Positions 1 through 57,383 of a DNA stretch of 57,383 nt are shown here, piece after piece. This stretch comes from a bacterium (GTDB lineage Bacteria; ARS69). The stretch is taken from positions 1-57,383 of the forward strand of contig JALGZR010000006.1 of assembly GCA_025774805.1 (NCBI GenBank). The letters are read 5' to 3'. How positions within the stretch are numbered: position 1 is the stretch's first letter; the number at the start of each line of letters is the position of its first letter. The notes below the pieces were generated by a model that saw only the letters and a program-made list of their open reading frames with translations, did no database searches and was not told where the DNA came from. The position numbers and the translations under genes were made by a program.

Positions 1-1755
1 GGCGGGACGCAGGTGGGGGTGGTGAGCGTGATGCGCCCGACGCGGGAGTCGGGCTACGCCGAAGAGGACGTGCTCTTTCTGACGGCTCTGGGCTCGCTGA
101 TCGGCGGCCAGATCGGTCACGCCCGCGCCCGGACTCAGGGACGGGAGGCGATCCGCAAGACAATCGAGGCGCTGACGGTCGCCCTCGAGGCGCGCGATCC
201 TTACACCCGAGGGCACTCCCAACGGGTGGGAATGTACTGCCTCGCCATCGCGAACGAGCTCGAGGCCGCGGGCAAGCACACGTTCGGAAAGGACCAGCGC
301 AACTCCCTGCTCATGTCCGCGCTGCTGCACGACATCGGAAAGATCGGAATACGGGACGAGATCCTCTTCAAGCCGGCGAAGCTCAACCGCGAGGAGTACG
401 ACCTCATCAAGTCCCATCCACTGAAGGGAGCCGAGATCGTCCGGATGATTCCCGGTTTCGACGACGACGTGATCGCCGGAATCCTCGGTCACCACGAACG
501 GTACGATGGGCGCGGCTATCCGGCCGGAATCGTAGGCGAGAAGATCCACATCTTCGGTCGGATCATCGGCCTGGCGGACGCCTTCGACGCGATCGTCACG
601 AGCCGTCCGTACAGCAATGCGGGAACCTTCCAGTACGCCATGGAGCGGATCGAGGAGCTCGCGGGCATCGCCTTCGATCCGGAGATGGTGCGCGCCATGC
701 ACCGGGCACTGAAAGACCCCACCGTGTGGACGGAGCTGGGGGCGATCTCACGGGTCCGTCCGGAGTCGGCTTCGATGAAGGTCGAGGTGCAGGAGGCCGA
801 CCAGGCCGATCGGACCTTGCGCCGGATCTTCGGACGGAACGTCACCGACCTGCCGACCCTGCCGCACGTGGTCTCGCAGGTTCTCGAGAAGACGCGCAAC
901 TCCGACACGAACTTGAGCGAGATCGTCCAGCTGATCTCGACCGATCAGGGGCTGGTCTCCACGTACCTCCGTCTCGTCAACTCCGCCTTCTACGGATTCA
1001 GTCGTCGCATTACGACTCTCAAGCAGGCGATCACCCTCCTCGGCTTTCGGAGCGTTCGCAACGTCGTGGTCAACGCCGGGGTCGTGGGGATCTTCCGGAA
1101 GCGGACTTTCAACAACCGCTACCGCCACCGCCTCTGGGATCACTCGGTCACCTGCGCCCTCGCGGCCCGGTTCCTCTCGTCCGAGGTGGGCTACGGGGCG
1201 AAGGAGGAGGCCTTCACCGCGGGGCTCCTGCACGACATCGGGAAAGTCGTGATCGATCAGTACGCCCCGCGGGACTCGGCCACGGTCATGGAGCGGATCG
1301 AGGCCGGAAGCGAGGCCCGAGACGCGGAAGTCGAGATCCTCGGTGTCGATCACACCCGGATCGGGGCTTGGATCGCGGAACGTTGGCACCTCCCCAAGTC
1401 CCTCTGCTGGGTGATCGAGCACCACCACGAGTGGGACTCTTCCGACGTGCCCGGGGAGCAGGACCTCGTGAAGCTCGTGGCCGCCGCGAACGCGATCGCG
1501 AAGATCCGTCGCACGGACGACACCGAAGCACTTCATCAGGCGGTGGAGGAGTTCGCGGCCACTCCCGCGAACGTCTACGGCTTCGATCCCGGGGCGATCG
1601 TACGGCTCCTGGACCCCATCTGGGCCGGCAAGATCGAGGCGATGAAGACCTTCGGACACGGGCCGGTGATGGACCGGATCGAGACGAAGGACGAAGAGGC
1701 CGCCGCATCGGCCTCGTCCTCCACGACCGGCCCCGACGCATCGGCTACGGCCTAG
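1..1755 (+). CDS. HD-GYP plus HDOD signalling protein, 5' end cut by window
   Basis: The frame is open from base 1, so the N-terminus lies outside the window. The first 35 or so visible residues look like the end of a GAF sensor domain. An HD-GYP domain follows, with the metal-binding LLHDIGKIG and the diagnostic HHERYDGRGYP, so hydrolysis of cyclic di-GMP is likely. The second half is an HDOD domain that still keeps an LLHDIGK motif, which many HDOD domains have lost. The tail is rich in Ala and Ser. The TAG stop is also the first three bases of a palindromic repeat. Family assignment is firm; the input signal is unknown. Confidence 0.88.
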   Translation, partial: GGTQVGVVSVMRPTRESGYAEEDVLFLTALGSLIGGQIGHARARTQGREAIRKTIEALTVALEARDPYTRGHSQRVGMYCLAIANELEAAGKHTFGKDQRNSLLMSALLHDIGKIGIRDEILFKPAKLNREEYDLIKSHPLKGAEIVRMIPGFDDDVIAGILGHHERYDGRGYPAGIVGEKIHIFGRIIGLADAFDAIVTSRPYSNAGTFQYAMERIEELAGIAFDPEMVRAMHRALKDPTVWTELGAISRVRPESASMKVEVQEADQADRTLRRIFGRNVTDLPTLPHVVSQVLEKTRNSDTNLSEIVQLISTDQGLVSTYLRLVNSAFYGFSRRITTLKQAITLLGFRSVRNVVVNAGVVGIFRKRTFNNRYRHRLWDHSVTCALAARFLSSEVGYGAKEEAFTAGLLHDIGKVVIDQYAPRDSATVMERIEAGSEARDAEVEILGVDHTRIGAWIAERWHLPKSLCWVIEHHHEWDSSDVPGEQDLVKLVAAANAIAKIRRTDDTEALHQAVEEFAATPANVYGFDPGAIVRLLDPIWAGKIEAMKTFGHGPVMDRIETKDEEAAASASSSTTGPDASATA

Positions 1756-1935
1756 ATCCCGCATATCTCACCGGTCTCTGCTGCGGCAGCGGCGAAGCCG
1801 CGCCTGGCTTCGTCACTGCGGCGCTTCCGCCCTGCGACGGGGCTACGGCCCCGCCTCGGGCGAAAGCCCCCCATCTCCTCGCCAGCCACGACGATCCGCA
1901 GCCTCGCGACGAGCCCGGTGAGAAACGCGGCCTAG
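1753..1935 (+). repeat. Family A palindromic element, full length
   Basis: About 183 bp with near-perfect terminal inverted arms (CCCGCATATCTCACCGG against CCGGTGAGAAACGCGG), flanked on both sides by CCTAG. The interior has the GCGGC/GCCGC hairpin and the CCCTGCGAC-hairpin-CTCGGG core. Its first TAG is the stop codon of the HD-GYP gene. Confidence 0.9.
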
Positions 1936-1998
1936 CCTCGGGCAGCGCCCGCGTCCGCTCCGAACGCCCGGCCCGCGTCTGTGGTACCGTCCGGACCC

Positions 1999-3336
1999 AT
2001 GGAACGCGATCACCTCGATGTCGGAATCGACCCGGGGGCGCCGCTCGCGGATCGCCTTCGCCCCCGCCGGCTCGACGAGATTCTCGGACAGGAGGCCCTC
2101 GTCGGGGAGGGAGCGCCCCTGCGCCGCTCCGTCGAGCGTGGGTCGCTCCCCTCCCTGGTGCTGTGGGGGCCGCCGGGCTGCGGCAAGACCACCCTCGCCC
2201 GCGTGCTGGCGCGCGAGGTCGAGGCCGAGTTCGTGGAAGTGTCGGCCGTGTCCTCGGGCGTGAAGACGCTGCGGGAGGTCGTGGCGCTCGCGACGCGGCA
2301 CCGGCAGCACGGCCGGCGGACGGTTCTGTTCATCGACGAGATCCACCGATTCAACAAGGCGCAGCAGGACGCGATCCTGCCCGCGGTCGAGAAGGGGATC
2401 GTCGTCTTGATCGGCGCGACGACGGAGAATCCCTCGTTCGAAGTGATCGCGCCGCTTCGCTCGCGCTGCCACGTGCTCCGTCTCGAGGCGCTCCGCAGCG
2501 ACCTCATCCGCCGACTCGTGGAGCGGGCACTCGCGGACAGGGAGCGAGGGCTCGGCGCCGAGGCCGTGGAGATCGACGAGAAGGCCTTGGACGAGCTCGT
2601 CCGCCGCTCCAACGGCGATGCGCGCATTGCGCTCAACCTGCTCGAGGCGGGGGTGAGGGCGCGTCCGGACGGAGAGCCCCGAGTCGACGCGGCCACGATC
2701 GCGGGTCTGGCGAAGGAGAACACGATCCTCTACGACCGGGCGGCGGGGCGTCACTACGACCACGCGTCCGCGCTCCAGAAGAGCCTCCGGGGCTCGGATC
2801 CCGACGCGGCGCTCTACTGGATGGCGAAGATGCTCGCCGCGGGTGAGGATCCGCGGTTCGTCGCCCGCCGCATCCTCGTCACCGCCGCCGAGGACGTCGG
2901 CCTCGCGGATCCGCACGCGCTACCGGTGGCAGTGGCCGCGTTCCAGGCGCTCGAGTTCCTCGGCATGCCGGAGGCGAGGATTCCCCTGGCCGAAGCCGCG
3001 ATCTACGTGGCGACGGCGCCGAAGTCGAACAGCGCGGCCAAGGCGATCGACGCCGCGCTGACGGCCATCCGGGACGAGGGTCTCTCCTTCGAAGTGCCTC
3101 CGTTTCTGCGGATGACGGGAGGCGACCGCCGGAAGTACCGCTATCCGCACAACGCGCCCGGCCACTTCCTGCGGGACGATTACCTGCCCGAGGAGCTGGG
3201 CGGGAGGTCGTTCTACGTTCCCGGGGAGCTCGGGGACGAGCGCGAGACCGCGAAGCGGGTGCGCGGCGCTCTCGGTCGCGGGCGGGAGCGGGACGAGGAC
3301 CCCGGTCGGCCGCCGGCCCGCGACCGCGAGTCCTGA
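1999..3336 (+). CDS. rarA: RarA/MgsA-type replication-associated AAA+ ATPase
   Basis: The 445-residue product has Walker A GPPGCGKTT near residue 58, Walker B VLFIDEIHRF with the FNKAQQDA segment typical of RarA, the sensor stretch GATTENPSFE, and the C-terminal tetramerisation region (YRYPHNAPGHF). RarA acts at stalled replication forks. ATG 1999 is preferred over GTG 1981 because homologues begin close to the LADRLRPRRLDEILGQ segment. No strong ribosome site is visible, and the region just upstream is repeat-derived. The gene converges on the alcohol dehydrogenase. Confidence 0.93.
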   Translation: MERDHLDVGIDPGAPLADRLRPRRLDEILGQEALVGEGAPLRRSVERGSLPSLVLWGPPGCGKTTLARVLAREVEAEFVEVSAVSSGVKTLREVVALATRHRQHGRRTVLFIDEIHRFNKAQQDAILPAVEKGIVVLIGATTENPSFEVIAPLRSRCHVLRLEALRSDLIRRLVERALADRERGLGAEAVEIDEKALDELVRRSNGDARIALNLLEAGVRARPDGEPRVDAATIAGLAKENTILYDRAAGRHYDHASALQKSLRGSDPDAALYWMAKMLAAGEDPRFVARRILVTAAEDVGLADPHALPVAVAAFQALEFLGMPEARIPLAEAAIYVATAPKSNSAAKAIDAALTAIRDEGLSFEVPPFLRMTGGDRRKYRYPHNAPGHFLRDDYLPEELGGRSFYVPGELGDERETAKRVRGALGRGRERDEDPGRPPARDRES

Positions 3337-3375
3337 CCCCGGCGAACCGGCCGGCCGCCCTCGTCGCGGCGCCTC

Positions 3376-4377
3376 TCAGCCCGCCACTTCCAGCACCGCC
3401 TGTCCCGCGATCGCCGCGGCCTTCACGTCGCGCAGCGCCTCGTTCGCGTGCTCGAAAGCGTAGGTGCGGACCTCGGCGCGGATGGAAGCGACCGCCGCGA
3501 GCTCGAGGAACTCGCGCGCGTCGGCGCGCGTCACGTGAGAGACGCTGCGCACCGCGCGCTCGCCGAAGATCCGCTCGTAGGGAAATGACGGGATGTCGGT
3601 GAGGTGGACCGCGTTGATCGCGAGAGTTCCCCCCCGGCGCAAATGGCGCAAGCTCGCCGGGACGAGCTCCCCGGCGGGAGCGAACGTCACGATCGCGTGG
3701 CACTCGGCGGGATCGCCGTCCTCGATTCCCTCGGCGCGGACCGCGCCGAGGGCGAGCGCCTGCCGCCGGTGGTGCTCCCCGCGCGTGAAGACGGTCACCT
3801 CGCATCCCCAGTGGCGCGCCATCTGGAGGACGAGGTGGGCCGACGCCCCGAAGCCCACGAGCCCGAGCCGCTGTCCGGGGCGGAGTCCGGTCAGGCGAAC
3901 GGACCGGTAGCCGATGACCCCGGCACAGAGCAAGGGGGCCGCCTCGCGGGGCGGCAGTCCGGAGGGCAGGCTCGCGGTCACGTCCGCCCTGGCAACCGCC
4001 CACTCCGCATAGCCGCCGTGACGGTCCCATCCCGTGAACGTCGCGTCCGCGCAGAGGTTCTCCCGCCCCTCGTCGCAGTGATCGCAGACGCCGCACGTCC
4101 CGCCGAGCCAGGTGACTCCGACCACCTCTCCGGGGCGCGGTCGGCTCACTCCCGGTCCCCGGGCTTCCACCTCCCCGACGATCTGGTGGCCGGGAACCAC
4201 GGGACCGGCTCGGAGGGGAAGATCGCCCTCGGCCACGTGAACGTCGGTGTGGCAGACGCCGCAGGCGAGGACCCTCAGCCGAACCTCTCCCGGGCCGGGC
4301 ACGGGCGTGGGCAGTTCGCTCCGGACGAGCGGATCCTCGGCGACCGGACGGGGGCTTTCGACCAACCAGGCGCGCAT
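3376..4377 (-). CDS. Zinc-dependent alcohol dehydrogenase, medium-chain family
   Basis: The 333-residue product has the catalytic zinc motif CGVCHTD near residue 36, the GH pair in VVPGHQIVGEVE, and a four-cysteine structural zinc site (CGVCDHCDEGRENLC). A Rossmann segment LGLVGFGASAHL follows. It resembles the AdhA/AdhP-like class that oxidises primary alcohols with NAD(P). Start ATG 4377 follows GAGGAG at good spacing; a longer upstream frame has no such support. It is divergent from the NmrA-like gene with about 200 bp between. Substrate is not predictable. Confidence 0.88.
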   Translation of the reverse strand: MRAWLVESPRPVAEDPLVRSELPTPVPGPGEVRLRVLACGVCHTDVHVAEGDLPLRAGPVVPGHQIVGEVEARGPGVSRPRPGEVVGVTWLGGTCGVCDHCDEGRENLCADATFTGWDRHGGYAEWAVARADVTASLPSGLPPREAAPLLCAGVIGYRSVRLTGLRPGQRLGLVGFGASAHLVLQMARHWGCEVTVFTRGEHHRRQALALGAVRAEGIEDGDPAECHAIVTFAPAGELVPASLRHLRRGGTLAINAVHLTDIPSFPYERIFGERAVRSVSHVTRADAREFLELAAVASIRAEVRTYAFEHANEALRDVKAAAIAGQAVLEVAG

Positions 4378-4580
4378 CGGGCTCTCCTCACCCGATTCGT
4401 GATTCCGGAGACGGGAATCCCCCGCCCCGGAAGGAGCATCCAAGGTACCAGCCGAGCCCGGAAGGTGCACACCGGTCGCGCCCTCGCCACCGGTTCGCCT
4501 CCCGACGCGTCGGCGCCCTTCCATCCCCGGCCGCCGACCCTCTCGAGGGTGGACGGCCGATCCCCTTCAGGAGCAAATCG

Positions 4581-5480
4581 ATGCGCATCGCCGTCACCAC
4601 CCCCACCGGCAACATCGGAAGCGTCGTGACCGACCGACTTCTCGAAGCCGGTGCCGAGGTCGTTCTTCTCGCCCGTCACCCCGATAAGGTGAAGTCGTTC
4701 GTCGACCGGGGCGCCACCGTCATCGCCGGATCCCTCCGGGACATGAACACCCTTCGGGAGGCCACGCACGGGGTCGACGCCCTCTTCTGGCTGACGCCGC
4801 CCGACTACCAGGCGGAGAACGTCCGGGCCAGTCAGCTCTCCTTCGGGGAGAGCGCCGTGGGCGCGATCAAGGCGAACCGGATCCCCCGCGTCGTGAACCT
4901 CTCGAGCTACGGAGCCCACCTGGAGTCGGGAACCGGCCCGGTTCGCGGGCTCGCGGAGATCGAGAGGAAGCTCGACCGGGTTGCCGCGAACGTCACGCAC
5001 CTGAGGCCGACCGCGTTCATGGAGAACATTCTCACCTCGCTCGAGACGATCCGGAGCTCGAGGTCGATCTTCCTCCCCGTGTCCGGAAAGACCCCGGTCG
5101 AGATGATCGCGACGCGCGACATCGGCGAGTTCGCCGCGAAACGGCTCCTCGACGACTCGTGGAACGGTCGTCACGTGATCGAGCTCTTCGGACCGAAGCG
5201 TCATACCTTCGATGAGGCGGCGTCGCTCGTCTCCGAGGCGGTGGGTGAGACGGTCACGCACGTCCCCGTGCCGCCCGAGGCGGCGCGCGAGGCGATGACC
5301 GGGATGGGCATCTCGGCGGACGCGGCGAACGGCATCCTCGAGATCTACGCCGGCTTCGAGGACCGGCGGCTTCTCCCCGATCACGAGCCGCCGTCCGAGG
5401 CCCGTACCCCGACAACCTTCGCCGAGTTCTCCCGTGACGTCATCGCGCCGATGGCGAAGGGGTCCCCGCAGACGACCTGA
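4581..5480 (+). CDS. NmrA-like NAD(P)-binding protein
   Basis: The 299-residue product begins with a Rossmann motif of the atypical short-chain dehydrogenase type (TTPTGNIGS), followed by FWLTPPDY and VNLSSYGAH and a C-terminal substrate region. NmrA-like proteins sense NAD(P) redox state or act as quinone or nitroreductase-like enzymes. The catalytic Tyr-x3-Lys of classical short-chain dehydrogenases is not evident. AGGAG sits about 9 bases before the ATG. Divergent pairing with an alcohol dehydrogenase suggests a shared redox theme, by inference only. Confidence 0.8.
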   Translation: MRIAVTTPTGNIGSVVTDRLLEAGAEVVLLARHPDKVKSFVDRGATVIAGSLRDMNTLREATHGVDALFWLTPPDYQAENVRASQLSFGESAVGAIKANRIPRVVNLSSYGAHLESGTGPVRGLAEIERKLDRVAANVTHLRPTAFMENILTSLETIRSSRSIFLPVSGKTPVEMIATRDIGEFAAKRLLDDSWNGRHVIELFGPKRHTFDEAASLVSEAVGETVTHVPVPPEAAREAMTGMGISADAANGILEIYAGFEDRRLLPDHEPPSEARTPTTFAEFSRDVIAPMAKGSPQTT

Positions 5481-5519
5481 CCTCGCGTTCCGAGAAGCGG
5501 TCCCCAGTCCGTGCTCCGC

Positions 5520-5541
5520 GGGCCGGCCTTCGGGCCGGCCC
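5520..5541 (+). terminator. GC-rich hairpin after the NmrA-like gene
   Basis: Perfect 9-bp stem GGGCCGGCC/GGCCGGCCC around a TTCG tetraloop, 40 bases after the stop codon. No T tract follows, so termination may be weak. Confidence 0.6.
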
Positions 5542-5919
5542 GTCTCTTCGACGGCCGGGAAACGGCGGGCCCGAAGAGAGCGAAGTCTCCCGGACCGGGG
5601 CGGAGCCCTCATTCTGCGCTCAATTCCAGGTGCAGATTTGCCGTTTTCTAGCGAGAGGGCGAGGCCGGGATTCCGGCTTCCCTCTCGAAGCGAAGACCAT
5701 CTCCGGATTTCCTCCCGATCCGCCCCCTAGACGGCTGACGAGAGCGGGACCCGGTCCCCGAGGCCGACGGGAGAGGAGAGGTCGTCGTCGTGATCGCACC
5801 GGAGGGCTGCGGAGAGACCCCGGGAACACTCCGGGAATCCCCTAAAGTCCCAACCGAACGGTGTCGATCCCAGCGATGATCAGCCATTCTCGCCCTTCGA
5901 ATCGCATGGGGAGAAGCAC
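5542..5919. other. Gene-free stretch
   Basis: About 380 bases between the hairpin and the small HTH gene. Short open frames on both strands lack ribosome sites and family features. I see no clear promoter, RNA or repeat here. Confidence 0.4.
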
Positions 5920-6114
5920 ATGGAGAGGAGCAAGAGAACTCCGGGCGTCAACGGCATCATGGATATCAGTGAGGCGGCCGACTATCTCCACATCAAGAAG
6001 TGGACCCTCTACCGGCTCGTGAAGCGCGGGAAGATCCCGGGCATCAAGGTGGGCGGGCAGTGGAGATTCAAAAAGGAAGTCCTCGACGAGATGTTCACAC
6101 AGAACGCGGAATGA
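5920..6114 (+). CDS. Small excisionase-type helix-turn-helix DNA-binding protein
   Basis: The 64-residue product is a single winged helix-turn-helix of the MerR/excisionase kind: MDISEAADYLHIKKWTLYRLVKRGKIPGIKVGGQWRF. The WTLYRLVKRGKIP recognition segment and the GGQWRF wing are typical. ATG 5920 follows GGAGAAG; an internal ATG at 5959 would still encode the whole domain. No integrase, phage or conjugation gene lies nearby, so it is more likely a free-standing regulator than a true excisionase. Confidence 0.83.
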   Translation: MERSKRTPGVNGIMDISEAADYLHIKKWTLYRLVKRGKIPGIKVGGQWRFKKEVLDEMFTQNAE

Positions 6115-6186
6115 TCTCGGTCTCTCGAGTCTCGCCGAGGTCTTCGCGCGGAGCCGAGGGCTCGGGCTCCGAGAGACTTCGGCGAG

Positions 6187-6214
6187 ATGCTCGACTCGAC
6201 GCCGGGTCGAGCAT
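6187..6214. other. Inverted repeat downstream of the HTH gene
   Basis: Nine-base arms ATGCTCGAC and GTCGAGCAT separated by 10 bases. It could be a hairpin in the HTH transcript or a protein-binding site. The centre lies about 210 bases before the sigma-54-like site at 6406. Confidence 0.35.
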
Positions 6215-6266
6215 GCTCTTCAGAACTTGGGGAGAATTCCCCACTCCTTGACGGGGAATCTTCCCC

Positions 6267-6306
6267 GAAAGCCCTCCGCCCCTCCGGGGGACGGAGGGCT
6301 TTCTTT
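6267..6306 (+). terminator. Rho-independent terminator
   Basis: A 12-bp stem GAAAGCCCTCCG/CGGAGGGCTTTC with a short TTT run after it. It ends the transcript of the small HTH gene and insulates the TPR gene downstream. Confidence 0.85.
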
Positions 6307-6405
6307 GGCCCGACCCCAATCCCCGACCTCCCTCTGACGCCCCCGTAGGCTCTCTCGGGGGCATTTCCCTCTCGGCCGCCGTCGAACGGCTCCCCGGCGG
6401 GTTTT

Positions 6406-6422
6406 CTGGTCCCGTACTTGCG
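6406..6422 (+). promoter_or_regulatory. Possible sigma-54 promoter for the TPR gene
   Basis: TGG and TTGC occur at the -24/-12 positions (GG at 6408, GC at 6420, exactly 10 bases between). The -24 box is TGGTCC rather than TGGCAC. It lies about 50 bases before the proposed TTG start and after a terminator. Confidence 0.4.
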
Positions 6423-6471
6423 TTCCTTTCCGGCAAACCGGTTTCTGGGGGCCCCGTCCCGGAGAACGACT

Positions 6472-7290
6472 TTGCACCTCGAATCCCAGCATCGTGCTCT
6501 CATCGCCGTTGCGGTCCTCGGCGCTGCCGCCGTCGCCTCCGGGGAACCGGGGCCCTCCCCTCTCGACCCCTCGCCTCCCGACGCATCCTCCCCCGCGCCC
6601 GCCCTCTGCCCACCCGCCGCGTGGGTGGAGGGGAACGTGGTCTCCCCCCCCTTCCTGACCTGGGGACCGGAGACGGAGAAGATCTTCCGGGAGGAGAACC
6701 GCCACAACGACTACTCGGCCGAGATCCACTACGATCTCGGTCTCTACTTCTTCGAGCAGGGAGAGCACGACCTCTCTCTCAGGCACTACCGTCAAGCCAT
6801 CGAAATCGATCCCGAGTTCGCCGAGGCGTACTTCGGCGTCGGTCTGATCTTTTACACGTTGGGTGACGACGAGAACGCGATCCGGTTCTATCTGAGCTCC
6901 CTCGAGTACGATCCCCGGGACGCGGACACCCGCAACAACCTGGGCCTCATCTACTACCGGCGGGGTGAGCTCGCCCTGGCCCGCGCCCAGATCGAAGAGG
7001 CGATCCGCCTCCAGCCCGACTTCACCGACGCCTTCTACAACCTGGGTCTCGTGTCCTACCGGCAGGACGAGCCGCACGTGGCCATCGCGCACTTCTTGAA
7101 GGCGCTCAACCACGATCCCACCTACCTTCGCGCCCGGTTCAATCTCGGGGTCGTCTACTTCGAGCTCGGCATGAACGATCAGGCCGAGGAGCAGTGGACC
7201 CTGATCGAGAAGCAGGCCCCGAACACCCCCCTCGCCATCCAGGCCCGGGAAAGCCTGACGATCCTCCGCGAGAAGAAGGGCTCAGACTAG
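6472..7290 (+). CDS. Secreted tetratricopeptide repeat protein
   Basis: The 272-residue product starts with a signal peptide (about residues 1-23, ending VASGEPG), then a proline-rich linker. At least five TPR units run from about residue 80 to the end, with typical motifs such as AEAYFGVGLIFYTLGD, ADTRNNLGLIYYRRGE and TDAFYNLGLVSYR. TTG 6472 is chosen because GGAGA lies about 7 bases upstream and the signal peptide begins right after it. TPR proteins scaffold complexes; no partner is evident. The stop codon TAG is the first three bases of a family A element. Confidence 0.82.
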   Translation: MHLESQHRALIAVAVLGAAAVASGEPGPSPLDPSPPDASSPAPALCPPAAWVEGNVVSPPFLTWGPETEKIFREENRHNDYSAEIHYDLGLYFFEQGEHDLSLRHYRQAIEIDPEFAEAYFGVGLIFYTLGDDENAIRFYLSSLEYDPRDADTRNNLGLIYYRRGELALARAQIEEAIRLQPDFTDAFYNLGLVSYRQDEPHVAIAHFLKALNHDPTYLRARFNLGVVYFELGMNDQAEEQWTLIEKQAPNTPLAIQARESLTILREKKGSD

Positions 7291-7468
7291 CCCGCATTTC
7301 TCACCAGGCTCGTCGCGAGGCTGCGGATAGTCGTGGCTGGCGAGGAGATGGGGTGCTTTCGCCCGAGGCGGGGCTGTAGCCCCGTCGCAGGGCGGAAGTG
7401 CCCCAGCGACGAAGCCAGACGCGGCTTCGCCGCTGCCGCGGCAGAAACTGGTGAGAAATGCGGGCTAG
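7288..7468 (-). repeat. Family A palindromic element, full length, reversed
   Basis: Perfect outer arms (TAGCCCGCATTTCTCACCAG and its complement), CTAG on both sides, and the core hairpin read on the minus strand. TAG at 7288-7290 is the stop codon of the TPR gene. This is the only full-length copy in reverse orientation. Confidence 0.92.
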
Positions 7469-7533
7469 CCTCGGTCTTGCCGGGGCGGGCGCGGTCGGCC
7501 ACACTCCCCATCTCGCTGTCACCGGAGAAGACC

Positions 7534-8292
7534 TTGGGCGTTACCCCGACGACGCTTCCCTTTCTCGTTCTGGCCGGCGGTCTCTCCGGTTTCGTCAACA
7601 CGGTCGCGGGAGGGGGCTCACTCTTCACGTTTCCCCTTCTCATTCTCCTGGGATTTCCTCCGCAGCTCGCGAACGGTACGAACCGGGTCTCGATACTGAT
7701 GCAGAATCTGGTCGCCGTGCCGACCTACGCGAAGCAGGGCTACTTCTTTCCGAAGCAGGCCCTCGCGCTCGGGGCGGCCGCGGTTCCGGCGGCGTTCCTC
7801 GGCGCGGCGACCGCGGCGCGACTCGATCCGGAGCCGTTCCGGAAGATCGCCGCCCTCCTTCTGCTCGCCGTGCTGACGACGCTCTTTCTCAAGCCGACCG
7901 CCTGGACGCGGGATCGTTCTCGGGACCGGATTCGGTGGAAGGGCGCGATTCCCTTGATGATCGCCGTGGGGTTTTACGGGGGATTCTTTCAGATCGGCAC
8001 GGGCATGCCGCTTCTGGCGGTGATCGTTCTGGTCGGCGGCTGGGACCTCGTCTCGGCGAACTCGCTGAAGGTCGAAGTGGTTCTTCTGTTCACGACCATG
8101 GCGGTCATCGTGTTCGCCCTGCACGATCAGATCGACTGGCCCGCGGGCGCCGCGCTCGGCGTTGGGAACATGGCGGGCGCGTGGATCGGCGCCCATTCGG
8201 CCGTGAAGCGCGGCCCGGGCTGGATCCGTTGGGTGCTCATCACCATGGCCACTCTCGCCGCCCTCAAGATGGTGTTCGGCGGAGGGGTCTAG
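7534..8292 (+). CDS. TauE/SafE-family sulfite/anion exporter
   Basis: The 252-residue product is a polytopic membrane protein with the family signature GFVNTVAGGGSLFTFPLL and a second internal repeat containing FYGGFFQIGTGMPLL. Members export sulfite, sulfoacetate or related anions. TTG 7534 is chosen because GGAGAAG lies just upstream and the first membrane helix follows at once; the longer frame from 7333 runs through the repeat. The TAG stop forms the start of a truncated family A element. Confidence 0.85.
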   Translation: MGVTPTTLPFLVLAGGLSGFVNTVAGGGSLFTFPLLILLGFPPQLANGTNRVSILMQNLVAVPTYAKQGYFFPKQALALGAAAVPAAFLGAATAARLDPEPFRKIAALLLLAVLTTLFLKPTAWTRDRSRDRIRWKGAIPLMIAVGFYGGFFQIGTGMPLLAVIVLVGGWDLVSANSLKVEVVLLFTTMAVIVFALHDQIDWPAGAALGVGNMAGAWIGAHSAVKRGPGWIRWVLITMATLAALKMVFGGGV

Positions 8293-8360
8293 CCTGCATA
8301 TCTCACCAGCCTCTGCCGTGGCCGCGAAGGCGAAGGAGGCAGGGAAGCGCCGGTGATGTC
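8290..8360 (+). repeat. Family A element, truncated left end
   Basis: The left arm TAGCCTGCATATCTCACCAG and the CTCTGC that follows match family A; the remainder is decayed and there is no right arm. TAG is the stop codon of the TauE-like gene. Confidence 0.7.
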
Positions 8361-8395
8361 GCGGCCGATCGGTCGGATGAAGAGACGGCCGCGGC

Positions 8396-9049
8396 TCAGC
8401 CCACCGGCTGGGGTTTCCGGCTTTTTGGGCGAAGGATTCCCTCGACGATTCGATCGACCGCCGGCTGCATCCGTTCGAAGATGCTCGCCTCGCCGGTCAT
8501 GCGGTACGTCCAGCCGCATCCCACGCAGAGCGCCATGAGACGCTCCCCGACGTCGTCGGGATCCACGTCCTCGCGGAACTCCCCCGTCGCCTGGCCGATC
8601 CGGACGACGCTCGCGAAGTCGCCGATGAACGTCCGGGCCGCACCGCGGAGCGCCCGGGCGATCTCGTCGTGAGGATCGATGGCGTCGACGGCGAGATTGA
8701 GGAAGAGACAGCCGCCCTCGAAAACACCCGACGTCCAGTAGCGGCCGTAGGTGTCGAGGGTCCGGGAGAGACGCTCCGTGGGCGTGGTCACGCTCTTCAG
8801 CTCGTCCCGGAAGAACTCGCGCGCCATCGCGACGGACTCCCCGATGAGGGCGAGGACCATTTCCCGCTTCGACGAGAAATGGGCCATGATGCCGCCCTTG
8901 GAGTAGCCCGTACGGCTCGCGATCTTGCCGATCGACATACCTTGTATGCCCTCTCGTGACAGAAGCTGCACTGCCTCGCTCACGAGTCCGGCACGGCCCC
9001 CTCGGGCCGTCGGGCGGACGCCCGCCGCCGGTTCCACCGCTCCCACCAT
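8396..9049 (-). CDS. TetR-family transcriptional regulator
   Basis: The 217-residue product has an N-terminal TetR helix-turn-helix (GMSIGKIASRTGYSKGGIMAHFSSKREMVLA, about residues 38-68) and a helical ligand-binding half. ATG 9049 follows GGGAGG at good spacing. It converges on the TauE-like exporter. A CGAACGTTCG palindrome 40 bases upstream of the start is a candidate autoregulatory operator. Ligand unknown. Confidence 0.88.
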   Translation of the reverse strand: MVGAVEPAAGVRPTARGGRAGLVSEAVQLLSREGIQGMSIGKIASRTGYSKGGIMAHFSSKREMVLALIGESVAMAREFFRDELKSVTTPTERLSRTLDTYGRYWTSGVFEGGCLFLNLAVDAIDPHDEIARALRGAARTFIGDFASVVRIGQATGEFREDVDPDDVGERLMALCVGCGWTYRMTGEASIFERMQPAVDRIVEGILRPKSRKPQPVG

Positions 9050-9088
9050 GATCCACCTCCCCTCGACGCGAACGTCCCGCGGCTTGCA

Positions 9089-9098
9089 CGAACGTTCG
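9089..9098. promoter_or_regulatory. Candidate TetR operator
   Basis: Perfect 10-base palindrome CGAACGTTCG in the 5' region of the TetR gene. Position and symmetry fit autorepression; there is no direct proof. Confidence 0.35.
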
Positions 9099-9229
9099 GA
9101 TGGTAGGGAGCGAGCACCGGGTTGGGAAGAGGAAACCGGCCCCGGGCGCCCTCGGCCGCGGCAGAGGCGGCCACGGTCCGCGAGCGGCCGATTCCCGTCG
9201 ACGGGAAGGGTGTCCGCGAGGCCGAGGGC

Positions 9230-9406
9230 CGGGCTGCATCTCTCACCGGCCTCCGCCGCGGCGGAGGCCGGTCCCGCCCGGCTTCGTCGTCTTGGCCTTC
9301 CGCACACCCGAGGGGTGAAGGCCCCGGTTCGGACGCAAGCATCCCATCTCCTCGCCGGACACGGCTTTCCACCGCCTCGCGACGAGACTGGCGAGAAGCG
9401 CGGGCC
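9230..9406 (+). repeat. Family A element, divergent full-length copy
   Basis: The arms GGGCTGCATCTCTCACCGG and TGGCGAGAAGCGCGGGCC are recognisable. The inner hairpin has been replaced by a different stem (GGCCTTC/GAAGGCC) that can still pair. It is not next to a stop codon. Confidence 0.7.
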
Positions 9407-9454
9407 AGGATCGAGTCCGTTCACCTCGGGGGGGTCCGGCTCGCGGGGCGGCTG

Positions 9455-9481
9455 CCCCCGGGAGCCCTCCTCCCGGGGGCT
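9455..9481. terminator. Strong hairpin upstream of citrate synthase
   Basis: Perfect 11-bp stem GCCCCCGGGAG/CTCCCGGGGGC with a CCCTC loop, about 165 bases before the citrate synthase start. There is no T run. It may be a terminator or a leader structure. Confidence 0.45.
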
Positions 9482-9644
9482 CCCGGCCGCTCTCCCGCCC
9501 GAGTGGATGAGGCGGGCCGACGGGAGTAGCTTCCCATGGAATCCGGCGCCCATCGCCGGCCCCGATCCCTCACCAGCCGGGTCGCGAGGACTTTTCACGA
9601 GCCGGTGGGGTACCGGGGCTCGGTCGCCCAAAAGGAGGAACAAT

Positions 9645-10967
9645 ATGGCGACGCTCAAGAAGGCCCTGGAACGGAAAATCCCCCGGTGGAGAGAAGAGAT
9701 TCGCTCACTCGTGAAGGAGCACGGCGACGAACAGATCTCCCAGGTCTCGGTGCGTCAGGCGTACGGAGGCATGCGCGGAATCCGCTGCATGGTGTGCGAC
9801 ACGTCGGAGGTTCCGCCCGACATCGGTCTGATGATCCGGGGAACCCCGATCGGCGAGCTCAAGGACCGGACGCCCGAGGAGATCTTTTATCTGCTGTGCA
9901 CCGGGGATCTTCCGGACAAGAGGGCGCTGAGCGCCCTGGGAACGGACCTGAACGAACGGCGTCGCGTGCCGACTTACGTGTGGAAGGTTCTCGAGGCCAT
10001 GCCGAAGGACTCCCACCCGATGTGCATGCTCGACACCGCGATTCTCGTGATGCAGCGCGATTCGGAGTTCCGCAGGGCTTACAGCGAGGGGATCCGGCGG
10101 GAGGATTACTGGAAGCCGACCCTCGAGGACGCGCTCAATCTACTCGCCCGGCTTCCCGGAATCGCGGCGGGGATCTATCGGATGCGCTTCAAGAAGGGCA
10201 AGCGCATCTCGCCGAAGAAGGGTCTCACCTGGTCGGAGAACTTTGCCCGCATGCTCGGCATTCCCGACAAGACGGGCGAGTTCGCGGATTGCATGCGCCT
10301 CTACCTGACGCTTCACTGCGACCATGAGGGAGGCAACGTCTCCGCGCACGCGAGTCATCTCGTCGGCTCGGCTCTCTCCGACCTGTACTACGCCGTGTCG
10401 GCCGGATTGAACGGGCTCTCCGGGCCGCTGCACGGGCTGGCGAACCAGGAGTGCCTCGGCTGGATTCTCCAGGTGAACGAGAGGTTCGGCGGCAGCCCCA
10501 CCGACGAGCAGCTGAGGAAGTTCGCGTGGGACACGCTGAACTCCGGCAAGGTGATCCCCGGATACGGACACGCCGTTCTCCGCGTGACCGATCCTCGCTT
10601 TGCGGCGTTCCGCGAGTTCGGATTGAAGCACTTCCCCGACGATCCGATTCTCGACACCGTCGACAAGACGTACCGGATCGTTCCCGAGGTCCTCAAGGAG
10701 CACGGAAAGGCGAAGAACCCCTGGCCGAACGTCGACGCCGCGTCGGGGGCGATTCTCTACCACTATGGTCTCCGCGAGTTCTCCTACTACACGGTGCTCT
10801 TCGCGGTCTCCCGCTCCCTGGGGATGTGCTCCCAGATGATCGTGGCCCGCGCGATCGGATCTCCCATCGAGCGTCCGAAGTCGGTCACGACGCGATGGGT
10901 GACCGACACCGTCGGCGCCGCCACGCCGAGCGGAGACGGGAAGACGGCGCTGGTGAGTAAGGCGTAA
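9645..10967 (+). CDS. gltA: Citrate synthase, mitochondrial (eukaryotic) type
   Basis: The 440-residue product condenses acetyl-CoA and oxaloacetate. It has LNGLSGPLHGLANQE (first catalytic His), PGYGHAVLR (second His) and PNVDAASG (catalytic Asp), the pattern of pig-heart enzyme rather than E. coli GltA. Length and N-terminal region also fit the eukaryotic-type subfamily found in scattered bacteria. AAAAGGAGG lies 7 bases before ATG 9645. It appears monocistronic, with a hairpin after its stop. Regulation is not visible. Confidence 0.92.
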   Translation: MATLKKALERKIPRWREEIRSLVKEHGDEQISQVSVRQAYGGMRGIRCMVCDTSEVPPDIGLMIRGTPIGELKDRTPEEIFYLLCTGDLPDKRALSALGTDLNERRRVPTYVWKVLEAMPKDSHPMCMLDTAILVMQRDSEFRRAYSEGIRREDYWKPTLEDALNLLARLPGIAAGIYRMRFKKGKRISPKKGLTWSENFARMLGIPDKTGEFADCMRLYLTLHCDHEGGNVSAHASHLVGSALSDLYYAVSAGLNGLSGPLHGLANQECLGWILQVNERFGGSPTDEQLRKFAWDTLNSGKVIPGYGHAVLRVTDPRFAAFREFGLKHFPDDPILDTVDKTYRIVPEVLKEHGKAKNPWPNVDAASGAILYHYGLREFSYYTVLFAVSRSLGMCSQMIVARAIGSPIERPKSVTTRWVTDTVGAATPSGDGKTALVSKA

Positions 10968-10993
10968 GTCGCATCTCGACAAGGGCTTGCGTG

Positions 10994-11023
10994 GGCAGGG
11001 GCCGGGGCGACCCGGCCCCTGCC
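10994..11023 (+). terminator. Terminator hairpin of citrate synthase
   Basis: Perfect 13-bp stem GGCAGGGGCCGGG/CCCGGCCCCTGCC with a GCGA loop, starting 27 bases after the stop. A 61-codon frame overlapping it (10991-11176) is not credible for this reason. Confidence 0.7.
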
Positions 11024-11172
11024 GCGTATCGGGGCATCGCCCACCCGAACGCCTGGGTGCCGGGGGGGGAGTTCGAGGCCGCGGAACGCGACGGCCTCCC
11101 GCGGGGTTTCGAATCCGACGTGGAGAGAATGTGGGCTAGAATCCGACGGTCCTTACGAACGAGGGAGAAGCC

Positions 11173-11595
11173 ATGAGTGCCTGGACGCTGTTGGCCATCG
11201 CGGCCGTGACGATCACTCTGTCGATCACTGCCGGCTGCGCCTCCGACTCCGAAAACGCCGGAGACCGCGCGGCCGAGACGACCCGCACCGCCGAATCCAC
11301 GCCGCCCCCCGCGGCGACACCTTCCCCCGAGACGGTCGCCGAGGCGGCCTCGGCCCCCGCCGAGGGCGAGATCACGCTCGTCGGGAACCTCGGGTGCGGG
11401 CACTGCAACTACGAGAAGGGAACTGCGTGCGCCGCCGCGATCCAGACGGAGGACGGAACCGTCTACCTTCTCGACGTCGACTCGAGCTCCGAGCTGTTCA
11501 CGAAGCGCTTCGGCGGCGCCGAGGTGAAGGTCGTCGGGGTCGTGAGCGAGAAGGACGGCGAGCGCCACGTGGCGGTCACGAGCTTCGAGATCTAG
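11173..11595 (+). CDS. Small lipoprotein with a CGHC motif
   Basis: The 140-residue product has a lipoprotein signal with lipobox ITAGC (Cys about residue 22) and a Thr/Pro/Ala-rich linker. A globular end follows: GNLGCGHCNYEKGTACAAAIQTEDG. The CxxC plus a third Cys suggests metal or thiol chemistry; similar small domains occur in envelope proteins of uncertain role. Start ATG follows GAGGGAGAAG. The TAG stop is the first three bases of a short family A element. No partner gene is evident. Confidence 0.72.
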   Translation: MSAWTLLAIAAVTITLSITAGCASDSENAGDRAAETTRTAESTPPPAATPSPETVAEAASAPAEGEITLVGNLGCGHCNYEKGTACAAAIQTEDGTVYLLDVDSSSELFTKRFGGAEVKVVGVVSEKDGERHVAVTSFEI

Positions 11596-11661
11596 CCCGC
11601 TGTCTCACCAGGCTCCGCTGCGGCAGCGGCGAAGCCGCGCCTGGTGAGGAACACGGGCTTA
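11593..11661 (+). repeat. Family A element, short 69-bp form
   Basis: Both outer arms and the GCGGC/GCCGC hairpin are present, but the whole central stem is missing. It looks like an internal-deletion derivative. TAG at 11593-11595 is the stop codon of the lipoprotein gene. Confidence 0.85.
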
Positions 11662-11667
11662 CGAAGA

Positions 11668-12573
11668 TCAGGCGCTCTCCGGCTCGCCGTACATTTGGTC
11701 GGGGGTGAGCGTGTCGGGGAAGTGGGTGCGGAGAGCCTGCCGGGCCTCCTCACAGAGGTGGCAGGCGTCGGCGTACTCGTCGCCGTGGGAGAGGACGTAG
11801 CGTCTCACGAGCTCGACGGGTCCGCCCTCCAGCACCGGAGCGGCGATCGGATGGCGCTCCGGCGTGTACTCGGCGCAGATCTTCGCGAGCGGCGTCCTGA
11901 ACAGGTTGCCGATCGAGATCCCCTGACAGAGGTGGACGTTTCCCAGCGGGTCGATGTGCACCCGTCCGGGGTCGCGCAGGTCCTCGTGCGGGCACTCGGT
12001 GAACGACGTCCAGGGGCTCTTCCGGGCCTGCCCGGCGAGCTTCTCCGCCGCCCGCCCCCGGAACATGACGGCCGACTCTCCGGCGGGGATCTGTCCCTTT
12101 CCCGCCTCCGCTCCCTCCGCCTCCGGAGGGGCGATCCGGATCTCGCGGATCGGAATCCCGAGCTCTTCGGCCGCCTTCCGTGCGTTGTCCACCTCCGGTC
12201 GCCGTCCCTCGTCTCCGTGGTACGCATCGTTGCTGAGGTCGAGGTCCGCGACCTTTCCCCGGAACGGCCGGAGCCACTCGAGTGCGTCCTCGACGTCGGT
12301 GGCCCAGTAGGCATTCGACACGACCCCGACGCGGAATCCGGCATCCGCGGCGCGGCGCACGCCGGCCAACAGCACGGCGTGGTAGAGGAACGGCTCCCCG
12401 CCCTCGAAGTAGATCCAGTCGACCGTGCCGAGCTCTTTGCCCTGGCGCAGGATCTCGTCGATTCGACGCAGGGTCATCGTGCCCCTCTGCCAGGGGCTGC
12501 CATAGACGAAACAGTGATCGCACTCGAACGTGCACTGAAACGTCAGAAGGAGATGCAGTCCCGAGAGCTCCAT
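11668..12573 (-). CDS. Radical SAM protein with a SPASM-like C-terminus
   Basis: The 301-residue product has the radical SAM cluster motif CTFECDHC near residue 14, the GGEP motif in IYFEGGEPFLY, and an SNAYW segment. A C-terminal stretch has further cysteines (ECPHEDL, GNVHLCQGISIGN, CHLCEEA) that could bind an auxiliary iron-sulfur cluster. ATG 12573 follows AGGTGA. No precursor peptide is recognisable next to it, so a RiPP role is not supported. Confidence 0.82.
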   Translation of the reverse strand: MELSGLHLLLTFQCTFECDHCFVYGSPWQRGTMTLRRIDEILRQGKELGTVDWIYFEGGEPFLYHAVLLAGVRRAADAGFRVGVVSNAYWATDVEDALEWLRPFRGKVADLDLSNDAYHGDEGRRPEVDNARKAAEELGIPIREIRIAPPEAEGAEAGKGQIPAGESAVMFRGRAAEKLAGQARKSPWTSFTECPHEDLRDPGRVHIDPLGNVHLCQGISIGNLFRTPLAKICAEYTPERHPIAAPVLEGGPVELVRRYVLSHGDEYADACHLCEEARQALRTHFPDTLTPDQMYGEPESA

Positions 12574-12878
12574 GACATCACCTTTCGCTGGCCGGCCGAC
12601 GATCGTCCTCGGACGACCCGTGCCGCACCGTTGCGGTCTCGCGTGGTCCTCGCGCCCCCCGATCTCTCCCCAACCTACCGCGAACGACCGGTAGGCGTGC
12701 CCCTTTCGCCCCACGATCGTCTCCGCCGCCGCGCCGAGTCGTCCGTCCGCGGCGCCCCGGGGGTCCCGGCCCGCGAACGGACGCCCGATTGACCCTCTCC
12801 CCCCCCGGTGCTACCTTCCTCGCTTCCTTCGCGGACGTTCGGCCGACCGGAGATCCCGCCATCGACGCCACCAGCCCT
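12574..12878. other. Gene-free stretch before a repeat
   Basis: About 300 bases between the radical SAM gene and a family A element. Short frames here lack ribosome sites. The radical SAM promoter must lie in this stretch, but no clear boxes stand out. Confidence 0.4.
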
Positions 12879-13058
12879 GGCCCGCATTTCTCACCAGTCT
12901 CTGCTGCGGCAGCGGCAAAGCCGCGCCTGGCTTCGTCGTTGCGGAGCTTCCGCCCTGCGACGGGGCTACGGCCCCGCCTCGGGCGAAATCCCCGCATCTT
13001 CTCGCCAGTCACGACGATCCGCAGCCTCGCGACGAGCCTGGTGAGAAATGCGGGCTAG
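12879..13058 (+). repeat. Family A palindromic element, best-preserved copy
   Basis: Proposed pairing: outer stem 12881-12896 with 13039-13054; hairpin 12912-12916 with 12920-12924; inner stem CTGGC 12927-12931 with GCCAG 13004-13008; CGCCC 12951-12955 with GGGCG 12981-12985; apical CGGGGC 12961-12966 with GCCCCG 12971-12976 around TACG. The conserved 3' strip TCCGCAGCCTCGCGACGAGC is at 13018-13037. Its right end contains the VanZ start codon. Confidence 0.92.
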
Positions 13059-13458
13059 GGATCGGCCCCGGGGGCGGGCCCTGCCGGGCTGGGCGCCTCC
13101 GTTGCTGTGGGCGACCGTGATCCTGGGTGCCTCGTCCATCCCGGATCTGAAGACGCATCCCGAAGGGATTCCGATCCGGGACAAGCTCGCCCACTTCGGC
13201 GAGTATTTCGTCTTCGGGTGGCTCGTGGCGCGGGCGTACCGGCCCTTCGGATGGGAGCCGGGGCGGCACCTGGTGTGGACCCTTCTCTTCGGGGTCTTCA
13301 TGGGGTGTGTCGACGAGTTCTATCAGGGATTCGTGCCCGGCCGGCAGCAGGACGCTTTCGATTTGATCGCGAACACGCTGGGCGTGGCCGCGGGGTGGTA
13401 CTTCTTCCGGGAGGATCGGGCGGTTGGCGAAGCTCACGGCCCTCAGGGGAACCCGTGA
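13048..13458 (+). CDS. VanZ-like membrane protein
   Basis: The 136-residue product has VanZ-family features: a first helix PPLLWATVILGASSIPDL, the RDKLAHFGEYFVFGWL segment, and CVDEFYQGFVPGRQQDAFDLIANTLGV. Relatives affect glycopeptide tolerance or envelope biology. The only start that keeps the first helix intact is ATG 13048, inside the right arm of the family A element, where GGTGAG five bases upstream could serve as ribosome site. It overlaps hisS by 35 bases, implying one operon. Confidence 0.8.
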   Translation: MRARDRPRGRALPGWAPPLLWATVILGASSIPDLKTHPEGIPIRDKLAHFGEYFVFGWLVARAYRPFGWEPGRHLVWTLLFGVFMGCVDEFYQGFVPGRQQDAFDLIANTLGVAAGWYFFREDRAVGEAHGPQGNP

Positions 13459-14680
13459 CCTGATCTCCCCCGAGATCCTGCGCTGGCAGGAGATGGAAGA
13501 GACCGCGCGCCGGGTTCTCTCCGCGGCGTGCTTCACCGAGATCCGCACCCCGATCTTCGAGAGAACCGAGCTCTTCGAGCGTGGCGTCGGCGAGGCGACC
13601 GAGATCGTCTCCAAGGAGATGTACACGTTTCAAAGCCGCTCGGGCGACCGGATGACGCTTCGGCCCGAGAATACCGCGGGGGTCGTCCGCGCGTACCTCG
13701 AGCGGGGACTGCGCGCGAAGGCGCCGAGCCCGCTCAAGCTCTTCTACATCGGACCGCAGTTCCGCTACGAGCGCCCCCAGAAGGGGAGGTCGCGGCAGTT
13801 CCACCAGATCGGAGTCGAGATCCTCGACAGCGCGGATCCCCGCGTCGACGCGGAGGTCATCCTCGTGGCCTGCGAGTACCTCCGCGCGATGGGGCTCGAG
13901 GATCTCACCGTCGATCTGAACTCCCTGGGCGATCCGGTCGACCGTGCCCCGTACCGTGCCGCACTCGTCACCTACCTGACCTCGGTGCGCGATCGCCTCG
14001 ACCCGGACAGCGTCGAGCGAATCGACCGGAATCCGCTCCGCGTTCTCGACTCGAAGGCGGAGAGCACGCGGGAGGCGCTGAAGAACGCGCCGTCGATCCT
14101 CGACTTTCTGGGAGACGGGGCCGCCGCGCACTTCGAAGCGGTCCGGGCACACCTCGCCGCATGCGGGATCCGCCACCGGATCGTGCCCGGCCTCGTTCGC
14201 GGGCTCGACTACTACTCGCGCACGACGTTCGAGATCCAGTCGGAGCGGCTCGGCGCGCAGGCGACGATCTGCGGGGGAGGGCGCTACGACGGCCTCGTGG
14301 AGGAGCTGGGAGGACCGTCCGTGCCCGCCGTCGGGTGGGCGCTCGGTATGGAACGCCTGGCGATCGTGCTCGACGCGGTCGCCGGGCCCCCACGCGAGAG
14401 GGGACCGGTCGCCTTCCTCATCGCTCAGGGCGACGAGGCGGTCCGGGCGGTGTTGCCGCTGGCCCGCGACCTGCGCCGGGCCGGGGTCGCGTGTGAGCTG
14501 TCGTTCGTGAAGGGCGGCTTCGGAAAGCAGTTCAAGGCGGCGGATCGCCACGGAGCGAAGTACGCGGTCGTTCTCGGGGAAGACGAGATGGCGAAGGGAA
14601 CCGCCTCGGTGAAGGACCTCTCGACCGGGGAGCAGACCGAGGTGGCCCGAGACGATTTGGCCGAGCATCTGACGAGATAG
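13424..14680 (+). CDS. hisS: Histidyl-tRNA synthetase
   Basis: The 418-residue class II synthetase attaches histidine to tRNA-His. Visible motifs are TLRPENTAGVVRAYLE (motif 2 region), FRYERPQKGRSRQFHQIGVE, GLDYYSRTTFEI (histidine-specific), GGGRYDGLVEELGG and GWALGMERL (motif 3), then an anticodon-binding domain (CELSFVKGGFGKQFKAAD). The start is TTG 13424 with GGAGG upstream, inside the end of the VanZ-like gene. It is followed 47 bases later by aspS. Confidence 0.95.
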   Translation: MAKLTALRGTRDLISPEILRWQEMEETARRVLSAACFTEIRTPIFERTELFERGVGEATEIVSKEMYTFQSRSGDRMTLRPENTAGVVRAYLERGLRAKAPSPLKLFYIGPQFRYERPQKGRSRQFHQIGVEILDSADPRVDAEVILVACEYLRAMGLEDLTVDLNSLGDPVDRAPYRAALVTYLTSVRDRLDPDSVERIDRNPLRVLDSKAESTREALKNAPSILDFLGDGAAAHFEAVRAHLAACGIRHRIVPGLVRGLDYYSRTTFEIQSERLGAQATICGGGRYDGLVEELGGPSVPAVGWALGMERLAIVLDAVAGPPRERGPVAFLIAQGDEAVRAVLPLARDLRRAGVACELSFVKGGFGKQFKAADRHGAKYAVVLGEDEMAKGTASVKDLSTGEQTEVARDDLAEHLTR

Positions 14681-14727
14681 ACGGGCGCCGGGCCCGGTCG
14701 CCGGCGAGCCAGCGAGGAAGACGAGCC

Positions 14728-16518
14728 ATGAAACTCTCGACGCGACTTCGCAGTCACGTCTGCGGGGAAATCGAGACGAGCCACGTCGGCCGGAAGGTCA
14801 CCCTCTCGGGCTGGGTGCAGCGCGCGCGCGATCTGGGGGGAATGGTCTTCGCGGACCTGCGCGATCGCTACGGCGTCGTTCAGCTCGTCTTCCGAGGAGC
14901 GGAGCAGGCCGGCGATCCCGCGCTTCTCGAGGCGGGCCGCGCGCTGCGGCACGAGTCCGCGGTGCGCGTGACGGGTGAGGTCGCCCCGCGCGCTCCCGGA
15001 AACCGGAACCCCGAGATGGCGACCGGAGAGGTCGAGATTCTCGTCGAGTCGCTCGAGGTGCTCAACGAGACGCCCGCCGAGCTTCCCTTCCAGATCGACG
15101 GAGTCCAGGAGGCGGGGGACGAGCTGCGGCTGCGGCACCGGTACCTCGATCTTCGCCAGCCGGCGATGCAGGAGATCTTCGGGCTCCGTTCGCGGGCGGC
15201 GATGGCGGCCCGCCGATACCTCACGGACGAGGGCTTCGTCGAGATCGAGACCCCGTTGCTCGTGAAGCGCACGCCCGAAGGCGCCCGCGACTACCTGGTT
15301 CCGAGTCGCATCCACCCGGGGCTGTTCTACGCGCTGCCCCAGTCGCCGCAACTCTACAAGCAGATCCTCATGTGCTCCGGCTTCGACCGGTACTTCCAGC
15401 TCGCCCGGTGCCTCCGGGACGAGGACCTTCGCGCCGACCGTCAGCCGGAGCACACGCAGATCGATCTCGAGATGAGCTTCGTCGACGAGGAGGATGTCTT
15501 CGAGCTCGTCGAAGGGCTGATGGTGCATCTCTGGCGCGAGGTCCTCGGGGTCGAGGTGGAATCGCCGTTTCTCCGTCTCACCTACGCCGAGGCGATGGAG
15601 GGCTACGGGACCGACAAGCCGGATCTCCGCTGCGGCCCGGCTCTCTTCGATGTCGGCGACCTCGCCGAGAGCTCGACGTCCGATCTCTTCCGGGGAGTGA
15701 TCGCGCAGGGCGGGCGCATGAAGGGGCTCCGGGTGCCCGGCGGTGTCGAGTGGTCGCGCAAGATCGTCAGCGAGCTGGAGGAGGTCGCGAGCCGAGGCGG
15801 TGCGAAGGGTCTCGCGTGGATGAAGGTCGGGGAGGGAGGCACGCTCTCCGGAGGCGCCTCGAAGTTCTTCGCCGACGCGGCCACGACCCTGATCGAGCGC
15901 TCGGAGGCCCGCACCGGTGATCTTCTGCTTTTCATCGCCGGCCCGGGGAAGGTGGCCCTTCCCTCGCTCGACCTCGTGCGGCGCGAGGTGGGACGGCGGC
16001 GGGGGTGGACCGAGGGCCGGCCGCCGGCGTTTCTCTGGGTCAATCGCTTCCCGCTGTTCGAGCGGGACGAGGCGACGGGCGCCTGGACCGCCAGCCACCA
16101 CGTCTTCACCATGCCGCACGATCGGTGCCGGGACACCTTCGACACCGATCCCGAAACGGCCGTGGGCAAGCTCTACGATCTCGTCCTGAACGGCGTCGAG
16201 CTGGGGTCGGGGAGCATCCGGATCCACCGGCGGGACCTTCAGGAGCGGGCGCTCGCCGTCATCGGGATCGACGCGGAGGAGGCCGAGCGCCGGTTCGGAT
16301 TCCTCCTCCGGGCGTTCGACTACGGGGCGCCCCCCCACGGCGGTATCGCGCTCGGTTTCGACCGGATCATCATGCTGATGACCGGTCGCACGTCACTGCG
16401 GGACGTCATCGCCTTCCCGAAGACCCACCGGGCGTTCTCGCCGATGGACGAGTGCCCTTCCGCAGTGGAGCCGCGGCTGCTCACCGATCTCCACGTGGCG
16501 ATCCGGAAGGACGACTGA
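14728..16518 (+). CDS. aspS: Aspartyl-tRNA synthetase, bacterial type
   Basis: The 596-residue product has the N-terminal OB-fold anticodon domain, RYLDLRQP, RDEDLRADRQPEHTQIDLEMSF (motif 2), a GAD insertion in the middle, and FGFLLRAFDYGAPPHGGIALGFDR (motif 3). Many homologues have PEFTQ where this has PEHTQ. The OB fold reads RARDLGG; Leu at this position is usual in discriminating AspRS, whereas non-discriminating bacterial forms often have His, so strict tRNA-Asp charging is likely. GAGGAAG precedes ATG 14728. Confidence 0.95.
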   Translation: MKLSTRLRSHVCGEIETSHVGRKVTLSGWVQRARDLGGMVFADLRDRYGVVQLVFRGAEQAGDPALLEAGRALRHESAVRVTGEVAPRAPGNRNPEMATGEVEILVESLEVLNETPAELPFQIDGVQEAGDELRLRHRYLDLRQPAMQEIFGLRSRAAMAARRYLTDEGFVEIETPLLVKRTPEGARDYLVPSRIHPGLFYALPQSPQLYKQILMCSGFDRYFQLARCLRDEDLRADRQPEHTQIDLEMSFVDEEDVFELVEGLMVHLWREVLGVEVESPFLRLTYAEAMEGYGTDKPDLRCGPALFDVGDLAESSTSDLFRGVIAQGGRMKGLRVPGGVEWSRKIVSELEEVASRGGAKGLAWMKVGEGGTLSGGASKFFADAATTLIERSEARTGDLLLFIAGPGKVALPSLDLVRREVGRRRGWTEGRPPAFLWVNRFPLFERDEATGAWTASHHVFTMPHDRCRDTFDTDPETAVGKLYDLVLNGVELGSGSIRIHRRDLQERALAVIGIDAEEAERRFGFLLRAFDYGAPPHGGIALGFDRIIMLMTGRTSLRDVIAFPKTHRAFSPMDECPSAVEPRLLTDLHVAIRKDD

Positions 16519-16578
16519 GAACGCGAACGGAGCGCGACGTCGAGACGGTCCAGGCCCGACGCTCCCGCCTCGGATCCG

Positions 16579-16596
16579 GGTGAGAAATGCAGGCTA
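16579..16596. repeat. Family A element, one arm only
   Basis: GGTGAGAAATGCAGGCTA is the outer arm; no other part of the element is visible. Read on the minus strand, its TAG is the stop codon of the adjacent secreted-protein gene. Confidence 0.7.
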
Positions 16597-17445
16597 AGGC
16601 TCGATCTCGGAGTTCCCGATTCTCCCGGTCCAGACCGCGGTGGGGGGTACCGTCGGCTCCGAGACGGTTCCGATCGTGTCGGCGAAGTACATGATCGTGA
16701 GCTGGGCGTTGAAGACCCTCCACTCGCCGAGCTGCTCGTGCCCCACCAGGTAGAACGTCATTGTGCCCGGGGAGACGCTCAGGGTCCGGGTCTGGTGGGA
16801 ATTCGATTCGAAGTAGTTGTCGGACGATCCCTTGTTCTCGAAACACTGAAAGGACTGCTCCGACCAGGAGACCCCCGAGATGTCGTTGATGCTGATGCCA
16901 TAGCAGTTCAGGGTGCCCACCGGAACAGTGGCACCCATGGACGCGGTTCCGCTCAGAACGATCGTCCCGCTGGCCGGGATGCTGACGGTTCGGAGGACGA
17001 GATTCTCGACTCCGTCCGCGTTGAGATCGATTGCCCGGGAGGCCGAAGCCACGCCCGACGGCGTCCCTCCGGCCCGGTACGCGTACGCCGAGCTGCCCAT
17101 GGGGAGTCGGGGATCGAGCGGAGAGCCCTCGACCTGGATGGCGAGATAGCGGATGGATCCGTCAAAGACGACGGACGAGAGAGGGACCGGCGGATCCCCG
17201 GCCCCCAGAAGCACCGACGCGATGCCCTGGTCGGGCAGGACGCGGTGATTCTCGGGACCCCACAGAGAGGTTCCTCCGCTCTCCGAGTCGAAGATCTCGA
17301 AGGTCATCAGGGCCGAGTCGGCGACCGCAGCGCCGGTGGAGTCGGTGAGGTTGACCTGAAACGGCATTACATTCGGCGCTTGGGCGGCGGCCCCGCCGAC
17401 CGGAGCCAGCGAGAGGAGAACGGAGATCGCGGTTGCGGTTCGCAT
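16594..17445 (-). CDS. Secreted protein, paralogue of the S74 protein next to it
   Basis: The 283-residue product has a signal peptide (MRTATAISVLLSLAPVGGAAAQ) and an N-terminal domain of about 115 residues almost identical to that of the next minus-strand gene (VMPFQVNLTDSTG, SLWGPENH, GIASVLLGAG, PLDPRLPMGSSAYAYRA). The remainder is a different beta-rich domain with no recognised family. It lacks the S74 end of its neighbour. The two genes look like a tandem duplication whose C-terminal halves were swapped or diverged. The TAG stop lies in a repeat arm. Confidence 0.75.
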   Translation of the reverse strand: MRTATAISVLLSLAPVGGAAAQAPNVMPFQVNLTDSTGAAVADSALMTFEIFDSESGGTSLWGPENHRVLPDQGIASVLLGAGDPPVPLSSVVFDGSIRYLAIQVEGSPLDPRLPMGSSAYAYRAGGTPSGVASASRAIDLNADGVENLVLRTVSIPASGTIVLSGTASMGATVPVGTLNCYGISINDISGVSWSEQSFQCFENKGSSDNYFESNSHQTRTLSVSPGTMTFYLVGHEQLGEWRVFNAQLTIMYFADTIGTVSEPTVPPTAVWTGRIGNSEIEP

Positions 17446-17611
17446 GATGGGATGTCTCCCTTCGTTCGTTCGCGCAGGAGCAAGATCTTCGCGAAGGATT
17501 CCCGGTTCTTCTCACATGCGGAGGCCCGCATGGAGGGCGCGGGGAGGGCCAGGGTGACGGCAACGGAGCGCGGCCGATGCGAGCGGACCTTCACACTCAT
17601 GAACGGCCGCA

Positions 17612-17652
17612 CGTCGCTGCCGCAGCAGAGCCTGGTGAGAAATGCAGGCTAG
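17612..17652 (-). repeat. Family A element, left arm and part of hairpin only
   Basis: CGCTGCCGCAGCAGAG followed by the complete arm CTGGTGAGAAATGCAGGCTAG is the left end of the element on the minus strand. CTA at 17649-17651 is the complement of the stop codon TAG of the S74 protein gene. Confidence 0.75.
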
Positions 17653-18752
17653 CGTGTGCTGCGAGTCAGATCCCCCTCCAGCCGGCGGACGCGCTCCGCC
17701 AGCCGCTCGTTCTGCTCCCTCAGCTGAATGACCTCGTTGAGAATCAGGGGCACCAGCTGATCGTAGGAGACCGTGTCGACCCGGCCCTCCTCGTCGTAGC
17801 CCACGAGCTCGGGCATGCTCTCTTCGACCTCCTCGGCGATCAGGCCGAACCGGTTCTTGGCGGTTTCGTCTCCCTTGTAGTCGAAGACCACGGGCCGAAG
17901 GCCGTAGATCCGCTCGGAGTACTCGTCGAGTGGGCGGACGTTCTCCTTGTAGCGCAGACTCGAAGTGAGATATCCCAACTCACCCGCCGACGTGATGTAG
18001 AGGTCTCGCGTGGTGCCGGAGATGCCGTTGCCGTAAACGGTCCGGAAGTACACGGGATCGCAGTACAGGTTCATGATCCCGCTCGTGTGGATCTGGAGAT
18101 AGTCGTTCGAGCCATAGGTGATCATGTACCAGAATCCGGAATCGCTGAAGTTCAGACCGGCCTCCCACGTGTTCGCTCCGCTTCGGAACTCGTGATAGGC
18201 GCGTGAACTCACCTGAGTCGAAACGTGATGGGTGGCATCGCCCTGAACCTGGAGCTTGGCGCCGGGGGACGATGTTCCGATGCCCACGTTGCCCGTGGAG
18301 CGATAGACGTTGGAGCCGCTGATCGTCCAATCGGCGAACGCGCTCGCGTGCTGCCCGTCGAGCCGGTCGGCGTTCGAGGCTGAATATGCGTATGCCGAGC
18401 TGCCGATCGGCAGCCGGGGATCGAGCGGCGTCCCCTCGACCGTGACGGCGAGGTAGCGGATGGACCCATCGAAGATCCCCGGACTGAGCGGGATTGCCGG
18501 ATTCCCGGCTCCCAGAAGCACCGACGCGATGCCGTTGTCGGGAAGGACGGCGTGATTCTCAGGACCCCAGAGGGAGAGCCCCCCGGTCTCCAGATCGTAG
18601 ATCTCGAAGACCAGGGCCACCGAGTCCGTCACCGGGGCGCCGGTGGAATCGGTGAGGTTGATCTGAAACGGCATCACGTCCGGTGCCTGGGCGAAGGCCC
18701 CGGCGACCAGAGTCACCGAGAGGAGAGTCGAGATCGCGGTCGCGGTTCTCAT
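17649..18752 (-). CDS. Secreted protein with C-terminal S74 intramolecular chaperone
   Basis: The 367-residue product has a signal peptide, the same N-terminal domain as its paralogue, then a tail-spike-like section (GNVGIGTSSPGAKLQVQGDA). A Peptidase_S74 domain occupies about the last 110 residues: SSLRYKENVRPLDEYSERIYGL, FGLIAEEVEESMPELV and VSYDQLVPLILNEVIQL, ending in a coiled coil. In phage tail spikes this domain drives trimerisation and cuts itself off using a Ser-Lys pair; the S and K of SSLRYK fit. No phage genes are nearby, so this is a cellular surface protein. Confidence 0.82.
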   Translation of the reverse strand: MRTATAISTLLSVTLVAGAFAQAPDVMPFQINLTDSTGAPVTDSVALVFEIYDLETGGLSLWGPENHAVLPDNGIASVLLGAGNPAIPLSPGIFDGSIRYLAVTVEGTPLDPRLPIGSSAYAYSASNADRLDGQHASAFADWTISGSNVYRSTGNVGIGTSSPGAKLQVQGDATHHVSTQVSSRAYHEFRSGANTWEAGLNFSDSGFWYMITYGSNDYLQIHTSGIMNLYCDPVYFRTVYGNGISGTTRDLYITSAGELGYLTSSLRYKENVRPLDEYSERIYGLRPVVFDYKGDETAKNRFGLIAEEVEESMPELVGYDEEGRVDTVSYDQLVPLILNEVIQLREQNERLAERVRRLEGDLTRSTR

Positions 18753-18771
18753 GACGGTACCTTTCCCTCCG

Positions 18772-20607
18772 TTAGCGCAGGATCAGAACCTTGCGCACGG
18801 TTTCGAATTCTCCGGTCTTGGCCCGAACGAAGTAGACGCCGGCGGCGACCGCTCGGCCCGAGTCGTTCTTTCCCGTCCACGTCACGCGGTGGATCCCTCG
18901 ATCGAGCGGCCCACCGAGGAGCGTGCGAACGAGGCGGCCCCGGATGTCGTATACGCGGAGGTCGACGTGCGTCGGCTCCGGGACCGCCAGAGCGACGGAC
19001 GTGCCGCTCGGGCGCCGGAACGGGTTGGGGCCGACGGTCAGGTCGAAGTCCGTGATCGCTCGGGCGAGATCCTCCGAGATCCTCTCGACGAACGAGGGCG
19101 AGCCGGCGACCAAGTGCCAGCTCCGAACGGCTCCCGTGGATCCGGACGTTCCCCGCAGGACGTGACCGTCCCGCAGATCCCACTCGACCGTGCCGTACGC
19201 CCCGAGTGCCTGGAGGCGCCAACCCACGGGCAGGGTCTCCCATCCCTCGAACTCGACTCGGTACGGCGCGTCCCGAAGATCGGTGGAGAGCTCCATGGTC
19301 CAGGTCGCGCCGTCCCGGTCGACCGAGCGGTAGTCGATCAGGAGGGTCGATCCGTCCTCGGCCCGGAAGGAGAGGCCCACGAAGTCCCCGGGCGGATTCG
19401 GTGCGTCGGAGAAGTCGAGCCCGTCTCTGTCGTCCGTCGCGGAACCCCGCATGCCGAACCGATTGCCCGCGTCGCGGCGGTCTCCCGCCAGAGCGGTGGC
19501 CTGAATGCTCCATCCCTCCTCGCCTTCGGTCAGCGCCCAGGGGCGGGGATCCGCCGAGCGCCCGGACGGGGGGATCGGAGCTCCCGCAGGGATCGTGATG
19601 ATCTGTGGGGACGCGGACGTGTTCTGGATCCAGTAGCCCTTTCCCGGCTGGAGCGTGGTCTGGAAGGGTACGTAGCCCGAGCCGTCGTGACCGTGCAGGT
19701 TTGCCACCACGCCGGCGGGGAGGACGACGCTACTGAAGGGGACGTCGAAGAAGAACGGGTTCGCGATCTGATTGAATCCCGGACGGAGTGAGATCGAGTA
19801 GTCGCCGGAGAGATCCGTGGACTGACCGGTCACGCGAATCGACTGCGCCCCTCTCGCGATGATCCAGAAGCCCTGTCCGGGCGACGCGTCCGCGGCGTCG
19901 GCACCCTCGACGTATGCGTTTCCGTTCCACGTTCCGTAGCGCCACTGGGAGATGTCGTAGGAGCCGAGCTCGTCGAACACCGCGAGAGGATCGTCGTTCG
20001 CCGCGACCATCGGCAGACCCGCGAGCGCGTATGTCTCGGCCTGGAGATCGAACACCGAGAGGTTTGTGAGTCCGACCGCGAGGCTCGCGAACCCCGACGG
20101 GGGAATGCGGGTCGTGAAGCTCGCGTCCCGAGCTTCGACGAAGTACTGAACGCCGGTCTTCGTCATCGAACTGGCGGGAATCGTCGCCTGCCACTCTCCA
20201 CCACCCGGCGAGACCTCCGTCATGTCGGCCCCGATGATGTCCGTGTCCCCGCCCTTCCGATGGTACAGCCTCGCCCCGATGACCTGCTGGTCGTCTTGAA
20301 GGAGAGCGGTGATCGTGACCGCGGCCCCCGCCGGCCCCGAGGCCGCGGGAAGTGACCCGGTCGGACCGCGCTGGTTCAAGAGAGACGGGAAGCCAATGAA
20401 AACCTCGTACGCGCTCGATCCCGCGGAACCGACCACGGGCGAGCCCCCCGAAGCGATCGCGGCGTGAGACGCGGACGCCGTGGTGCCCCCGACCGACCCG
20501 AACGCGTACGACCGAAGTGAGTACGACTGCGCCCCGGCCTTCTCGGAACACGCAATCAGCACGATAGGCGCACTCGCGACCGCGATGGCCCGACCGAACC
20601 GATTCAC
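18772..20607 (-). CDS. Large secreted protein with FlgD-like C-terminal module
   Basis: The 611-residue product starts with a signal peptide (MNRFGRAIAVASAPIVLIA); a Cys there could be a lipobox variant, but this is not clear. The middle is beta-rich. The last 90 or so residues (VGPNPFRRPSGTSVALAVPE to VYFVRAKTGEFETVRKVLILR) are the FlgD-type immunoglobulin-like module seen at the ends of many secreted proteins in FCB bacteria, where it often serves sorting or anchoring. Start GTG 20607 follows GAGGAGG. It lies just downstream of nothing on its own strand but precedes the S74 gene by about 20 bases, so co-transcription is plausible. Confidence 0.8.
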   Translation of the reverse strand: MNRFGRAIAVASAPIVLIACSEKAGAQSYSLRSYAFGSVGGTTASASHAAIASGGSPVVGSAGSSAYEVFIGFPSLLNQRGPTGSLPAASGPAGAAVTITALLQDDQQVIGARLYHRKGGDTDIIGADMTEVSPGGGEWQATIPASSMTKTGVQYFVEARDASFTTRIPPSGFASLAVGLTNLSVFDLQAETYALAGLPMVAANDDPLAVFDELGSYDISQWRYGTWNGNAYVEGADAADASPGQGFWIIARGAQSIRVTGQSTDLSGDYSISLRPGFNQIANPFFFDVPFSSVVLPAGVVANLHGHDGSGYVPFQTTLQPGKGYWIQNTSASPQIITIPAGAPIPPSGRSADPRPWALTEGEEGWSIQATALAGDRRDAGNRFGMRGSATDDRDGLDFSDAPNPPGDFVGLSFRAEDGSTLLIDYRSVDRDGATWTMELSTDLRDAPYRVEFEGWETLPVGWRLQALGAYGTVEWDLRDGHVLRGTSGSTGAVRSWHLVAGSPSFVERISEDLARAITDFDLTVGPNPFRRPSGTSVALAVPEPTHVDLRVYDIRGRLVRTLLGGPLDRGIHRVTWTGKNDSGRAVAAGVYFVRAKTGEFETVRKVLILR

Positions 20608-20875
20608 GGCGACACCTCCTCGCACTCCGAAGTGCCCCACGGACAGGAGTCCCGTGACTGTCACGAGACCCGAAGATGGACTCGCACCATGACACCCACT
20701 GAGCAGCCCCATGTCAAGGGAGGACCGGAAGCCGATTCGATCCGGACGGGTCGGAGCCCGTGCCCGCTCGGCGGGAGGGTCGGCTGCCCGCCCGCGACCG
20801 GCGGTGACCCGGAAAGGGTGCTTTGCCGGCCCGTCCACACCCGGGGGCGCCCCGTCACCCCCGGGTCGGGACCGG

Positions 20876-20904
20876 TTGAATTGCGGCCCCGAGAGGTCTA
20901 TCCT
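20876..20904 (+). promoter_or_regulatory. Sigma-70-type promoter for the secreted protein at 20967
   Basis: TTGAAT, a 17-base spacer, and TATCCT. The predicted start is about 55 bases before the ATG. Confidence 0.55.
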
Positions 20905-20966
20905 GATCCTGCGGGGGGAATGCCGTCCGCGACGCTCACATCCCCCTTTTCAGAGGTTGTGACATC

Positions 20967-21773
20967 ATGACCCTGAAGACAATCAGCCCGACAATCACTC
21001 CGATCACCGAACTGTTCCGAACTCGATGGGCCGCCGGTCTCGTGACGCCGGCCTGGATCCTCGCGACTTTTTCTCTCGCGTTCGCCGGCGGCTATCCGCC
21101 GTGCATCTTGCCGGACAACGGAACCGGCACCGTAACGTTGCCCGATCCGGATTGCAGCTATGTCAGTCCGGACGACTTTCACAATATCGTCAACGGCCTG
21201 CCGCCCGGAAGCACGATCCTCATCACGGCGGTCTACCGCGACTTCGTCTGCCAGGAGCCGGGCATCCCTCAGGAGCTCTGCAACTCTCCGGGAGGTTCGC
21301 TCGGGGGAGAGGTCGAGACCTTCGACGCGATCCTGGACATGGAGATGGTGGGCATGGGCGATCTCGAAGGTTTTGTCCGATCGATCGACGTCCCGATCAG
21401 CTGCGTGGTGGAAGCCGGACCCCGCGTCCCGGGAGACCCGGTCCAGTCGTTTCCCACGGAGTTGGTCCAGCTCCAGGGCGCGATCTACGGTGACCTCGAT
21501 TTCGACATCCTGGCGATCCGCGCCGGGCGCAACTACGGTTTGAACAGCCCCGGGCACACGACCCTGACCCGCGAGAACGGCGTCGGGGATGACTTCCTCG
21601 TCGACAGCTACTTCGACGTTCTCTACGAGATCGATTTCCAGGGAGCGTCGGGGAGCGTCCTGGCGGGCATGGGGGGAACGACCCAGGGCGCCGTGCGAAT
21701 GGTATCGGCCGGCCCGGGACCGGTGGCCACGACGCCCGAGTCGTGGGGCCGGATCAAGTCGATCTACCGGTGA
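20967..21773 (+). CDS. Secreted protein of unknown function
   Basis: The 268-residue product has an unusually long N-terminal region before a hydrophobic signal (AAGLVTPAWILATFSLAFAGG). The mature part contains paired cysteines and a C-terminal section (GDDFLVDSYFDVLYEIDFQGASGSVLAGMGGTTQGAVRM) of a kind often seen in secreted proteins of Planctomycetes and related groups. No catalytic motif is visible. The gene has its own likely promoter and is divergent from the FlgD-tailed protein. Confidence 0.7.
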   Translation: MTLKTISPTITPITELFRTRWAAGLVTPAWILATFSLAFAGGYPPCILPDNGTGTVTLPDPDCSYVSPDDFHNIVNGLPPGSTILITAVYRDFVCQEPGIPQELCNSPGGSLGGEVETFDAILDMEMVGMGDLEGFVRSIDVPISCVVEAGPRVPGDPVQSFPTELVQLQGAIYGDLDFDILAIRAGRNYGLNSPGHTTLTRENGVGDDFLVDSYFDVLYEIDFQGASGSVLAGMGGTTQGAVRMVSAGPGPVATTPESWGRIKSIYR

Positions 21774-21803
21774 TTTCACGGTTTCCGCGCCCCCGGGGTT
21801 CCC

Positions 21804-21832
21804 TTGACATTTTTCGTAGGCCTGCCTAGCCT
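21804..21832 (+). promoter_or_regulatory. Sigma-70-type promoter for the lipoprotein/LysM pair
   Basis: A perfect -35 TTGACA, a 17-base spacer, and TAGCCT. The lipoprotein start is about 130 bases downstream. Confidence 0.55.
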
Positions 21833-21961
21833 GCCTGCACTTCGGGACGGAGGAGAGGGCCGGCGAAGTCTTCGCGGGTTTCTCCGCCCCGGCGATCCCG
21901 GACTGCGCGCTCTCCGCGCGAGCCGGCAGAGAGATGGGCAGAGAGAAGGAGGTGCGGGCCG

Positions 21962-22240
21962 ATGCTCGCCAAGCCCCGGAAGAAGCTCGCCTCCCTGGTG
22001 GCGGTCGTTGCGCTGGCTGCCGTGGGTGCGGGCTGTGGATCGAATCCTCCCTGTGAGACCGACCTGTCCCAAGTGGACAAGGCCCGGAGTGAAGCCAAGG
22101 CCGCCGAGATGAAGCTCGAAGAGGCCCAATCGCAGAAGGCGCAGCTCGAGCGGCAGATTGCCGACGAAAAGGCGCGCCACGGTGAGCTCGAAGCCAAGAA
22201 GGCCGAGCTCGAGGCGAAGATCGAGGAGCTGGGGCGTTGA
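21962..22240 (+). CDS. Small coiled-coil lipoprotein
   Basis: The 92-residue product has a lipoprotein signal with lipobox VGAGC and then an almost continuous heptad-rich helix (KARSEAKAAEMKLEEAQSQK and onward). This resembles Lpp-type or outer-membrane spacer lipoproteins. AAGGAGG precedes ATG 21962. It is followed 29 bases later by a LysM protein, so the pair may link the outer membrane and peptidoglycan. Confidence 0.8.
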   Translation: MLAKPRKKLASLVAVVALAAVGAGCGSNPPCETDLSQVDKARSEAKAAEMKLEEAQSQKAQLERQIADEKARHGELEAKKAELEAKIEELGR

Positions 22241-22269
22241 CCCCCGCGTCGGAAAGGAGCGAAGCAGCG

Positions 22270-22965
22270 ATGAAGACCGCAAACCTCCTCCGGCGCGCCG
22301 CCGTTCTGATCGGAACGGGGTTGCTCGTTTTGAGCACGGCGGTCGTGGCGGGGGCCGAAGACTGGGACATCTCCTCCGGCGACTTCCTCTCGCCGGACGA
22401 GTACAAGAAGCTCTCCGAGGAGGAGGCGCAGGCGTACTGCGAGTCGTTGTCGCAGGAGATCGACATCCAGAACGACAACACCGCGGCGGCGAACGCGAAG
22501 CTGTCGGACATCGATGCCGAGATCGACGCGCTCAAGCGCCAGCTCGCCGACGCGCGGGCCGCGAACGATCCCCTGAGCGCCGAGATCGCCGAGCTCGAGC
22601 GGAAGCTGAAGGAGCTGGGCACGCTGCCTCGTTCCTATACGGTCAAGCCCGGGGACTACCTCATCAAGATTTCGGGGATGCCCCGCATCTACAGTGACGA
22701 GGCCCGCTGGAAGCGGATCTTCCGGGCGAACCGCGACAAGATCGATGATCCGAACCTGATCTACCCCGACCAGATCTTCCTGATTCCCCGGGACGTGCCC
22801 AGCACGCACACCGTGGTCGAGGGCGAGTCGCTCGCCATCATCTCCGGCTACTGGGAGGTCTACGGCGATCGCTCCCAGTGGCAGCGGCTCTACGAGGGGA
22901 ACGACGACAAGATCTCCGATCCGAACATCATCACCCCGGGAATGACGCTCCGGATTCCGCGGTAG
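22270..22965 (+). CDS. Secreted protein with coiled coil and two LysM-like domains
   Basis: The 231-residue product has a signal peptide ending VVAGAEDW, a coiled coil (about residues 55-115), then two LysM-like peptidoglycan-binding repeats: SYTVKPGDYLIKISGMPRIY to YPDQIFLIPRD, and HTVVEGESLAIISGYWEVYGD to TPGMTLRIPR. ATG 22270 follows AAAGGAG. It forms a pair with the lipoprotein just upstream and ends before a bidirectional terminator. Confidence 0.85.
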   Translation: MKTANLLRRAAVLIGTGLLVLSTAVVAGAEDWDISSGDFLSPDEYKKLSEEEAQAYCESLSQEIDIQNDNTAAANAKLSDIDAEIDALKRQLADARAANDPLSAEIAELERKLKELGTLPRSYTVKPGDYLIKISGMPRIYSDEARWKRIFRANRDKIDDPNLIYPDQIFLIPRDVPSTHTVVEGESLAIISGYWEVYGDRSQWQRLYEGNDDKISDPNIITPGMTLRIPR

Positions 22966-23018
22966 GGAGAGAAGCTCCGGGCCCGGGCGGTGAGCCGGTC
23001 CGGTTCGAGACGCGAGAC

Positions 23019-23044
23019 GGCCCCGGCGTGGTCACGCCGGGGCC
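23019..23044. terminator. Bidirectional terminator hairpin
   Basis: A 12-bp stem GGCCCCGGCGTG/CACGCCGGGGCC with a 2-base centre, between the convergent LysM and protease genes. Confidence 0.65.
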
Positions 23045-23075
23045 GCCTCCATCACCGACATGCTTGCGGACGCGC

Positions 23076-24644
23076 TCACCGGACGAGCGTGATCTTCACC
23101 GTCTCGACCCGGTCGTCGACCCGGGTCCGCACGAAGTAGAGACCCGGGGCGGCCGCGCGTCCCCGGTCGTCTCGGCCGTCCCACGACGCCTCCTGGGGTC
23201 CCCCGGTGCGGATCCCGTCGACGATCCGACGCACGCGCCGTCCCGAGACGTCGTACACGGTCATCGTCACCCAGCTCATCGCGGGCAGGGCGTAGCGGAC
23301 GACCGTTCCTCCGCGCGTCGGATTGGGACGGGCCTCGACCTCGAGCGACGTCGTCGCGGCCACCCTCCGGTCGGGAGCCGAGGTCGCGGCGAGGAACGCC
23401 TGCAGGGTCGCGCGGAGATTGACCCTCCCGTGACCGAAGTACTCGTCCCAGCCGGGAGTGTCCTCGCCGGGGGGACCGACCTGGTCCTCGGCCCCGGCGG
23501 CGAGAATCAATCGGATCTGCCGCGTCCGCAGGTCGGGGTTCAGCCCCCGGAGGATGCTCACGATGCCCGCCGTGACCGGCGTCGCCGCCGAGCACCCGCC
23601 GAAGAACGAGTATCCGTCCGCGGACGTATCGTACCGCACGGTGACGATATTGTCGGCCGGCGCGACGAACTCGAGCTTCTGTCCCGTGCCCGAGTACCAC
23701 GCGCGCTCATCAGTGTTCGTAGTCGCCCCGATCGAGATCGAGTGGTTGGAGGCCCCCGGCCAGGAGACGTCGGCGTCTCCGATTCCGCCGTTGCCGGCGC
23801 AGGCCACGTTGATCGCGCCCGCCAGCTTCGCGTTCTTGAGAGTGATATCCAGAGCGGACCCGAATCCGCCGGGGTAGTTGATGAGGCTCATGCTGATCAC
23901 GTCGGCGCCGTTCGCGCTCGCCCAGTCGATGCCGTCGAGGAGGTCCGACGTGGAACCGAAGCCGTCGTCGCGGAGCACCTTGACGGGCAGGATCATGCAG
24001 AAGTGATCCACGCCCGCCACCGAAAAGGCGTTGTTCGCGTTCGCGGCGAGCAGGCCGGTAGCGTAGGTCCCGTGGCTATGGTCGTCCTCCGGATCGGCGT
24101 CGTCGTTCACGAAGTCCCACCCGGGCAGGATCCGCCCGGCGAACTCCGGGTGGTCCGAGTCGATTCCCGAGTCGAGCACGGCCACGACCACCGAGGAGCT
24201 GCCCCGTGTGTGATCCCAGCCCGCCTCGGACTCCAGATCCGCTCCCGGCGTTCCGCCGAACTGCCCGGTGTTCCGGTGATGCCAGAGAAACGCCCACTGG
24301 CTGTCGTCGGGGGTGAATCCCCCCTCTCCGTAGTAGTCGGGCTGGACGAAGGCGACGGACGGATGGGCTTCGTATCCCGCGTACCGGTCCGCCAGCGCGT
24401 CGGGCTCGTCGATGCGGACGAGGTCCATCCGGCCGCGGGCCAGCTTGCGGACGACCTCCGCCCCGAGCCCCGCGTGGACCGCGGACTGGACCGCCGCGGG
24501 AGTTCCCTCCCGGAACCCGACGATCAGCAGGCCGGGCACGTGGGGGTGGCCCTCCACCCAGAGAGCGCTCGCACTCCCGGGAAGCAAGAGCAAACCGAGT
24601 GCGAAGACGATCCATTCCCTTCTCACCGGCGGCTTCCCACTCAT
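23076..24644 (-). CDS. Secreted subtilisin-like (S8) serine protease with FlgD-like end
   Basis: The 522-residue product has a signal peptide, a short propeptide-like region, and the S8 domain with Asp in VAVLDSGID, His in HSHGTYATGLL, the oxyanion Asn in ACAGNGG and Ser in FFGGCSAATPVTAG. The usual GTSMAAP is GCSAATP, but the Ser is kept. A FlgD-like module of about 90 residues ends the protein (ARPNPTRGGTVVRYALP to LYFVRTRVDDRVETVKITLVR), matching the end of the 18772-20607 protein. ATG 24644 follows AAAGGAG. It is likely exported and surface-sorted. Confidence 0.9.
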   Translation of the reverse strand: MSGKPPVRREWIVFALGLLLLPGSASALWVEGHPHVPGLLIVGFREGTPAAVQSAVHAGLGAEVVRKLARGRMDLVRIDEPDALADRYAGYEAHPSVAFVQPDYYGEGGFTPDDSQWAFLWHHRNTGQFGGTPGADLESEAGWDHTRGSSSVVVAVLDSGIDSDHPEFAGRILPGWDFVNDDADPEDDHSHGTYATGLLAANANNAFSVAGVDHFCMILPVKVLRDDGFGSTSDLLDGIDWASANGADVISMSLINYPGGFGSALDITLKNAKLAGAINVACAGNGGIGDADVSWPGASNHSISIGATTNTDERAWYSGTGQKLEFVAPADNIVTVRYDTSADGYSFFGGCSAATPVTAGIVSILRGLNPDLRTRQIRLILAAGAEDQVGPPGEDTPGWDEYFGHGRVNLRATLQAFLAATSAPDRRVAATTSLEVEARPNPTRGGTVVRYALPAMSWVTMTVYDVSGRRVRRIVDGIRTGGPQEASWDGRDDRGRAAAPGLYFVRTRVDDRVETVKITLVR

Positions 24645-24782
24645 CTCGCGCTCCTTTCCGGGGGTGCCGGGGGCACGTCGTCCTGGCTTGCCCTCGCGAT
24701 GAGTCCAGCATAGCGAGGCGGCACCGGCCGCTTCAAGCGGACCGGGCCTCCTCGCCCCGCGGCCCCCGGTCCCGGCTCCTCT

Positions 24783-24817
24783 GTTCGATATCGAACGGCT
24801 CCGTCCGGAACCGGACG
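24783..24817. promoter_or_regulatory. Two palindromes, candidate activator sites
   Basis: GTTCGATATCGAAC (24783-24796) and CGTCCGGAACCGGACG (24802-24817) are both perfect palindromes, 50-85 bases upstream of the sigma-54 promoter. Position fits enhancer sites for the NtrC-type protein encoded in the same operon. Confidence 0.5.
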
Positions 24818-24865
24818 TTCGGGACGCCCGAAACCCCGCGTCCGCCCCCGCAATCCGCAGATTCT

Positions 24866-24882
24866 CTGGCACGGTCGTTGCG
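24866..24882 (+). promoter_or_regulatory. Sigma-54 promoter of the efflux/two-component operon
   Basis: CTGGCACGGTCGTTGC matches the TGGCACG-N4-TTGC consensus, with GG at 24868-24869 and GC at 24880-24881. The predicted start is about 65 bases before the first gene. Confidence 0.8.
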
Positions 24883-24958
24883 GTGCCATGAACCGGTCTC
24901 CCGAACCGGGCTCGGAACGCGCCCCCCTTTCTCGACACGGCTCGACACGGAGAGTCCC

Positions 24959-26215
24959 ATGTCTTCCATGGATCGCCCCCTCGACGAAGCCGTCCGAAGG
25001 CGGCGCACGATCCGACGGGCGGCGGTCGGGATCGGGATCGTGGGGGGCGCGGTGGCTGCGTTCGTCATCGTGCTGGGGTGGATCCGTCCCTCGATCGACT
25101 TGGCGCGGCACCGGGTCGGAGTCGTCGACCGCGGGCCGATCGAGGCGACGATCACCGCGATCGGCCACGTCGTGCCCCGGCACGAGCAGGTGCTGACGAG
25201 CCCGATCGACTCCCGCGTGGAACGGATTCATCTCACCCCGGGGGCGGCGGTCGCTCCCGGAGAGCCGATCGTCTCCCTCGCCGTCGAGGAGGCGGACCGC
25301 GAGCTCGAGAAGCTCGACGAGCAGATCGCGCTCCAGGAAAACGCCCGCCGCCGCGCCCGCCTGTCCCTCGAGAGCACGATCGGCGATCTCGAGAGCCGCC
25401 GTCGCATCAAGGAGCTCGAGCTGAGATCGCACGAGCTCGACGTCGAGAAGAACCGTCGTCTCCACGAAGCGGGATTGATCACCGAGGACGCCCTTCGCGG
25501 CGCCGAGACCGACGCCGCCCGCGCGCGGATCGAGCTCGAGCAGCTCGCCACGCGCATGGACACCGAGCGGCGCTCCCTGGAGGCGGAGCTCGAGAAATTG
25601 AACCTCGAGGTGGAGATCCTCCGAAAGGACCGAGCCGACGCCGCCGATCGCCGCCGTCGCGCCGTCGCGTCATCCGACCGCGACGGCATCCTCACCTGGG
25701 TCGTCGCCGACGAGGGAGCCGCGGTGGTCCGTGGAGCGGAGCTGGCCCGCGTCGCGGATCTCAGCTCCTTCCGGGTGGAGGCCACGGTGTCCGACGTCCA
25801 CGCGGAGCAGGTCGAGGCCGGTCTCCCGGCCACGATCCGGGTCGGCGATCGCCTCTTGCGCGGGCGCGTCAGCTCCGTGCGTCCGGCCGTCGAGAACGGC
25901 GCGGTCGCGTTCGAGGTCGACCTCGCCGAGGCCTCTCACTCCGCCCTCCGTCACAATCTTCGGGTCGACGTCCACCTCGTCACCGATCGACGGGAGGACG
26001 CTCTCCGCCTCCCCCGCGGAGAGGTCGTCCACGTCCCGGGGGAGGGGCGGTGCGTCTTCGTGCTGCGAGGCGACACCGCCGTTAGGACCCCCGTCGAGCT
26101 CGGTCTGACGAGCTTCGAAGCCCGCGAGGTCGTGAGCGGTCTCCGCGAAGGGGATCGCGTTCTTCTCTCCGACATGTCCAACCACGCCCACGTCCGTGAG
26201 GTGCGAATCCGATGA
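24959..26215 (+). CDS. MacA/HlyD-like periplasmic adaptor of an ABC efflux system
   Basis: The 418-residue product has an N-terminal membrane anchor (about residues 20-45), a lipoyl-like half (GHVVPRHEQVLTSPIDSRVERI), a long coiled-coil hairpin (about residues 110-230), then lipoyl and beta-barrel parts (ILTWVVADEGAAVVRGAELARV). It would bridge the inner-membrane transporter and an outer-membrane channel. ATG 24959 follows GGAGAG; ATG 24968 is an alternative. It overlaps the ATPase gene by 4 bases and leads a five-gene operon. Confidence 0.85.
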   Translation: MSSMDRPLDEAVRRRRTIRRAAVGIGIVGGAVAAFVIVLGWIRPSIDLARHRVGVVDRGPIEATITAIGHVVPRHEQVLTSPIDSRVERIHLTPGAAVAPGEPIVSLAVEEADRELEKLDEQIALQENARRRARLSLESTIGDLESRRRIKELELRSHELDVEKNRRLHEAGLITEDALRGAETDAARARIELEQLATRMDTERRSLEAELEKLNLEVEILRKDRADAADRRRRAVASSDRDGILTWVVADEGAAVVRGAELARVADLSSFRVEATVSDVHAEQVEAGLPATIRVGDRLLRGRVSSVRPAVENGAVAFEVDLAEASHSALRHNLRVDVHLVTDRREDALRLPRGEVVHVPGEGRCVFVLRGDTAVRTPVELGLTSFEAREVVSGLREGDRVLLSDMSNHAHVREVRIR

Positions 26216-26937
26216 ACATCGCCACCGCCGCTCCCGGCGCCCTCGCCCGTTCCACCTCGACCGGCCCGCCGGCGATCCGTCTGCGGGGGGTCGAGAAGAT
26301 CTACCGGACCGACCGGATCGAGACGATCGCTCTGAGCGATTTCGATCTCGAGATTCGCGAAGGAGAGTTCGTCTCGGTGATGGGGCCCTCCGGCTCCGGA
26401 AAGAGCACGCTCTTGAACCTCATCGGTCTTCTCGACTCTCCGACGAAGGGGACCATCGCGATCGCGGGTACGGATGTCCGCGACACCGGAGATCGAGCTT
26501 TGGCCCGCTTCCGGAACGAGAAGATCGGGTTCGTCTTCCAGACCTTCCACCTCATCGACGACCTGAACGTGCTCGACAACGTCGAGCTGCCGCTGCTCTA
26601 CCGGGGAACCCCGGGCGCGAAGCGCCGCGCGCTCGCCCGGGAGGCGCTGGAGAGAGTCGATCTCGCCGCGCGCATGCACCACTTCCCCCACCAGCTCTCG
26701 GGGGGCCAGCGGCAGCGGGTCGCGATCGCCCGGGCGATCGTCGGCCGTCCCGAGATCCTCCTCGCGGACGAGCCCACCGGGAATCTCGACAGCGGCATGG
26801 GGGAGGAGATCCTCCGGATTCTCGAGGGTCTCAACCGGGATCAGGGGACCACGATCGTGATGGTCACGCACGCGCCCGACCTCGCGCAGCGCACCGAGCG
26901 CACGATCCGGATCTTCGACGGCCGGCAGGTCATGTAG
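26212..26937 (+). CDS. MacB/LolD-type ABC transporter ATP-binding protein
   Basis: The 241-residue product has Walker [10 protein letters not shown], a Q-loop ([15 protein letters not shown]), the signature [15 protein letters not shown], Walker [13 protein letters not shown] and the H-loop (MVTHAPDLA). It energises the two permeases that follow. ATG overlaps the adaptor stop (ATGA), so translation is probably coupled. Confidence 0.93.
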
Positions 26938-26945
26938 GAGGGAAC

Positions 26946-28157
26946 ATGCTCGCGAACTACCTCAAGGTCGCCATCAAAGTCCTCCTCCGGCGCAAGTTCT
27001 TCACTTTCATCAGCCTGTTCGGCATCAGCTTCACCCTGGTCGTCCTGTTGATCCTGACCTCGGTCACGGATCACTTCCTGATGCCGAGCGCGCCCGAGGT
27101 GCACCGGGACCGGACGCTGCACATCGACTACATGGAGATGAGGGGACCGGGCGTCCAGTGGTCGGGGTCGCCCGGGTACGGCTTCCTCGATCGGTACGCT
27201 CGCGATCTGGACGGCGTCGAGACGATGGCGATCCGGAGTCAGGTCGGCTCCGTCGTGTCCTACCTGGACGGGCAGCGTCACGAGGCCCGGAGAATGCGGA
27301 CGGACGGGATGTACTGGAGGGCTCTCGACTTCGAGTTTCTCGAGGGAGGACCCTACGGAGAGGAGGATGACGCCGCGGGACGGGCGGTGGCCGTCATCGA
27401 CCGGGAGCTCCGGCGCCTCCACTTCGGTGACGGCCCCGCCGTCGGCGAGACGATCGTGCTCTCCGGAAGGGGTTACGAGATCGTGGGCATCGTTCGGGAC
27501 GTTGGTCCGCTGCATATGGAGGCCTCCGCCGACGTCTGGGTACCGATCGGATCGACCCTCGATCCCTCCTATCGCCGCCAGCTCATGGGGGCGTTCTCGG
27601 CGATTCTCGTGGCGGAGTCGCGGGAGGCCTTCGGCCGCATCAAGGCGGACTTCAAGTCGCGACTCCCCCACGTCGAGTTTCCCGAATGGGAGGACTTCGA
27701 CCGGATCGAGGGCGAACCGTGGACCAGGCTCGAGGAGATGCTCGAGCGCTCGAACTCGGACTTCATTCACGTGGTCGCCCTGGTGCTGGCCTTCATGCTG
27801 CTTCCCGCCATCAACCTCGTGAACATCAACACGAGCCGCATCCTCGAGCGCTGCTCGGAAATCGGGGTGCGTAAGGCGTTCGGCGCCTCGGCGGCGCACC
27901 TCGCCACGCAGTTCATCGTCGAGAACGTCCTCCTCTGTCTGATCGGGGGAGTCCTGGCCTTCGTTCTCGCGGCCGCGGCGCTCGAGATCGTGGAGGGCAG
28001 CGGTCTCGTTCCCCACGCCGACCTGACCGTGAACGTGCGCGTGTTTCTCGCCGGTCTGGGGTTCGCGACGATCTTCGGCGTCCTCTCGGGGGCCTATCCC
28101 GCCTGGCGGATGTCGCGTCTTCACCCCGTCCTGGCTCTGAGAGAGGGAGTCTCGTGA
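26946..28157 (+). CDS. MacB-type ABC transporter permease, first of two
   Basis: The 403-residue product has an N-terminal helix (FISLFGISFTLVVLLIL), a large periplasmic MacB-type domain, and three C-terminal helices with the FtsX-type region (VNINTSRILERCSEIGVRKAFGA). AGGAGG lies just before ATG 26946. It overlaps the second permease by 4 bases. MacB permeases move peptides, antibiotics or lipids outward by mechanotransmission; the substrate is unknown. Confidence 0.88.
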   Translation: MLANYLKVAIKVLLRRKFFTFISLFGISFTLVVLLILTSVTDHFLMPSAPEVHRDRTLHIDYMEMRGPGVQWSGSPGYGFLDRYARDLDGVETMAIRSQVGSVVSYLDGQRHEARRMRTDGMYWRALDFEFLEGGPYGEEDDAAGRAVAVIDRELRRLHFGDGPAVGETIVLSGRGYEIVGIVRDVGPLHMEASADVWVPIGSTLDPSYRRQLMGAFSAILVAESREAFGRIKADFKSRLPHVEFPEWEDFDRIEGEPWTRLEEMLERSNSDFIHVVALVLAFMLLPAINLVNINTSRILERCSEIGVRKAFGASAAHLATQFIVENVLLCLIGGVLAFVLAAAALEIVEGSGLVPHADLTVNVRVFLAGLGFATIFGVLSGAYPAWRMSRLHPVLALREGVS

Positions 28158-29377
28158 TCCGGCATCTCTTCCGAATCGTCTGGAATCGTCGTCGGCGAAA
28201 CGGCCTCATCCTCGTCGAGATCCTGGCCTCGTTCCTCATTCTGTGCGCTCTCTTCACCGCCGTCTCGTCCCGTCTCGTGCACTGGGGGCGACCGCTCGGG
28301 TTCGACTACGAGAACGTCTGGCAGATCACGGTGGACTTCGGTCCGTTCCACGCCCTCGAGGACGAGGCGAAGCTCGAGATCATGGATCGACTGCGCGCGA
28401 TCGAGAGGGAGATCTCGAACCGGGAAGACGTCGTGGCCGTGGGCATGACCGCGAATCTCCCCTATTCACCCCGACGGGTCCTGACCGTCAACTGCGTCGA
28501 CGGGACAGAGCACGAGATCCTGTACTCGAAGGTACGACCTTCCTCGCTGGAGGCGCTTCGTCTCGTGTTGGTCGAGGGGCGCTGGTTCGAGCCGCAGGAC
28601 GAGATCCAGACCGATCGTCTCGTCGTCCTCTCCCGGGATTATGCTCGGCTTCTCTTCGGGGACGAGAGTCCGATCGGGAAGCTCGTCCCCGAGCTGGATG
28701 AGGACGGACGGTCGACGCTGGAAGAAGGCGAGAGGCCGAGCCGGGTGATCGGAGTCGTCCGTCCGTACCGGCGAGACGGCGAGCACCGACCGGCGACTCT
28801 CACGGCATTCGAGTTCCTCGACTGGACCGATCCCGACACGTTTCTCCCGGGGACCTTCGCTCTGCGGACTCAGCCGGATGCGCCGGCCGGGGCGGAGCAG
28901 GAGATTCTCGAGCTCATCCGCCGCATGGCTCCCGACTGGACCCCGACGATCGACCGGCTCGAGGATCTCCGGGCCCGCGAGATCAGGATGAATCTGATCC
29001 CGGTAGCCGTACTCGGGGTCGTGGCGGCCTTTCTCGTGATCATGGTCGGACTGGGCCTCATCGGGGTGCTCTGGCAGAGCGTGGCCCGGCGTACGGGCGA
29101 GATCGGGCTGCGCCGGGCCCTGGGGGCGACGGCCTCCGGAGTCCGCGCCCAGATCCTCGGAGAGCTCCTCGCCCTGGCCACGATCGCGATGGCGATCGGA
29201 ACGGCCATCTACCTGCAGTTCCCTCTCCTGGGAGTGATCGACGAGCCGTGGTCCGTCGTCGGGCTCGCTCTGGCGACCGTCCTTGCCGTAATGTACGGGT
29301 TCGTACTTCTCTGCGGGCTGTATCCGAGCTGGCTCGCGACCCGGATCGAGCCCGCGCGAGCGCTGATGTACGAGTGA
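28154..29377 (+). CDS. MacB-type ABC transporter permease, second of two
   Basis: The 407-residue product shares the layout of the first permease: one N-terminal helix, a periplasmic domain, and three C-terminal helices with an FtsX-type region (LWQSVARRTGEIGLRRALGAT). Start GTG 28154 overlaps the stop of the first permease. The two proteins are diverged and probably form a heterodimer around the single ATPase, unlike homodimeric MacB. Confidence 0.86.
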   Translation: MIRHLFRIVWNRRRRNGLILVEILASFLILCALFTAVSSRLVHWGRPLGFDYENVWQITVDFGPFHALEDEAKLEIMDRLRAIEREISNREDVVAVGMTANLPYSPRRVLTVNCVDGTEHEILYSKVRPSSLEALRLVLVEGRWFEPQDEIQTDRLVVLSRDYARLLFGDESPIGKLVPELDEDGRSTLEEGERPSRVIGVVRPYRRDGEHRPATLTAFEFLDWTDPDTFLPGTFALRTQPDAPAGAEQEILELIRRMAPDWTPTIDRLEDLRAREIRMNLIPVAVLGVVAAFLVIMVGLGLIGVLWQSVARRTGEIGLRRALGATASGVRAQILGELLALATIAMAIGTAIYLQFPLLGVIDEPWSVVGLALATVLAVMYGFVLLCGLYPSWLATRIEPARALMYE

Positions 29378-29381
29378 GACG

Positions 29382-30749
29382 ATGATCCTCGTCATCGACG
29401 ACGACTACTCGGTCACCGCCTCTCTGGGTCTGCTCCTCAAGCAGGCCGGCTATCGATCGCGATCCGCGGCGGGCCCCGAAGAGGCGCTCCGGCACGTCGA
29501 CTCCCCCGACGTGAAGCTCGTCTTCCAGGACATGAACTTCTCCCGGCGGACCACGGGAGAGGAGGGGCTCGAGCTCCTGAGCCGGATCCGTTCCCGCCGC
29601 CCCGACCTGCCCGTCGTCCTCATGACCGCCTGGGGATCGATCGAGCTCGCCGTGGAGGGAATCAAAGCGGGTGCCCGCGACTTCATCACGAAGCCGTGGA
29701 ACGACGAACAGATCCTCCACGTCACGCGGACCGCTCTCGGGTTGGCGGAACGGGAGAGCGCGGCCGGGCCTCCTCTGAATCGCGAAGCGCTCGAGCAGCG
29801 GTACGACCTCGGAGGCATCATCGGGAAGAGCCGCGCGTTCCTGGAGGCGGTGGGGATGGCGGCCAGGGTGGCGGCGACCGACGCGTCGATCCTGATCACG
29901 GGGGAGAGCGGTACCGGCAAGGAGGTCGTGGCCGAGCTCGTTCATCGGAACAGCCACAGGCGGGACGGCCCCTTCGTCAAAGTGAACCTCGGGGGGATTC
30001 CGGCGCCACTCTTCGAGAGCGAGATGTTCGGGCACGTGAAGGGGGCGTTCACGGACGCCCACCGGGATCGGGAAGGGCGATTCGCCCGCGCCGCGGGGGG
30101 AACCATCCTGCTCGACGAGATCGGCGAGCTCGATCCGAGCTGCCAGGTCAAGATGCTCCGCGTCCTGCAAGATCGCACCTACGAGGTTCTCGGCACCGAT
30201 CGAACCCGCTCTCTCGACGTGCGGGTGATCTCGGCCACGAACCGGGATCTGGCCGCCGCCGTCGCCGCCGGGACGTTTCGCGAGGACCTCTTCTACCGGA
30301 TCAACCTGATCCCCGTGCAGATCCCCTCGCTGGCCGACCGGAGAGAGGACGTCCCCCTTCTGGCCGAGCACTTCTGCCGCCGGGCACGGGAGACGTACTC
30401 CCGCCCCGGCCTGACCATCACCAAGGAAGCGCTCGAGTGGCTGTCGAACCGGGCCTGGCCGGGGAACGTGCGACAGGTCGAGCACCTGGTCGAGCGCGCG
30501 ATCCTCGTGAGCGAAGGGGCGGAGCTCGCGCCGGCCGACTTTGCGTGCGCCCTGCCCCCGGAGGAGCGGGGCCCCGGCGACGACCCGCTTCCCCCCGTCG
30601 GAAGCATGACCATCGAGGAGATCGAGCGCGCGATGATCCGCAAGAGCGTCGAGCACCACCGGGGGAACCTCAGCCGGGTGGCGGAGTCCCTCGGACTCAG
30701 CCGCGCCGCCCTCTACCGCCGCCTCGAGAAGTACGGTATCCGCGTGTGA
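29382..30749 (+). CDS. NtrC-family sigma-54 response regulator
   Basis: The 455-residue product has a receiver domain (acidic DDD at 6-8, phosphoacceptor Asp50 in LVFQDMNF, Lys in FITKPW), an AAA+ domain with Walker A GESGTGKE and Walker B ILLDEIGEL, and a Fis-type helix-turn-helix end (NLSRVAESLGLSRAALYRRLEKYG). The sigma-54 contact loop reads GAFTDA, not the usual GAFTGA. It overlaps the kinase gene by 4 bases. The sigma-54 promoter ahead of the operon suggests autoregulation. Confidence 0.93.
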   Translation: MILVIDDDYSVTASLGLLLKQAGYRSRSAAGPEEALRHVDSPDVKLVFQDMNFSRRTTGEEGLELLSRIRSRRPDLPVVLMTAWGSIELAVEGIKAGARDFITKPWNDEQILHVTRTALGLAERESAAGPPLNREALEQRYDLGGIIGKSRAFLEAVGMAARVAATDASILITGESGTGKEVVAELVHRNSHRRDGPFVKVNLGGIPAPLFESEMFGHVKGAFTDAHRDREGRFARAAGGTILLDEIGELDPSCQVKMLRVLQDRTYEVLGTDRTRSLDVRVISATNRDLAAAVAAGTFREDLFYRINLIPVQIPSLADRREDVPLLAEHFCRRARETYSRPGLTITKEALEWLSNRAWPGNVRQVEHLVERAILVSEGAELAPADFACALPPEERGPGDDPLPPVGSMTIEEIERAMIRKSVEHHRGNLSRVAESLGLSRAALYRRLEKYGIRV

Positions 30750-32053
30750 GTCTGCAGCGCCGTTTTCTGGTGTATCTCATCGCGATCCACGTCGTCTTCG
30801 CCGGCACGGCCTTCTTCCTGCTCCGCGACCGTCCGATCGGCTTCCTCGCGGTCGAGGTCGCGGTGGTCGTCTCCTTCGCGATCGCCCTGCGACTCCTCTC
30901 CTCGCTCTTCCGGCCGCTGGAGATCATCCGATCCGGCGTCGACTTCCTCGCCTCCCGCGATTTCAACACCCGGTTCCCGGCCGTGGATTACCCGGAGCTC
31001 GGGCCGCTCGTCGACGTCTACAACCGGATGGCGGAGCACCTCCGGGAGGAACGCATCCGGGGTGAGGAGCAGGAGCGGTTTCTGGGGAAGATCCTGCAGG
31101 TGCGACCGTCGGGGGTGATCACGTTCGATCTCGACGGGCGGATCACGCGCATCAACCCGGGCGCCGAGGAGATGCTCGACGTCGGTCGGGGGGAAGCCGC
31201 CGGACGCCGACTCGCGGAGCTCGCCTCGCCGTTCGCCCTCGCGCTCGGCGACCTGGAGATCGGAGAGACCCGCGTGGTGCCGCTGCGGGGCCGGCGCCGG
31301 ATCAAGTGCCAGAAGATGGCGTTCACGGACCGCGGATTCTCCCGCGCCTTCGTCGTGCTCGAGGAGCTCACCGAAGAGCTGCGCCGATCGGAGAGGGCGT
31401 CCTACGAGAAGCTGATCCGCATGATGTCCCACGAGGTGAACAACACGAGCGGCTCGGTCACGAGCCTCCTGCGGTCCTGCCGCCGCTACGCCGGTCAGGT
31501 CGGGGAGGTCGATCGCGAGGACTTCGAGCACGCAATCGACGTGGCCGTGTCCCGGACCGAAGGACTGAACCGGTTCATGAGCACGTTCGCGGACGTGATT
31601 CGGCTTCCCGCGCCCGCTCCCGAGCCGACCTCGGTCCAGGCGCTCCTCGAGGAGTCGCGAACGCTGTTTCAGGACGAGTGCGTCGAGCGCAACGTGCAGT
31701 GGGTTCAAGCCGTCGACGAGACGATTCCGCCGGTCCTCCTCGATCCGGCGCAGATGCAGCAGGTGCTCGTGAACGTCGTTCGAAACGCGCTCGAGGCGAT
31801 CGGCGAGAACGGCGAGATCCACGTCGAATACCGGCGACGACGGGGCCGCGCCGTTCTCGTGATCGAGGACACCGGCGGAGGCGTTCCCCCCGAGGTCCGC
31901 GATCAGCTCTTCTCCCCCTTCTACACCTCGAAGAGCGACGGCCAGGGGATCGGGTTGACCGTCGTGGCGGAGATTCTCCAGGGACACGATCTCGACTTCT
32001 CGCTGGAGGACGCCGGGGAGGGACGGGCGGCGTTCTCGGTCGTGTTCCCGTAA
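30746..32053 (+). CDS. NtrY-like sensor histidine kinase
   Basis: The 435-residue product has two N-terminal membrane helices, a HAMP-like segment, a PAS-like region (SGVITFDLDGRITRINPGAEEML), the phospho-acceptor box MMSHEVNNTSGSV, and an ATPase domain with VVRNALEAI (N box), DTGGGVPPE (G1) and GQGIGLTV (G2). It has almost no periplasmic loop, so it may sense the membrane or the transporter itself. GTG 30746 overlaps the regulator stop. It is the last gene of the operon. Confidence 0.9.
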   Translation: MSLQRRFLVYLIAIHVVFAGTAFFLLRDRPIGFLAVEVAVVVSFAIALRLLSSLFRPLEIIRSGVDFLASRDFNTRFPAVDYPELGPLVDVYNRMAEHLREERIRGEEQERFLGKILQVRPSGVITFDLDGRITRINPGAEEMLDVGRGEAAGRRLAELASPFALALGDLEIGETRVVPLRGRRRIKCQKMAFTDRGFSRAFVVLEELTEELRRSERASYEKLIRMMSHEVNNTSGSVTSLLRSCRRYAGQVGEVDREDFEHAIDVAVSRTEGLNRFMSTFADVIRLPAPAPEPTSVQALLEESRTLFQDECVERNVQWVQAVDETIPPVLLDPAQMQQVLVNVVRNALEAIGENGEIHVEYRRRRGRAVLVIEDTGGGVPPEVRDQLFSPFYTSKSDGQGIGLTVVAEILQGHDLDFSLEDAGEGRAAFSVVFP

Positions 32054-32137
32054 TAGCCCGAGGCCATCGGGCCGGGGCGCCGGTAATGTGCACGGCCGAT
32101 CGTTCGTCTGGTATCTTGAGGGGACGGGGAGGGCGCC

Positions 32138-32461
32138 GTGAACGAGAACGATGCCGTCGTGGTGGCGACCTTCGGAAACGAGGTCGAGGCCGATCTCGCC
32201 GCGTCCTGGCTTGCCGAGGAGGGAATCGAGTACGTGATCTTGAGCGATGACGCCGGCGGCGCACTCCCCATGCTCCAGGTCACGCGAGGAGTGAAGCTCC
32301 TCGTGGCCCCGGAGAACGAGGAGCGCGCCCGGAGAATCCTCGCGGGCGCGGAAGCGGAGATCGCTACGAGCGAAACCGCCGACCCGGGTTGTCCTCCGGA
32401 GCACGATTCGAATCGTCGGGGTTCCGAAACGAACCACGAATCGGAGAGCGATGATTCTTGA
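32138..32461 (+). CDS. DUF2007-like small cytoplasmic protein
   Basis: The 107-residue product has a ferredoxin-like fold pattern: VVVATFGNEVEADLAASWLAEEGIEYVI, then a second half VTRGVKLLVAPENEERARRIL, and an acidic, disordered tail. This fits the DUF2007 group, thought to have regulatory roles. Start GTG 32138 follows GGAGG. It is followed by a likely small RNA gene. Confidence 0.75.
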   Translation: MNENDAVVVATFGNEVEADLAASWLAEEGIEYVILSDDAGGALPMLQVTRGVKLLVAPENEERARRILAGAEAEIATSETADPGCPPEHDSNRRGSETNHESESDDS

Positions 32462-32473
32462 CATCAATGGTTC

Positions 32474-32502
32474 TTGACTTCGGTACTTGCATCTTGTATC
32501 AA
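32474..32502 (+). promoter_or_regulatory. Strong sigma-70-type promoter of a likely small RNA
   Basis: TTGACT, 17-base spacer, TATCAA. The predicted start at about 32509 falls one base before the first hairpin of the RNA. Confidence 0.65.
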
Positions 32503-32507
32503 TGAAT

Positions 32508-32604
32508 CAGCTCTCCGTAGGGAGAGCCCCGGGATCTCTCGATCCCGCGGATGTGGAGAAGGGCCTCGCCGATCCCCGGCCGGGACGTGGCGAGGCCCTT
32601 TAGT
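32508..32604 (+). ncRNA. Candidate structured small RNA of about 95 nt
   Basis: Between the promoter and a terminator lie two perfect 7-bp hairpins: GCTCTCC/GGAGAGC (32510-32516, 32521-32527, loop GTAG) and CGGGATC/GATCCCG (32530-32536, 32541-32547, loop TCTC). The third hairpin is the terminator. No start codon with ribosome site lies within. The arrangement is that of an independent small RNA. It matches none of the common RNA families I can recall. Confidence 0.6.
32559..32604 (+). terminator. Terminator of the candidate small RNA
   Basis: A perfect 12-bp stem AAGGGCCTCGCC/GGCGAGGCCCTT followed by T and a short mixed tail. The T run is short. Confidence 0.7.
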
Positions 32605-32654
32605 GTCGATCTCTTGTCGATCTCGTGTCGGTCTCTTCGGGCCGGTCGCCGTGC

Positions 32655-32705
32655 CCGCCCGCATCTCCCCCCCACCCGTCGCGGGCCCGGGGAGAAATGC
32701 GGGCG
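32655..32705. repeat. Short derivative of family A arms
   Basis: CCCGCCCGCATCTCCCC and GGGGAGAAATGCGGGCGGG face each other across about 15 bases. The arms resemble family A, but no core is present. Weak assignment. Confidence 0.45.
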
Positions 32706-32917
32706 GGGTCCCGGCCGCGCGCAAATCGGCCTAACCCATTGCTTTTTGGCAAATTATGGGCATGGCGCTCGCCCCTTCCCGTCCTTCGCCGTCGCTCCCT
32801 CGGAACCGATTTTCGTCGGGGGGACTGGAAACATTCGTCCCAATCTCCGATCATCATGGATGGAGGGGGGAAGTGGCCTTCCCGCTTTCTTCCTACCGCT
32901 GCTTCGAAGGAGAATGA

Positions 32918-33925
32918 TTGAGCGAGCAGTCCACCCGACGCATTGAGTTGGGAGAGGTCTCTCCCGTCAGCGTGTTCGGGCAGAACGACGCAAACCTGCG
33001 CATTATCCGCGATCTCTTCGGCTCCCGCATCGTCGCCCGCGGCACGGAGATCCTGCTCGAAGGACCTCCCGGAGAAATCGAGGATCTCGCGGAGATCTTC
33101 GAACGCCTCCTCTCGGTCGCCGGTCAAGGCCGGTACGTGAGTCCCTCCGATGTCCGGTATGCCGTCCGGATGGTTCGAGAGGAGAACGGTCAGGCGCTCG
33201 AGACTCTGAACGGCGACAACGAGCTCCGACCCTTCCACGGTCTCCGCAAGAACGTCGTCCCGCGCACCGTGAAGCAGGCCGAGTACGTTCGCGCCATCGA
33301 ATCCCGGGACATCATCTTCGCGATCGGTCCGGCCGGCACGGGGAAGACGTACCTCGCCATGGCGGCCGCCCTCTCCGCATTGAACCGGCGGGAGATCGAG
33401 CGGATTCACCTCGTCCGGCCGGCGGTGGAGGCGGGAGAGAGCCTCGGCTTCCTGCCCGGCGACTTCACGGAGAAGGTCGGGCCCTACCTGCGCCCGCTCT
33501 ACGACGCCCTCCACGACTTGATGCCCCTCGATCGGGTTCAGAAATACCTCGACAACGGCACGATCGAGGTGGCGCCGTTGGCCTACATGCGCGGACGGAC
33601 GCTCAACCGATCGATCGTCATTCTGGACGAGGCGCAGAACACGACGCTCCTCCAGATGAAGATGCTCCTCACCCGACTCGGCAACGACGCGAAGGCGATC
33701 GTGACCGGAGACGACACGCAGATCGACCTCGAGCGCACCGAGGAGTCGGCGCTGCTCAAGATCGGCTACGTGCTGAGGAGCATCGAGGGCATCCACTTCG
33801 TACGATTCGGGGACGAGGACGTCGTCCGCCACCATCTGGTGCAGGAGATCATTCAGGCGTTCGACGAGTTCGACGGTCGGCGCGACCGGAAGAAAAAGAC
33901 CCCCTCTAGCCCGGACTACCCATGA
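32918..33925 (+). CDS. phoH: PhoH-like ATPase
   Basis: The 335-residue product has an N-terminal KH-like region and the PhoH ATPase core: Walker A GPAGTGKT, RPAVEAGESLGFLPGDFTEKVGPYLRPLYDAL, and Walker B IVILDEAQNTT. It pairs with ybeY just downstream, as in many bacteria, and is linked to RNA metabolism. TTG 32918 is the start, with AAGGAG upstream; the nearby ATG is out of frame. The last residues (SSPDYP) and the TGA stop are encoded by the left arm of a family B element, so the C-terminus has been altered by the insertion. Confidence 0.92.
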   Translation: MSEQSTRRIELGEVSPVSVFGQNDANLRIIRDLFGSRIVARGTEILLEGPPGEIEDLAEIFERLLSVAGQGRYVSPSDVRYAVRMVREENGQALETLNGDNELRPFHGLRKNVVPRTVKQAEYVRAIESRDIIFAIGPAGTGKTYLAMAAALSALNRREIERIHLVRPAVEAGESLGFLPGDFTEKVGPYLRPLYDALHDLMPLDRVQKYLDNGTIEVAPLAYMRGRTLNRSIVILDEAQNTTLLQMKMLLTRLGNDAKAIVTGDDTQIDLERTEESALLKIGYVLRSIEGIHFVRFGDEDVVRHHLVQEIIQAFDEFDGRRDRKKKTPSSPDYP

Positions 33926-34089
33926 AGAATCTCCTGCGATCGCGTATACGCGCCACCGGACGGGCGTCCTCGGGGTCCGTACCCTGCGACGTATCGTCGA
34001 GATACGACTCGGGTCCGGACCCCTGCGGGTGCTCGTCCGGTGGGCGTCTCCGCAATCTCGCGACGATCTTCATGGGTAGTCCGGGCTAG
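33907..34089 (+). repeat. Family B palindromic element, copy 1
   Basis: The 183-bp element has 22-base perfect arms, beginning TAGCCCGGACTACCCATGAA, and CTAG at both ends. The interior contains the hairpin CGCGTATACGCG, the stem CACCGGACG/CGTCCGGTG, and CCCTGCGAC-GTATC-hairpin-GATAC-then CTCGGG. It sits between phoH and ybeY and provides the end of phoH. Confidence 0.92.
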
Positions 34090-34185
34090 CGTACCGGGAG
34101 GTGAGAGACCATAGGCGAGTCACCGACTCGACCGTCCGGGGACGAACCGGGCCCCCAACACGGCATCGCCATCCGCGGCCTGAGG

Positions 34186-34599
34186 GTGAGCTACGGAGTG
34201 GACCGGGTCCGACTTCGTGACCTCCTGCGAAAGACGCTGGCGGCCGAGCGCGCCCCCGCGGGGGAGCTCGCGGTCGCATTCGTCGGAAATCGAGTCATGC
34301 GTCGGATCAACCGCGACTTCCGCGGAATCGACGCGCCCACCGACGTGCTCTCCTTCTCTTACGTGGACGAGCCGCACTCCGGAGGCGTCCTCGGGGAGAT
34401 CTACGTGGCGCCCGGGGTGGCGCGGAGGCAGGCGGAGGAAGCTCGATGCTCTCTCGCCGAGGAGCTCGCGCGGCTCGCCCTCCACGGAACCCTGCACGTG
34501 CTCGGATACCGTCACGACCACCCGCGGGACCGCCGCCGCATGCTCGATCGCCAGCGTCGGTACCTCGACCGCTTCTTCCGGAACGGGACGCCGTGCTGA
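34186..34599 (+). CDS. ybeY: YbeY endoribonuclease
   Basis: The 137-residue product has the YbeY metal-binding motif HGTLHVLGYRHDHP (three zinc-binding His) and the NRDFRGIDAPTDVLSFSY segment. It matures 16S rRNA and takes part in ribosome quality control. Start GTG 34186 lacks a strong ribosome site, so an upstream rare start is possible. It overlaps the CorC-like gene by 7 bases. Confidence 0.9.
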   Translation: MSYGVDRVRLRDLLRKTLAAERAPAGELAVAFVGNRVMRRINRDFRGIDAPTDVLSFSYVDEPHSGGVLGEIYVAPGVARRQAEEARCSLAEELARLALHGTLHVLGYRHDHPRDRRRMLDRQRRYLDRFFRNGTPC

Positions 34600-35855
34600 C
34601 CCCCGGGTTCACCCTCGCGTTCGCGGCGCTGGGCGTCGCCTTCTTCGGGGTCCTGCTCGCGGTGGTCTCGGCGTCGGAGCAGGTGTTCCTCTCGCTCACC
34701 GAGGCCCAGCTCCGTCGGATCAAGGAGCGCGGCAACGGACGCGTGGAGCGGATTCTCGAATACGTGCGCACGCCGCACCAGGTCATCGTGACCACGACCC
34801 TCTCGAGCGGAGTGTTCGCGGCCGGGGCGATTCTCTGCTTCCTGCTGGTGGTTTCCCGCGCCGAGCCGGTGACGCCCGGCCAGGTCGTCGGTCCCGGGCT
34901 GATCGCGGGACTCCTCCTCGCGGTCCTGGGGCGATCGATTCCGCGGGCGATGGTCACCGCCCGGCCCGAGATCGCCGCCTTCCATCTCGTGAGGATCTAC
35001 GCCGTCGTGGACACGGTCTTCAAGCCGCTCGTGTGGTCGGTGCGCCGCCTTCAGCTCCGCCTCTCCGACGAGGCGGAGGAGGATCTGGTGGCCGCCGAGG
35101 AGTTCAAGGCGGTGGCCGAGGAGGACGACGAGGCGCCACGTCTCGAGGACGAGAAGCGGGAGCTCCTCCACTCGATCTTCGAGTTCGGGGTGACGACGGC
35201 CCGCGAGGTCATGGTCCCCCGGATCGACATGATCATGGCCGACGCCTCCACCACCCGGGAGGACGTGCTCAAGCTCATCGCCGAGCACGGGCACTCGCGC
35301 ATACCGATCTACGACGAGTCGGTCGACAAGATCGTCGGAGCGGTGCACGTCAAGGAGATCGTGCGGGACGGGTCCGTGCACGGCGACGACACGCCGGTCC
35401 GGGACTACGTGCGACCGGTCATGTTCGTACCGGAGACCAAGAAGATCGATGAGATGCTCCGCGAGTTCCAGGAGCAAAAGACGCACCTGGCGATCGTCGT
35501 CGACGAGTACGGCGGCACGTCGGGCATGGTGACCCTGGAGGACGTGCTGGAAGAGATCGTCGGCGAGATCGAAGACGAGTACGATACGGAGGAGACGCTT
35601 CTCGAGCCTCTGGCCGACGGCTCCTACCGGGTGGCGGCGAAGATCGACATCGACGATCTCAACGAGGAGATCAACCTCAACCTGCCCACGGAAAACAGCG
35701 ACACTCTCGGGGGCTTCATCTACGAGCTGGTGGGCAAGGTGCCGACGCCGGGGGAGGCGGTCACCTACCAGGGGCTACGTTTCATCATCGATCGCGTCCA
35801 CCGACAGCGTATCATCCGCGTGCGGATCCTGAAGGAAGAGGTCGGAGCCCCTTAG
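34593..35855 (+). CDS. CorC/HlyC-family membrane protein with CBS domains
   Basis: The 420-residue product has a DUF21-type membrane half (about residues 1-150), two CBS domains ([19 protein letters not shown] to [19 protein letters not shown]), and a C-terminal CorC_HlyC domain ([18 protein letters not shown]). Such proteins act in magnesium or cobalt export and often sit next to ybeY and phoH. GTG 34593 overlaps the ybeY stop. The TAG stop is the first three bases of a family B element. Confidence 0.9.
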
Positions 35856-36035
35856 CCCGGATCATTCATGAGGGATCTGCTACGATCGCCGATACGCTCC
35901 CCCGGACGGGCGTCTTCGGGGTCCGTACCCTGCGACGTATCATTAAGATACGCCTCGGGTCCGAACCCCTGTGGGAGCCCGACCGGGGGGCGTCTCCGCG
36001 ATCTCGCGACGATCTTCATGAACGATCCGGGCTAG
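35853..36035 (+). repeat. Family B palindromic element, copy 2
   Basis: 183 bp, beginning TAGCCCGGATCATTCATGA; the right arm is its complement with two mismatches. Four positions differ from copy 1 on both arms in a compensating way. The core is CCCTGCGAC-GTATC-ATTAA-GATAC-then CTCGGG. TAG at 35853-35855 is the stop codon of the CorC-like gene. Confidence 0.92.
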
Positions 36036-36086
36036 CCCGAGCAAGGCGGCGGTCGCCCCGAGGTCCCACCACCAGGAGACAGGTAG

Positions 36087-36746
36087 ATGTTCTCCCACGT
36101 GCGTCGCTACTTCCTGACGGGAATCCTGGCGCTGCTACCCGTCGGGATCACGGCCTGGGTTCTGGTGAAGGTCTTCACCGCGGTCGACGGCACCGTGAAG
36201 CCCTGGGTCGCCCGCTGGCTCGGCTACGAGGTGCCCGGTCTCGGATTCCTCGTCACCATCCTCTTCGTGATCCTGGTCGGGGTGTTCGCCTCGAACATCA
36301 TCGGCCGGACCATCATCCATTGGTTCGAACAGTCCTTTGCGAAGGTCCCCCTGATCAGTAAGATCTACATCGCGGTCAAGCAGATCGGAGAGGGGGTCAT
36401 CGGGTCCCGGAAGAACCTCTTCGAACGGGTCGTTCTGTTCGAGTACCCCCGGAAGGGGAGCTGGGCCATCGGCTTCGTGACCTCCGTCCACCGGGGCCCG
36501 CTCGTGCAGAGGACCGGCAAGGAGTTCTTCCACGTCTTCGTGCCGACGACTCCGAACCCCACCTCCGGCTTCCTGCTCTTCCTGCCCGCGGAGGACCTGA
36601 TCGAGCTGGACATCTCCGTGGAGGACGGCTTGAAACTGGTCATTTCCGGTGGGGCGGTGACGCCCGACCGGATCGGAGAGGCACCGACCCGAGGACGCCT
36701 GTCCGAGGCCACAGCCGGGAGCGTCGCGGCGCCCGAGGGGGAATGA
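36087..36746 (+). CDS. DUF502 family membrane protein
   Basis: The 219-residue product has two N-terminal membrane helices (YFLTGILALLPVGITAWVLV and PGLGFLVTILFVILVGVFA), then a conserved cytosolic part with PLISKIYIAVKQIGEGV and FFHVFVPTTPNPTSGFLLFLP, diagnostic of DUF502. Function is unknown. AGGAG precedes ATG 36087. The gene overlaps mgtE by 4 bases. Confidence 0.88.
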   Translation: MFSHVRRYFLTGILALLPVGITAWVLVKVFTAVDGTVKPWVARWLGYEVPGLGFLVTILFVILVGVFASNIIGRTIIHWFEQSFAKVPLISKIYIAVKQIGEGVIGSRKNLFERVVLFEYPRKGSWAIGFVTSVHRGPLVQRTGKEFFHVFVPTTPNPTSGFLLFLPAEDLIELDISVEDGLKLVISGGAVTPDRIGEAPTRGRLSEATAGSVAAPEGE

Positions 36747-38137
36747 TCCCCCCGCCCGACGTCGTCCCGCCGGGCGCTGCGATGGAGATTCACTCCGAAG
36801 AGCTGGCCGAACGTCTTTCCGGCCTTCTGAAGGCGAACGACACCTCCGGGGTCCTCCGGCAGATCGAGTCGGTCGTGGCGGCCGACATCGCGGCCGCGAC
36901 GCGCCACCTCGAGGAGGACGAAAGCGTCGCGCTCTTGAAGATCCTCCCCGAGGAGTTCAGCGCCGACGTTCTCGTGGAGATGGGCGACGACGTTCGCGAG
37001 GAGATCCTTGAGCGTCTCACCCCCCGGGAGATCGCCGACGCCGTCGAGGAGATGGCCTCCGACGATGCCGCCGACGTCGTCGCGGAGCTCGAGGAGGACA
37101 AGGCGACGGAGGTGGTCGACCTCCTCGAGGAGGAGGACCGCGCCGAGATCACCCAGCTCCTCCTCTACCCGGAGGAGTCGGCCGGCGGCATCATGCAGCT
37201 CGAGGTGGTCTCGGTGCGGCAGGACCGGACCGCCGCCCGCGCCATCGAGAAGATCCGCCTCGCGTTTCCCGACGTGAGGGAAGACTTCTACTACGTCTAT
37301 GTGACCGACCACGACGGGCGTCTCGTCGGGAAGATCCCCCTTCCCCGCCTCATCCTCGCGAATCCGGAGCAGCGGATTCGCGACCTGATGGACGAGGACG
37401 TCCACCCGGTCCCGGCCGACCTGGACCAGGAGGAGGTGGCGCAGATCTTCCAGAAGTACGATCTGCCCTCGCTTCCGGTCGTGGATCGCGATCGGGTGTT
37501 GCTCGGTCGGATCACCGTCGACGACATCGTCGACGTGATCCAGGAGGAGGCGGCGGAGGACTACTCCCGGCTGGCGGGAACCGACGAAGAGGAGTTCCAG
37601 GAGGAGTCGGTCTACCGCAAGGCCGCGATCCGGCTGCCCTGGCTCGTGACCGGCCTTTTCGGCGGCGTTCTCTCCGCTCTCGTGCTCTCCCGATTCGAGC
37701 ACGACCTTCGGGCGGTGATCGCGCTCACCTTTTTCGTGCCGGTGATCATGGCCATGGGCGGAAACGTCGCCATCCAGTCGAGTGCGGTCATGGTGCGCGG
37801 CCTCGCCACCGGCGAGGTCACGCACCGCGACGCCACCCGCCGCCTCCTGCGGGAGGTCGGGGTGTCGGTCATCACCGGCATCGTCTGCGCGGCGCTCATC
37901 TTCTTCGCGGCGTGGCTCTGGTGGGGCGACCTGCGCCTCGGAATCGTCGTCGGCGGGGCGATGCTCGCCGTGATCTTCATCTCCACGTCCGTCGGGGCGT
38001 TCGTCCCCCTCACCCTCGACCGTCTCCGCATCGATCCCGCGCTCGCCACCGGGCCGTTCGTCACCACGTCGAACGACATTCTCGGAATCCTCATCTACCT
38101 GGGCTTCGCGAGCTGGATCTATCGGGTGATGGCGTAG
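36743..38137 (+). CDS. mgtE: MgtE-type magnesium transporter
   Basis: The 464-residue product has an acidic N-terminal domain of MgtE repeats (EILERLTPREIADAVEEMASDDAADVVAELEEDKATEVVD), two CBS domains (YPEESAGGIMQLEVVSVRQDRT and DEDVHPVPADLDQEEV), and five C-terminal helices containing PVIMAMGGNVAIQSSAVMVRGLATGEV, the channel signature. It imports magnesium and is gated by internal Mg2+. ATG 36743 overlaps the DUF502 stop; ATG 36782 is an alternative. Confidence 0.94.
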   Translation: MIPPPDVVPPGAAMEIHSEELAERLSGLLKANDTSGVLRQIESVVAADIAAATRHLEEDESVALLKILPEEFSADVLVEMGDDVREEILERLTPREIADAVEEMASDDAADVVAELEEDKATEVVDLLEEEDRAEITQLLLYPEESAGGIMQLEVVSVRQDRTAARAIEKIRLAFPDVREDFYYVYVTDHDGRLVGKIPLPRLILANPEQRIRDLMDEDVHPVPADLDQEEVAQIFQKYDLPSLPVVDRDRVLLGRITVDDIVDVIQEEAAEDYSRLAGTDEEEFQEESVYRKAAIRLPWLVTGLFGGVLSALVLSRFEHDLRAVIALTFFVPVIMAMGGNVAIQSSAVMVRGLATGEVTHRDATRRLLREVGVSVITGIVCAALIFFAAWLWWGDLRLGIVVGGAMLAVIFISTSVGAFVPLTLDRLRIDPALATGPFVTTSNDILGILIYLGFASWIYRVMA

Positions 38138-38167
38138 AACAACCAACGACCTCGAGGTTGCGGAGCC

Positions 38168-38368
38168 ATGATCGAGTTGCTGACTTCGCCCGGATTCTGG
38201 GCGGCCCTGTTCTCGGTGGACTCGATTCTCACGGTCGTCGGCATGACCGACATCTTCCTCGTCATGCTCGGTTCGGTGGTGATCTCCGTCGATCTGTACC
38301 AGAACTGGTGGGACGCCGCGAGGCAGCGGAAGACGGCGCCGGTGGCGTTGCATCACCGGAAGAAGTGA
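38168..38368 (+). CDS. 66-residue membrane protein resembling part of TerC
   Basis: The sequence MIELLTSPGFWAAL looks like the start of TerC-family proteins, and FSVDSILTVVGMTDIFLVMLGSVVIS looks like the fourth-helix region of TerC, where FSLDSILTAVGM-type sequence is typical. The 100 or so residues usually between these parts are absent. It follows mgtE by 30 bases, with GGAG before the ATG. It could be an internal-deletion relic or a true small membrane protein. Confidence 0.6.
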   Translation: MIELLTSPGFWAALFSVDSILTVVGMTDIFLVMLGSVVISVDLYQNWWDAARQRKTAPVALHHRKK

Positions 38369-38740
38369 CGATCCGGGGCAGCGCGCGACGGGCACTCCCC
38401 GGCCGGCGTCTCTCTCCGCCTGCGCATGGGGCCCCCTGATGTCTCTGTCGACTCGTGAGGATCCGCTCTTGAGCTCACGGCAAGAGAGATGTTGCGGTGA
38501 GCCAACATCTTCCGCTGGTCCGCGGCTCCCCTCGGACGCGGCCCCGCGGCCGCCACGGCAGATCGGTGAGATCCGCCGGCGAGACGGACCCGACAAATCG
38601 GCAGCCGGGGGTTCTGAGGCGGCCTGGAGGCCCTCTCAGGCCGGATCCGGCCCTCCTACCCGGGCCCGCCCCTCGCGGAACGACCCGTTCGTTTCTAAAG
38701 TGGAAGCGTCTCTCCCCCTTGTCTCGAAAGGTGGTCGATC
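38369..38740. other. Gene-free stretch with an inverted repeat
   Basis: The stretch holds an inverted repeat AGATGTTG (38487-38494) / CAACATCT (38503-38510) with an 8-base centre. Promoter boxes for the small secreted protein are not clear. Confidence 0.4.
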
Positions 38741-39055
38741 ATGAATACCCGGACAGTTCCGGCTCTCGCTGGCGTGGTGCTCGGCGTGATCCTCCTGAGC
38801 GTCCCCGTCTCGACGCACGCCTACGAGGTGGTGCGGAACGTGGGTCAGAAGCCGGCCCTCGTGAACAACGATCCCGAGGTCCCGGACGCGAAGATGCCGG
38901 CGAAGATGTTGGCCGGCCGCACCGCACGAGTCACCGAAGTCACCCGTCCCACCGAAGCGATCCGCCCCGAGCGGCGACCGATGCGAGATGTGAGCAGTCT
39001 CCGTCATGTGATGCACATCCTCCGGATCCTGCGTCTGGGAGGGATGCTGCGATGA
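38741..39055 (+). CDS. Small secreted protein upstream of the TPR regulator
   Basis: The 104-residue product has a signal peptide (MNTRTVPALAGVVLGVILLSVPVSTHA), then a short basic mature part rich in Arg, Pro and Met (VTRPTEAIRPERRPMRDVSS). No known family. AAAGGTGG precedes ATG 38741. Its stop overlaps the start of the TPR/sigma-54 regulator (ATGA), so the two are translated together. Confidence 0.68.
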   Translation: MNTRTVPALAGVVLGVILLSVPVSTHAYEVVRNVGQKPALVNNDPEVPDAKMPAKMLAGRTARVTEVTRPTEAIRPERRPMRDVSSLRHVMHILRILRLGGMLR

Positions 39056-41421
39056 CGTTCACCTTGCTGCCTTTCCATCGCTACCGGGATGCGGTGCGCC
39101 GAGGGGACGCGAGTCGCGCGGCGAGCCATTTCCAGGAGGCGATCGAGGCGTACACGGAGGCGATGGTCGTCCGAGACGACGACCTCACGCCGGACCAGGA
39201 GGGCGATCTCCGCGTCCGGATCGCCGAGTGCTATTTGAACCTCGGGGACGTCGGCTCGGCGGACCTCGCGTTGGCTCCGGCGGAGACGCTGGACGTCGCG
39301 AGGCTGCGGCCCGGCACGAGGGGCGCGATTCTCTGTGTCCGCGGACGCATCGCGTTCACTCGAGGAGAACACCGTCGGGCGGCGGAGATCGCCACGGAAG
39401 CGTGGGAGATCCTCCGTCCCACCGACGAAAATCGGCGGGTGGCCCGGGCGCTGACGCTGCGCGGCCACGCGAACCGCCATCTCGGGAACCTCGCCGAGGC
39501 CCGGGAGGACTACACCGACGCCATGGCGGCCGCCCGGCGGGCCGGCGACGATCACGAGATCGGGCTCTCCGCCTCGAATCTCGGGTTCCTGCTCTGGAAG
39601 AGCGGCCGGTACCCGGAGGCGCGCCGGCACCACCGCCGCGCCGTGGAGATCCACGAGAAGTGCGGAAGCGAGCCCCAGCTCACGCGTGAGCTCTTCGCCC
39701 TCTCCGTGGACGAGTTCCACTGCGGCGACTGGAAGCAGGTCGAGGCGCTCCTGACCCGCTGCTTCGAGCGGGCGCGCAAGTCGAACGACCGGCGGCTCCT
39801 GTCGGCGGTCGCCATCGCGCGGGGGCGGCTCGATCTCTATCGCGGGAAGGATCCCCGTCCCTCTCTCGAGGCGGCGAGGAAGATCGCCGAGCCCGCCGGC
39901 TACGCGAACGACCTGGTTCTGATCGGCGAGTTCCTCGGTGAGGCCGCCCTGGAGCGCGGCGACTGGGAGGAAGCTCGTCGGTTGCTCTTCGAAGCTCTGC
40001 AGAAGGCGACGGCGTCCTCCCCCCAGGGGGAGCCCGCGGTCGACACGACCTGGAGACTCGCCCGGGCCGAAGAGGCCCTCGGCGATCCCGAAGGTCGAGT
40101 CGTCGATCGGCTCGAGCGTGCGGCGAGGATCGCGCACGAGCGGGGCTATCGCTTCCAGGAGGCTCAGGTACGCCGCACTCTCGGTGAGGCGCTGGCGAGC
40201 CGGGGACGCCTCGATGAGGCCCGCCGCCACCTGGAGTCCGCGGTCTCGGTCTTCCGGGAGCTCAAGGTCCCGTTCGAGATCGGTCGAAGCCTGGTGGCCT
40301 GGGCCTCCTACCTGGCCGAGATCGGGATGGATCTGTCCGGAGTCGCGCCCCTCTTCCGGGAGGCGGAGGAGATCCTGTCCGAGCTCGGAGCCGAGCGGGA
40401 GGCCGGGAAGGCCGCCGACGGGCTGGCGGCCGCATCCGGGGAGCCCGTCCGCTCGGCCGGGGCGGGGGACGATGATCCGTTCGCGGAGATCGTGACGACG
40501 TCCGGCGTGATGGAAGACGCGATCCACCGGGCTCGTCGCATCGCCCCCTCGAACATCCCGGTGCTTCTCACCGGAGAGACCGGCACCGGGAAGGAGCTCT
40601 TCGCCCGAGCGATCCACCACGGGAGCCGACGCGACGGGGCGCCGTTCCTCGCGGTCAACTGCGCGGCGCTCTCCGAGTCTCTCCTCGAGGCGGAGCTCTT
40701 CGGGCACGTCAAGGGCGCGTTCACCGGCGCGCACTCCGACAAGACGGGCATCTTCGAAGCCGCGGACGGGGGCACGGTCTTCCTGGACGAGATCGGGAAG
40801 GCACCGCTTCCGTTGCAGGCCAAGCTGCTGCGGGTTCTCGACGCGGGCGAGGTGCGCCGGGTCGGCGGCGTCGACGCCATCTACGTCGACGTGCGCGTCG
40901 TGGCCGCGACGAATCGGCCGCTCGGTGAGCTGGTCGGCGAAGAGGAGTTCCTGCCCGACCTCCTCTACCGGCTCCGGGGGTACGAGATCCACGTTCCTCC
41001 GCTGCGCGAGCGGTCCGGGGACGTGGTCCACCTCTTCGAGCGGTTCGCCGCCAGGTCGCTGTCGGCCGCGGCTCGGGAGATCCTCGAGCGCTACGACTGG
41101 CCGGGCAACGTTCGCGAGATTCGCAACCTCGCGGAGAGCGTCTCGTTCCTGACCTGTGGTCGCGGGGCCATCCCCGCGGATTCCCTGCCGGACTGGCTCC
41201 GTGAGGCCGTCCGGGTGAAGGAGGCGACCGAGGCGGCCAATGCGGCGCTCCCATCGCCCTGCCTGCAGGATGCCGAGAGGGATGCCTTGATTCGGGCGCT
41301 CGAGGAGGCGGGGGGGAATCGCTCCCGCGCGGCTCGGGCTCTGGGAATCTCGCGTCAGACCCTTTACACCAAGATGTCGAAGCTCGGCATCGTCGGTGTC
41401 GGGAGAGAGAACGCCGCCTGA
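39052..41421 (+). CDS. TPR sensor fused to a sigma-54 activator
   Basis: The 789-residue product has about 480 residues of TPR-like helical repeats (ALTLRGHANRHLGNLAEAREDY, GLSASNLGFLLWKSGRYPEAR and others), then a sigma-54 AAA+ domain with Walker A GETGTGKE, the intact contact loop GAFTGA, Walker B VFLDEIGKA, and WPGNVREIRNLAESV. A Fis-type helix-turn-helix ends the protein (GNRSRAARALGISRQTLYTKMSKLG). There is no receiver domain; TPRs probably respond to a protein or peptide. A palindrome and a sigma-54 promoter lie downstream. Confidence 0.92.
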   Translation: MTFTLLPFHRYRDAVRRGDASRAASHFQEAIEAYTEAMVVRDDDLTPDQEGDLRVRIAECYLNLGDVGSADLALAPAETLDVARLRPGTRGAILCVRGRIAFTRGEHRRAAEIATEAWEILRPTDENRRVARALTLRGHANRHLGNLAEAREDYTDAMAAARRAGDDHEIGLSASNLGFLLWKSGRYPEARRHHRRAVEIHEKCGSEPQLTRELFALSVDEFHCGDWKQVEALLTRCFERARKSNDRRLLSAVAIARGRLDLYRGKDPRPSLEAARKIAEPAGYANDLVLIGEFLGEAALERGDWEEARRLLFEALQKATASSPQGEPAVDTTWRLARAEEALGDPEGRVVDRLERAARIAHERGYRFQEAQVRRTLGEALASRGRLDEARRHLESAVSVFRELKVPFEIGRSLVAWASYLAEIGMDLSGVAPLFREAEEILSELGAEREAGKAADGLAAASGEPVRSAGAGDDDPFAEIVTTSGVMEDAIHRARRIAPSNIPVLLTGETGTGKELFARAIHHGSRRDGAPFLAVNCAALSESLLEAELFGHVKGAFTGAHSDKTGIFEAADGGTVFLDEIGKAPLPLQAKLLRVLDAGEVRRVGGVDAIYVDVRVVAATNRPLGELVGEEEFLPDLLYRLRGYEIHVPPLRERSGDVVHLFERFAARSLSAAAREILERYDWPGNVREIRNLAESVSFLTCGRGAIPADSLPDWLREAVRVKEATEAANAALPSPCLQDAERDALIRALEEAGGNRSRAARALGISRQTLYTKMSKLGIVGVGRENAA

Positions 41422-41434
41422 GACACGGTCGTTC

Positions 41435-41490
41435 GGGGGACCGGAACGGCGCGGGGTTTCGACCACCGCCCCGCCCGTCCGGTCCCCCCT
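41435..41490 (+). terminator. Terminator of the TPR regulator gene
   Basis: A long imperfect stem whose outer part is GGGGGACCGG (41435-41444) / CCGGTCCCCC (41479-41488), starting 14 bases after the stop codon. Confidence 0.6.
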
Positions 41491-41560
41491 CCCTCTCCGT
41501 CCGCCCTTCCCTCGCTCTCCCGAACTCCCTGCCCACCCTGTCAACCGGCCTTCCGTGGGA

Positions 41561-41578
41561 CTGGACACATGTGTCCAG
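41561..41578. promoter_or_regulatory. 18-bp perfect palindrome, candidate activator site
   Basis: CTGGACACATGTGTCCAG is a perfect palindrome about 170 bases before the sigma-54 promoter at 41747. This spacing fits an enhancer site, most simply for the TPR/sigma-54 activator encoded just upstream. Confidence 0.6.
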
Positions 41579-41746
41579 AATCTTGACGCTCTTCCTCGAA
41601 ACCGGAATCGGCCGGAGGGGTGCGAGAGGGTGTTCCGGCAGGCACGCGGAGCGAAGGCTTTCGACGAGGGCCGATTCACCCCCATTCACGGCCTCTGACG
41701 GCCCTTTCGGGTCGTGCCGGGGATTTCGACGCTCCCTGCCCGATGC

Positions 41747-41764
41747 TTGGCCCCCGACTTGCAC
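41747..41764 (+). promoter_or_regulatory. Sigma-54 promoter with no obvious gene
   Basis: TTGGCCCCCGACTTGCAC has GG at 41749-41750 and GC at 41761-41762 with 10 bases between. The -12 box TTGCA is perfect; the -24 box is TTGGCCC. A start near 41774 is predicted. Confidence 0.6.
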
Positions 41765-41773
41765 TGTTTACTC

Positions 41774-42148
41774 GTCGTCCGTCTTCAGGAGACGGGCCCG
41801 ACCCTTGACCGGGCAGGCACAGGATCCCGTCTGGGGAACGCGCAACAGCGCATGGGGTGAGGGGCGGTCGCGTGAAGCCGACCAGGGGAAACCGACCACC
41901 TCTCTGCCGTCCCTCTCGTCGGTGAGACCGGGGGGCCCGGCGCGGTTCGCGGTGAAGGGATCTCCCCCCCGTGGGGCCCCCGGTCGAATCGTTACCAGGG
42001 GAGCGAAGGGGAAGGGCTCGCACTCCGCCGAGACAGGCCGCCCTCGGGGGCGCCGGCACCGATCATGGCTCGCGACCAGGTGCTCGGCGCCGCCCGGGAT
42101 TCCGATGACCCCCGCGGGGGAGACGTCCTCTCGTCTCCCCCGTCTTTT
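41774..42148 (+). ncRNA. Predicted sigma-54-dependent transcript, no clear protein
   Basis: This is the span from the predicted start to the end of a strong terminator, about 375 bases. The longest open frame (within 41571-42539) has low-complexity, Arg/Gly/Pro-rich sequence, and no well-placed ribosome site is visible. It could be a non-coding RNA or carry a small peptide that I cannot recognise. Confidence 0.35.
42115..42148 (+). terminator. Rho-independent terminator
   Basis: Perfect 11-bp stem CGGGGGAGACG (42115-42125) / CGTCTCCCCCG (42132-42142), then TCTTTTC. It ends the predicted sigma-54 transcript, directly before a family A element. Confidence 0.8.
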
Positions 42149-42331
42149 CAGCCCGCGTTTCTCACCAGTCTCTGCTGCGGCAGCGGCAAAGCCGCACCTG
42201 GCTTCGTCGTTGCGGCTCTTCCGCTCTGCGACGGGGCTACGGCCCCGCCTCGAGCGAAAGCACCCCATCTCCTCGCCAGACACGACTATCCGCTGCCTCG
42301 CGACGAGACTGGCGAGAAACGCGGGCTGGCC
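42149..42331 (+). repeat. Family A palindromic element, full length
   Basis: The arms read GCCCGCGTTTCTCACCAG and CTGGCGAGAAACGCGGGC. The change from GCAT to GCGT on the left is matched by ACGC on the right, a clear compensating pair. The core is complete. It lies in intergenic DNA. Confidence 0.92.
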
Positions 42332-42860
42332 TCAGGCTCGGTCTTCGTCTTCTGCGGAGGGAATCAGTCCCGGCGCTCCGGTGTGTCGCGGTCGGGCGCG
42401 TCCCGGCCGGGCGCATCGCCGTCGGGCGGCGGCGGCGCGGGACTCGGGCGTCCTCCGGGATCGTCGGGTGGAGGTTCATCGGCTCCACCCCCACCCCCGC
42501 CCATCGCTCCGAGCACGGCGTGAAGGAGTTTGCGGCTGAAGACCTGCAGCTGGTCCAGGGGGGAGGCTCCTTCCTCTCTGTCGAGGGGATCCGCGGCGGA
42601 CTTGGCAGTCGCACCCGTCGAGGGCGGACGATCGCGGTCGGGACAGCTCTCTTTCTATCGAACGAACCGCCGCGCCGGAGAGTTCCGCTCCGAGGGACGA
42701 GCCGCCCTTTTCCAGGGTAAAAACTCGCGGGGGTGGCTCTCCTCGGGGACGGGGATTACCATGAAGGAGGACTCCCGCCCCCTCCCGAGACGGATCATGT
42801 TCCACGGGCGCTCACGGTCTCGACCGTCGCACGACCTTCCGCTCCGTTTTTCCCGGGGTC
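42332..42860. other. Unresolved stretch between two family A copies
   Basis: No confident gene. The minus strand has protein-like stretches in two frames (one around 42640-42720, one around 42365-42640 with an amphipathic helix and a Pro/Asp-rich tail) but no start codon. This could be a decayed gene. A GTG-started frame at 42520 on the plus strand looks like a double-glycine leader but has no ribosome site. Confidence 0.3.
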
Positions 42861-43039
42861 TAGCCTGCATGTCTCACCACGCTCTGCTGCGGCTGCGGCA
42901 AGCCGCGCCTGGCTTCGTCGTTGGGGCGCTTCCGCCCTGCGACGGGGCTACGGCCCCGCCTCGGGCGAACGCCCCCCATCTCCTCGCCAGACACGCCTAT
43001 CCGCAGCCTCGCGACGAGCCTGGTGAGAAATGCAGGCTT
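42861..43039 (+). repeat. Family A palindromic element, full length, at a gene start
   Basis: The arms CCTGCATGTCTCACC and GGTGAGAAATGCAGG show a compensating C-to-T/G-to-A pair relative to other copies. The core is complete. The element runs directly into the signal peptide of the gene that follows, and the right flank is CTTG rather than CTAG. Confidence 0.92.
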
Positions 43040-44020
43040 GCGATCTGCCTGCTGGGAGTCCCGCTCCTCCTCGCCGGCCCCCTGCCCGCGCCCGCCGGTC
43101 CGGACGACCCCCTCCGCGGGGAGGTCGTCGCTCGCCTCGCGGTCACCGCGACGCCGGACCGTACGGGGACCCTCCGCGTGCCGAGCCCGTTCGCGGTTCT
43201 CCCCGGAGGGGAGCGGGTCGCGATCTACGTCCCGGAGTCGAACGGTATCTTCCTGATGGAGGGGGAGCGCATCCTCCACCATCTGCCCGTCTCCCCCACG
43301 ATGGAGAGCGTTCACGACCTCGCCGCCTCCGAATCGCTGCTCGTCGCGGGCAGCCGCCCCTCGGACGGCCGCAACACGGCCCGGCTCGAGGTGTTCGACG
43401 TCGCGACGGGTAAGCGGCTGGTTCCGGTGGTCACGGGCAACCCCCATCTACGTGTGGCGAAACGCGACGCGCACCTCTGGCGCGTCGTGGTCCGGGGAAG
43501 CCGCGTCGGCGTGTATCAGCCGGCGCTCGGCGCGACCGTTCCGCTCTGGGATCGCGCGGCGGGCTTCGTGACGAGCGAAGAGCAGATCCGTCGAATGCGG
43601 GCGGGAGTCAGTCTGGATCGCGCCCCCGCGTGGGTGCCGACCTCGGACGGCAGGATCTCCTACAAGGAGAGAGGCCACACGAGAGAGGTGGCGGGAGCGG
43701 AGGCCGGCCTCTTCCTGGACGGTTTCCCGAACGGGGACCTCCTTCTTCTCGAACCGACCGACGTGGCGGACCTTCCCGGCGAGGAGGGCATCCTGCTACC
43801 CCCCGTGCTGCGGCTGCGCCACTGGCACGGCGAGACCGCGATCACCGAGCTTCGCCTGTCGGCCCTGGACCCGCGCGTCCATGCAGAGCGGCTCATCGTG
43901 CACGGACGACCGGTCCGCGAGCGGGACGGGCGGATCTACTGGATCGCCGTGGGTCACGACTACCTCGAGATCCGATCTCTTCGATTGAGCGAATCCCGGC
44001 TCGACGGCTCCGCGCCGTGA
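42869..44020 (+). CDS. Secreted protein of unknown function; native start apparently lost
   Basis: The clearly protein-like part starts at about 43034 with a signal peptide (LAICLLGVPLLLAGPLPAPAGPDDP), then about 310 residues with a beta-propeller feel (FAVLPGGERVAIYVPESNGIFLMEG, LEVFDVATGKRLVPVV). No family is recognised. No ATG, GTG or TTG lies in frame between the repeat and the signal peptide. The given start is the first in-frame ATG, inside the repeat; the repeat's own ATG (43030) is one base out of frame. The gene overlaps recO by 4 bases. Confidence 0.6.
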   Translation: MSHHALLRLRQAAPGFVVGALPPCDGATAPPRANAPHLLARHAYPQPRDEPGEKCRLAICLLGVPLLLAGPLPAPAGPDDPLRGEVVARLAVTATPDRTGTLRVPSPFAVLPGGERVAIYVPESNGIFLMEGERILHHLPVSPTMESVHDLAASESLLVAGSRPSDGRNTARLEVFDVATGKRLVPVVTGNPHLRVAKRDAHLWRVVVRGSRVGVYQPALGATVPLWDRAAGFVTSEEQIRRMRAGVSLDRAPAWVPTSDGRISYKERGHTREVAGAEAGLFLDGFPNGDLLLLEPTDVADLPGEEGILLPPVLRLRHWHGETAITELRLSALDPRVHAERLIVHGRPVRERDGRIYWIAVGHDYLEIRSLRLSESRLDGSAP

Positions 44021-44814
44021 CCCACGTAGACAGCGACGCGCTCGTCCTCCGCCACGTGCGGCAGGGAGACACGTCCCGCGTCGTGACCCTTCTCGTGCGG
44101 GACGGGGGCAAGATCGCCGTGCTCGCCAAGGGAAGCCGCCGCCCGGGCAGCCGCTTCGGCGCCGGACTCGACCTGTTCTGCCTGACCCGGGTCCGCTATC
44201 GCGTCCGTCCGAACCGCGATCTCCTGTTTCTCGACGACTGCGAGTTGAAGCGGAACTTCGACGATCTCTCCCGCGACGTGATGGGCTACGCGGCCGCGGG
44301 AACCTGCGCCGAGCTCGTCGATCGATCGGTTCCGGCCGGGGCCGCCTCCGCGGAGATCTTCGATCTTCTGCTGGAGACGTTCACGGTGCTCGCCGAGACC
44401 GCGCCTCTCCCCGAGGGCGAGGGTCCGCGGGCGGCCGCGCTCTCCGTCGTCTTCCAGCTGCGACTGATGGACGTCCTCGGCATCGCGCCCGAGCTCACGG
44501 GATGCGTGAGCTGCGGGGCGGCGGACTTGGCGGGATCGTGCTCCCTGTCGCCGCGACGGGGAGGCCTTCTCTGTCGACGCTGCCGCGCCTCCGAGGGCGG
44601 GCGACGCATCGACCCCGCGACCGTCGAGCTACTCCGCGCCGGGCTCTTCGGGGAGATCTCCGGAGTGATGACCGCACCTCGGCCGCCGACGCGAGCCGCG
44701 ATCCTCGAATCGCGGGGGGCACTCGACGCGCTGCTGGAGTACCATCACCACGGCAGGCCCTCCGGGTTCCGGAGTCGGCACTTCCTCGACGACCTCTGGA
44801 AGCAGCGATCATGA
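44017..44814 (+). CDS. recO: DNA repair protein RecO
   Basis: The 265-residue product has the N-terminal OB fold (ALVLRHVRQGDTSRVVTLLVRDGGKIAVLAKGSRR), the central helical region, and a four-cysteine zinc site (GCVSCGA and LLCRRC). RecO helps load RecA on SSB-coated single-stranded DNA. Start GTG 44017 overlaps the upstream stop; its own stop overlaps the next gene (ATGA-like), so the three genes form an operon. Confidence 0.88.
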   Translation: MTHVDSDALVLRHVRQGDTSRVVTLLVRDGGKIAVLAKGSRRPGSRFGAGLDLFCLTRVRYRVRPNRDLLFLDDCELKRNFDDLSRDVMGYAAAGTCAELVDRSVPAGAASAEIFDLLLETFTVLAETAPLPEGEGPRAAALSVVFQLRLMDVLGIAPELTGCVSCGAADLAGSCSLSPRRGGLLCRRCRASEGGRRIDPATVELLRAGLFGEISGVMTAPRPPTRAAILESRGALDALLEYHHHGRPSGFRSRHFLDDLWKQRS

Positions 44815-45281
44815 TCTTTCCCCGCGGCCGGAAGGCGCTTCAGCGTTACGGCCGGAACAAGGTCATCGCGATTCTCGTGACCTTCGCGGTGCTCTGGATC
44901 TACCTCAAGGTCTTCGCGCCCCGGGGTCTGCTCCTCAGCCGGCTCGACTGGGAGCCGCGCGTCGTCACGCCGGGCAAGGCGTGGGACGAGCGCTGGTCGA
45001 ACGTGGTGGTCGGAGCCGACGGAGTCGTGGAGGCCGTGTTCTCCGACTCGGTCCTCGCCTCGGCCGGAGGGGCGGCGGCGCTCGTCCTCCGCCGGACGAA
45101 GGTCCGCACGGTCGAAGGCCATCCCGTCATCGTGCTGCACGATGCCGGAGCCGTCGGCCCGGGTCGTCCCGACGTCGGCGACTCGGTCTCCGTGAAGGGG
45201 ATGTACGACTGGAGCACGGGGGGAGGGGTCGTGCGGGCCGTGCGCTCCGACTCGTCGGCGTTCGGTCTGGAGAGGCGGTGA
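44811..45281 (+). CDS. Membrane-anchored protein resembling DUF3465
   Basis: The 156-residue product has one N-terminal helix (KVIAILVTFAVLWIYLKVFAP), then a small periplasmic OB-like domain: GVVEAVFSDS, HPVIVLHDAG and GDSVSVKGMYDWSTGGGVVRAVRSD. The GxYxW-GG pattern is reminiscent of DUF3465, but the match is partial. ATG 44811 overlaps the recO stop. Confidence 0.65.
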   Translation: MIFPRGRKALQRYGRNKVIAILVTFAVLWIYLKVFAPRGLLLSRLDWEPRVVTPGKAWDERWSNVVVGADGVVEAVFSDSVLASAGGAAALVLRRTKVRTVEGHPVIVLHDAGAVGPGRPDVGDSVSVKGMYDWSTGGGVVRAVRSDSSAFGLERR

Positions 45282-45427
45282 TCCTGTCCACTGGCAAGTC
45301 GTTGATTCGAAGCAAGTTCGAGGTCCTTGGGGATTGACGGGCCTCGTTTCCTCGTCATGGGATCTCCCGGGTAGCCGCCCTACGGAAACACAATCTGCGA
45401 AGTACAGCCGAACAGCGCTGTCATCTC

Positions 45428-45606
45428 TAGCCAGCATATCTCACCAGCCTCTGCTGCGGCCGCGGCTCGCCGCGCCCGGCTTCGTCGCTGGGGCACTTCC
45501 GCCCTGCGACGGGGCTACGGCCCCGCCTCGGGCGAAAGCACCCCATCTCCTCGCCAGCCACGACTATCCGCAGCCTCGCGACGAGCCTGGCGAGAAATGC
45601 GGGCTG
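45428..45606 (+). repeat. Family A palindromic element, full length
   Basis: The arms read CTAGCCAGCATATCTCACCAG and CTGGCGAGAAATGCGGGCTGG, more decayed than in other copies. The hairpin loop is TC and the core is intact. It sits downstream of the recO operon. Confidence 0.9.
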
Positions 45607-45779
45607 GATCCTCGGGGCTTCCCTTCCCAGAGCCGAGAGAGTGCGTTCCCCGCGGCTCACCCAAATGCCGTCGGTCGAGGTCAGGGCTTCCACAGGGCTT
45701 CGACACTTGGAGCCGCCGGAAGAGCACGGTCACGCGGAGAGACATCCCTCGTCCCGGAACGCGCGCACCTCGACGCCGC
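45607..45779. other. Gene-free stretch
   Basis: About 170 bases between the family A element and the MNT remnant. I see no gene, RNA or repeat. Confidence 0.4.
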
Positions 45780-46138
45780 TCAGCCCCGATCCAGCAGCCA
45801 GACCGTCTCGCGCCGAAGCATTGCGGCGATACGACCGCCCTGCTCCATTATCCGGCGCCACTGCGACGCAGTGTAGATCAAGATCTCGGCCGGCACCGGG
45901 AGGTCGGTCAAATCCCAGGAGAGCGATCGGCGCTGGACGGCTCCCGGCATTCGGACACGACACCGATGAGGTCCAGATCACTCCCGACACCCCAGGTTCC
46001 GTTCGCGTACGAGCCGAAGTACCCGAGGCGAATCAATTCCGGCCGTGCTCGCAGCGCTTGCTCGGCGAGCTGCTCGGCCGCTTTCCGGACATCGCTCTCA
46101 TCCGGCCATCTGAGAACGTGAGAACTCGAGGATCTCAC
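45780..46138 (-). pseudogene. MNT-type nucleotidyltransferase, frameshifted
   Basis: The first frame gives RPELIRLGYFGSYANGTWGVGSDLDLIGVVSECREPSSADRSPGI and then stops. The GSYANG and DLDLI motifs are those of minimal nucleotidyltransferases. The remainder of the expected protein continues in the -1 frame (SLSWDLTDLPVPAEILIYTASQWRRIMEQGGR to VWLLDRG), ending at 45780. One missing base near 45930 explains this. GTG 46138 is the likely start, overlapping the HEPN gene. It is either a real inactivation or an assembly error. Confidence 0.7.
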
Positions 46139-46484
46139 CGGCATACTGGATCGCCTCGTTGCTCTGGAGGGAACCAAAGTGCTCGAACGGCGGACCTTCC
46201 GGATGTCCGTTGGGGTAGCGAGACGGAACGTAGAAGTTGTCGAGGACTCCTGCCTTGTCGACGAGCTCCGGCTCCACCGGGATCGGCAGCTCTCGTAGTA
46301 GACGGGCCACGACGTTTCCCCACGTCTCCTGCCCCCGGGCGAGGTGCACTGCCTTGACGGCCTTCTCCGCCGACTGCTGGGCCGCGAAGCACGCCCACTC
46401 GTGGCGGCCTTCCTCGCGCGACGCCTTCGCCTGGTCCAGATCGCGCTCCGCCTGAGCCAGCCAATCCCCGGAGCGATTCGGCAT
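46098..46484 (-). CDS. HEPN-domain protein (toxin of a HEPN/MNT pair)
   Basis: The 128-residue product is an all-helical HEPN protein: SGDWLAQAERDLDQAKASREEGRHEWACFAAQQSAEKAVKAVHLARG. HEPN/MNT pairs are toxin-antitoxin systems in which the MNT partner adenylylates and silences the HEPN RNase. The strict RX4-6H RNase motif is not obvious near the C-terminus. AGGAGG lies directly before ATG 46484. The MNT partner follows and overlaps, but is frameshifted. Confidence 0.82.
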   Translation of the reverse strand: MPNRSGDWLAQAERDLDQAKASREEGRHEWACFAAQQSAEKAVKAVHLARGQETWGNVVARLLRELPIPVEPELVDKAGVLDNFYVPSRYPNGHPEGPPFEHFGSLQSNEAIQYAGEILEFSRSQMAG

Positions 46485-46568
46485 GCGGTCCCTCCTTGCT
46501 CCGCGCCGAGGATAAGACCCCGGGACACCCGTGTCACGAGGGACCTCAGGAGTAGGACGGGAGTGGGC

Positions 46569-46931
46569 ATTCGCTTCCTCAGCCTGAAGTGGTGTGGCGG
46601 GATCGAGCTCGCGGGGGAAGCCGTTTGCAGTAGTAGAGGTGTGAACTGAGATCATCCACGGAGGATGATCCACGGAGGATGAAGTCATGGTCGATCCGGG
46701 GGAGTTCGCCGCTCGTGAATGAGGAGTTACGGTGATCGTCGATCGGAGGTTGCGCACAGGCGCCGGGGAAGAGACACCGAGCGCAAGACGGACGGACTGC
46801 GGCGAGGCCGGGAGAACGTGAGGCGTTCAGTCAGCCGTTCGAGAAGCTGTCGGGGTCGGGCGGAGCCCTCTCGGCCCAGGGTCCGGCTCGCGGATCGATC
46901 CCCTTCGCTCGGACGCTTCGCAGGGTGGAAG
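46569..46931 (+). repeat. Long direct repeat, copy 1
   Basis: The copy begins ATTCGCTTCCTCAG and ends near CAGGGTGGAAG; it is strongly similar over about 350 bases to 50915-51262. It has an extra tandem ATCCACGGAGGATG unit. No intact transposase frame is visible. It lies 85 bases upstream of the HEPN start. Confidence 0.85.
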
Positions 46932-47001
46932 CGACCTGGGCGGGATCGAGGGTGAAGGAGAGGATAGGCTGGACCGCCCGTTCGCTACTCAAGAATGTGC
47001 C

Positions 47002-47463
47002 TTACCGGTACAGCGCCTTGATCGTTCCCCAGGTCAGCGACTGGACGAACGAGGGGTCGTCCACTAGAGGAGCGGTGGCCCCCTGCTCGATCTCCTTCGT
47101 CGCGTTGTCTTGGAGAAACGCGACCGCGGAGAGGCTTTCCGGCCTCGCCCAGTTGCACCAGTCGTATTGACCGTCCGTCACGAAGTCGAACTCCTGCCTA
47201 GTCGTTACCGTGTCCGGATAGGGCGCCGAAAAACTCACCGGAGATCCTTCCATCGCTCCCGCGAAACCTCTCCAGCAGCTGGGCACGACCTCGAACGCCG
47301 GATGGCTCGCAAAGGGATGGGGCCAGTCACGCTCAACGACCGCGATCCTGAGTTTCCAGTCTCCGGGAAGTGCCTCCTGTGCGACCGCGCGCACGCTCAC
47401 TGTTCCTCCGGAATCATCACGCCAGGCGCTTGCCTCGAGGGCGACCCTCGTAAAAACCGACTT
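47002..47463 (-). pseudogene. C-terminal fragment of a secreted protein
   Basis: The last 150 residues (FTRVALEASAWRDDSGG to SFVQSLTWGTIKALYR) look like the end of a secreted protein with a beta-sandwich of the Omp28-like kind (DWKLRIAVVERDW, FDFVTDGQYDWCNWARPESLSAVAFLQDNATKEIEQ). Upstream of about 47460 the frame stays open but the sequence is the antisense of another gene. It is therefore a truncated fragment. Confidence 0.6.
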
Positions 47464-47518
47464 TCGGGCCGAGCCGCGGCCGTGGGTCCGGGCGCTCCAG
47501 TGGGTCTCGATCGCCTGG

Positions 47519-47773
47519 ATGTGGGTTTTCGCGGTCGGCGTGCTAACCTTCGTGATCTGGCTCACTTCCGTCGCCGCCCGGTGGAAGGACGCCTTGAACT
47601 GGTCCCTCGCGATCAGCATCGTGATGACGCCCGTCTTCCTCACGGTGAGAGGGGTACTGACGTACGTCCACATCGGTCTCCGGCGCGGGCTCGCCGGATC
47701 CGAGTCCGAGCGGGCAACCCACGCTTCGCGGCGTGAAGCGCAACGAGCACCCCAACCCGGAGGACCCGAATGA
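47519..47773 (+). CDS. Truncated membrane protein, translationally coupled to a cytochrome
   Basis: The 84-residue product has two hydrophobic segments (MWVFAVGVLTFVIWLTSVAA and ALNWSLAISIVMTPVFLTVRGVLTYVHIGL) and a charged tail. The open frame and protein-like sequence extend upstream to about 47450 (TDFRAEPRPWVRALQWVSIAW), where it meets the oppositely oriented fragment, so the 5' part seems lost. The stop overlaps the cytochrome start (ATGA). It may have been a membrane anchor or partner of the cytochrome. Confidence 0.5.
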   Translation: MWVFAVGVLTFVIWLTSVAARWKDALNWSLAISIVMTPVFLTVRGVLTYVHIGLRRGLAGSESERATHASRREAQRAPQPGGPE

Positions 47774-48339
47774 CGCGATTCGCCCGGTCGCTCGCACCGA
47801 TCCTGATCCTGGCAGCGATCTCGGGGCCACTTTCTCGCGGCGCCGCCGCGCAAGAAGAGGAGCCGCCCGAGTTCGTCGGGGTTCGCAAGTGCAAGATCTG
47901 TCACAAGAAGGAGTCTTCGGGGGCCCAGTACAAGATCTGGGCGGAGTCACGCCATGCGAAAGCGTACGAGTCGCTCGCAAGCGAGAAGGCGCTCGCGGAA
48001 GCGGAAAAGCGCGGCATCGCCGATCCCCAGGAGGAGCCGGAGTGCCTGAGGTGCCACGTTACGGCCTATCCGGTACTCGACGACATCGAAAACCAGAAGA
48101 TCACGCTCGAGGAGGGGATCTCCTGCGAGAGCTGCCACGGCCCCGGCGGCGCCTACTTCAAGAAGGGCACGATGCAGGCCATCACGGACGGCGAGATCGA
48201 GGCGTCGAGCGTGGGACTCGTCATGCCGCCCACCGAGGAGACTTGCCTCGAGTGCCACAACACGGACTCTCCGTTCTACCAAGAGTTCGACTTCGAGGCT
48301 TTCAAGGAGAAGATCGCCCACCCGCGGCCGAAGGAGTGA
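47770..48339 (+). CDS. Tetraheme cytochrome c, c554-like
   Basis: The 189-residue product has a signal peptide (to about residue 27) and four heme-binding motifs: CKICH, CLRCH, CESCH and CLECH. Spacing and the GISCESCHGPGGAYFK segment recall cytochrome c554-type domains. It would act as a periplasmic electron carrier. It overlaps the truncated membrane gene and is followed by a bidirectional terminator. Confidence 0.87.
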   Translation: MTRFARSLAPILILAAISGPLSRGAAAQEEEPPEFVGVRKCKICHKKESSGAQYKIWAESRHAKAYESLASEKALAEAEKRGIADPQEEPECLRCHVTAYPVLDDIENQKITLEEGISCESCHGPGGAYFKKGTMQAITDGEIEASSVGLVMPPTEETCLECHNTDSPFYQEFDFEAFKEKIAHPRPKE

Positions 48340-48361
48340 GGTGCAACACGGGAAGGCGACG

Positions 48362-48392
48362 GCGGGGTCGCTCCAGTGGAGAGCGACCCCGC
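48362..48392. terminator. Bidirectional terminator hairpin
   Basis: Perfect 12-bp stem GCGGGGTCGCTC/GAGCGACCCCGC with a 7-base loop, between the convergent cytochrome and cytochrome-porin genes. Confidence 0.7.
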
Positions 48393-48401
48393 GCAGGAAC
48401 G

Positions 48402-49610
48402 TCAGATCCCGACATCGACGACGGCCGTGATGCGGCTCTCCTTGTGGTCGTACAGCTCGTCGGGCACGGAGAAGTCGCCTTCCCACCCGATCTGCCCCCG
48501 GACGTTCGCCGTGATCTGGCAGTTGGCGAAGATCCCGCCGACGACGAAGGAATCGTCCCCGTCGTTGATCGTGTATCGACTGATCGAGGCGATGGGACCG
48601 ATGATCGTTCGGCCGGCGGGGAACAGCCAGCTTCCCTCGATCGCGACGACGTTCTCGGTATGGTCGTTCGCGGAGTCTTCCGCCTCGAGCTTCGCGATTC
48701 CGAACAGGGCGTGGACGTTCAATTTGTCCATCGCGAGCTGCACGTCGCCGCCGACGCGGATGAGGTCGTCGCCCGTGCTCGACTCCCCCTGTGCATCGTA
48801 GAGCGTCTCCCGGGAGAACGTGCCGTACCCGCCCACGGAGAGCTCGGGCATCACGTCCACGACCAGCCTTCCCGAGAAATCCTTGGGATCCTCCCCTTCG
48901 AGTAGACCTTCGTTGGCGTGCCAGGCGGCCAGGAGAAAGACATTCTCCGCCGGACGCCCGGACACACTGAGGAACTGGCCATCCCCGGGCGTGAATCCCC
49001 GGGAGGCCGGAGCCCATTCGTGCCTCACGGGCTTCTCGTAGTTCACGGCGTTGTAAGGATCCGAGAAGAATGGTGAGGCGTAGCCTGCGGCGACGGTGAC
49101 TTTCTCGTGGGGCTTGTATTGAACAGCGCCATGGGCCAGTTGCACCTGGAAGCCGGGTGCATCGTCGTTGGGATCCGGCCACTCGTCCTCGGCTTCCACC
49201 TCGGCGAAGTACGACCATCTCCTCCCGGCCTGGCCGGCCAGGAACGCCTCGACCTCGTGGAGCGCCCTGAGCTTGGTGCGCTTGTCCTGATCGGTCACAT
49301 CGTCTCCGACAGCCCTGCGCCTCGACGTCCGCTTGTCCACGGCCCGCAGGTTGATCCGTCCGGAGATCGGGAAGGGCGTCGAGAGACCGAGATCGTCGTC
49401 GATCTCGGCGAGGCTTCCGGCGTCGAAACCCGACTCCTTGAAGAGCCTCCCGTCCTCCGTCAGCTGAGGCCAGACCGTGTGGCAGACCGTGCAGGAGACC
49501 TCCTGAGCTCGGGAGAACGCCGGCACGCATTCGGCCGGTCGAGGGACGCAGGTCATCACCAGGATCACGGCGCACCACGCCGCGCAGAACATCAGCGTTC
49601 CGTTCTTCAT
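48402..49610 (-). CDS. Fused monoheme cytochrome-porin, Cyc2-like
   Basis: The 402-residue product has a signal peptide, then PAFSRAQEVSCTVCHTVWPQ and LTEDGRLFKESGF. One CxxCH heme motif is followed by the G-R-x-F-K-x-x-G pattern that is characteristic of Cyc2 and related outer-membrane cytochromes. The remaining 340 residues have alternating beta-strand patterns and an aromatic-rich end, as in a porin. Cyc2 oxidises Fe(II) at the outer membrane; many relatives are untested. GAGGAGG precedes ATG 49610. Confidence 0.72.
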   Translation of the reverse strand: MKNGTLMFCAAWCAVILVMTCVPRPAECVPAFSRAQEVSCTVCHTVWPQLTEDGRLFKESGFDAGSLAEIDDDLGLSTPFPISGRINLRAVDKRTSRRRAVGDDVTDQDKRTKLRALHEVEAFLAGQAGRRWSYFAEVEAEDEWPDPNDDAPGFQVQLAHGAVQYKPHEKVTVAAGYASPFFSDPYNAVNYEKPVRHEWAPASRGFTPGDGQFLSVSGRPAENVFLLAAWHANEGLLEGEDPKDFSGRLVVDVMPELSVGGYGTFSRETLYDAQGESSTGDDLIRVGGDVQLAMDKLNVHALFGIAKLEAEDSANDHTENVVAIEGSWLFPAGRTIIGPIASISRYTINDGDDSFVVGGIFANCQITANVRGQIGWEGDFSVPDELYDHKESRITAVVDVGI

Positions 49611-49681
49611 CTCCCAACCTCCTCGTTTGCACGCCGCAGGAGACTCGGATGCCCGTTTCCGGCGGGCGAACCGACTCCAGC

Positions 49682-49699
49682 TCGGCACGTCCGTGCCGA
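49682..49699. promoter_or_regulatory. Inverted repeat upstream of the cytochrome-porin
   Basis: TCGGCACG and CGTGCCGA separated by TC, about 75 bases before the start codon. It is either a regulator site or a leader hairpin. Confidence 0.35.
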
Positions 49700-49708
49700 C
49701 CCGCCCCA

Positions 49709-50904
49709 TTAGAGGAGATTCATATCGGATGTGCAACAATTTCTCACGACCCCGGCCTGACGGTCTCTCGGGGAGCGCCCCCGTAGGCCAAGGAGAAGGC
49801 CGCCCTCCCGCGGACCCCGCGGCAGCGCACCGGGCCTCCGCTTCTCGTCCCAATCCGACTTCTCGCGGGCCTGCACGAGGGTCGCCTTCAGCTCGCACGA
49901 GAGGACGTGGAGATCGTTCACGGCTCTCGTATTCGGATCCATCGCGTTGATCAACCGGACGTCGATCGGATCGAGACCCAGCTCGAGGGCGCACTCGTCC
50001 AGGAGAGACTCGAACGCGAACCGCGGCTGGGGCACCCCGTGGCCTCGCATCGCCCCGCACGCGGGGAGATTGGTGAACATCCGGAAACCCTCGTACCTGT
50101 ATGCCGGGGAATGGTAGAGGGTCGGGAGCGTCGATCCGGCATAGTAGGCCGTGATCACGCCGAACCTCGTGTACGCGCCGCCGTCGAGGAAGATGCGGGA
50201 TTGGACCCCGGTGAGCTTCCCGTCCTTCCTCATCCCGATCTTCATGCGCATGTGCTGCGCGTGACGGCCGCGGTGATGGTAGAACATCTCCCTCCGGGAG
50301 CACTTCATCTGGACCGGGCGCCCGGTCCTCTGCGCGAAGAGAATCGAGAGCAGATCGAGCTTCGTCGTCTCGGCCCTTCCTCCGAAGCCGCCCCCGACCG
50401 CGGGCTTGATCACGCGGATCTTCCCCTGAGGGATTCCGAGCGTGCGTGAGAGCATGTGGTGCAGGCAGTGCGGAACCTGGGTCGAGGACCAGAGCGTGAT
50501 CTTGTCGCCGTGGTGCTCGAAGCGGGCGAGCGAACAATGCGGCTCGACCCGGATGAGCCGGAGCGCCCGCTCCGCGGTCTGCTCGTCCTCTGCGCACACG
50601 GCCGCCACCTCGTCGCCGACGTACCGCTCGCGGTCCTTCGCCAGGATGTGCTCGTCGTACCGAGCGGGCGAGACCCCGAACTTCGTGTCCGTCACGTCCC
50701 GGCCCGTCAGCACGCAGAGGATGCCGGGAAGGGCCTCCGCCTCCCGCGTATCGACGCTCCGGATGCGTCCGTGCGCGATGGGAGACACGAGGATCTTGCC
50801 GCAGATCATGCCCGGAAGCGAGATGTCCGCCGTGTAGACGGCCCGCCTCGTGACCTTGGCCGGCGCGTCGGTGCGGGTTCGATCCCGGTCCAGGATCGAC
50901 AGCT
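49709..50904 (-). pseudogene. Xanthine dehydrogenase-type molybdenum subunit, fragment
   Basis: Reading on the minus strand, RTRTDAPAKVTRRAVYTADISLPGMICGKILVSPIAHGRI begins mid-protein at about 50904. The Mo-cofactor region follows (AVGGGFGGRAETTKLDLLSILFA, GAMRGHGVPQPRFAFESL). Family members have about 750 residues; here about 390 remain. The 5' end stops at the long direct repeat and the 3' end degenerates after KSDWDEKR. Neither small subunit is present. Confidence 0.82.
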
Positions 50905-50914
50905 AGGAGTAAAA

Positions 50915-51262
50915 ATTCGCTTTCTCAGCGTGAAGTGGTGTGGCGGGATCGAGCTTGTGGGGAAAGTCGTTTCCAGTAGTAGAGGTGTGACCTGAGATCA
51001 TCCACGGAGGATGAAGTGATGGTCGATCCGGGGGAGTTTGCCGCTCGTGAATGAGGAGTTGCGGTGATGGTCGATCCGAGGTTACGCACAGGCGCCGGGG
51101 CAGAGACACTGAGCGCAAGTGGAGGGACTGCGGCGAGGCCGGGAGAACGTGAGGAGTTCAGTCAACCACTCGAGGGGCTTTCGAGGTCGGGCGGAGCCCT
51201 CTCGGCCCAGGGTCCGGCTCGCGGATCGATCCCCTTCGCTCGGATTCTTCGCAGGGCGGAAG
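50915..51262 (+). repeat. Long direct repeat, copy 2
   Basis: About 348 bases, strongly similar and in the same orientation to 46569-46931. It directly abuts the truncated molybdenum-subunit gene, which suggests that its arrival, or recombination between the copies, removed the gene's 5' end. Confidence 0.85.
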
Positions 51263-51450
51263 TATCGCTAGAACGCGCTGGGGGACGCTTCGCCTCCCGG
51301 CGCGGCCCCGACGCATCGATGCAGGACGCAGTACGAGCACGGCGATCCCGGCTCCGCCTTCCGGCGGGGTCGGGATTCTCTTTCGGTAACGCCCGGAACG
51401 GCCGTCGGCGGTCGCTCCGATGCCCGGGTCGCGTTCTCGGGGGACCGCCC
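51263..51450. other. Gene-free stretch
   Basis: Between the direct repeat and a family A fragment. No supported gene or signal. Confidence 0.35.
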
Positions 51451-51606
51451 GGTCACGGTGGCCGTCGCCGCGCCCGGCTTCGTCGCCGCGGCACTCCCGC
51501 CCTGCAACGGGACTGCGGCCCCGCCTCGGGCGAACGCACCCCAGCCCCTCGCCGGACACGACGATCCGCAGTTTCGCGACGAGCCCGGCGAGAAATGCAG
51601 CCTAAG
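51451..51606 (+). repeat. Family A element lacking its left arm
   Basis: Begins at CCGCGCCCGGCTTCGTC and runs through the core (CCCTGCAAC, CTCGGG) to the right arm CCCGGCGAGAAATGCAGCCTAA. Read on the minus strand, the terminal TAG is the stop codon of the porin gene. Confidence 0.85.
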
Positions 51607-52837
51607 TCGTCAGCGTCGTCATCACATAGAACCAGCTCGAGGTGTCCTCTCCCCTCGTCTGCTCGAAAATGTCCCCCGGAACGAAGATTGACGCTCCGAG
51701 CTGGAAGCTCAGCTTCTCGGTATAACCGTGCTTCGCCGTCACGTCCACTTCGGTCCCGAACGCGTTCGACGTGGAACCGCCCGCCAGGGTGGCTTCTTCG
51801 GTGGAGCGGAAGACGTGTACGGCGAGCTTCGTGACCATCTTCTCGCCCGGCTTCGCCGACAGCCTCAGGTGGGCGTCGAGCAGCCCGAGTCCCATCGTGT
51901 GCACCGGGATGTTGAGGAAATAGTCCATGAACCCGTAGTACTTGTGGTTCGTCGCGAGGAGGGTGTCGAAGACCTTGTACTCTCCCGGATCCGAGCCGTC
52001 ATCGCCGCTCAGATAATCGAGGCCTGCCGAGGCGGTGGGTGTCCCCGAAACATCGGCGAAGGTCACGCCGACGTTCAGCGCTCCCATGAATGCGCTGACG
52101 TCCCTCCATCCCGCCCCCGCGCCGATTCGGCCGGTTTGAAACGCCGCTTCCGCCTCCCCGTGGACCATGGGCCCCTTGCGTCGGGCATAGAAGCCGAGCG
52201 TGTGACGGTCGAGATCGTTCCTCGGGATCGCCCGCTCCCAGATCCAGAACGGCTGCACTGAGTGGTCGGAGTCCGGACTCCACGCGAACCACGCCCCGCT
52301 GAAGTACTCGTCACCGATGTCGCCCGCGGTCATCCCCTCGTCCAGGACAAAGCTGAAGACGTCGAGCCACAGGTCTTCACGAGGGTGCCTCACCACCACG
52401 CCGTCGAGAGACCGCCCGGTATTGCTCCACCCGACGGCCCCGATCAGACGCTCGGGACCGTAGACCGCCTCGACGCGCCCGAGCTTGACGTCGAGCGGCG
52501 CTCCGAAGAGCCCGTTCACGAGGATGGCACCCTGGTGCAGATCGAATTGGTCGGCGCTCGCGTCCTCCAGCGTGCTCGTCTCCTCGCCGAACGTGCGCGA
52601 GTCCTGGAGCTGCACCAGGGCCGTCACGCCTTCTCCCGGATCGAACTTCAGGGTGACGCGCGTGCGCAGCAGGTTGAAGGTCTCCAGATTCGTGTCGGAG
52701 TCGAAGTCCTTGTTCGGCCCCTCGAAGCGGTGTCTGACCTGAGTTGCCGTCGTCACCCCGTTCTCCGCCGGAGCGAGGGACGGAGAGAGGAGCAGGGCCA
52801 GCAGTGCGATCACGGAGATTCGCTTCACGTCTCTCAC
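51602..52837 (-). CDS. Outer-membrane porin, alginate-export-like
   Basis: The 411-residue product has a signal peptide (VKRISVIALLALLLSPSLAPAENG) and a beta-barrel in the alginate-export style: NLLRTRVTLKFDPGEGVTALVQLQDSRTFG, FDLHQGAILVNGLFGAPLDVKLGRVEAVYGPERLIG, WSNTGRSLDGVVV. GTG 52837 overlaps the napB stop (GTGA), implying coupling; GTG 52828, with GAGGTGAG just before it, is an alternative. It probably lets nitrate or a co-substrate through the outer membrane. The TAG stop is in a family A arm. Confidence 0.83.
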   Translation of the reverse strand: MRDVKRISVIALLALLLSPSLAPAENGVTTATQVRHRFEGPNKDFDSDTNLETFNLLRTRVTLKFDPGEGVTALVQLQDSRTFGEETSTLEDASADQFDLHQGAILVNGLFGAPLDVKLGRVEAVYGPERLIGAVGWSNTGRSLDGVVVRHPREDLWLDVFSFVLDEGMTAGDIGDEYFSGAWFAWSPDSDHSVQPFWIWERAIPRNDLDRHTLGFYARRKGPMVHGEAEAAFQTGRIGAGAGWRDVSAFMGALNVGVTFADVSGTPTASAGLDYLSGDDGSDPGEYKVFDTLLATNHKYYGFMDYFLNIPVHTMGLGLLDAHLRLSAKPGEKMVTKLAVHVFRSTEEATLAGGSTSNAFGTEVDVTAKHGYTEKLSFQLGASIFVPGDIFEQTRGEDTSSWFYVMTTLTT

Positions 52838-53397
52838 CTCGCTTCATGCGAATCGAAAAGATTCACCGGTTCGCGGACGTTTTCCGCTTGGGGGGTGTGA
52901 CACTGGACGCAGTTGTGCCTGGCCCCGGTCAACTCCGTGGAGACCTCGAAACCGTCCACGACGACCCGCATTCCTCCGGCGAGGTCGGGATCCGGCTCGG
53001 ACTCGCGGGGGGGGCCGAGAATCACCGGACGGCGGAAGTGGGAGACGGGAATCGGTACCGCCTCCGCATCCTCCGCGTTCTCGGGCAAGTGGCAGTCGAG
53101 ACATTGGTTCTCATCCGCCAGAATGGGGAGGAGGTCTTCCACGGAGTGTGGGATCTGTGGCGGTGCGGAATCAAAGGAGCGTTCGAATCGCTCCGCCTCC
53201 CCAGGCTCGGCACTTCGGTACTCGGCGAGATCCTGCTCCGCGACCGCCGTCACGTCCGACTCGCGGAAGTAGACGTCGATCCCGTCGGCGACCTCGCCCG
53301 TCTCGTCCCCCGTGCCAGCCGGCGCCTCGGTGAGGAGGGCAAAGGCGATCACGGCCGGCAGGGCGCCCCCCAGGAGACGCCACCCCATTTCATTCAT
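52834..53397 (-). CDS. napB: NapB-like diheme cytochrome subunit of nitrate reductase
   Basis: The 187-residue product has a signal peptide and two heme motifs, CLDCH and CVQCH, with the NapB pattern PHSVEDLLPILADENQCLDCHLPENAEDAEAVPIPVSHF and GARHNCVQCHTPQ. It carries electrons to NapA. AAGGAGG precedes ATG 53397. It lies 127 bases after napA and overlaps the porin gene. Confidence 0.92.
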   Translation of the reverse strand: MNEMGWRLLGGALPAVIAFALLTEAPAGTGDETGEVADGIDVYFRESDVTAVAEQDLAEYRSAEPGEAERFERSFDSAPPQIPHSVEDLLPILADENQCLDCHLPENAEDAEAVPIPVSHFRRPVILGPPRESEPDPDLAGGMRVVVDGFEVSTELTGARHNCVQCHTPQAENVREPVNLFDSHEAR

Positions 53398-53524
53398 GAC
53401 TTGATCCTCCTTCCTCGAGAATGGGAGCGTTCCGCCCGAGCCCCGCGGCTCCCTCGAGGACACCACGGGGGGCCGAGCGCACGAGAAGCTCACGGCGGAA
53501 TTGCACGGGCTCCGGACTCATGCG

Positions 53525-56128
53525 TCAGGCTTTCCTGATCCGCACGGCGCACTTCTTGTAGTCGGTCTGCTTGGAGATCGGACAGGTCGCGTCCAGCGTC
53601 AGCTTGTTTATCAGCACGTTCTCATCGAACCACGGGACGAAGACGATCCCGCGCGGCATCCGGTTGCGCCCCCGGGTCTCGACACGGATCTGGATCCGCC
53701 CACGGCGCGACTCCACCATGGCAAGATCGGTCCGACGAAGACCTCTCGCTTCGGCATCCTCCTCACTCATGTAGCAGAGCGCGTAAGGTACGGCGCGATT
53801 GAGCTCGGGAACGCGCTTCGTCATCGAGCCCGAGTGCCAGTGCTCGAGCACGCGGCCGGTCGTCAGCCACAGATCGTACTCGTCGTCCGGGACCTCGACC
53901 GGTGGCTGATAGGGACGGAAGAAGATCTTCGCCTTCCCTGCGAGATCGATCTTCTCTCCCTTCGGACCCCCGAAGGGAATCGACTTCAGAGCCTTCCCGT
54001 AAAACTCGAAGCTCTTGCCCTTCGCGACGTACGGATCGTGTCCCTCGCTATACCGCCAGAGCGTCTCCTTGCCGTCGACGACCGGCCAGCGAAGACCCCG
54101 GACCGAGTGGTAGACGTCGAACTCCGCGAGGTCGTGCCCGTTGCCCAGGCCGAACCGTCGGTACTCGGACCATAGCGCCTTGTGAACGAAGAAGCCGAAA
54201 TCCTCGGCAATTTCGTTCGGGTGGCCGTCCGCGACGGAATCCGGCCATTCGTGCTTGGTCAGGCCATCATGCGCGAAGAGGACTTCGAAAAGCGTCTGCT
54301 CCGGGTTGTAACCCATCTCCTTCGCCTTCCCGAGAACATCGGGGAGCTTCCCCGCCTCGAAGCCGTTTCCCTCGACCAGACCGGGAAGTGGCAGCTCCCT
54401 CCAGGCTTCCGCGAGCTTGAACCGCTTCGAGAACTCGAGGATTTGCCAGAGATCACCCTTGGCCTCGCCCGGGGCGTGAACCTGTTGCCTCCAGTGTTGA
54501 GTCCGGCGCTCCGCATTGCCGTAAGCGCCCCACTTCTCGAAAATCATCGCCGTCGGAAGCACGAGGTCCGCGACCTTGGCGGAAACGGTCGGATAGCAGT
54601 CCGAGACGACAATGAAGTTGTCGCCCTCCCGGGCCGCACGGATCCAGGGGTTGAGGTTGGCGAAGTCCTGGAAGGGATTCGTGACCATCGTCCAGAAGAA
54701 ACGTATCTTTCCGTCGCGAAGGTGACGCATCATCTTGACCGCGTGGGTGCCGACCTTCGGATTCAGCGTTCCCTTCGGGAGGTTCCAGAGCGATTCGCAC
54801 TTCTCCCGATGCTTGCCGTTCGTGACGACCATGTCGGAGGGCAGGCGGTGGGCGAATGTACCTACCTCACGCGCCGTACCGCACGCCGACGGCTGCCCGG
54901 TCAACGAGAACGGCCCGTTCCCGGGTTGCGAAATCTTGCCTCCCAGCAGATGCACCATGTAGATCAGCTCGTTGACCCAGGTGCCGCGCTGGTGCTGGTT
55001 GAATCCCATCGTCCAGTAGGAGCAGACCTTCCGCTGCGGATCCGCATAGATCTCGGCCAGCGCTTCCAGCTTCTCGACCGGTACTCCCGACAGCTCGCTC
55101 ACGTACTCGGCGGTGTAAGGCTCGAGGTTCTCGTGGAACTCTTCGAAACTGATCGCCCAGTGGGCGCCGGCCTTGCCACGGCTGTCTTGACCCTGCTCCG
55201 CGGGATGGTCGTCCTCGAGGCCGAAACCGATATCCGTGGGGCCGGTGGCGAATATGCAGTGCTTGTTCACGAAGTCCCGGTTGACCGCATTGTTCTCGAT
55301 CATGTACCGACCGATGTAGTTGAGAATTGCGAGATCGGTTTGCGGCTCGAAAATGAGCTCGAGATCCGCGAGGTCACTGCAGCGGTTCGTGTACGTGGAG
55401 AGGTTGACGATCTCGGTCTCCGGATGAGTCAGCTTTCGGTCCGTGATGCGCGACCAGAGGATCGGGTGGCACTCGGCCATGTTCGCGCCCCACGTCACGA
55501 CCGCGTCCGTGTACTCTATGTCCTCGTAGTTCCCCATCGGCTCGTCGATCCCGAACGTCTGAATGAACGCCGCCGCGGCGGAGGCCATGCAGTGCCGCGC
55601 GTTCGGATCGATGTTGTTGGAACGCACGCCGGCTTTCATGAATTTCGCGGCGGCGTACCCTTCGTCGATCGTGTACTGACCGGATCCGAAGATGGACACG
55701 GCCGAGGGGCCGTACTCGTTGTAGTACTCCTTGAACTTCTCGGCCATTACGTCCAGGGCCGTGTCCCAGCTCACCGGCGTGAACTTCCCGCCCTTTTCGT
55801 AGCGACCGTCCTTCATACGCAGAAGCGGTCGCGTCAGCCGGTCCTCTCCATACATGATCTTGGCGTTGTAGTAGCCCTTGACACAGTTGAGTCCCCGGTT
55901 GACCGGAGCCTCGGGGTCGCCTCTCACCGCGACGACCTTTCCCCGGTGCGTGGCCATCATAATCCCGCAGCCCACACCACAGAAGCGGCAGACCGTTTTG
56001 TCCCACTTCCAGTCGGCCTCCAAAGACTCAGCCAGGGCCTTGGCGGATCCGGGGACGTCGAATCCCAGGGCGCCGGCCACCGAAGCGGCGATCGCGGATT
56101 TTAGGAATTCTCGGCGTCGGTAGTCCAT
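53525..56128 (-). CDS. napA: Periplasmic nitrate reductase catalytic subunit NapA
   Basis: The 867-residue product has a twin-arginine signal ([19 protein letters not shown]), the 4Fe-4S site [11 protein letters not shown] with NCVKGY, the molybdenum ligand Cys in [12 protein letters not shown], and molybdopterin-binding motifs to the end ([45 protein letters not shown]). It reduces nitrate to nitrite in the periplasm. Start ATG 56128 lies inside the end of napD. No NapC, NapG or NapH gene is in the window. Confidence 0.96.
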
Positions 56129-56496
56129 GGATTCTCCTCCTCCAAACTCGTTCCGCTCGATCCGATGTCGTCACTCTGCGTGCCGAGTCGCGTGGCCTTG
56201 ATCGCGTCTTCGTTCAGGTCGAGCCCGCGCGCAACCCATCCCGCCGGGTCCGCCGGCGGTACGGGCTCCTCCCCGACGTAGTGCTCGACCATCTCGGCGA
56301 GAATCACTCGGGGTAGTTTCTGGATGATGAGCTGTCGTTCGATGCCCTCTTCCGTGGAGGAAGCTTCCACGGTGATCACGAAGCGGCCGTTCGGGTCGGT
56401 GTAATGTACGTGGGCCCACTCGAAGTGGCGGATGTCGGACGCGACGTCGGAGACCGCCTCCGGCTTGCAGACGACGAGAATCCCGGTAACCGTCAC
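56101..56496 (-). CDS. napD: NapD-like chaperone for NapA
   Basis: The 131-residue product begins with a NapD ferredoxin-like fold: [45 protein letters not shown]. NapD binds the twin-arginine signal of NapA during maturation. It is longer than typical NapD (about 90 residues), with an extra acidic C-terminal tail. Start GTG 56496 follows AAGGTGG. It overlaps napA by 28 bases. Confidence 0.87.
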
Positions 56497-56748
56497 GGCA
56501 CCACCTTGGTTCGGAGTCTCTCGGACCGCCCGCGGCGGCCCGGGCCGGAGGAGGTCGAGGACCTACAGGTGAGATCCGGCAATTAGTACCATGAAGCGCT
56601 TCGTGTGCGCCAAGGGGGATTCCAAGGCGGAAGAGGCGAAGGGGCGAAGGAGGACTTGCGCAAGGCGCGGGTGGAGCTCGACCGTCGCCCATTCGAGCCC
56701 GGCGGATCCGTCCCGCCGGCCGAGGTCAGGATCCACGACGCCGCCCGG
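56497..56748. other. Gene-free stretch upstream of napD
   Basis: This stretch must contain the nap promoter. On the minus strand a GG-N10-GC arrangement is present (TTGGCGC, AAGC), but the -12 box lacks TTGC, so a sigma-54 assignment is weak. No other clear signal. Confidence 0.35.
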
Positions 56749-56901
56749 CCGGCAGCGGCAAGGCCGCGCCTGGCTTCGTCGTTGCGGCGCTTCCGCCCTG
56801 CGACGGGGCTACAGCCCCGCCTCGGGCGAAAGCACTCCATCTCCTCGCCAGACACGACTATCCACAGCCCCGCGACGAGCCTGGTGAGAAATGCAGGGCG
56901 G
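56749..56901 (+). repeat. Family A element lacking most of its left arm
   Basis: It retains GCCGGCAGCGGCAAGGCCGC, the core (CCCTGCGAC, GGGGCTACAGCCCC, CTCGGG), the 3' strip and right arm CTGGTGAGAAATGCAGGG. The first 20 or so bases are missing. It lies between the nap operon and the phosphodiesterase. Confidence 0.88.
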
Positions 56902-56930
56902 GTTCGCACCCCCAGAAAGGCCGCTCCCCA

Positions 56931-57383
56931 TCAACGCCTCGCATCAACCAGCAGCGGCATGACCCTCCCGTCGTAGTTCACCGGCACGTCGACCCCCAAC
57001 AGATGCAGCATTGTGGGAGCCAGATCCATGATATGGAATCCCTCCAAGCGCACGCCGCGCCTGATGCGATGGCCAGAGGCAACGAAGAAGCCTTGCGAGC
57101 GGTGACCACCGGATCGACGCTCGGGAGACCCGAGCTCGATCGTGCCGATTCGGGGCGATCGCACTCCCGTGACGGGCGACTCGCTCGTCCACACGACCAG
57201 GAGGTCGGGCAGTACCCCGACATGGTCGCCCTTGTAGAGCTCATGCGGGCGGATCACCTCATGCACCACCGGCCTGCCCGTCTCCGCGTGCTCGAGCTCG
57301 AGCAGCGCTGCGGTGATCTCGTCGCACACCGCCTCATATTCAGCACCTGGCGCAACCAACCCGCCCGGTTCACGACCGTATAC
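56931..57383 (-). CDS. Type I phosphodiesterase/alkaline phosphatase family, C-terminal part
   Basis: The 5' end is outside the window; the frame is open to base 57383. The visible 150 residues include GREPGGLVAPGAEYEAVCDEI, PDLLVVWTSESPVTG, and the metal-binding style ASGHRIRRG with a DLAPTMLHLLGVDVPVNYDGRVM ending. This is the C-terminal pattern of nucleotide pyrophosphatase/phosphodiesterase-like hydrolases of the alkaline phosphatase superfamily. Substrate unknown. Confidence 0.82.
   Translation of the reverse strand, partial: VYGREPGGLVAPGAEYEAVCDEITAALLELEHAETGRPVVHEVIRPHELYKGDHVGVLPDLLVVWTSESPVTGVRSPRIGTIELGSPERRSGGHRSQGFFVASGHRIRRGVRLEGFHIMDLAPTMLHLLGVDVPVNYDGRVMPLLVDARR

Follow-up and report, generated by a model that had tools for sequence, protein, structure and literature searches.

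The 57,383-nucleotide stretch of bacterial DNA analysed here (the window) carries two sibling families, A and B, of a single dispersed element that is short, non-coding, palindromic and multicopy. Judged from sequence, the elements are most likely MITEs moved by IS1380-type transposases, and we regard it as probable that A and B are IS1380-moved siblings whose shared core is, in addition, under selection as a folded strand. What is new here is the occurrence of one core with quite different ends.

Family B is represented in the window by two full-length elements, B1 and B2, which are 84% identical and lie in the same orientation. B1 is flanked by phoH and ybeY, and B2 by a CorC/HlyC-type gene on one side and a DUF502 gene on the other, the left TAG of B2 (35853-35855) being the stop codon of the CorC/HlyC-type gene. 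Their parts are as follows:

33906-34089, minus strand (the best-folding strand): B1, full-length element, 184 bp
33906-33929, no strand: left arm of the B1 outer stem S1 (CTAGCCCGGACTACCCATGAAGAA), terminal inverted repeat
33930-34066, minus strand: conserved 137-nt core of B1, from nhmmer and alignment
33990-34006, minus strand: apical helix S4 and loop of B1 (CGTATC GTCGA GATACG), with compensated variation between families
34055-34066, minus strand: part of loop T of B1 (TCTCGCGACGA on the plus strand), near-invariant across phyla
34067-34089, no strand: right arm of the B1 outer stem S1, terminal inverted repeat, last bases CTAG
35852-36035, minus strand: B2, full-length element, 184 bp
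35876-36012, minus strand: conserved 137-nt core of B2, from nhmmer

The elements had first been delimited as repeats of about 183 bp that start with TAG; the repeats are real, but their boundaries run from CTAG to CTAG, one base further on each side. The four arm positions at which B1 and B2 were said to differ with matching changes opposite do hold double changes that keep the pairing, but there is also one unmatched change in the right arm, and a few other positions are unpaired (B2). Family A contributes six full-length copies to the window together with several partial ones, and its core measures 136 nt (137 nt in B):

1752-1938, minus strand: A copy, full length
7284-7471, plus strand: A copy, full length, inverted relative to the other A copies
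9234-9410, minus strand: A-like copy, diverged
11590-11665, no strand: deleted A copy, just the outer stem and part of the 5′ end of the core
12877-13061, minus strand: A copy, full length
42149-42328, minus strand: A copy, full length
42858-43044, minus strand: A copy, full length
45424-45609, minus strand: A copy, full length
51465-51605, minus strand: A copy without left end
56750-56897, minus strand: A copy without left end

Lone A-type ends with neither partner nor core adjoin ordinary genes at 8287-8327, 16553-16598 and 17613-17653 of the window, and further ones lie beside ordinary genes at loci L325, L327, L330, L333, L336 and L339; these are either remnants or ends used by something else. 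Two other repeats were seen in the window, a segment of about 360 bp in two copies that are 89-93% identical and 4.3 kb apart (46560-46931 and 50906-51262), and a direct repeat of 300 bp at 78% identity, located within or between genes (17078-17377 and 18385-18684).

The blocks on which the original prediction had founded a relationship between the families are all present, in B as CCCTGCGAC, the apical hairpin GTATC/GATAC, CTCGGG and the 3′ strip TCCGC.ATCTCGCGACGAT, and in A as the counterpart apical hairpin GGGGC/GCCCC and 3′ strip TCCGCAGCCTCGCGACGAG. A and B are indeed structural homologues, and the homology extends beyond these strips to span the whole 136/137-nt core. A covariance model, its scoring limited to 137 places, finds at least 129 copies of A and B together in the 5.1-Mb draft genome from which the window derives. 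Family B has about 20 full-length copies and further partial ones elsewhere in this genome; for family A a first look gave 340 candidates, of which all 40 that were scored matched, and the A end motif occurs at 391 places with up to three mismatches, against one for a reversed control. Recurrence on this scale greatly exceeds chance. The flanks of different copies are unrelated. The genome also contains stem-only hairpins with A-type ends, almost perfectly matched arms and loops of 3-15 nt (CTCGTCGCGAG-like; L104:15092-15146, L111:13178-13230 and L119:906-970), which are likely snap-back deletion products.

The same core, 133-147 nt long, occurs at 1-136 copies per genome in another 17 genomes, which represent seven or more named higher taxa. 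A single pattern scan across about 85,000 species genomes returned 85 stretches; those accepted as true relatives combine a correctly spaced 5′ motif TCTGCTGCG with a core of 133-147 nt and an outer stem that pairs, and most of the other stretches look like chance matches without the stem. Record titles of the relatives name Acidobacteria, Eisenbacteria, Deltaproteobacteria, Desulfobacteraceae, Myxococcaceae, Nitrospirae, Planctomycetota, Actinomycetes and others. Counted with a model built on 38 sequences, the copies number 41 in a deltaproteobacterial chromosome of 3.2 Mb held in a single contig (G069), where GC skew is too noisy to place the origin for an analysis of replication-strand bias, and 52, 66, 72, 73 and 136 in other relatives. 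The distribution is patchy, since the element is missing from three of the five genomes that represent the window's own family; the sole carrier among the four other genomes of that family, G002, has an element that is 68% identical over the element length. On plasmids, phages and viral contigs no copy was found, eight viral pattern matches having the look of chance. The resemblance between the blocks shared by A and B might itself have proved fortuitous once more copies were aligned; CGACG...CGCCTC and CTCGCGACGA are instead nearly invariant in 38 copies from many phyla.

Several variants were seen among these genomes. G070 (L281-L283) and G073 (L271-L274) carry shorter relatives that have the middle and apical loops only, with other terminal repeats (GGCTGTTGAAAAAG...CTTTTTGAACATCC; CTAGCCCGAATATTTCACAAG), which suggests a wider superfamily. 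In a subfamily in G069 (L301-L303) one side of the core contains an additional small GC-rich hairpin, of the CCCGCGGTACCGCGGGA type, as an insertion, and at locus L068 of G002 tandem partial core fragments lie downstream of a full copy, the stem being unusually G-rich.

Every copy folds as a single long hairpin in which three internal loops are conserved and unpaired and the helices vary freely. Helices were anchored on the conserved loops and one representative was taken per family, except that all copies were used for G002 and G074, in which the stems differ. Among the resulting 23 representatives 79% of pairs are standard and double changes number 176, where 1000 shuffles gave 72±7 (maximum 98) and slid registers gave 34-58; the shuffle control leaves relatedness in, and the slid-register control was used alongside it. 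Covariation is clear for S1, S2 and S4, S3 showing no excess in the register used, and within family B alone there are double changes at 14 pairs. RNAalifold recovers just 12 pairs from the full cross-phylum MAFFT alignment because the variable helices misalign. The original prediction was staked on covariation, and the stems do vary with compensation while the unpaired blocks stay fixed, as is evident from the anchored counts, the loop alignment and folding. Because the helices vary in this compensated way and the loops do not, selection apparently acts on a folded single strand.

The strand used for the first fold proves to be the less stable of the two. On that strand isolated stem mismatches are A·C in 50 cases and G·T in 23, an excess of A·C that would correspond to G·T on the opposite strand, although the pattern by itself is suggestive, many of these mismatches being shared by descent. 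Folding the minus strand gives the more stable structure in all 18 families, with RNA and with DNA parameters alike (p = 7.6e-6), and in 21 of 22 cases the apical helix retains one particular G·U pair. Folded in this way, every family gives essentially the same diagram: S1 leads to loop T, UC[GUC]GC[GA]GG / CC[GCA]GC[A]GA, and on to S2; S2 to loop M, GGC[AA]G[GA] / [GA]C[GCA]GCC, and on to S3; and S3 to the apical loop, CC[GGA]GGCG / CGUC[GA]GG, which is capped by the hairpin S4. The loops are purine-rich, with G and A bases facing each other, and the same [GNA]/[GA] motif occurs in the outer and the apical loops, towards both ends of the core.

These features bear on whether the element could be an ordinary IS1380 MITE with a functionless interior, its arms kept paired by template switching (quasi-palindrome correction) and its core distributed by descent and horizontal spread. 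The patchy distribution would fit, as would the even split of orientations described below and the stem-only hairpins, whose perfectly matched arms resemble snap-back products. However, template switching would remove asymmetric internal loops and therefore fails to explain loop conservation: such loops are the most conserved part of the element across phyla, and in G002 and G074 they outlast the stems. The wobble pairs, too, are strand-asymmetric. An explanation of this kind is possible but rather doubtful.

The assignment to IS1380 comes from the ends. Family A terminates in CTAGCCYGCATWTCTCAC and family B in the terminal repeat CTAGCCCGGACTATTCATGAA. The A ends are those of annotated IS1380-family elements at 18 of 18 bases (two plasmid copies); the annotated elements on Pseudomonas putida and Stutzerimonas plasmids have CTAGCCCGCATTTCTCAC at both ends, and IS1380 copies in Bradyrhizobium and Rhizobium have near-identical ends. 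The B ends do no more than resemble the IS1380 end class (compare L207). In two element-bearing genomes (L205 and L207) the end behind an IS1380 gene is of the same class as the end of the local element. IS1380 partners with matching ends are thus known from other hosts and none from the window's genome, in which a search for an intact IS1380 gene turned up no more than a degraded PF13701 fragment that lies on contig 17 and lacks such ends; this lack of a helper may reflect loss or an assembly gap. An IS1380 match is likewise absent from 12 of 16 other element-bearing genomes, including the single-contig chromosome with 41 copies.

No autonomous copy was found in the window's genome, where 20 unpaired A-type ends were inspected, nor in G069, where the end pairs and unpaired ends inspected adjoin ordinary genes. 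One candidate, a pair of A-type ends 2.2 kb apart on contig 104 (L324:189-2421), was rejected as an autonomous copy; it encloses an XRE-type regulator and a 5′-nucleotidase gene and no transposase, and possibly represents host gene capture or chance neighbours. A second contig (L328) repeats its right part at 96% identity, together with flank beyond the end.

CTAG stands on both sides of the elements, and insertions, which are found in either orientation, are often at stop codons. Of about 52 copies inspected, at least six lie directly against another element and share a single CTAG or CTGG with it, as expected if CTAG is the duplicated target, although the palindromic CTAG could be part of the end and no empty site was seen. 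The tetranucleotide is threefold depleted in the window (21 occurrences against 66 expected), where about half of the remaining CTAGs sit at the ends of these elements. Boundaries on either side often coincide exactly with stop codons (random positions 9-13%) because CTAG is scarce and contains TAG. It is the IS1380 ends, the CTAG sites, the insertion in either orientation and the CTAG shared by neighbours that together argue for IS1380 MITEs.

The many copies that start at a stop codon might also be taken for cis-acting RNAs at mRNA 3′ ends, terminators or stabilisers recruited at gene ends, and in G002 all seven copies with a readable left side do follow a gene read in the plus direction. 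However, the message in G002 would hold the plus strand and not the better-folding one, and the stop codons are explained by CTAG targeting. A role at gene ends is disfavoured because A, B and most relatives (G002 excepted) show no preferred orientation relative to flanking genes, the two orientations at stop-codon boundaries numbering 18 versus 17 in A, 14 versus 11 in B and 10 versus 8 in other genomes. We consider such a role unlikely.

Unlike the core, the ends differ widely between genomes. The core has been found with IS1380-type ends, with CTAGAGCRCC, with TTAGGGTGTG and with copy-specific stems. In a Myxococcaceae genome the element ends in CTAGAGCRCCGAACAGGTTACC; G074 has ends of TTAGGGTGTGTACCG together with other stems, which vary from one to another of its five copies; and G002 has a different stem of 20-25 bp at each inspected copy, the stems of both these genomes being copy-specific and not IS1380-like. 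Cores in G002 are 80% identical and stem arms 56% (random 45%), and in A, B and G060 the degree of conservation is about the same for stems and core. From the G002 identities and the variety of ends it follows that the core is not tied to one end type, and its recurrence with different ends implies that it is apparently selected as a folded single strand, whether RNA or ssDNA.

Several unrelated ends, together with the copy-specific stems of G002 and G074 and the stem-only A hairpins of the window's genome, might indicate that the core itself is mobile and inserts into the loops of existing hairpins or MITEs, the stems belonging to the target. Long hairpins that lack the core are, however, rare in the 400 kb of G002 that was sampled, and the stem-only A hairpins seem to have arisen by deletion or snap-back, the small loop being the core's own CTCGTCGCGAG. 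Moreover, stem and core diverge together in the expanded families, and a mobile core is distinctly unlikely.

It is extremely unlikely that the element is of the REP/REPIN type and moved by a RAYT (a Y1 tyrosine transposase), a link that the original prediction had proposed to look for: it shares with such repeats a high copy number, a palindromic and extragenic character, a position downstream of genes and TAG at the ends, and GTAG-tagged repeats of this general kind have been described (PMC3733652), but the window's genome has no match to Y1_Tnp (PF01797), and the ends match a DDE transposon family, that of IS1380, instead. REPs are 20-40 bp long with a tetranucleotide tag (GTAG or CGTC) and have been hypothesised to be RNA elements or miniature transposons (PMC3733652), whereas the present element is one 184-bp hairpin with long terminal repeats and CTAG ends.

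Of the known systems, the IS1380 family (PF13701, DDE_Tnp_1_4) and the MITEs derived from such insertion sequences come close, being short, non-coding, palindromic, multicopy and CTAG-flanked and having the terminal repeat of family A. They differ in that the interior here is no remnant of a transposase gene, is kept across phyla with a common fold and is also found between ends unlike those of IS1380. IS1380 goes unmentioned in a 2024 review of prokaryotic MITEs (PMC10969869). The conserved loops and covarying helices are reminiscent of the structured RNAs in Rfam 15, yet no family there scores above its gathering threshold for the element. The class 4 multicopy sequences of Geobacter metallireducens, described as built on CCYTC and as resembling sequences from many genomes, are possibly an earlier sighting of a relative, compared here by description only; the main text of that report gives no fold, mobility or end type for them (PMC2700814). 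A literature search by sequence words gave nothing relevant, most subscription journals being outside its reach.

Our preferred reading, in which IS1380-moved MITEs carry a core selected as a folded strand, can be put as a sequence of steps. A transposase of the IS1380 family, acting in trans, would recognise the terminal repeats of A and B and insert the element at CTAG, leaving one CTAG on each side. The core of about 136 nt would be retained in many phyla through exchanges of the ends, with selection acting on the folded strand opposite to the one first read, and it is in this sense that we infer the core to be functional. The likeliest mechanism would be that a protein binds the core as a folded strand, either as ssDNA or a cruciform during replication or transposition of the element, which we slightly favour, or as RNA. 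Since the [GNA]/[GA] loop recurs at either end of the core, it suggests a putative repeated binding motif.

MITEs are usually seen as passengers that are defined by their ends alone. Here the interior is stricter than the ends, across phyla and end types, which would mean that the interior does something and that the ends are exchangeable. There is perhaps an even chance that the core is a self-standing and widespread class of folded RNA or ssDNA that crosses phyla in MITEs and swaps stems to fit the transposase, the mirrored loops and the tandem-GA middle loop being putative protein sites that help the element to prosper. The element would represent an unlisted structured RNA or ssDNA family with up to 130 or more copies per genome, and it offers a testable handle on how non-autonomous elements persist and switch helpers.

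Follow-up and report, generated by a model that had tools for sequence, protein, structure and literature searches.

What is transcribed from a sigma-54 promoter that lies behind the gene for a sigma-54 enhancer-binding protein (bEBP) and is followed by a terminator, with no convincing reading frame between the two? This arrangement was noted in a preliminary description of 57,383 nucleotides of bacterial DNA (contig JALGZR010000006.1, positions 1 to 57,383; hereafter the window). It placed a perfect palindrome directly after a TPR-domain activator gene, a sigma-54 promoter 170 bases past the palindrome and a rho-independent terminator further downstream, and proposed that the activator drives a non-coding RNA or a small peptide.

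The Qrr RNAs (activated by LuxO) and NrsZ (activated by NtrC) are sigma-54-dependent small RNAs under bEBP control, and are shorter than the stretch considered here. In Pseudomonas, as the cited reports describe it, the gene for the sigma-54 activator CbrB is followed by a separately transcribed, sigma-54-dependent RNA, CrcZ or CrcY, that CbrB activates (PMC8871633, PMC6296734). GlmY of the Enterobacteriaceae is described as a decoy regulatory RNA whose sigma-54 promoter depends on an enhancer-binding protein, QseF/GlrR (PMC7073468).

In this study, we compare four homologous loci: that of the window, one on a second contig (C34) binned with the window's genome (G000), and one in each of two related genomes, G001 and G004. 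We conclude that 41774-42148 probably encodes a regulatory RNA of some 370 nt, highly structured and transcribed as a free-standing unit under the control of sigma-54 and a bEBP.

Results

Layout of the locus

The palindrome, promoter and terminator of the preliminary description were all found in their described places, within the following layout.

38741 to 39055, plus strand: gene for a small secreted protein, a cassette member, from the open reading frame list (104 aa, signal-peptide-like N-terminus)
39052 to 41421, plus strand: TPR-domain sigma-54 bEBP, the presumed activator (Pfam Sigma54_activat, 4.5e-64; TPR_12; HTH_8)
41539 to 41588, plus strand: half-site (enhancer) array TGTCAA, TGGACA, TGTCCA, TTGACG, with comparable arrays at all four loci
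41561 to 41578, no strand: perfect 18-bp palindrome CTGGACACATGTGTCCAG, starting 139 bp past the end of the activator frame at 41421
41748 to 41763, plus strand: sigma-54 -24/-12 promoter, TGGC-N7-TTGCA (consensus score 10/12)
41774 to 42148, plus strand: predicted non-coding RNA, about 375 nt from +1 to terminator tail, on the grounds of homology, structure and no shared frame
42115 to 42148, plus strand: intrinsic terminator, a 12-bp stem with a T-rich tail; each of the four loci has a strong stem in this position
42866 to 44020, plus strand: secreted protein resembling a beta-propeller, co-inherited with the RNA (dispersed repeat in the N-terminal part; start uncertain)
44023 to 44814, plus strand: presumed recO, named from its sequence, a flanking gene outside the cassette

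Here and below, the DUF502-like gene, mgtE, recO and the kinase gene on C34 carry the names that we assume from their sequences, assigned without a domain search.

Homologous loci and their distribution

A DNA search of the bin holding the window (5.1 Mb, contamination 5.06%) showed that 41774-42061 recurs, with 76% identity, on the 3.8-kb contig C34. A partial second recO is also present on this contig (76% identity to that of the window), and given this and the level of contamination it may come from a related organism. Among 60 genomes, the DNA search matched the RNA stretch in three: the window's own, G001 and G004, the latter two representing two other genera of the same family. The phylum is represented by five genomes, all of one family, so that three of its five members match.

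A covariance model of the RNA core (R1), applied with stricter filters to 290 genomes, gave matches in the same three and revealed no further copy; sub-threshold matches of up to 15.4 bits in the window and the loci were treated as noise. A pattern scan of genome contigs returned two records, JAGQIB010000025.1 and JALGZO010000541.1, which we equate with the G001 (C540) and G004 (C545) loci. One match on a viral contig, around which the other RNA motifs were absent, was treated as chance. The RNA thus appears to be conserved only in close relatives within one family. Rfam 15 gave no match in the window at gathering score, and with E values up to 10 only weak, below-threshold matches were obtained across 41500-42350. 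Literature searches found no report naming the RNA; the RNA motif or record names matched work on another phylum.

Chance is ruled out as the origin of this set of elements, since the RNA, its terminator stem, the half-site arrays and the placing of the promoter are found again at three other loci. The comparative check thus bore out the preliminary description: the relatives keep the half-sites and the promoter as well as the RNA core and the stem of the terminator.

Promoter and upstream half-sites

Scored against TGGCACG-N4-TTGCW (maximum 12), the sigma-54 promoters reach 10 in the window, 10 on C34, 11 in G001 and 10 in G004; sites of at least 10 occur 11 times in 453,939 sampled bases, both strands, in a sample that includes the window. 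The distance from the -24 box (first base) to the start of the conserved 5' hairpin is 29 nt (window), 28 nt (C34), 29 nt (G001) and 28 nt (G004), which puts the hairpin a few bases past the expected sigma-54 transcription start.

Upstream of each promoter lies an array of TGGACA/TGTCCA-type half-sites, to which protein binding is predicted from the sequence. Counted from the first base of the -24 box, the half-sites stand at -209, -186, -176 and -165 in the window; at -188, -165, -157, -146 and -134 on C34; at -188, -166, -158, -146 and -134 in G004; and at -142, -133 and -122 in G001. By itself the palindrome is unremarkable: perfect palindromes of 14 bp or longer number 17 in the window, and four of these reach 18 bp or more. 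The five genomes together contain 11 matches to the strict pattern TGGACA-N0-6-TGTCCA, of which three belong to RNA loci (window, C34 and G004); the 5.1-Mb bin has three occurrences, two at RNA loci. Near the other eight no copy of the RNA motif was found, and one of them has a weak sigma-54-like site. The G001 locus lacks the exact palindrome and is missed by the strict pattern because its sequence reads TTGACA-N3-TGTCCA. Elsewhere in the window, a perfect palindrome of 28 bp, ACCGGCCTCCGCCGCGGCGGAGGCCGGT, is found at 9245-9272.

Conserved fold of the RNA

The consensus structure of the four loci comprises 67 pairs in eight helices, the principal elements of which, in window coordinates, are as follows.

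41777 to 41797, plus strand: P2, a 5' hairpin starting at about +4 (two compensatory pairs)
41807 to 41814 with 41978 to 41985, plus strand: P1, a long-range helix closing the core (one compensatory pair, C-G to G-C in the window)
41843 to 41851 with 41940 to 41948, plus strand: P4, enclosing P5 (41859 to 41904) and P6 (41915 to 41935)
41988 to 42007, plus strand: P8, a hairpin with the invariant TTACCAGGGGAGCGAA (41992 to 42007; 16 of 16 bases identical at the four loci)
42043 to 42098, plus strand: P9/P10, a 3' hairpin with CTCGCGA (42069 to 42075) near its tip (two compensatory pairs in P9)

Identity between loci is 71-81% from +1 to the end of P8 and 56-76% in the 3' domain, as compared to about 50% in the spacer before the promoter and 65-70% in the activator coding DNA. 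Across the alignment 94.0% of 268 pair cells are paired, a figure biased upward since the structure was derived from these same sequences; controls with slid partners gave 34-54% paired and 0-3 compensatory pairs. Six compensatory pairs were counted, the four in P2 and P9 plus one each in P1 and P5, against a mean of 2.8 in shuffles, of which 4 in 500 reached six. With four sequences only this covariation is thin, and the RNAalifold covariation term of the raw alignment (+0.44) gave no support. Nor were single-sequence folds unusually stable, with z values of -1.1 and -1.6 for two sequences against shuffles. At each locus the enforced consensus fold lies 10-15 kcal/mol above the unconstrained minimum, and the minimum-energy folds contain 28-54 of the 61-65 formable consensus pairs. 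The outer helix of P8 is formable at three of the four loci.

Two segments are exposed in the predicted fold: UUACCAGGGGAG, and CUCGCGA at or near the tip of the 3' hairpin. The sequence UUACCAGGGGAGCGAA is identical at all four loci. The terminator stems are predicted at -23 to -30 kcal/mol throughout, with arms that differ in sequence; the T tail is poor in G001. A generic terminator scanner missed the terminator of the window and found its counterpart on C34.

The surrounding gene cassette

The gene order DUF502-like, mgtE, small secreted protein, TPR activator, RNA, propeller-like protein, recO is common to the window, G001 and G004. In G004 this stretch is split between two contigs, the second of which starts within the propeller gene and carries the recO end. 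G002, whose assembly is listed as 100% complete, has recO immediately after mgtE. Activator orthologues occupy the same place in G004 (68% identical) and G001 (63%), and the best full-length matches elsewhere are 42% (G002) and 40% (G003) identical. The activator orthologue, RNA and propeller protein are present in the same three of the five genomes, the absences in G003 being weak evidence because its assembly is 82% complete.

The TPR activator gene adjoins the RNA at three of the four loci. On C34 (locus L018) the gene upstream of the RNA encodes what we take to be a hybrid histidine kinase with a receiver domain; it stands in the activator's place, and the half-site array and RNA are kept. 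A motif filter matched the three orthologues only. Nine paralogous activator loci (L028-L036) were examined, seven with a readable downstream stretch and two (L029 and L030) without; some of these stretches hold sigma-54-like sites. The window's genome gave 33 matches to the bEBP region, indicating many sigma-54 activator paralogues.

The small secreted protein has no Pfam match, and is 24-26% identical to its G001 and G004 counterparts. The model of the protein downstream of the RNA, built from four sequences only, is all-beta with a mean pLDDT of 72, and aligns with propellers of the NHL, WD and BamB types at TM values of about 0.3-0.5; a beta-propeller fold is likely, yet uncertain given these modest values.

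About 40 places in the window's genome carry a dispersed element, some 180 bp long, with imperfect inverted repeats at its ends. Within the window, copies lie at 42150-42335, 42862-43040, 45429-45609, 12879-13058, 1756-1939 and 7289-7466, with further partial copies; one starts right after the RNA terminator and another lies inside the N-terminal part of the propeller frame. The element was not detected at the G001, G004 or C34 loci.

Partners and candidate targets

Hfq, which an Hfq-dependent base-pairing RNA would require in its host, was found in none of the five genomes of the phylum; the same search was positive in 5 of 14 controls. CsrA was found in three of the five (G000, G001 and G003), a distribution that does not track that of the RNA. 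Neither standard partner is therefore supported.

One sequence before the small secreted protein gene drew attention as a possible target of the RNA or a strong ribosome site.

38726 to 38737, plus strand: the 12-nt GAAAGGTGGTCG, just upstream of where the gene for the small secreted protein starts, identical in the window, G001 and G004

It is invariant across three genera despite encoded proteins only 24-26% identical to that of the window. The sequence AAAGGTGGTCG before an ATG occurs once each in the window's genome, G001 and G004; G002 and G003 have no occurrence. In the window the leader is complementary to the 3' arm of P5 (41893-41904) at 11 of its 12 nt, and elsewhere at 9-10 of 12 with wobbles. 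As a target interaction this pairing was rejected: duplex energies were no better than random, 283-292 of 300 random segments being at least as good. Comparison of three RNA segments with the mRNA starts of the cassette gave no consistent pairing.

Alternatives to a free-standing RNA

The chief rival reading, which we regard as unlikely, is that the RNA is the long 5' leader of the propeller gene, such that transcription of that gene starts at the sigma-54 promoter and the terminator serves as an attenuator under a ligand- or protein-binding fold. It owes this rank to the propeller gene, which follows the RNA in the same direction at all four loci (the TPR activator precedes it at three) and occurs in the same genomes, and on C34 and in G004 the terminator comes shortly before the propeller start. 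However, the terminator stem looks unconditional, being very stable at every locus irrespective of the sequence of its arms, and in the window about 600 nt, including the dispersed repeat, separate it from the propeller gene. A TACCAT box past the terminator at all four loci could, weakly, be the gene's own -10. Among 163 upstream regions TANNNT was counted 77 times against 49 on the reverse strand, and TACCAT four times against once, counts that are suggestive only of an own promoter.

That the RNA titrates CsrA in the manner of CsrB/RsmZ is improbable to a much greater degree. CsrA is encoded in G000 and G001 and GGA occurs in the exposed segments, but GGA counts of 9, 12, 18 and 13 at the four loci, against shuffled means of 11.9, 11.3, 13.6 and 10.9, show no clear enrichment, and ANGGA counts are 1, 1, 3 and 0. 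Moreover, no CsrA was found in the RNA-bearing G004 (assembly 92% complete), while in G003 CsrA was found and the RNA was not.

Of the two products originally proposed, the non-coding RNA is favoured by the compensatory changes, the indels and the lack of a common frame. An unrecognised small secreted or leader peptide has very little probability: high GC leaves long open frames, one of which, from column 51, is shared by the window and C34, but the four sequences have neither start, stop nor frame in common, pairwise gaps are mostly of 1, 2 or 4, and conservation follows the helices. Scarcely credible, too, is the reading of the stretch as a decayed element, or one that works as DNA (binding sites, recombination), without any function as RNA. 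The inverted-repeat element beginning at 42150, right after the stretch, might speak for it, but this repeat was not detected at the other three loci, and conservation sets in at the sigma-54 +1 and agrees in strand with promoter and terminator.

Discussion

The features expected of a regulatory RNA controlled by sigma-54 and a bEBP were a -24/-12 promoter at the RNA 5' end (four of four loci), upstream half-sites (four of four) and an adjacent bEBP gene (three of four). We infer from this adjacency, from shared presence and absence and from the dyad array that the TPR activator drives the RNA. The TPR domain would receive a signal, upon which the enhancer-binding protein would oligomerise on the half-site array and contact sigma-54 polymerase by DNA looping, so starting RNA transcription. 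More tentatively, the RNA may act in trans, independently of Hfq, through the invariant exposed UUACCAGGGGAGCGAA and CUCGCGA, which might bind a protein or pair with mRNAs. The likeliest targets would be the secreted proteins of the RNA's own cassette.

The assignment of the TPR protein as activator of the RNA draws on analogy with CbrB-CrcZ and GlmY. As in the accounts of CbrB and CrcZ/CrcY, an activator gene is followed by a sigma-54-dependent RNA that forms its own unit. The differences are that CbrB is described as part of a two-component system with non-palindromic sites, whereas the candidate here carries TPR repeats and the sites are palindromic, and that CrcZ is described as sequestering Crc/Hfq, a partner of which Hfq was not found in these five genomes. 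GlmY likewise combines a regulatory RNA with a sigma-54 promoter and its enhancer-binding protein; as reported, it belongs to a GlmY/GlmZ pair acting through RapZ, and its sequence and neighbourhood differ. Structured RNA classes from comparative genomics also have a conserved structure and no assigned function; here a promoter, an enhancer array and a candidate activator are identified in addition.

A broader reading, speculative and rather doubtful, is that of a lineage-restricted cassette in which a TPR sigma-54 activator governs a large non-coding RNA of new fold and, through it, two secreted proteins without Hfq, the RNA possibly acting on or mimicking the GAAAGGUGGUCG leader, and the whole unit being gained or lost between mgtE and recO.

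The RNA is one without an Rfam match for which the sequence itself reveals the promoter, the enhancer array and the probable activator, in a sparsely sampled host group (five genomes for the phylum) where Hfq was not found. If this interpretation is true, the Pseudomonas layout of an activator gene beside its small RNA would extend to an activator of the TPR type, and the two invariant segments would provide specific handles for finding the targets of the RNA.
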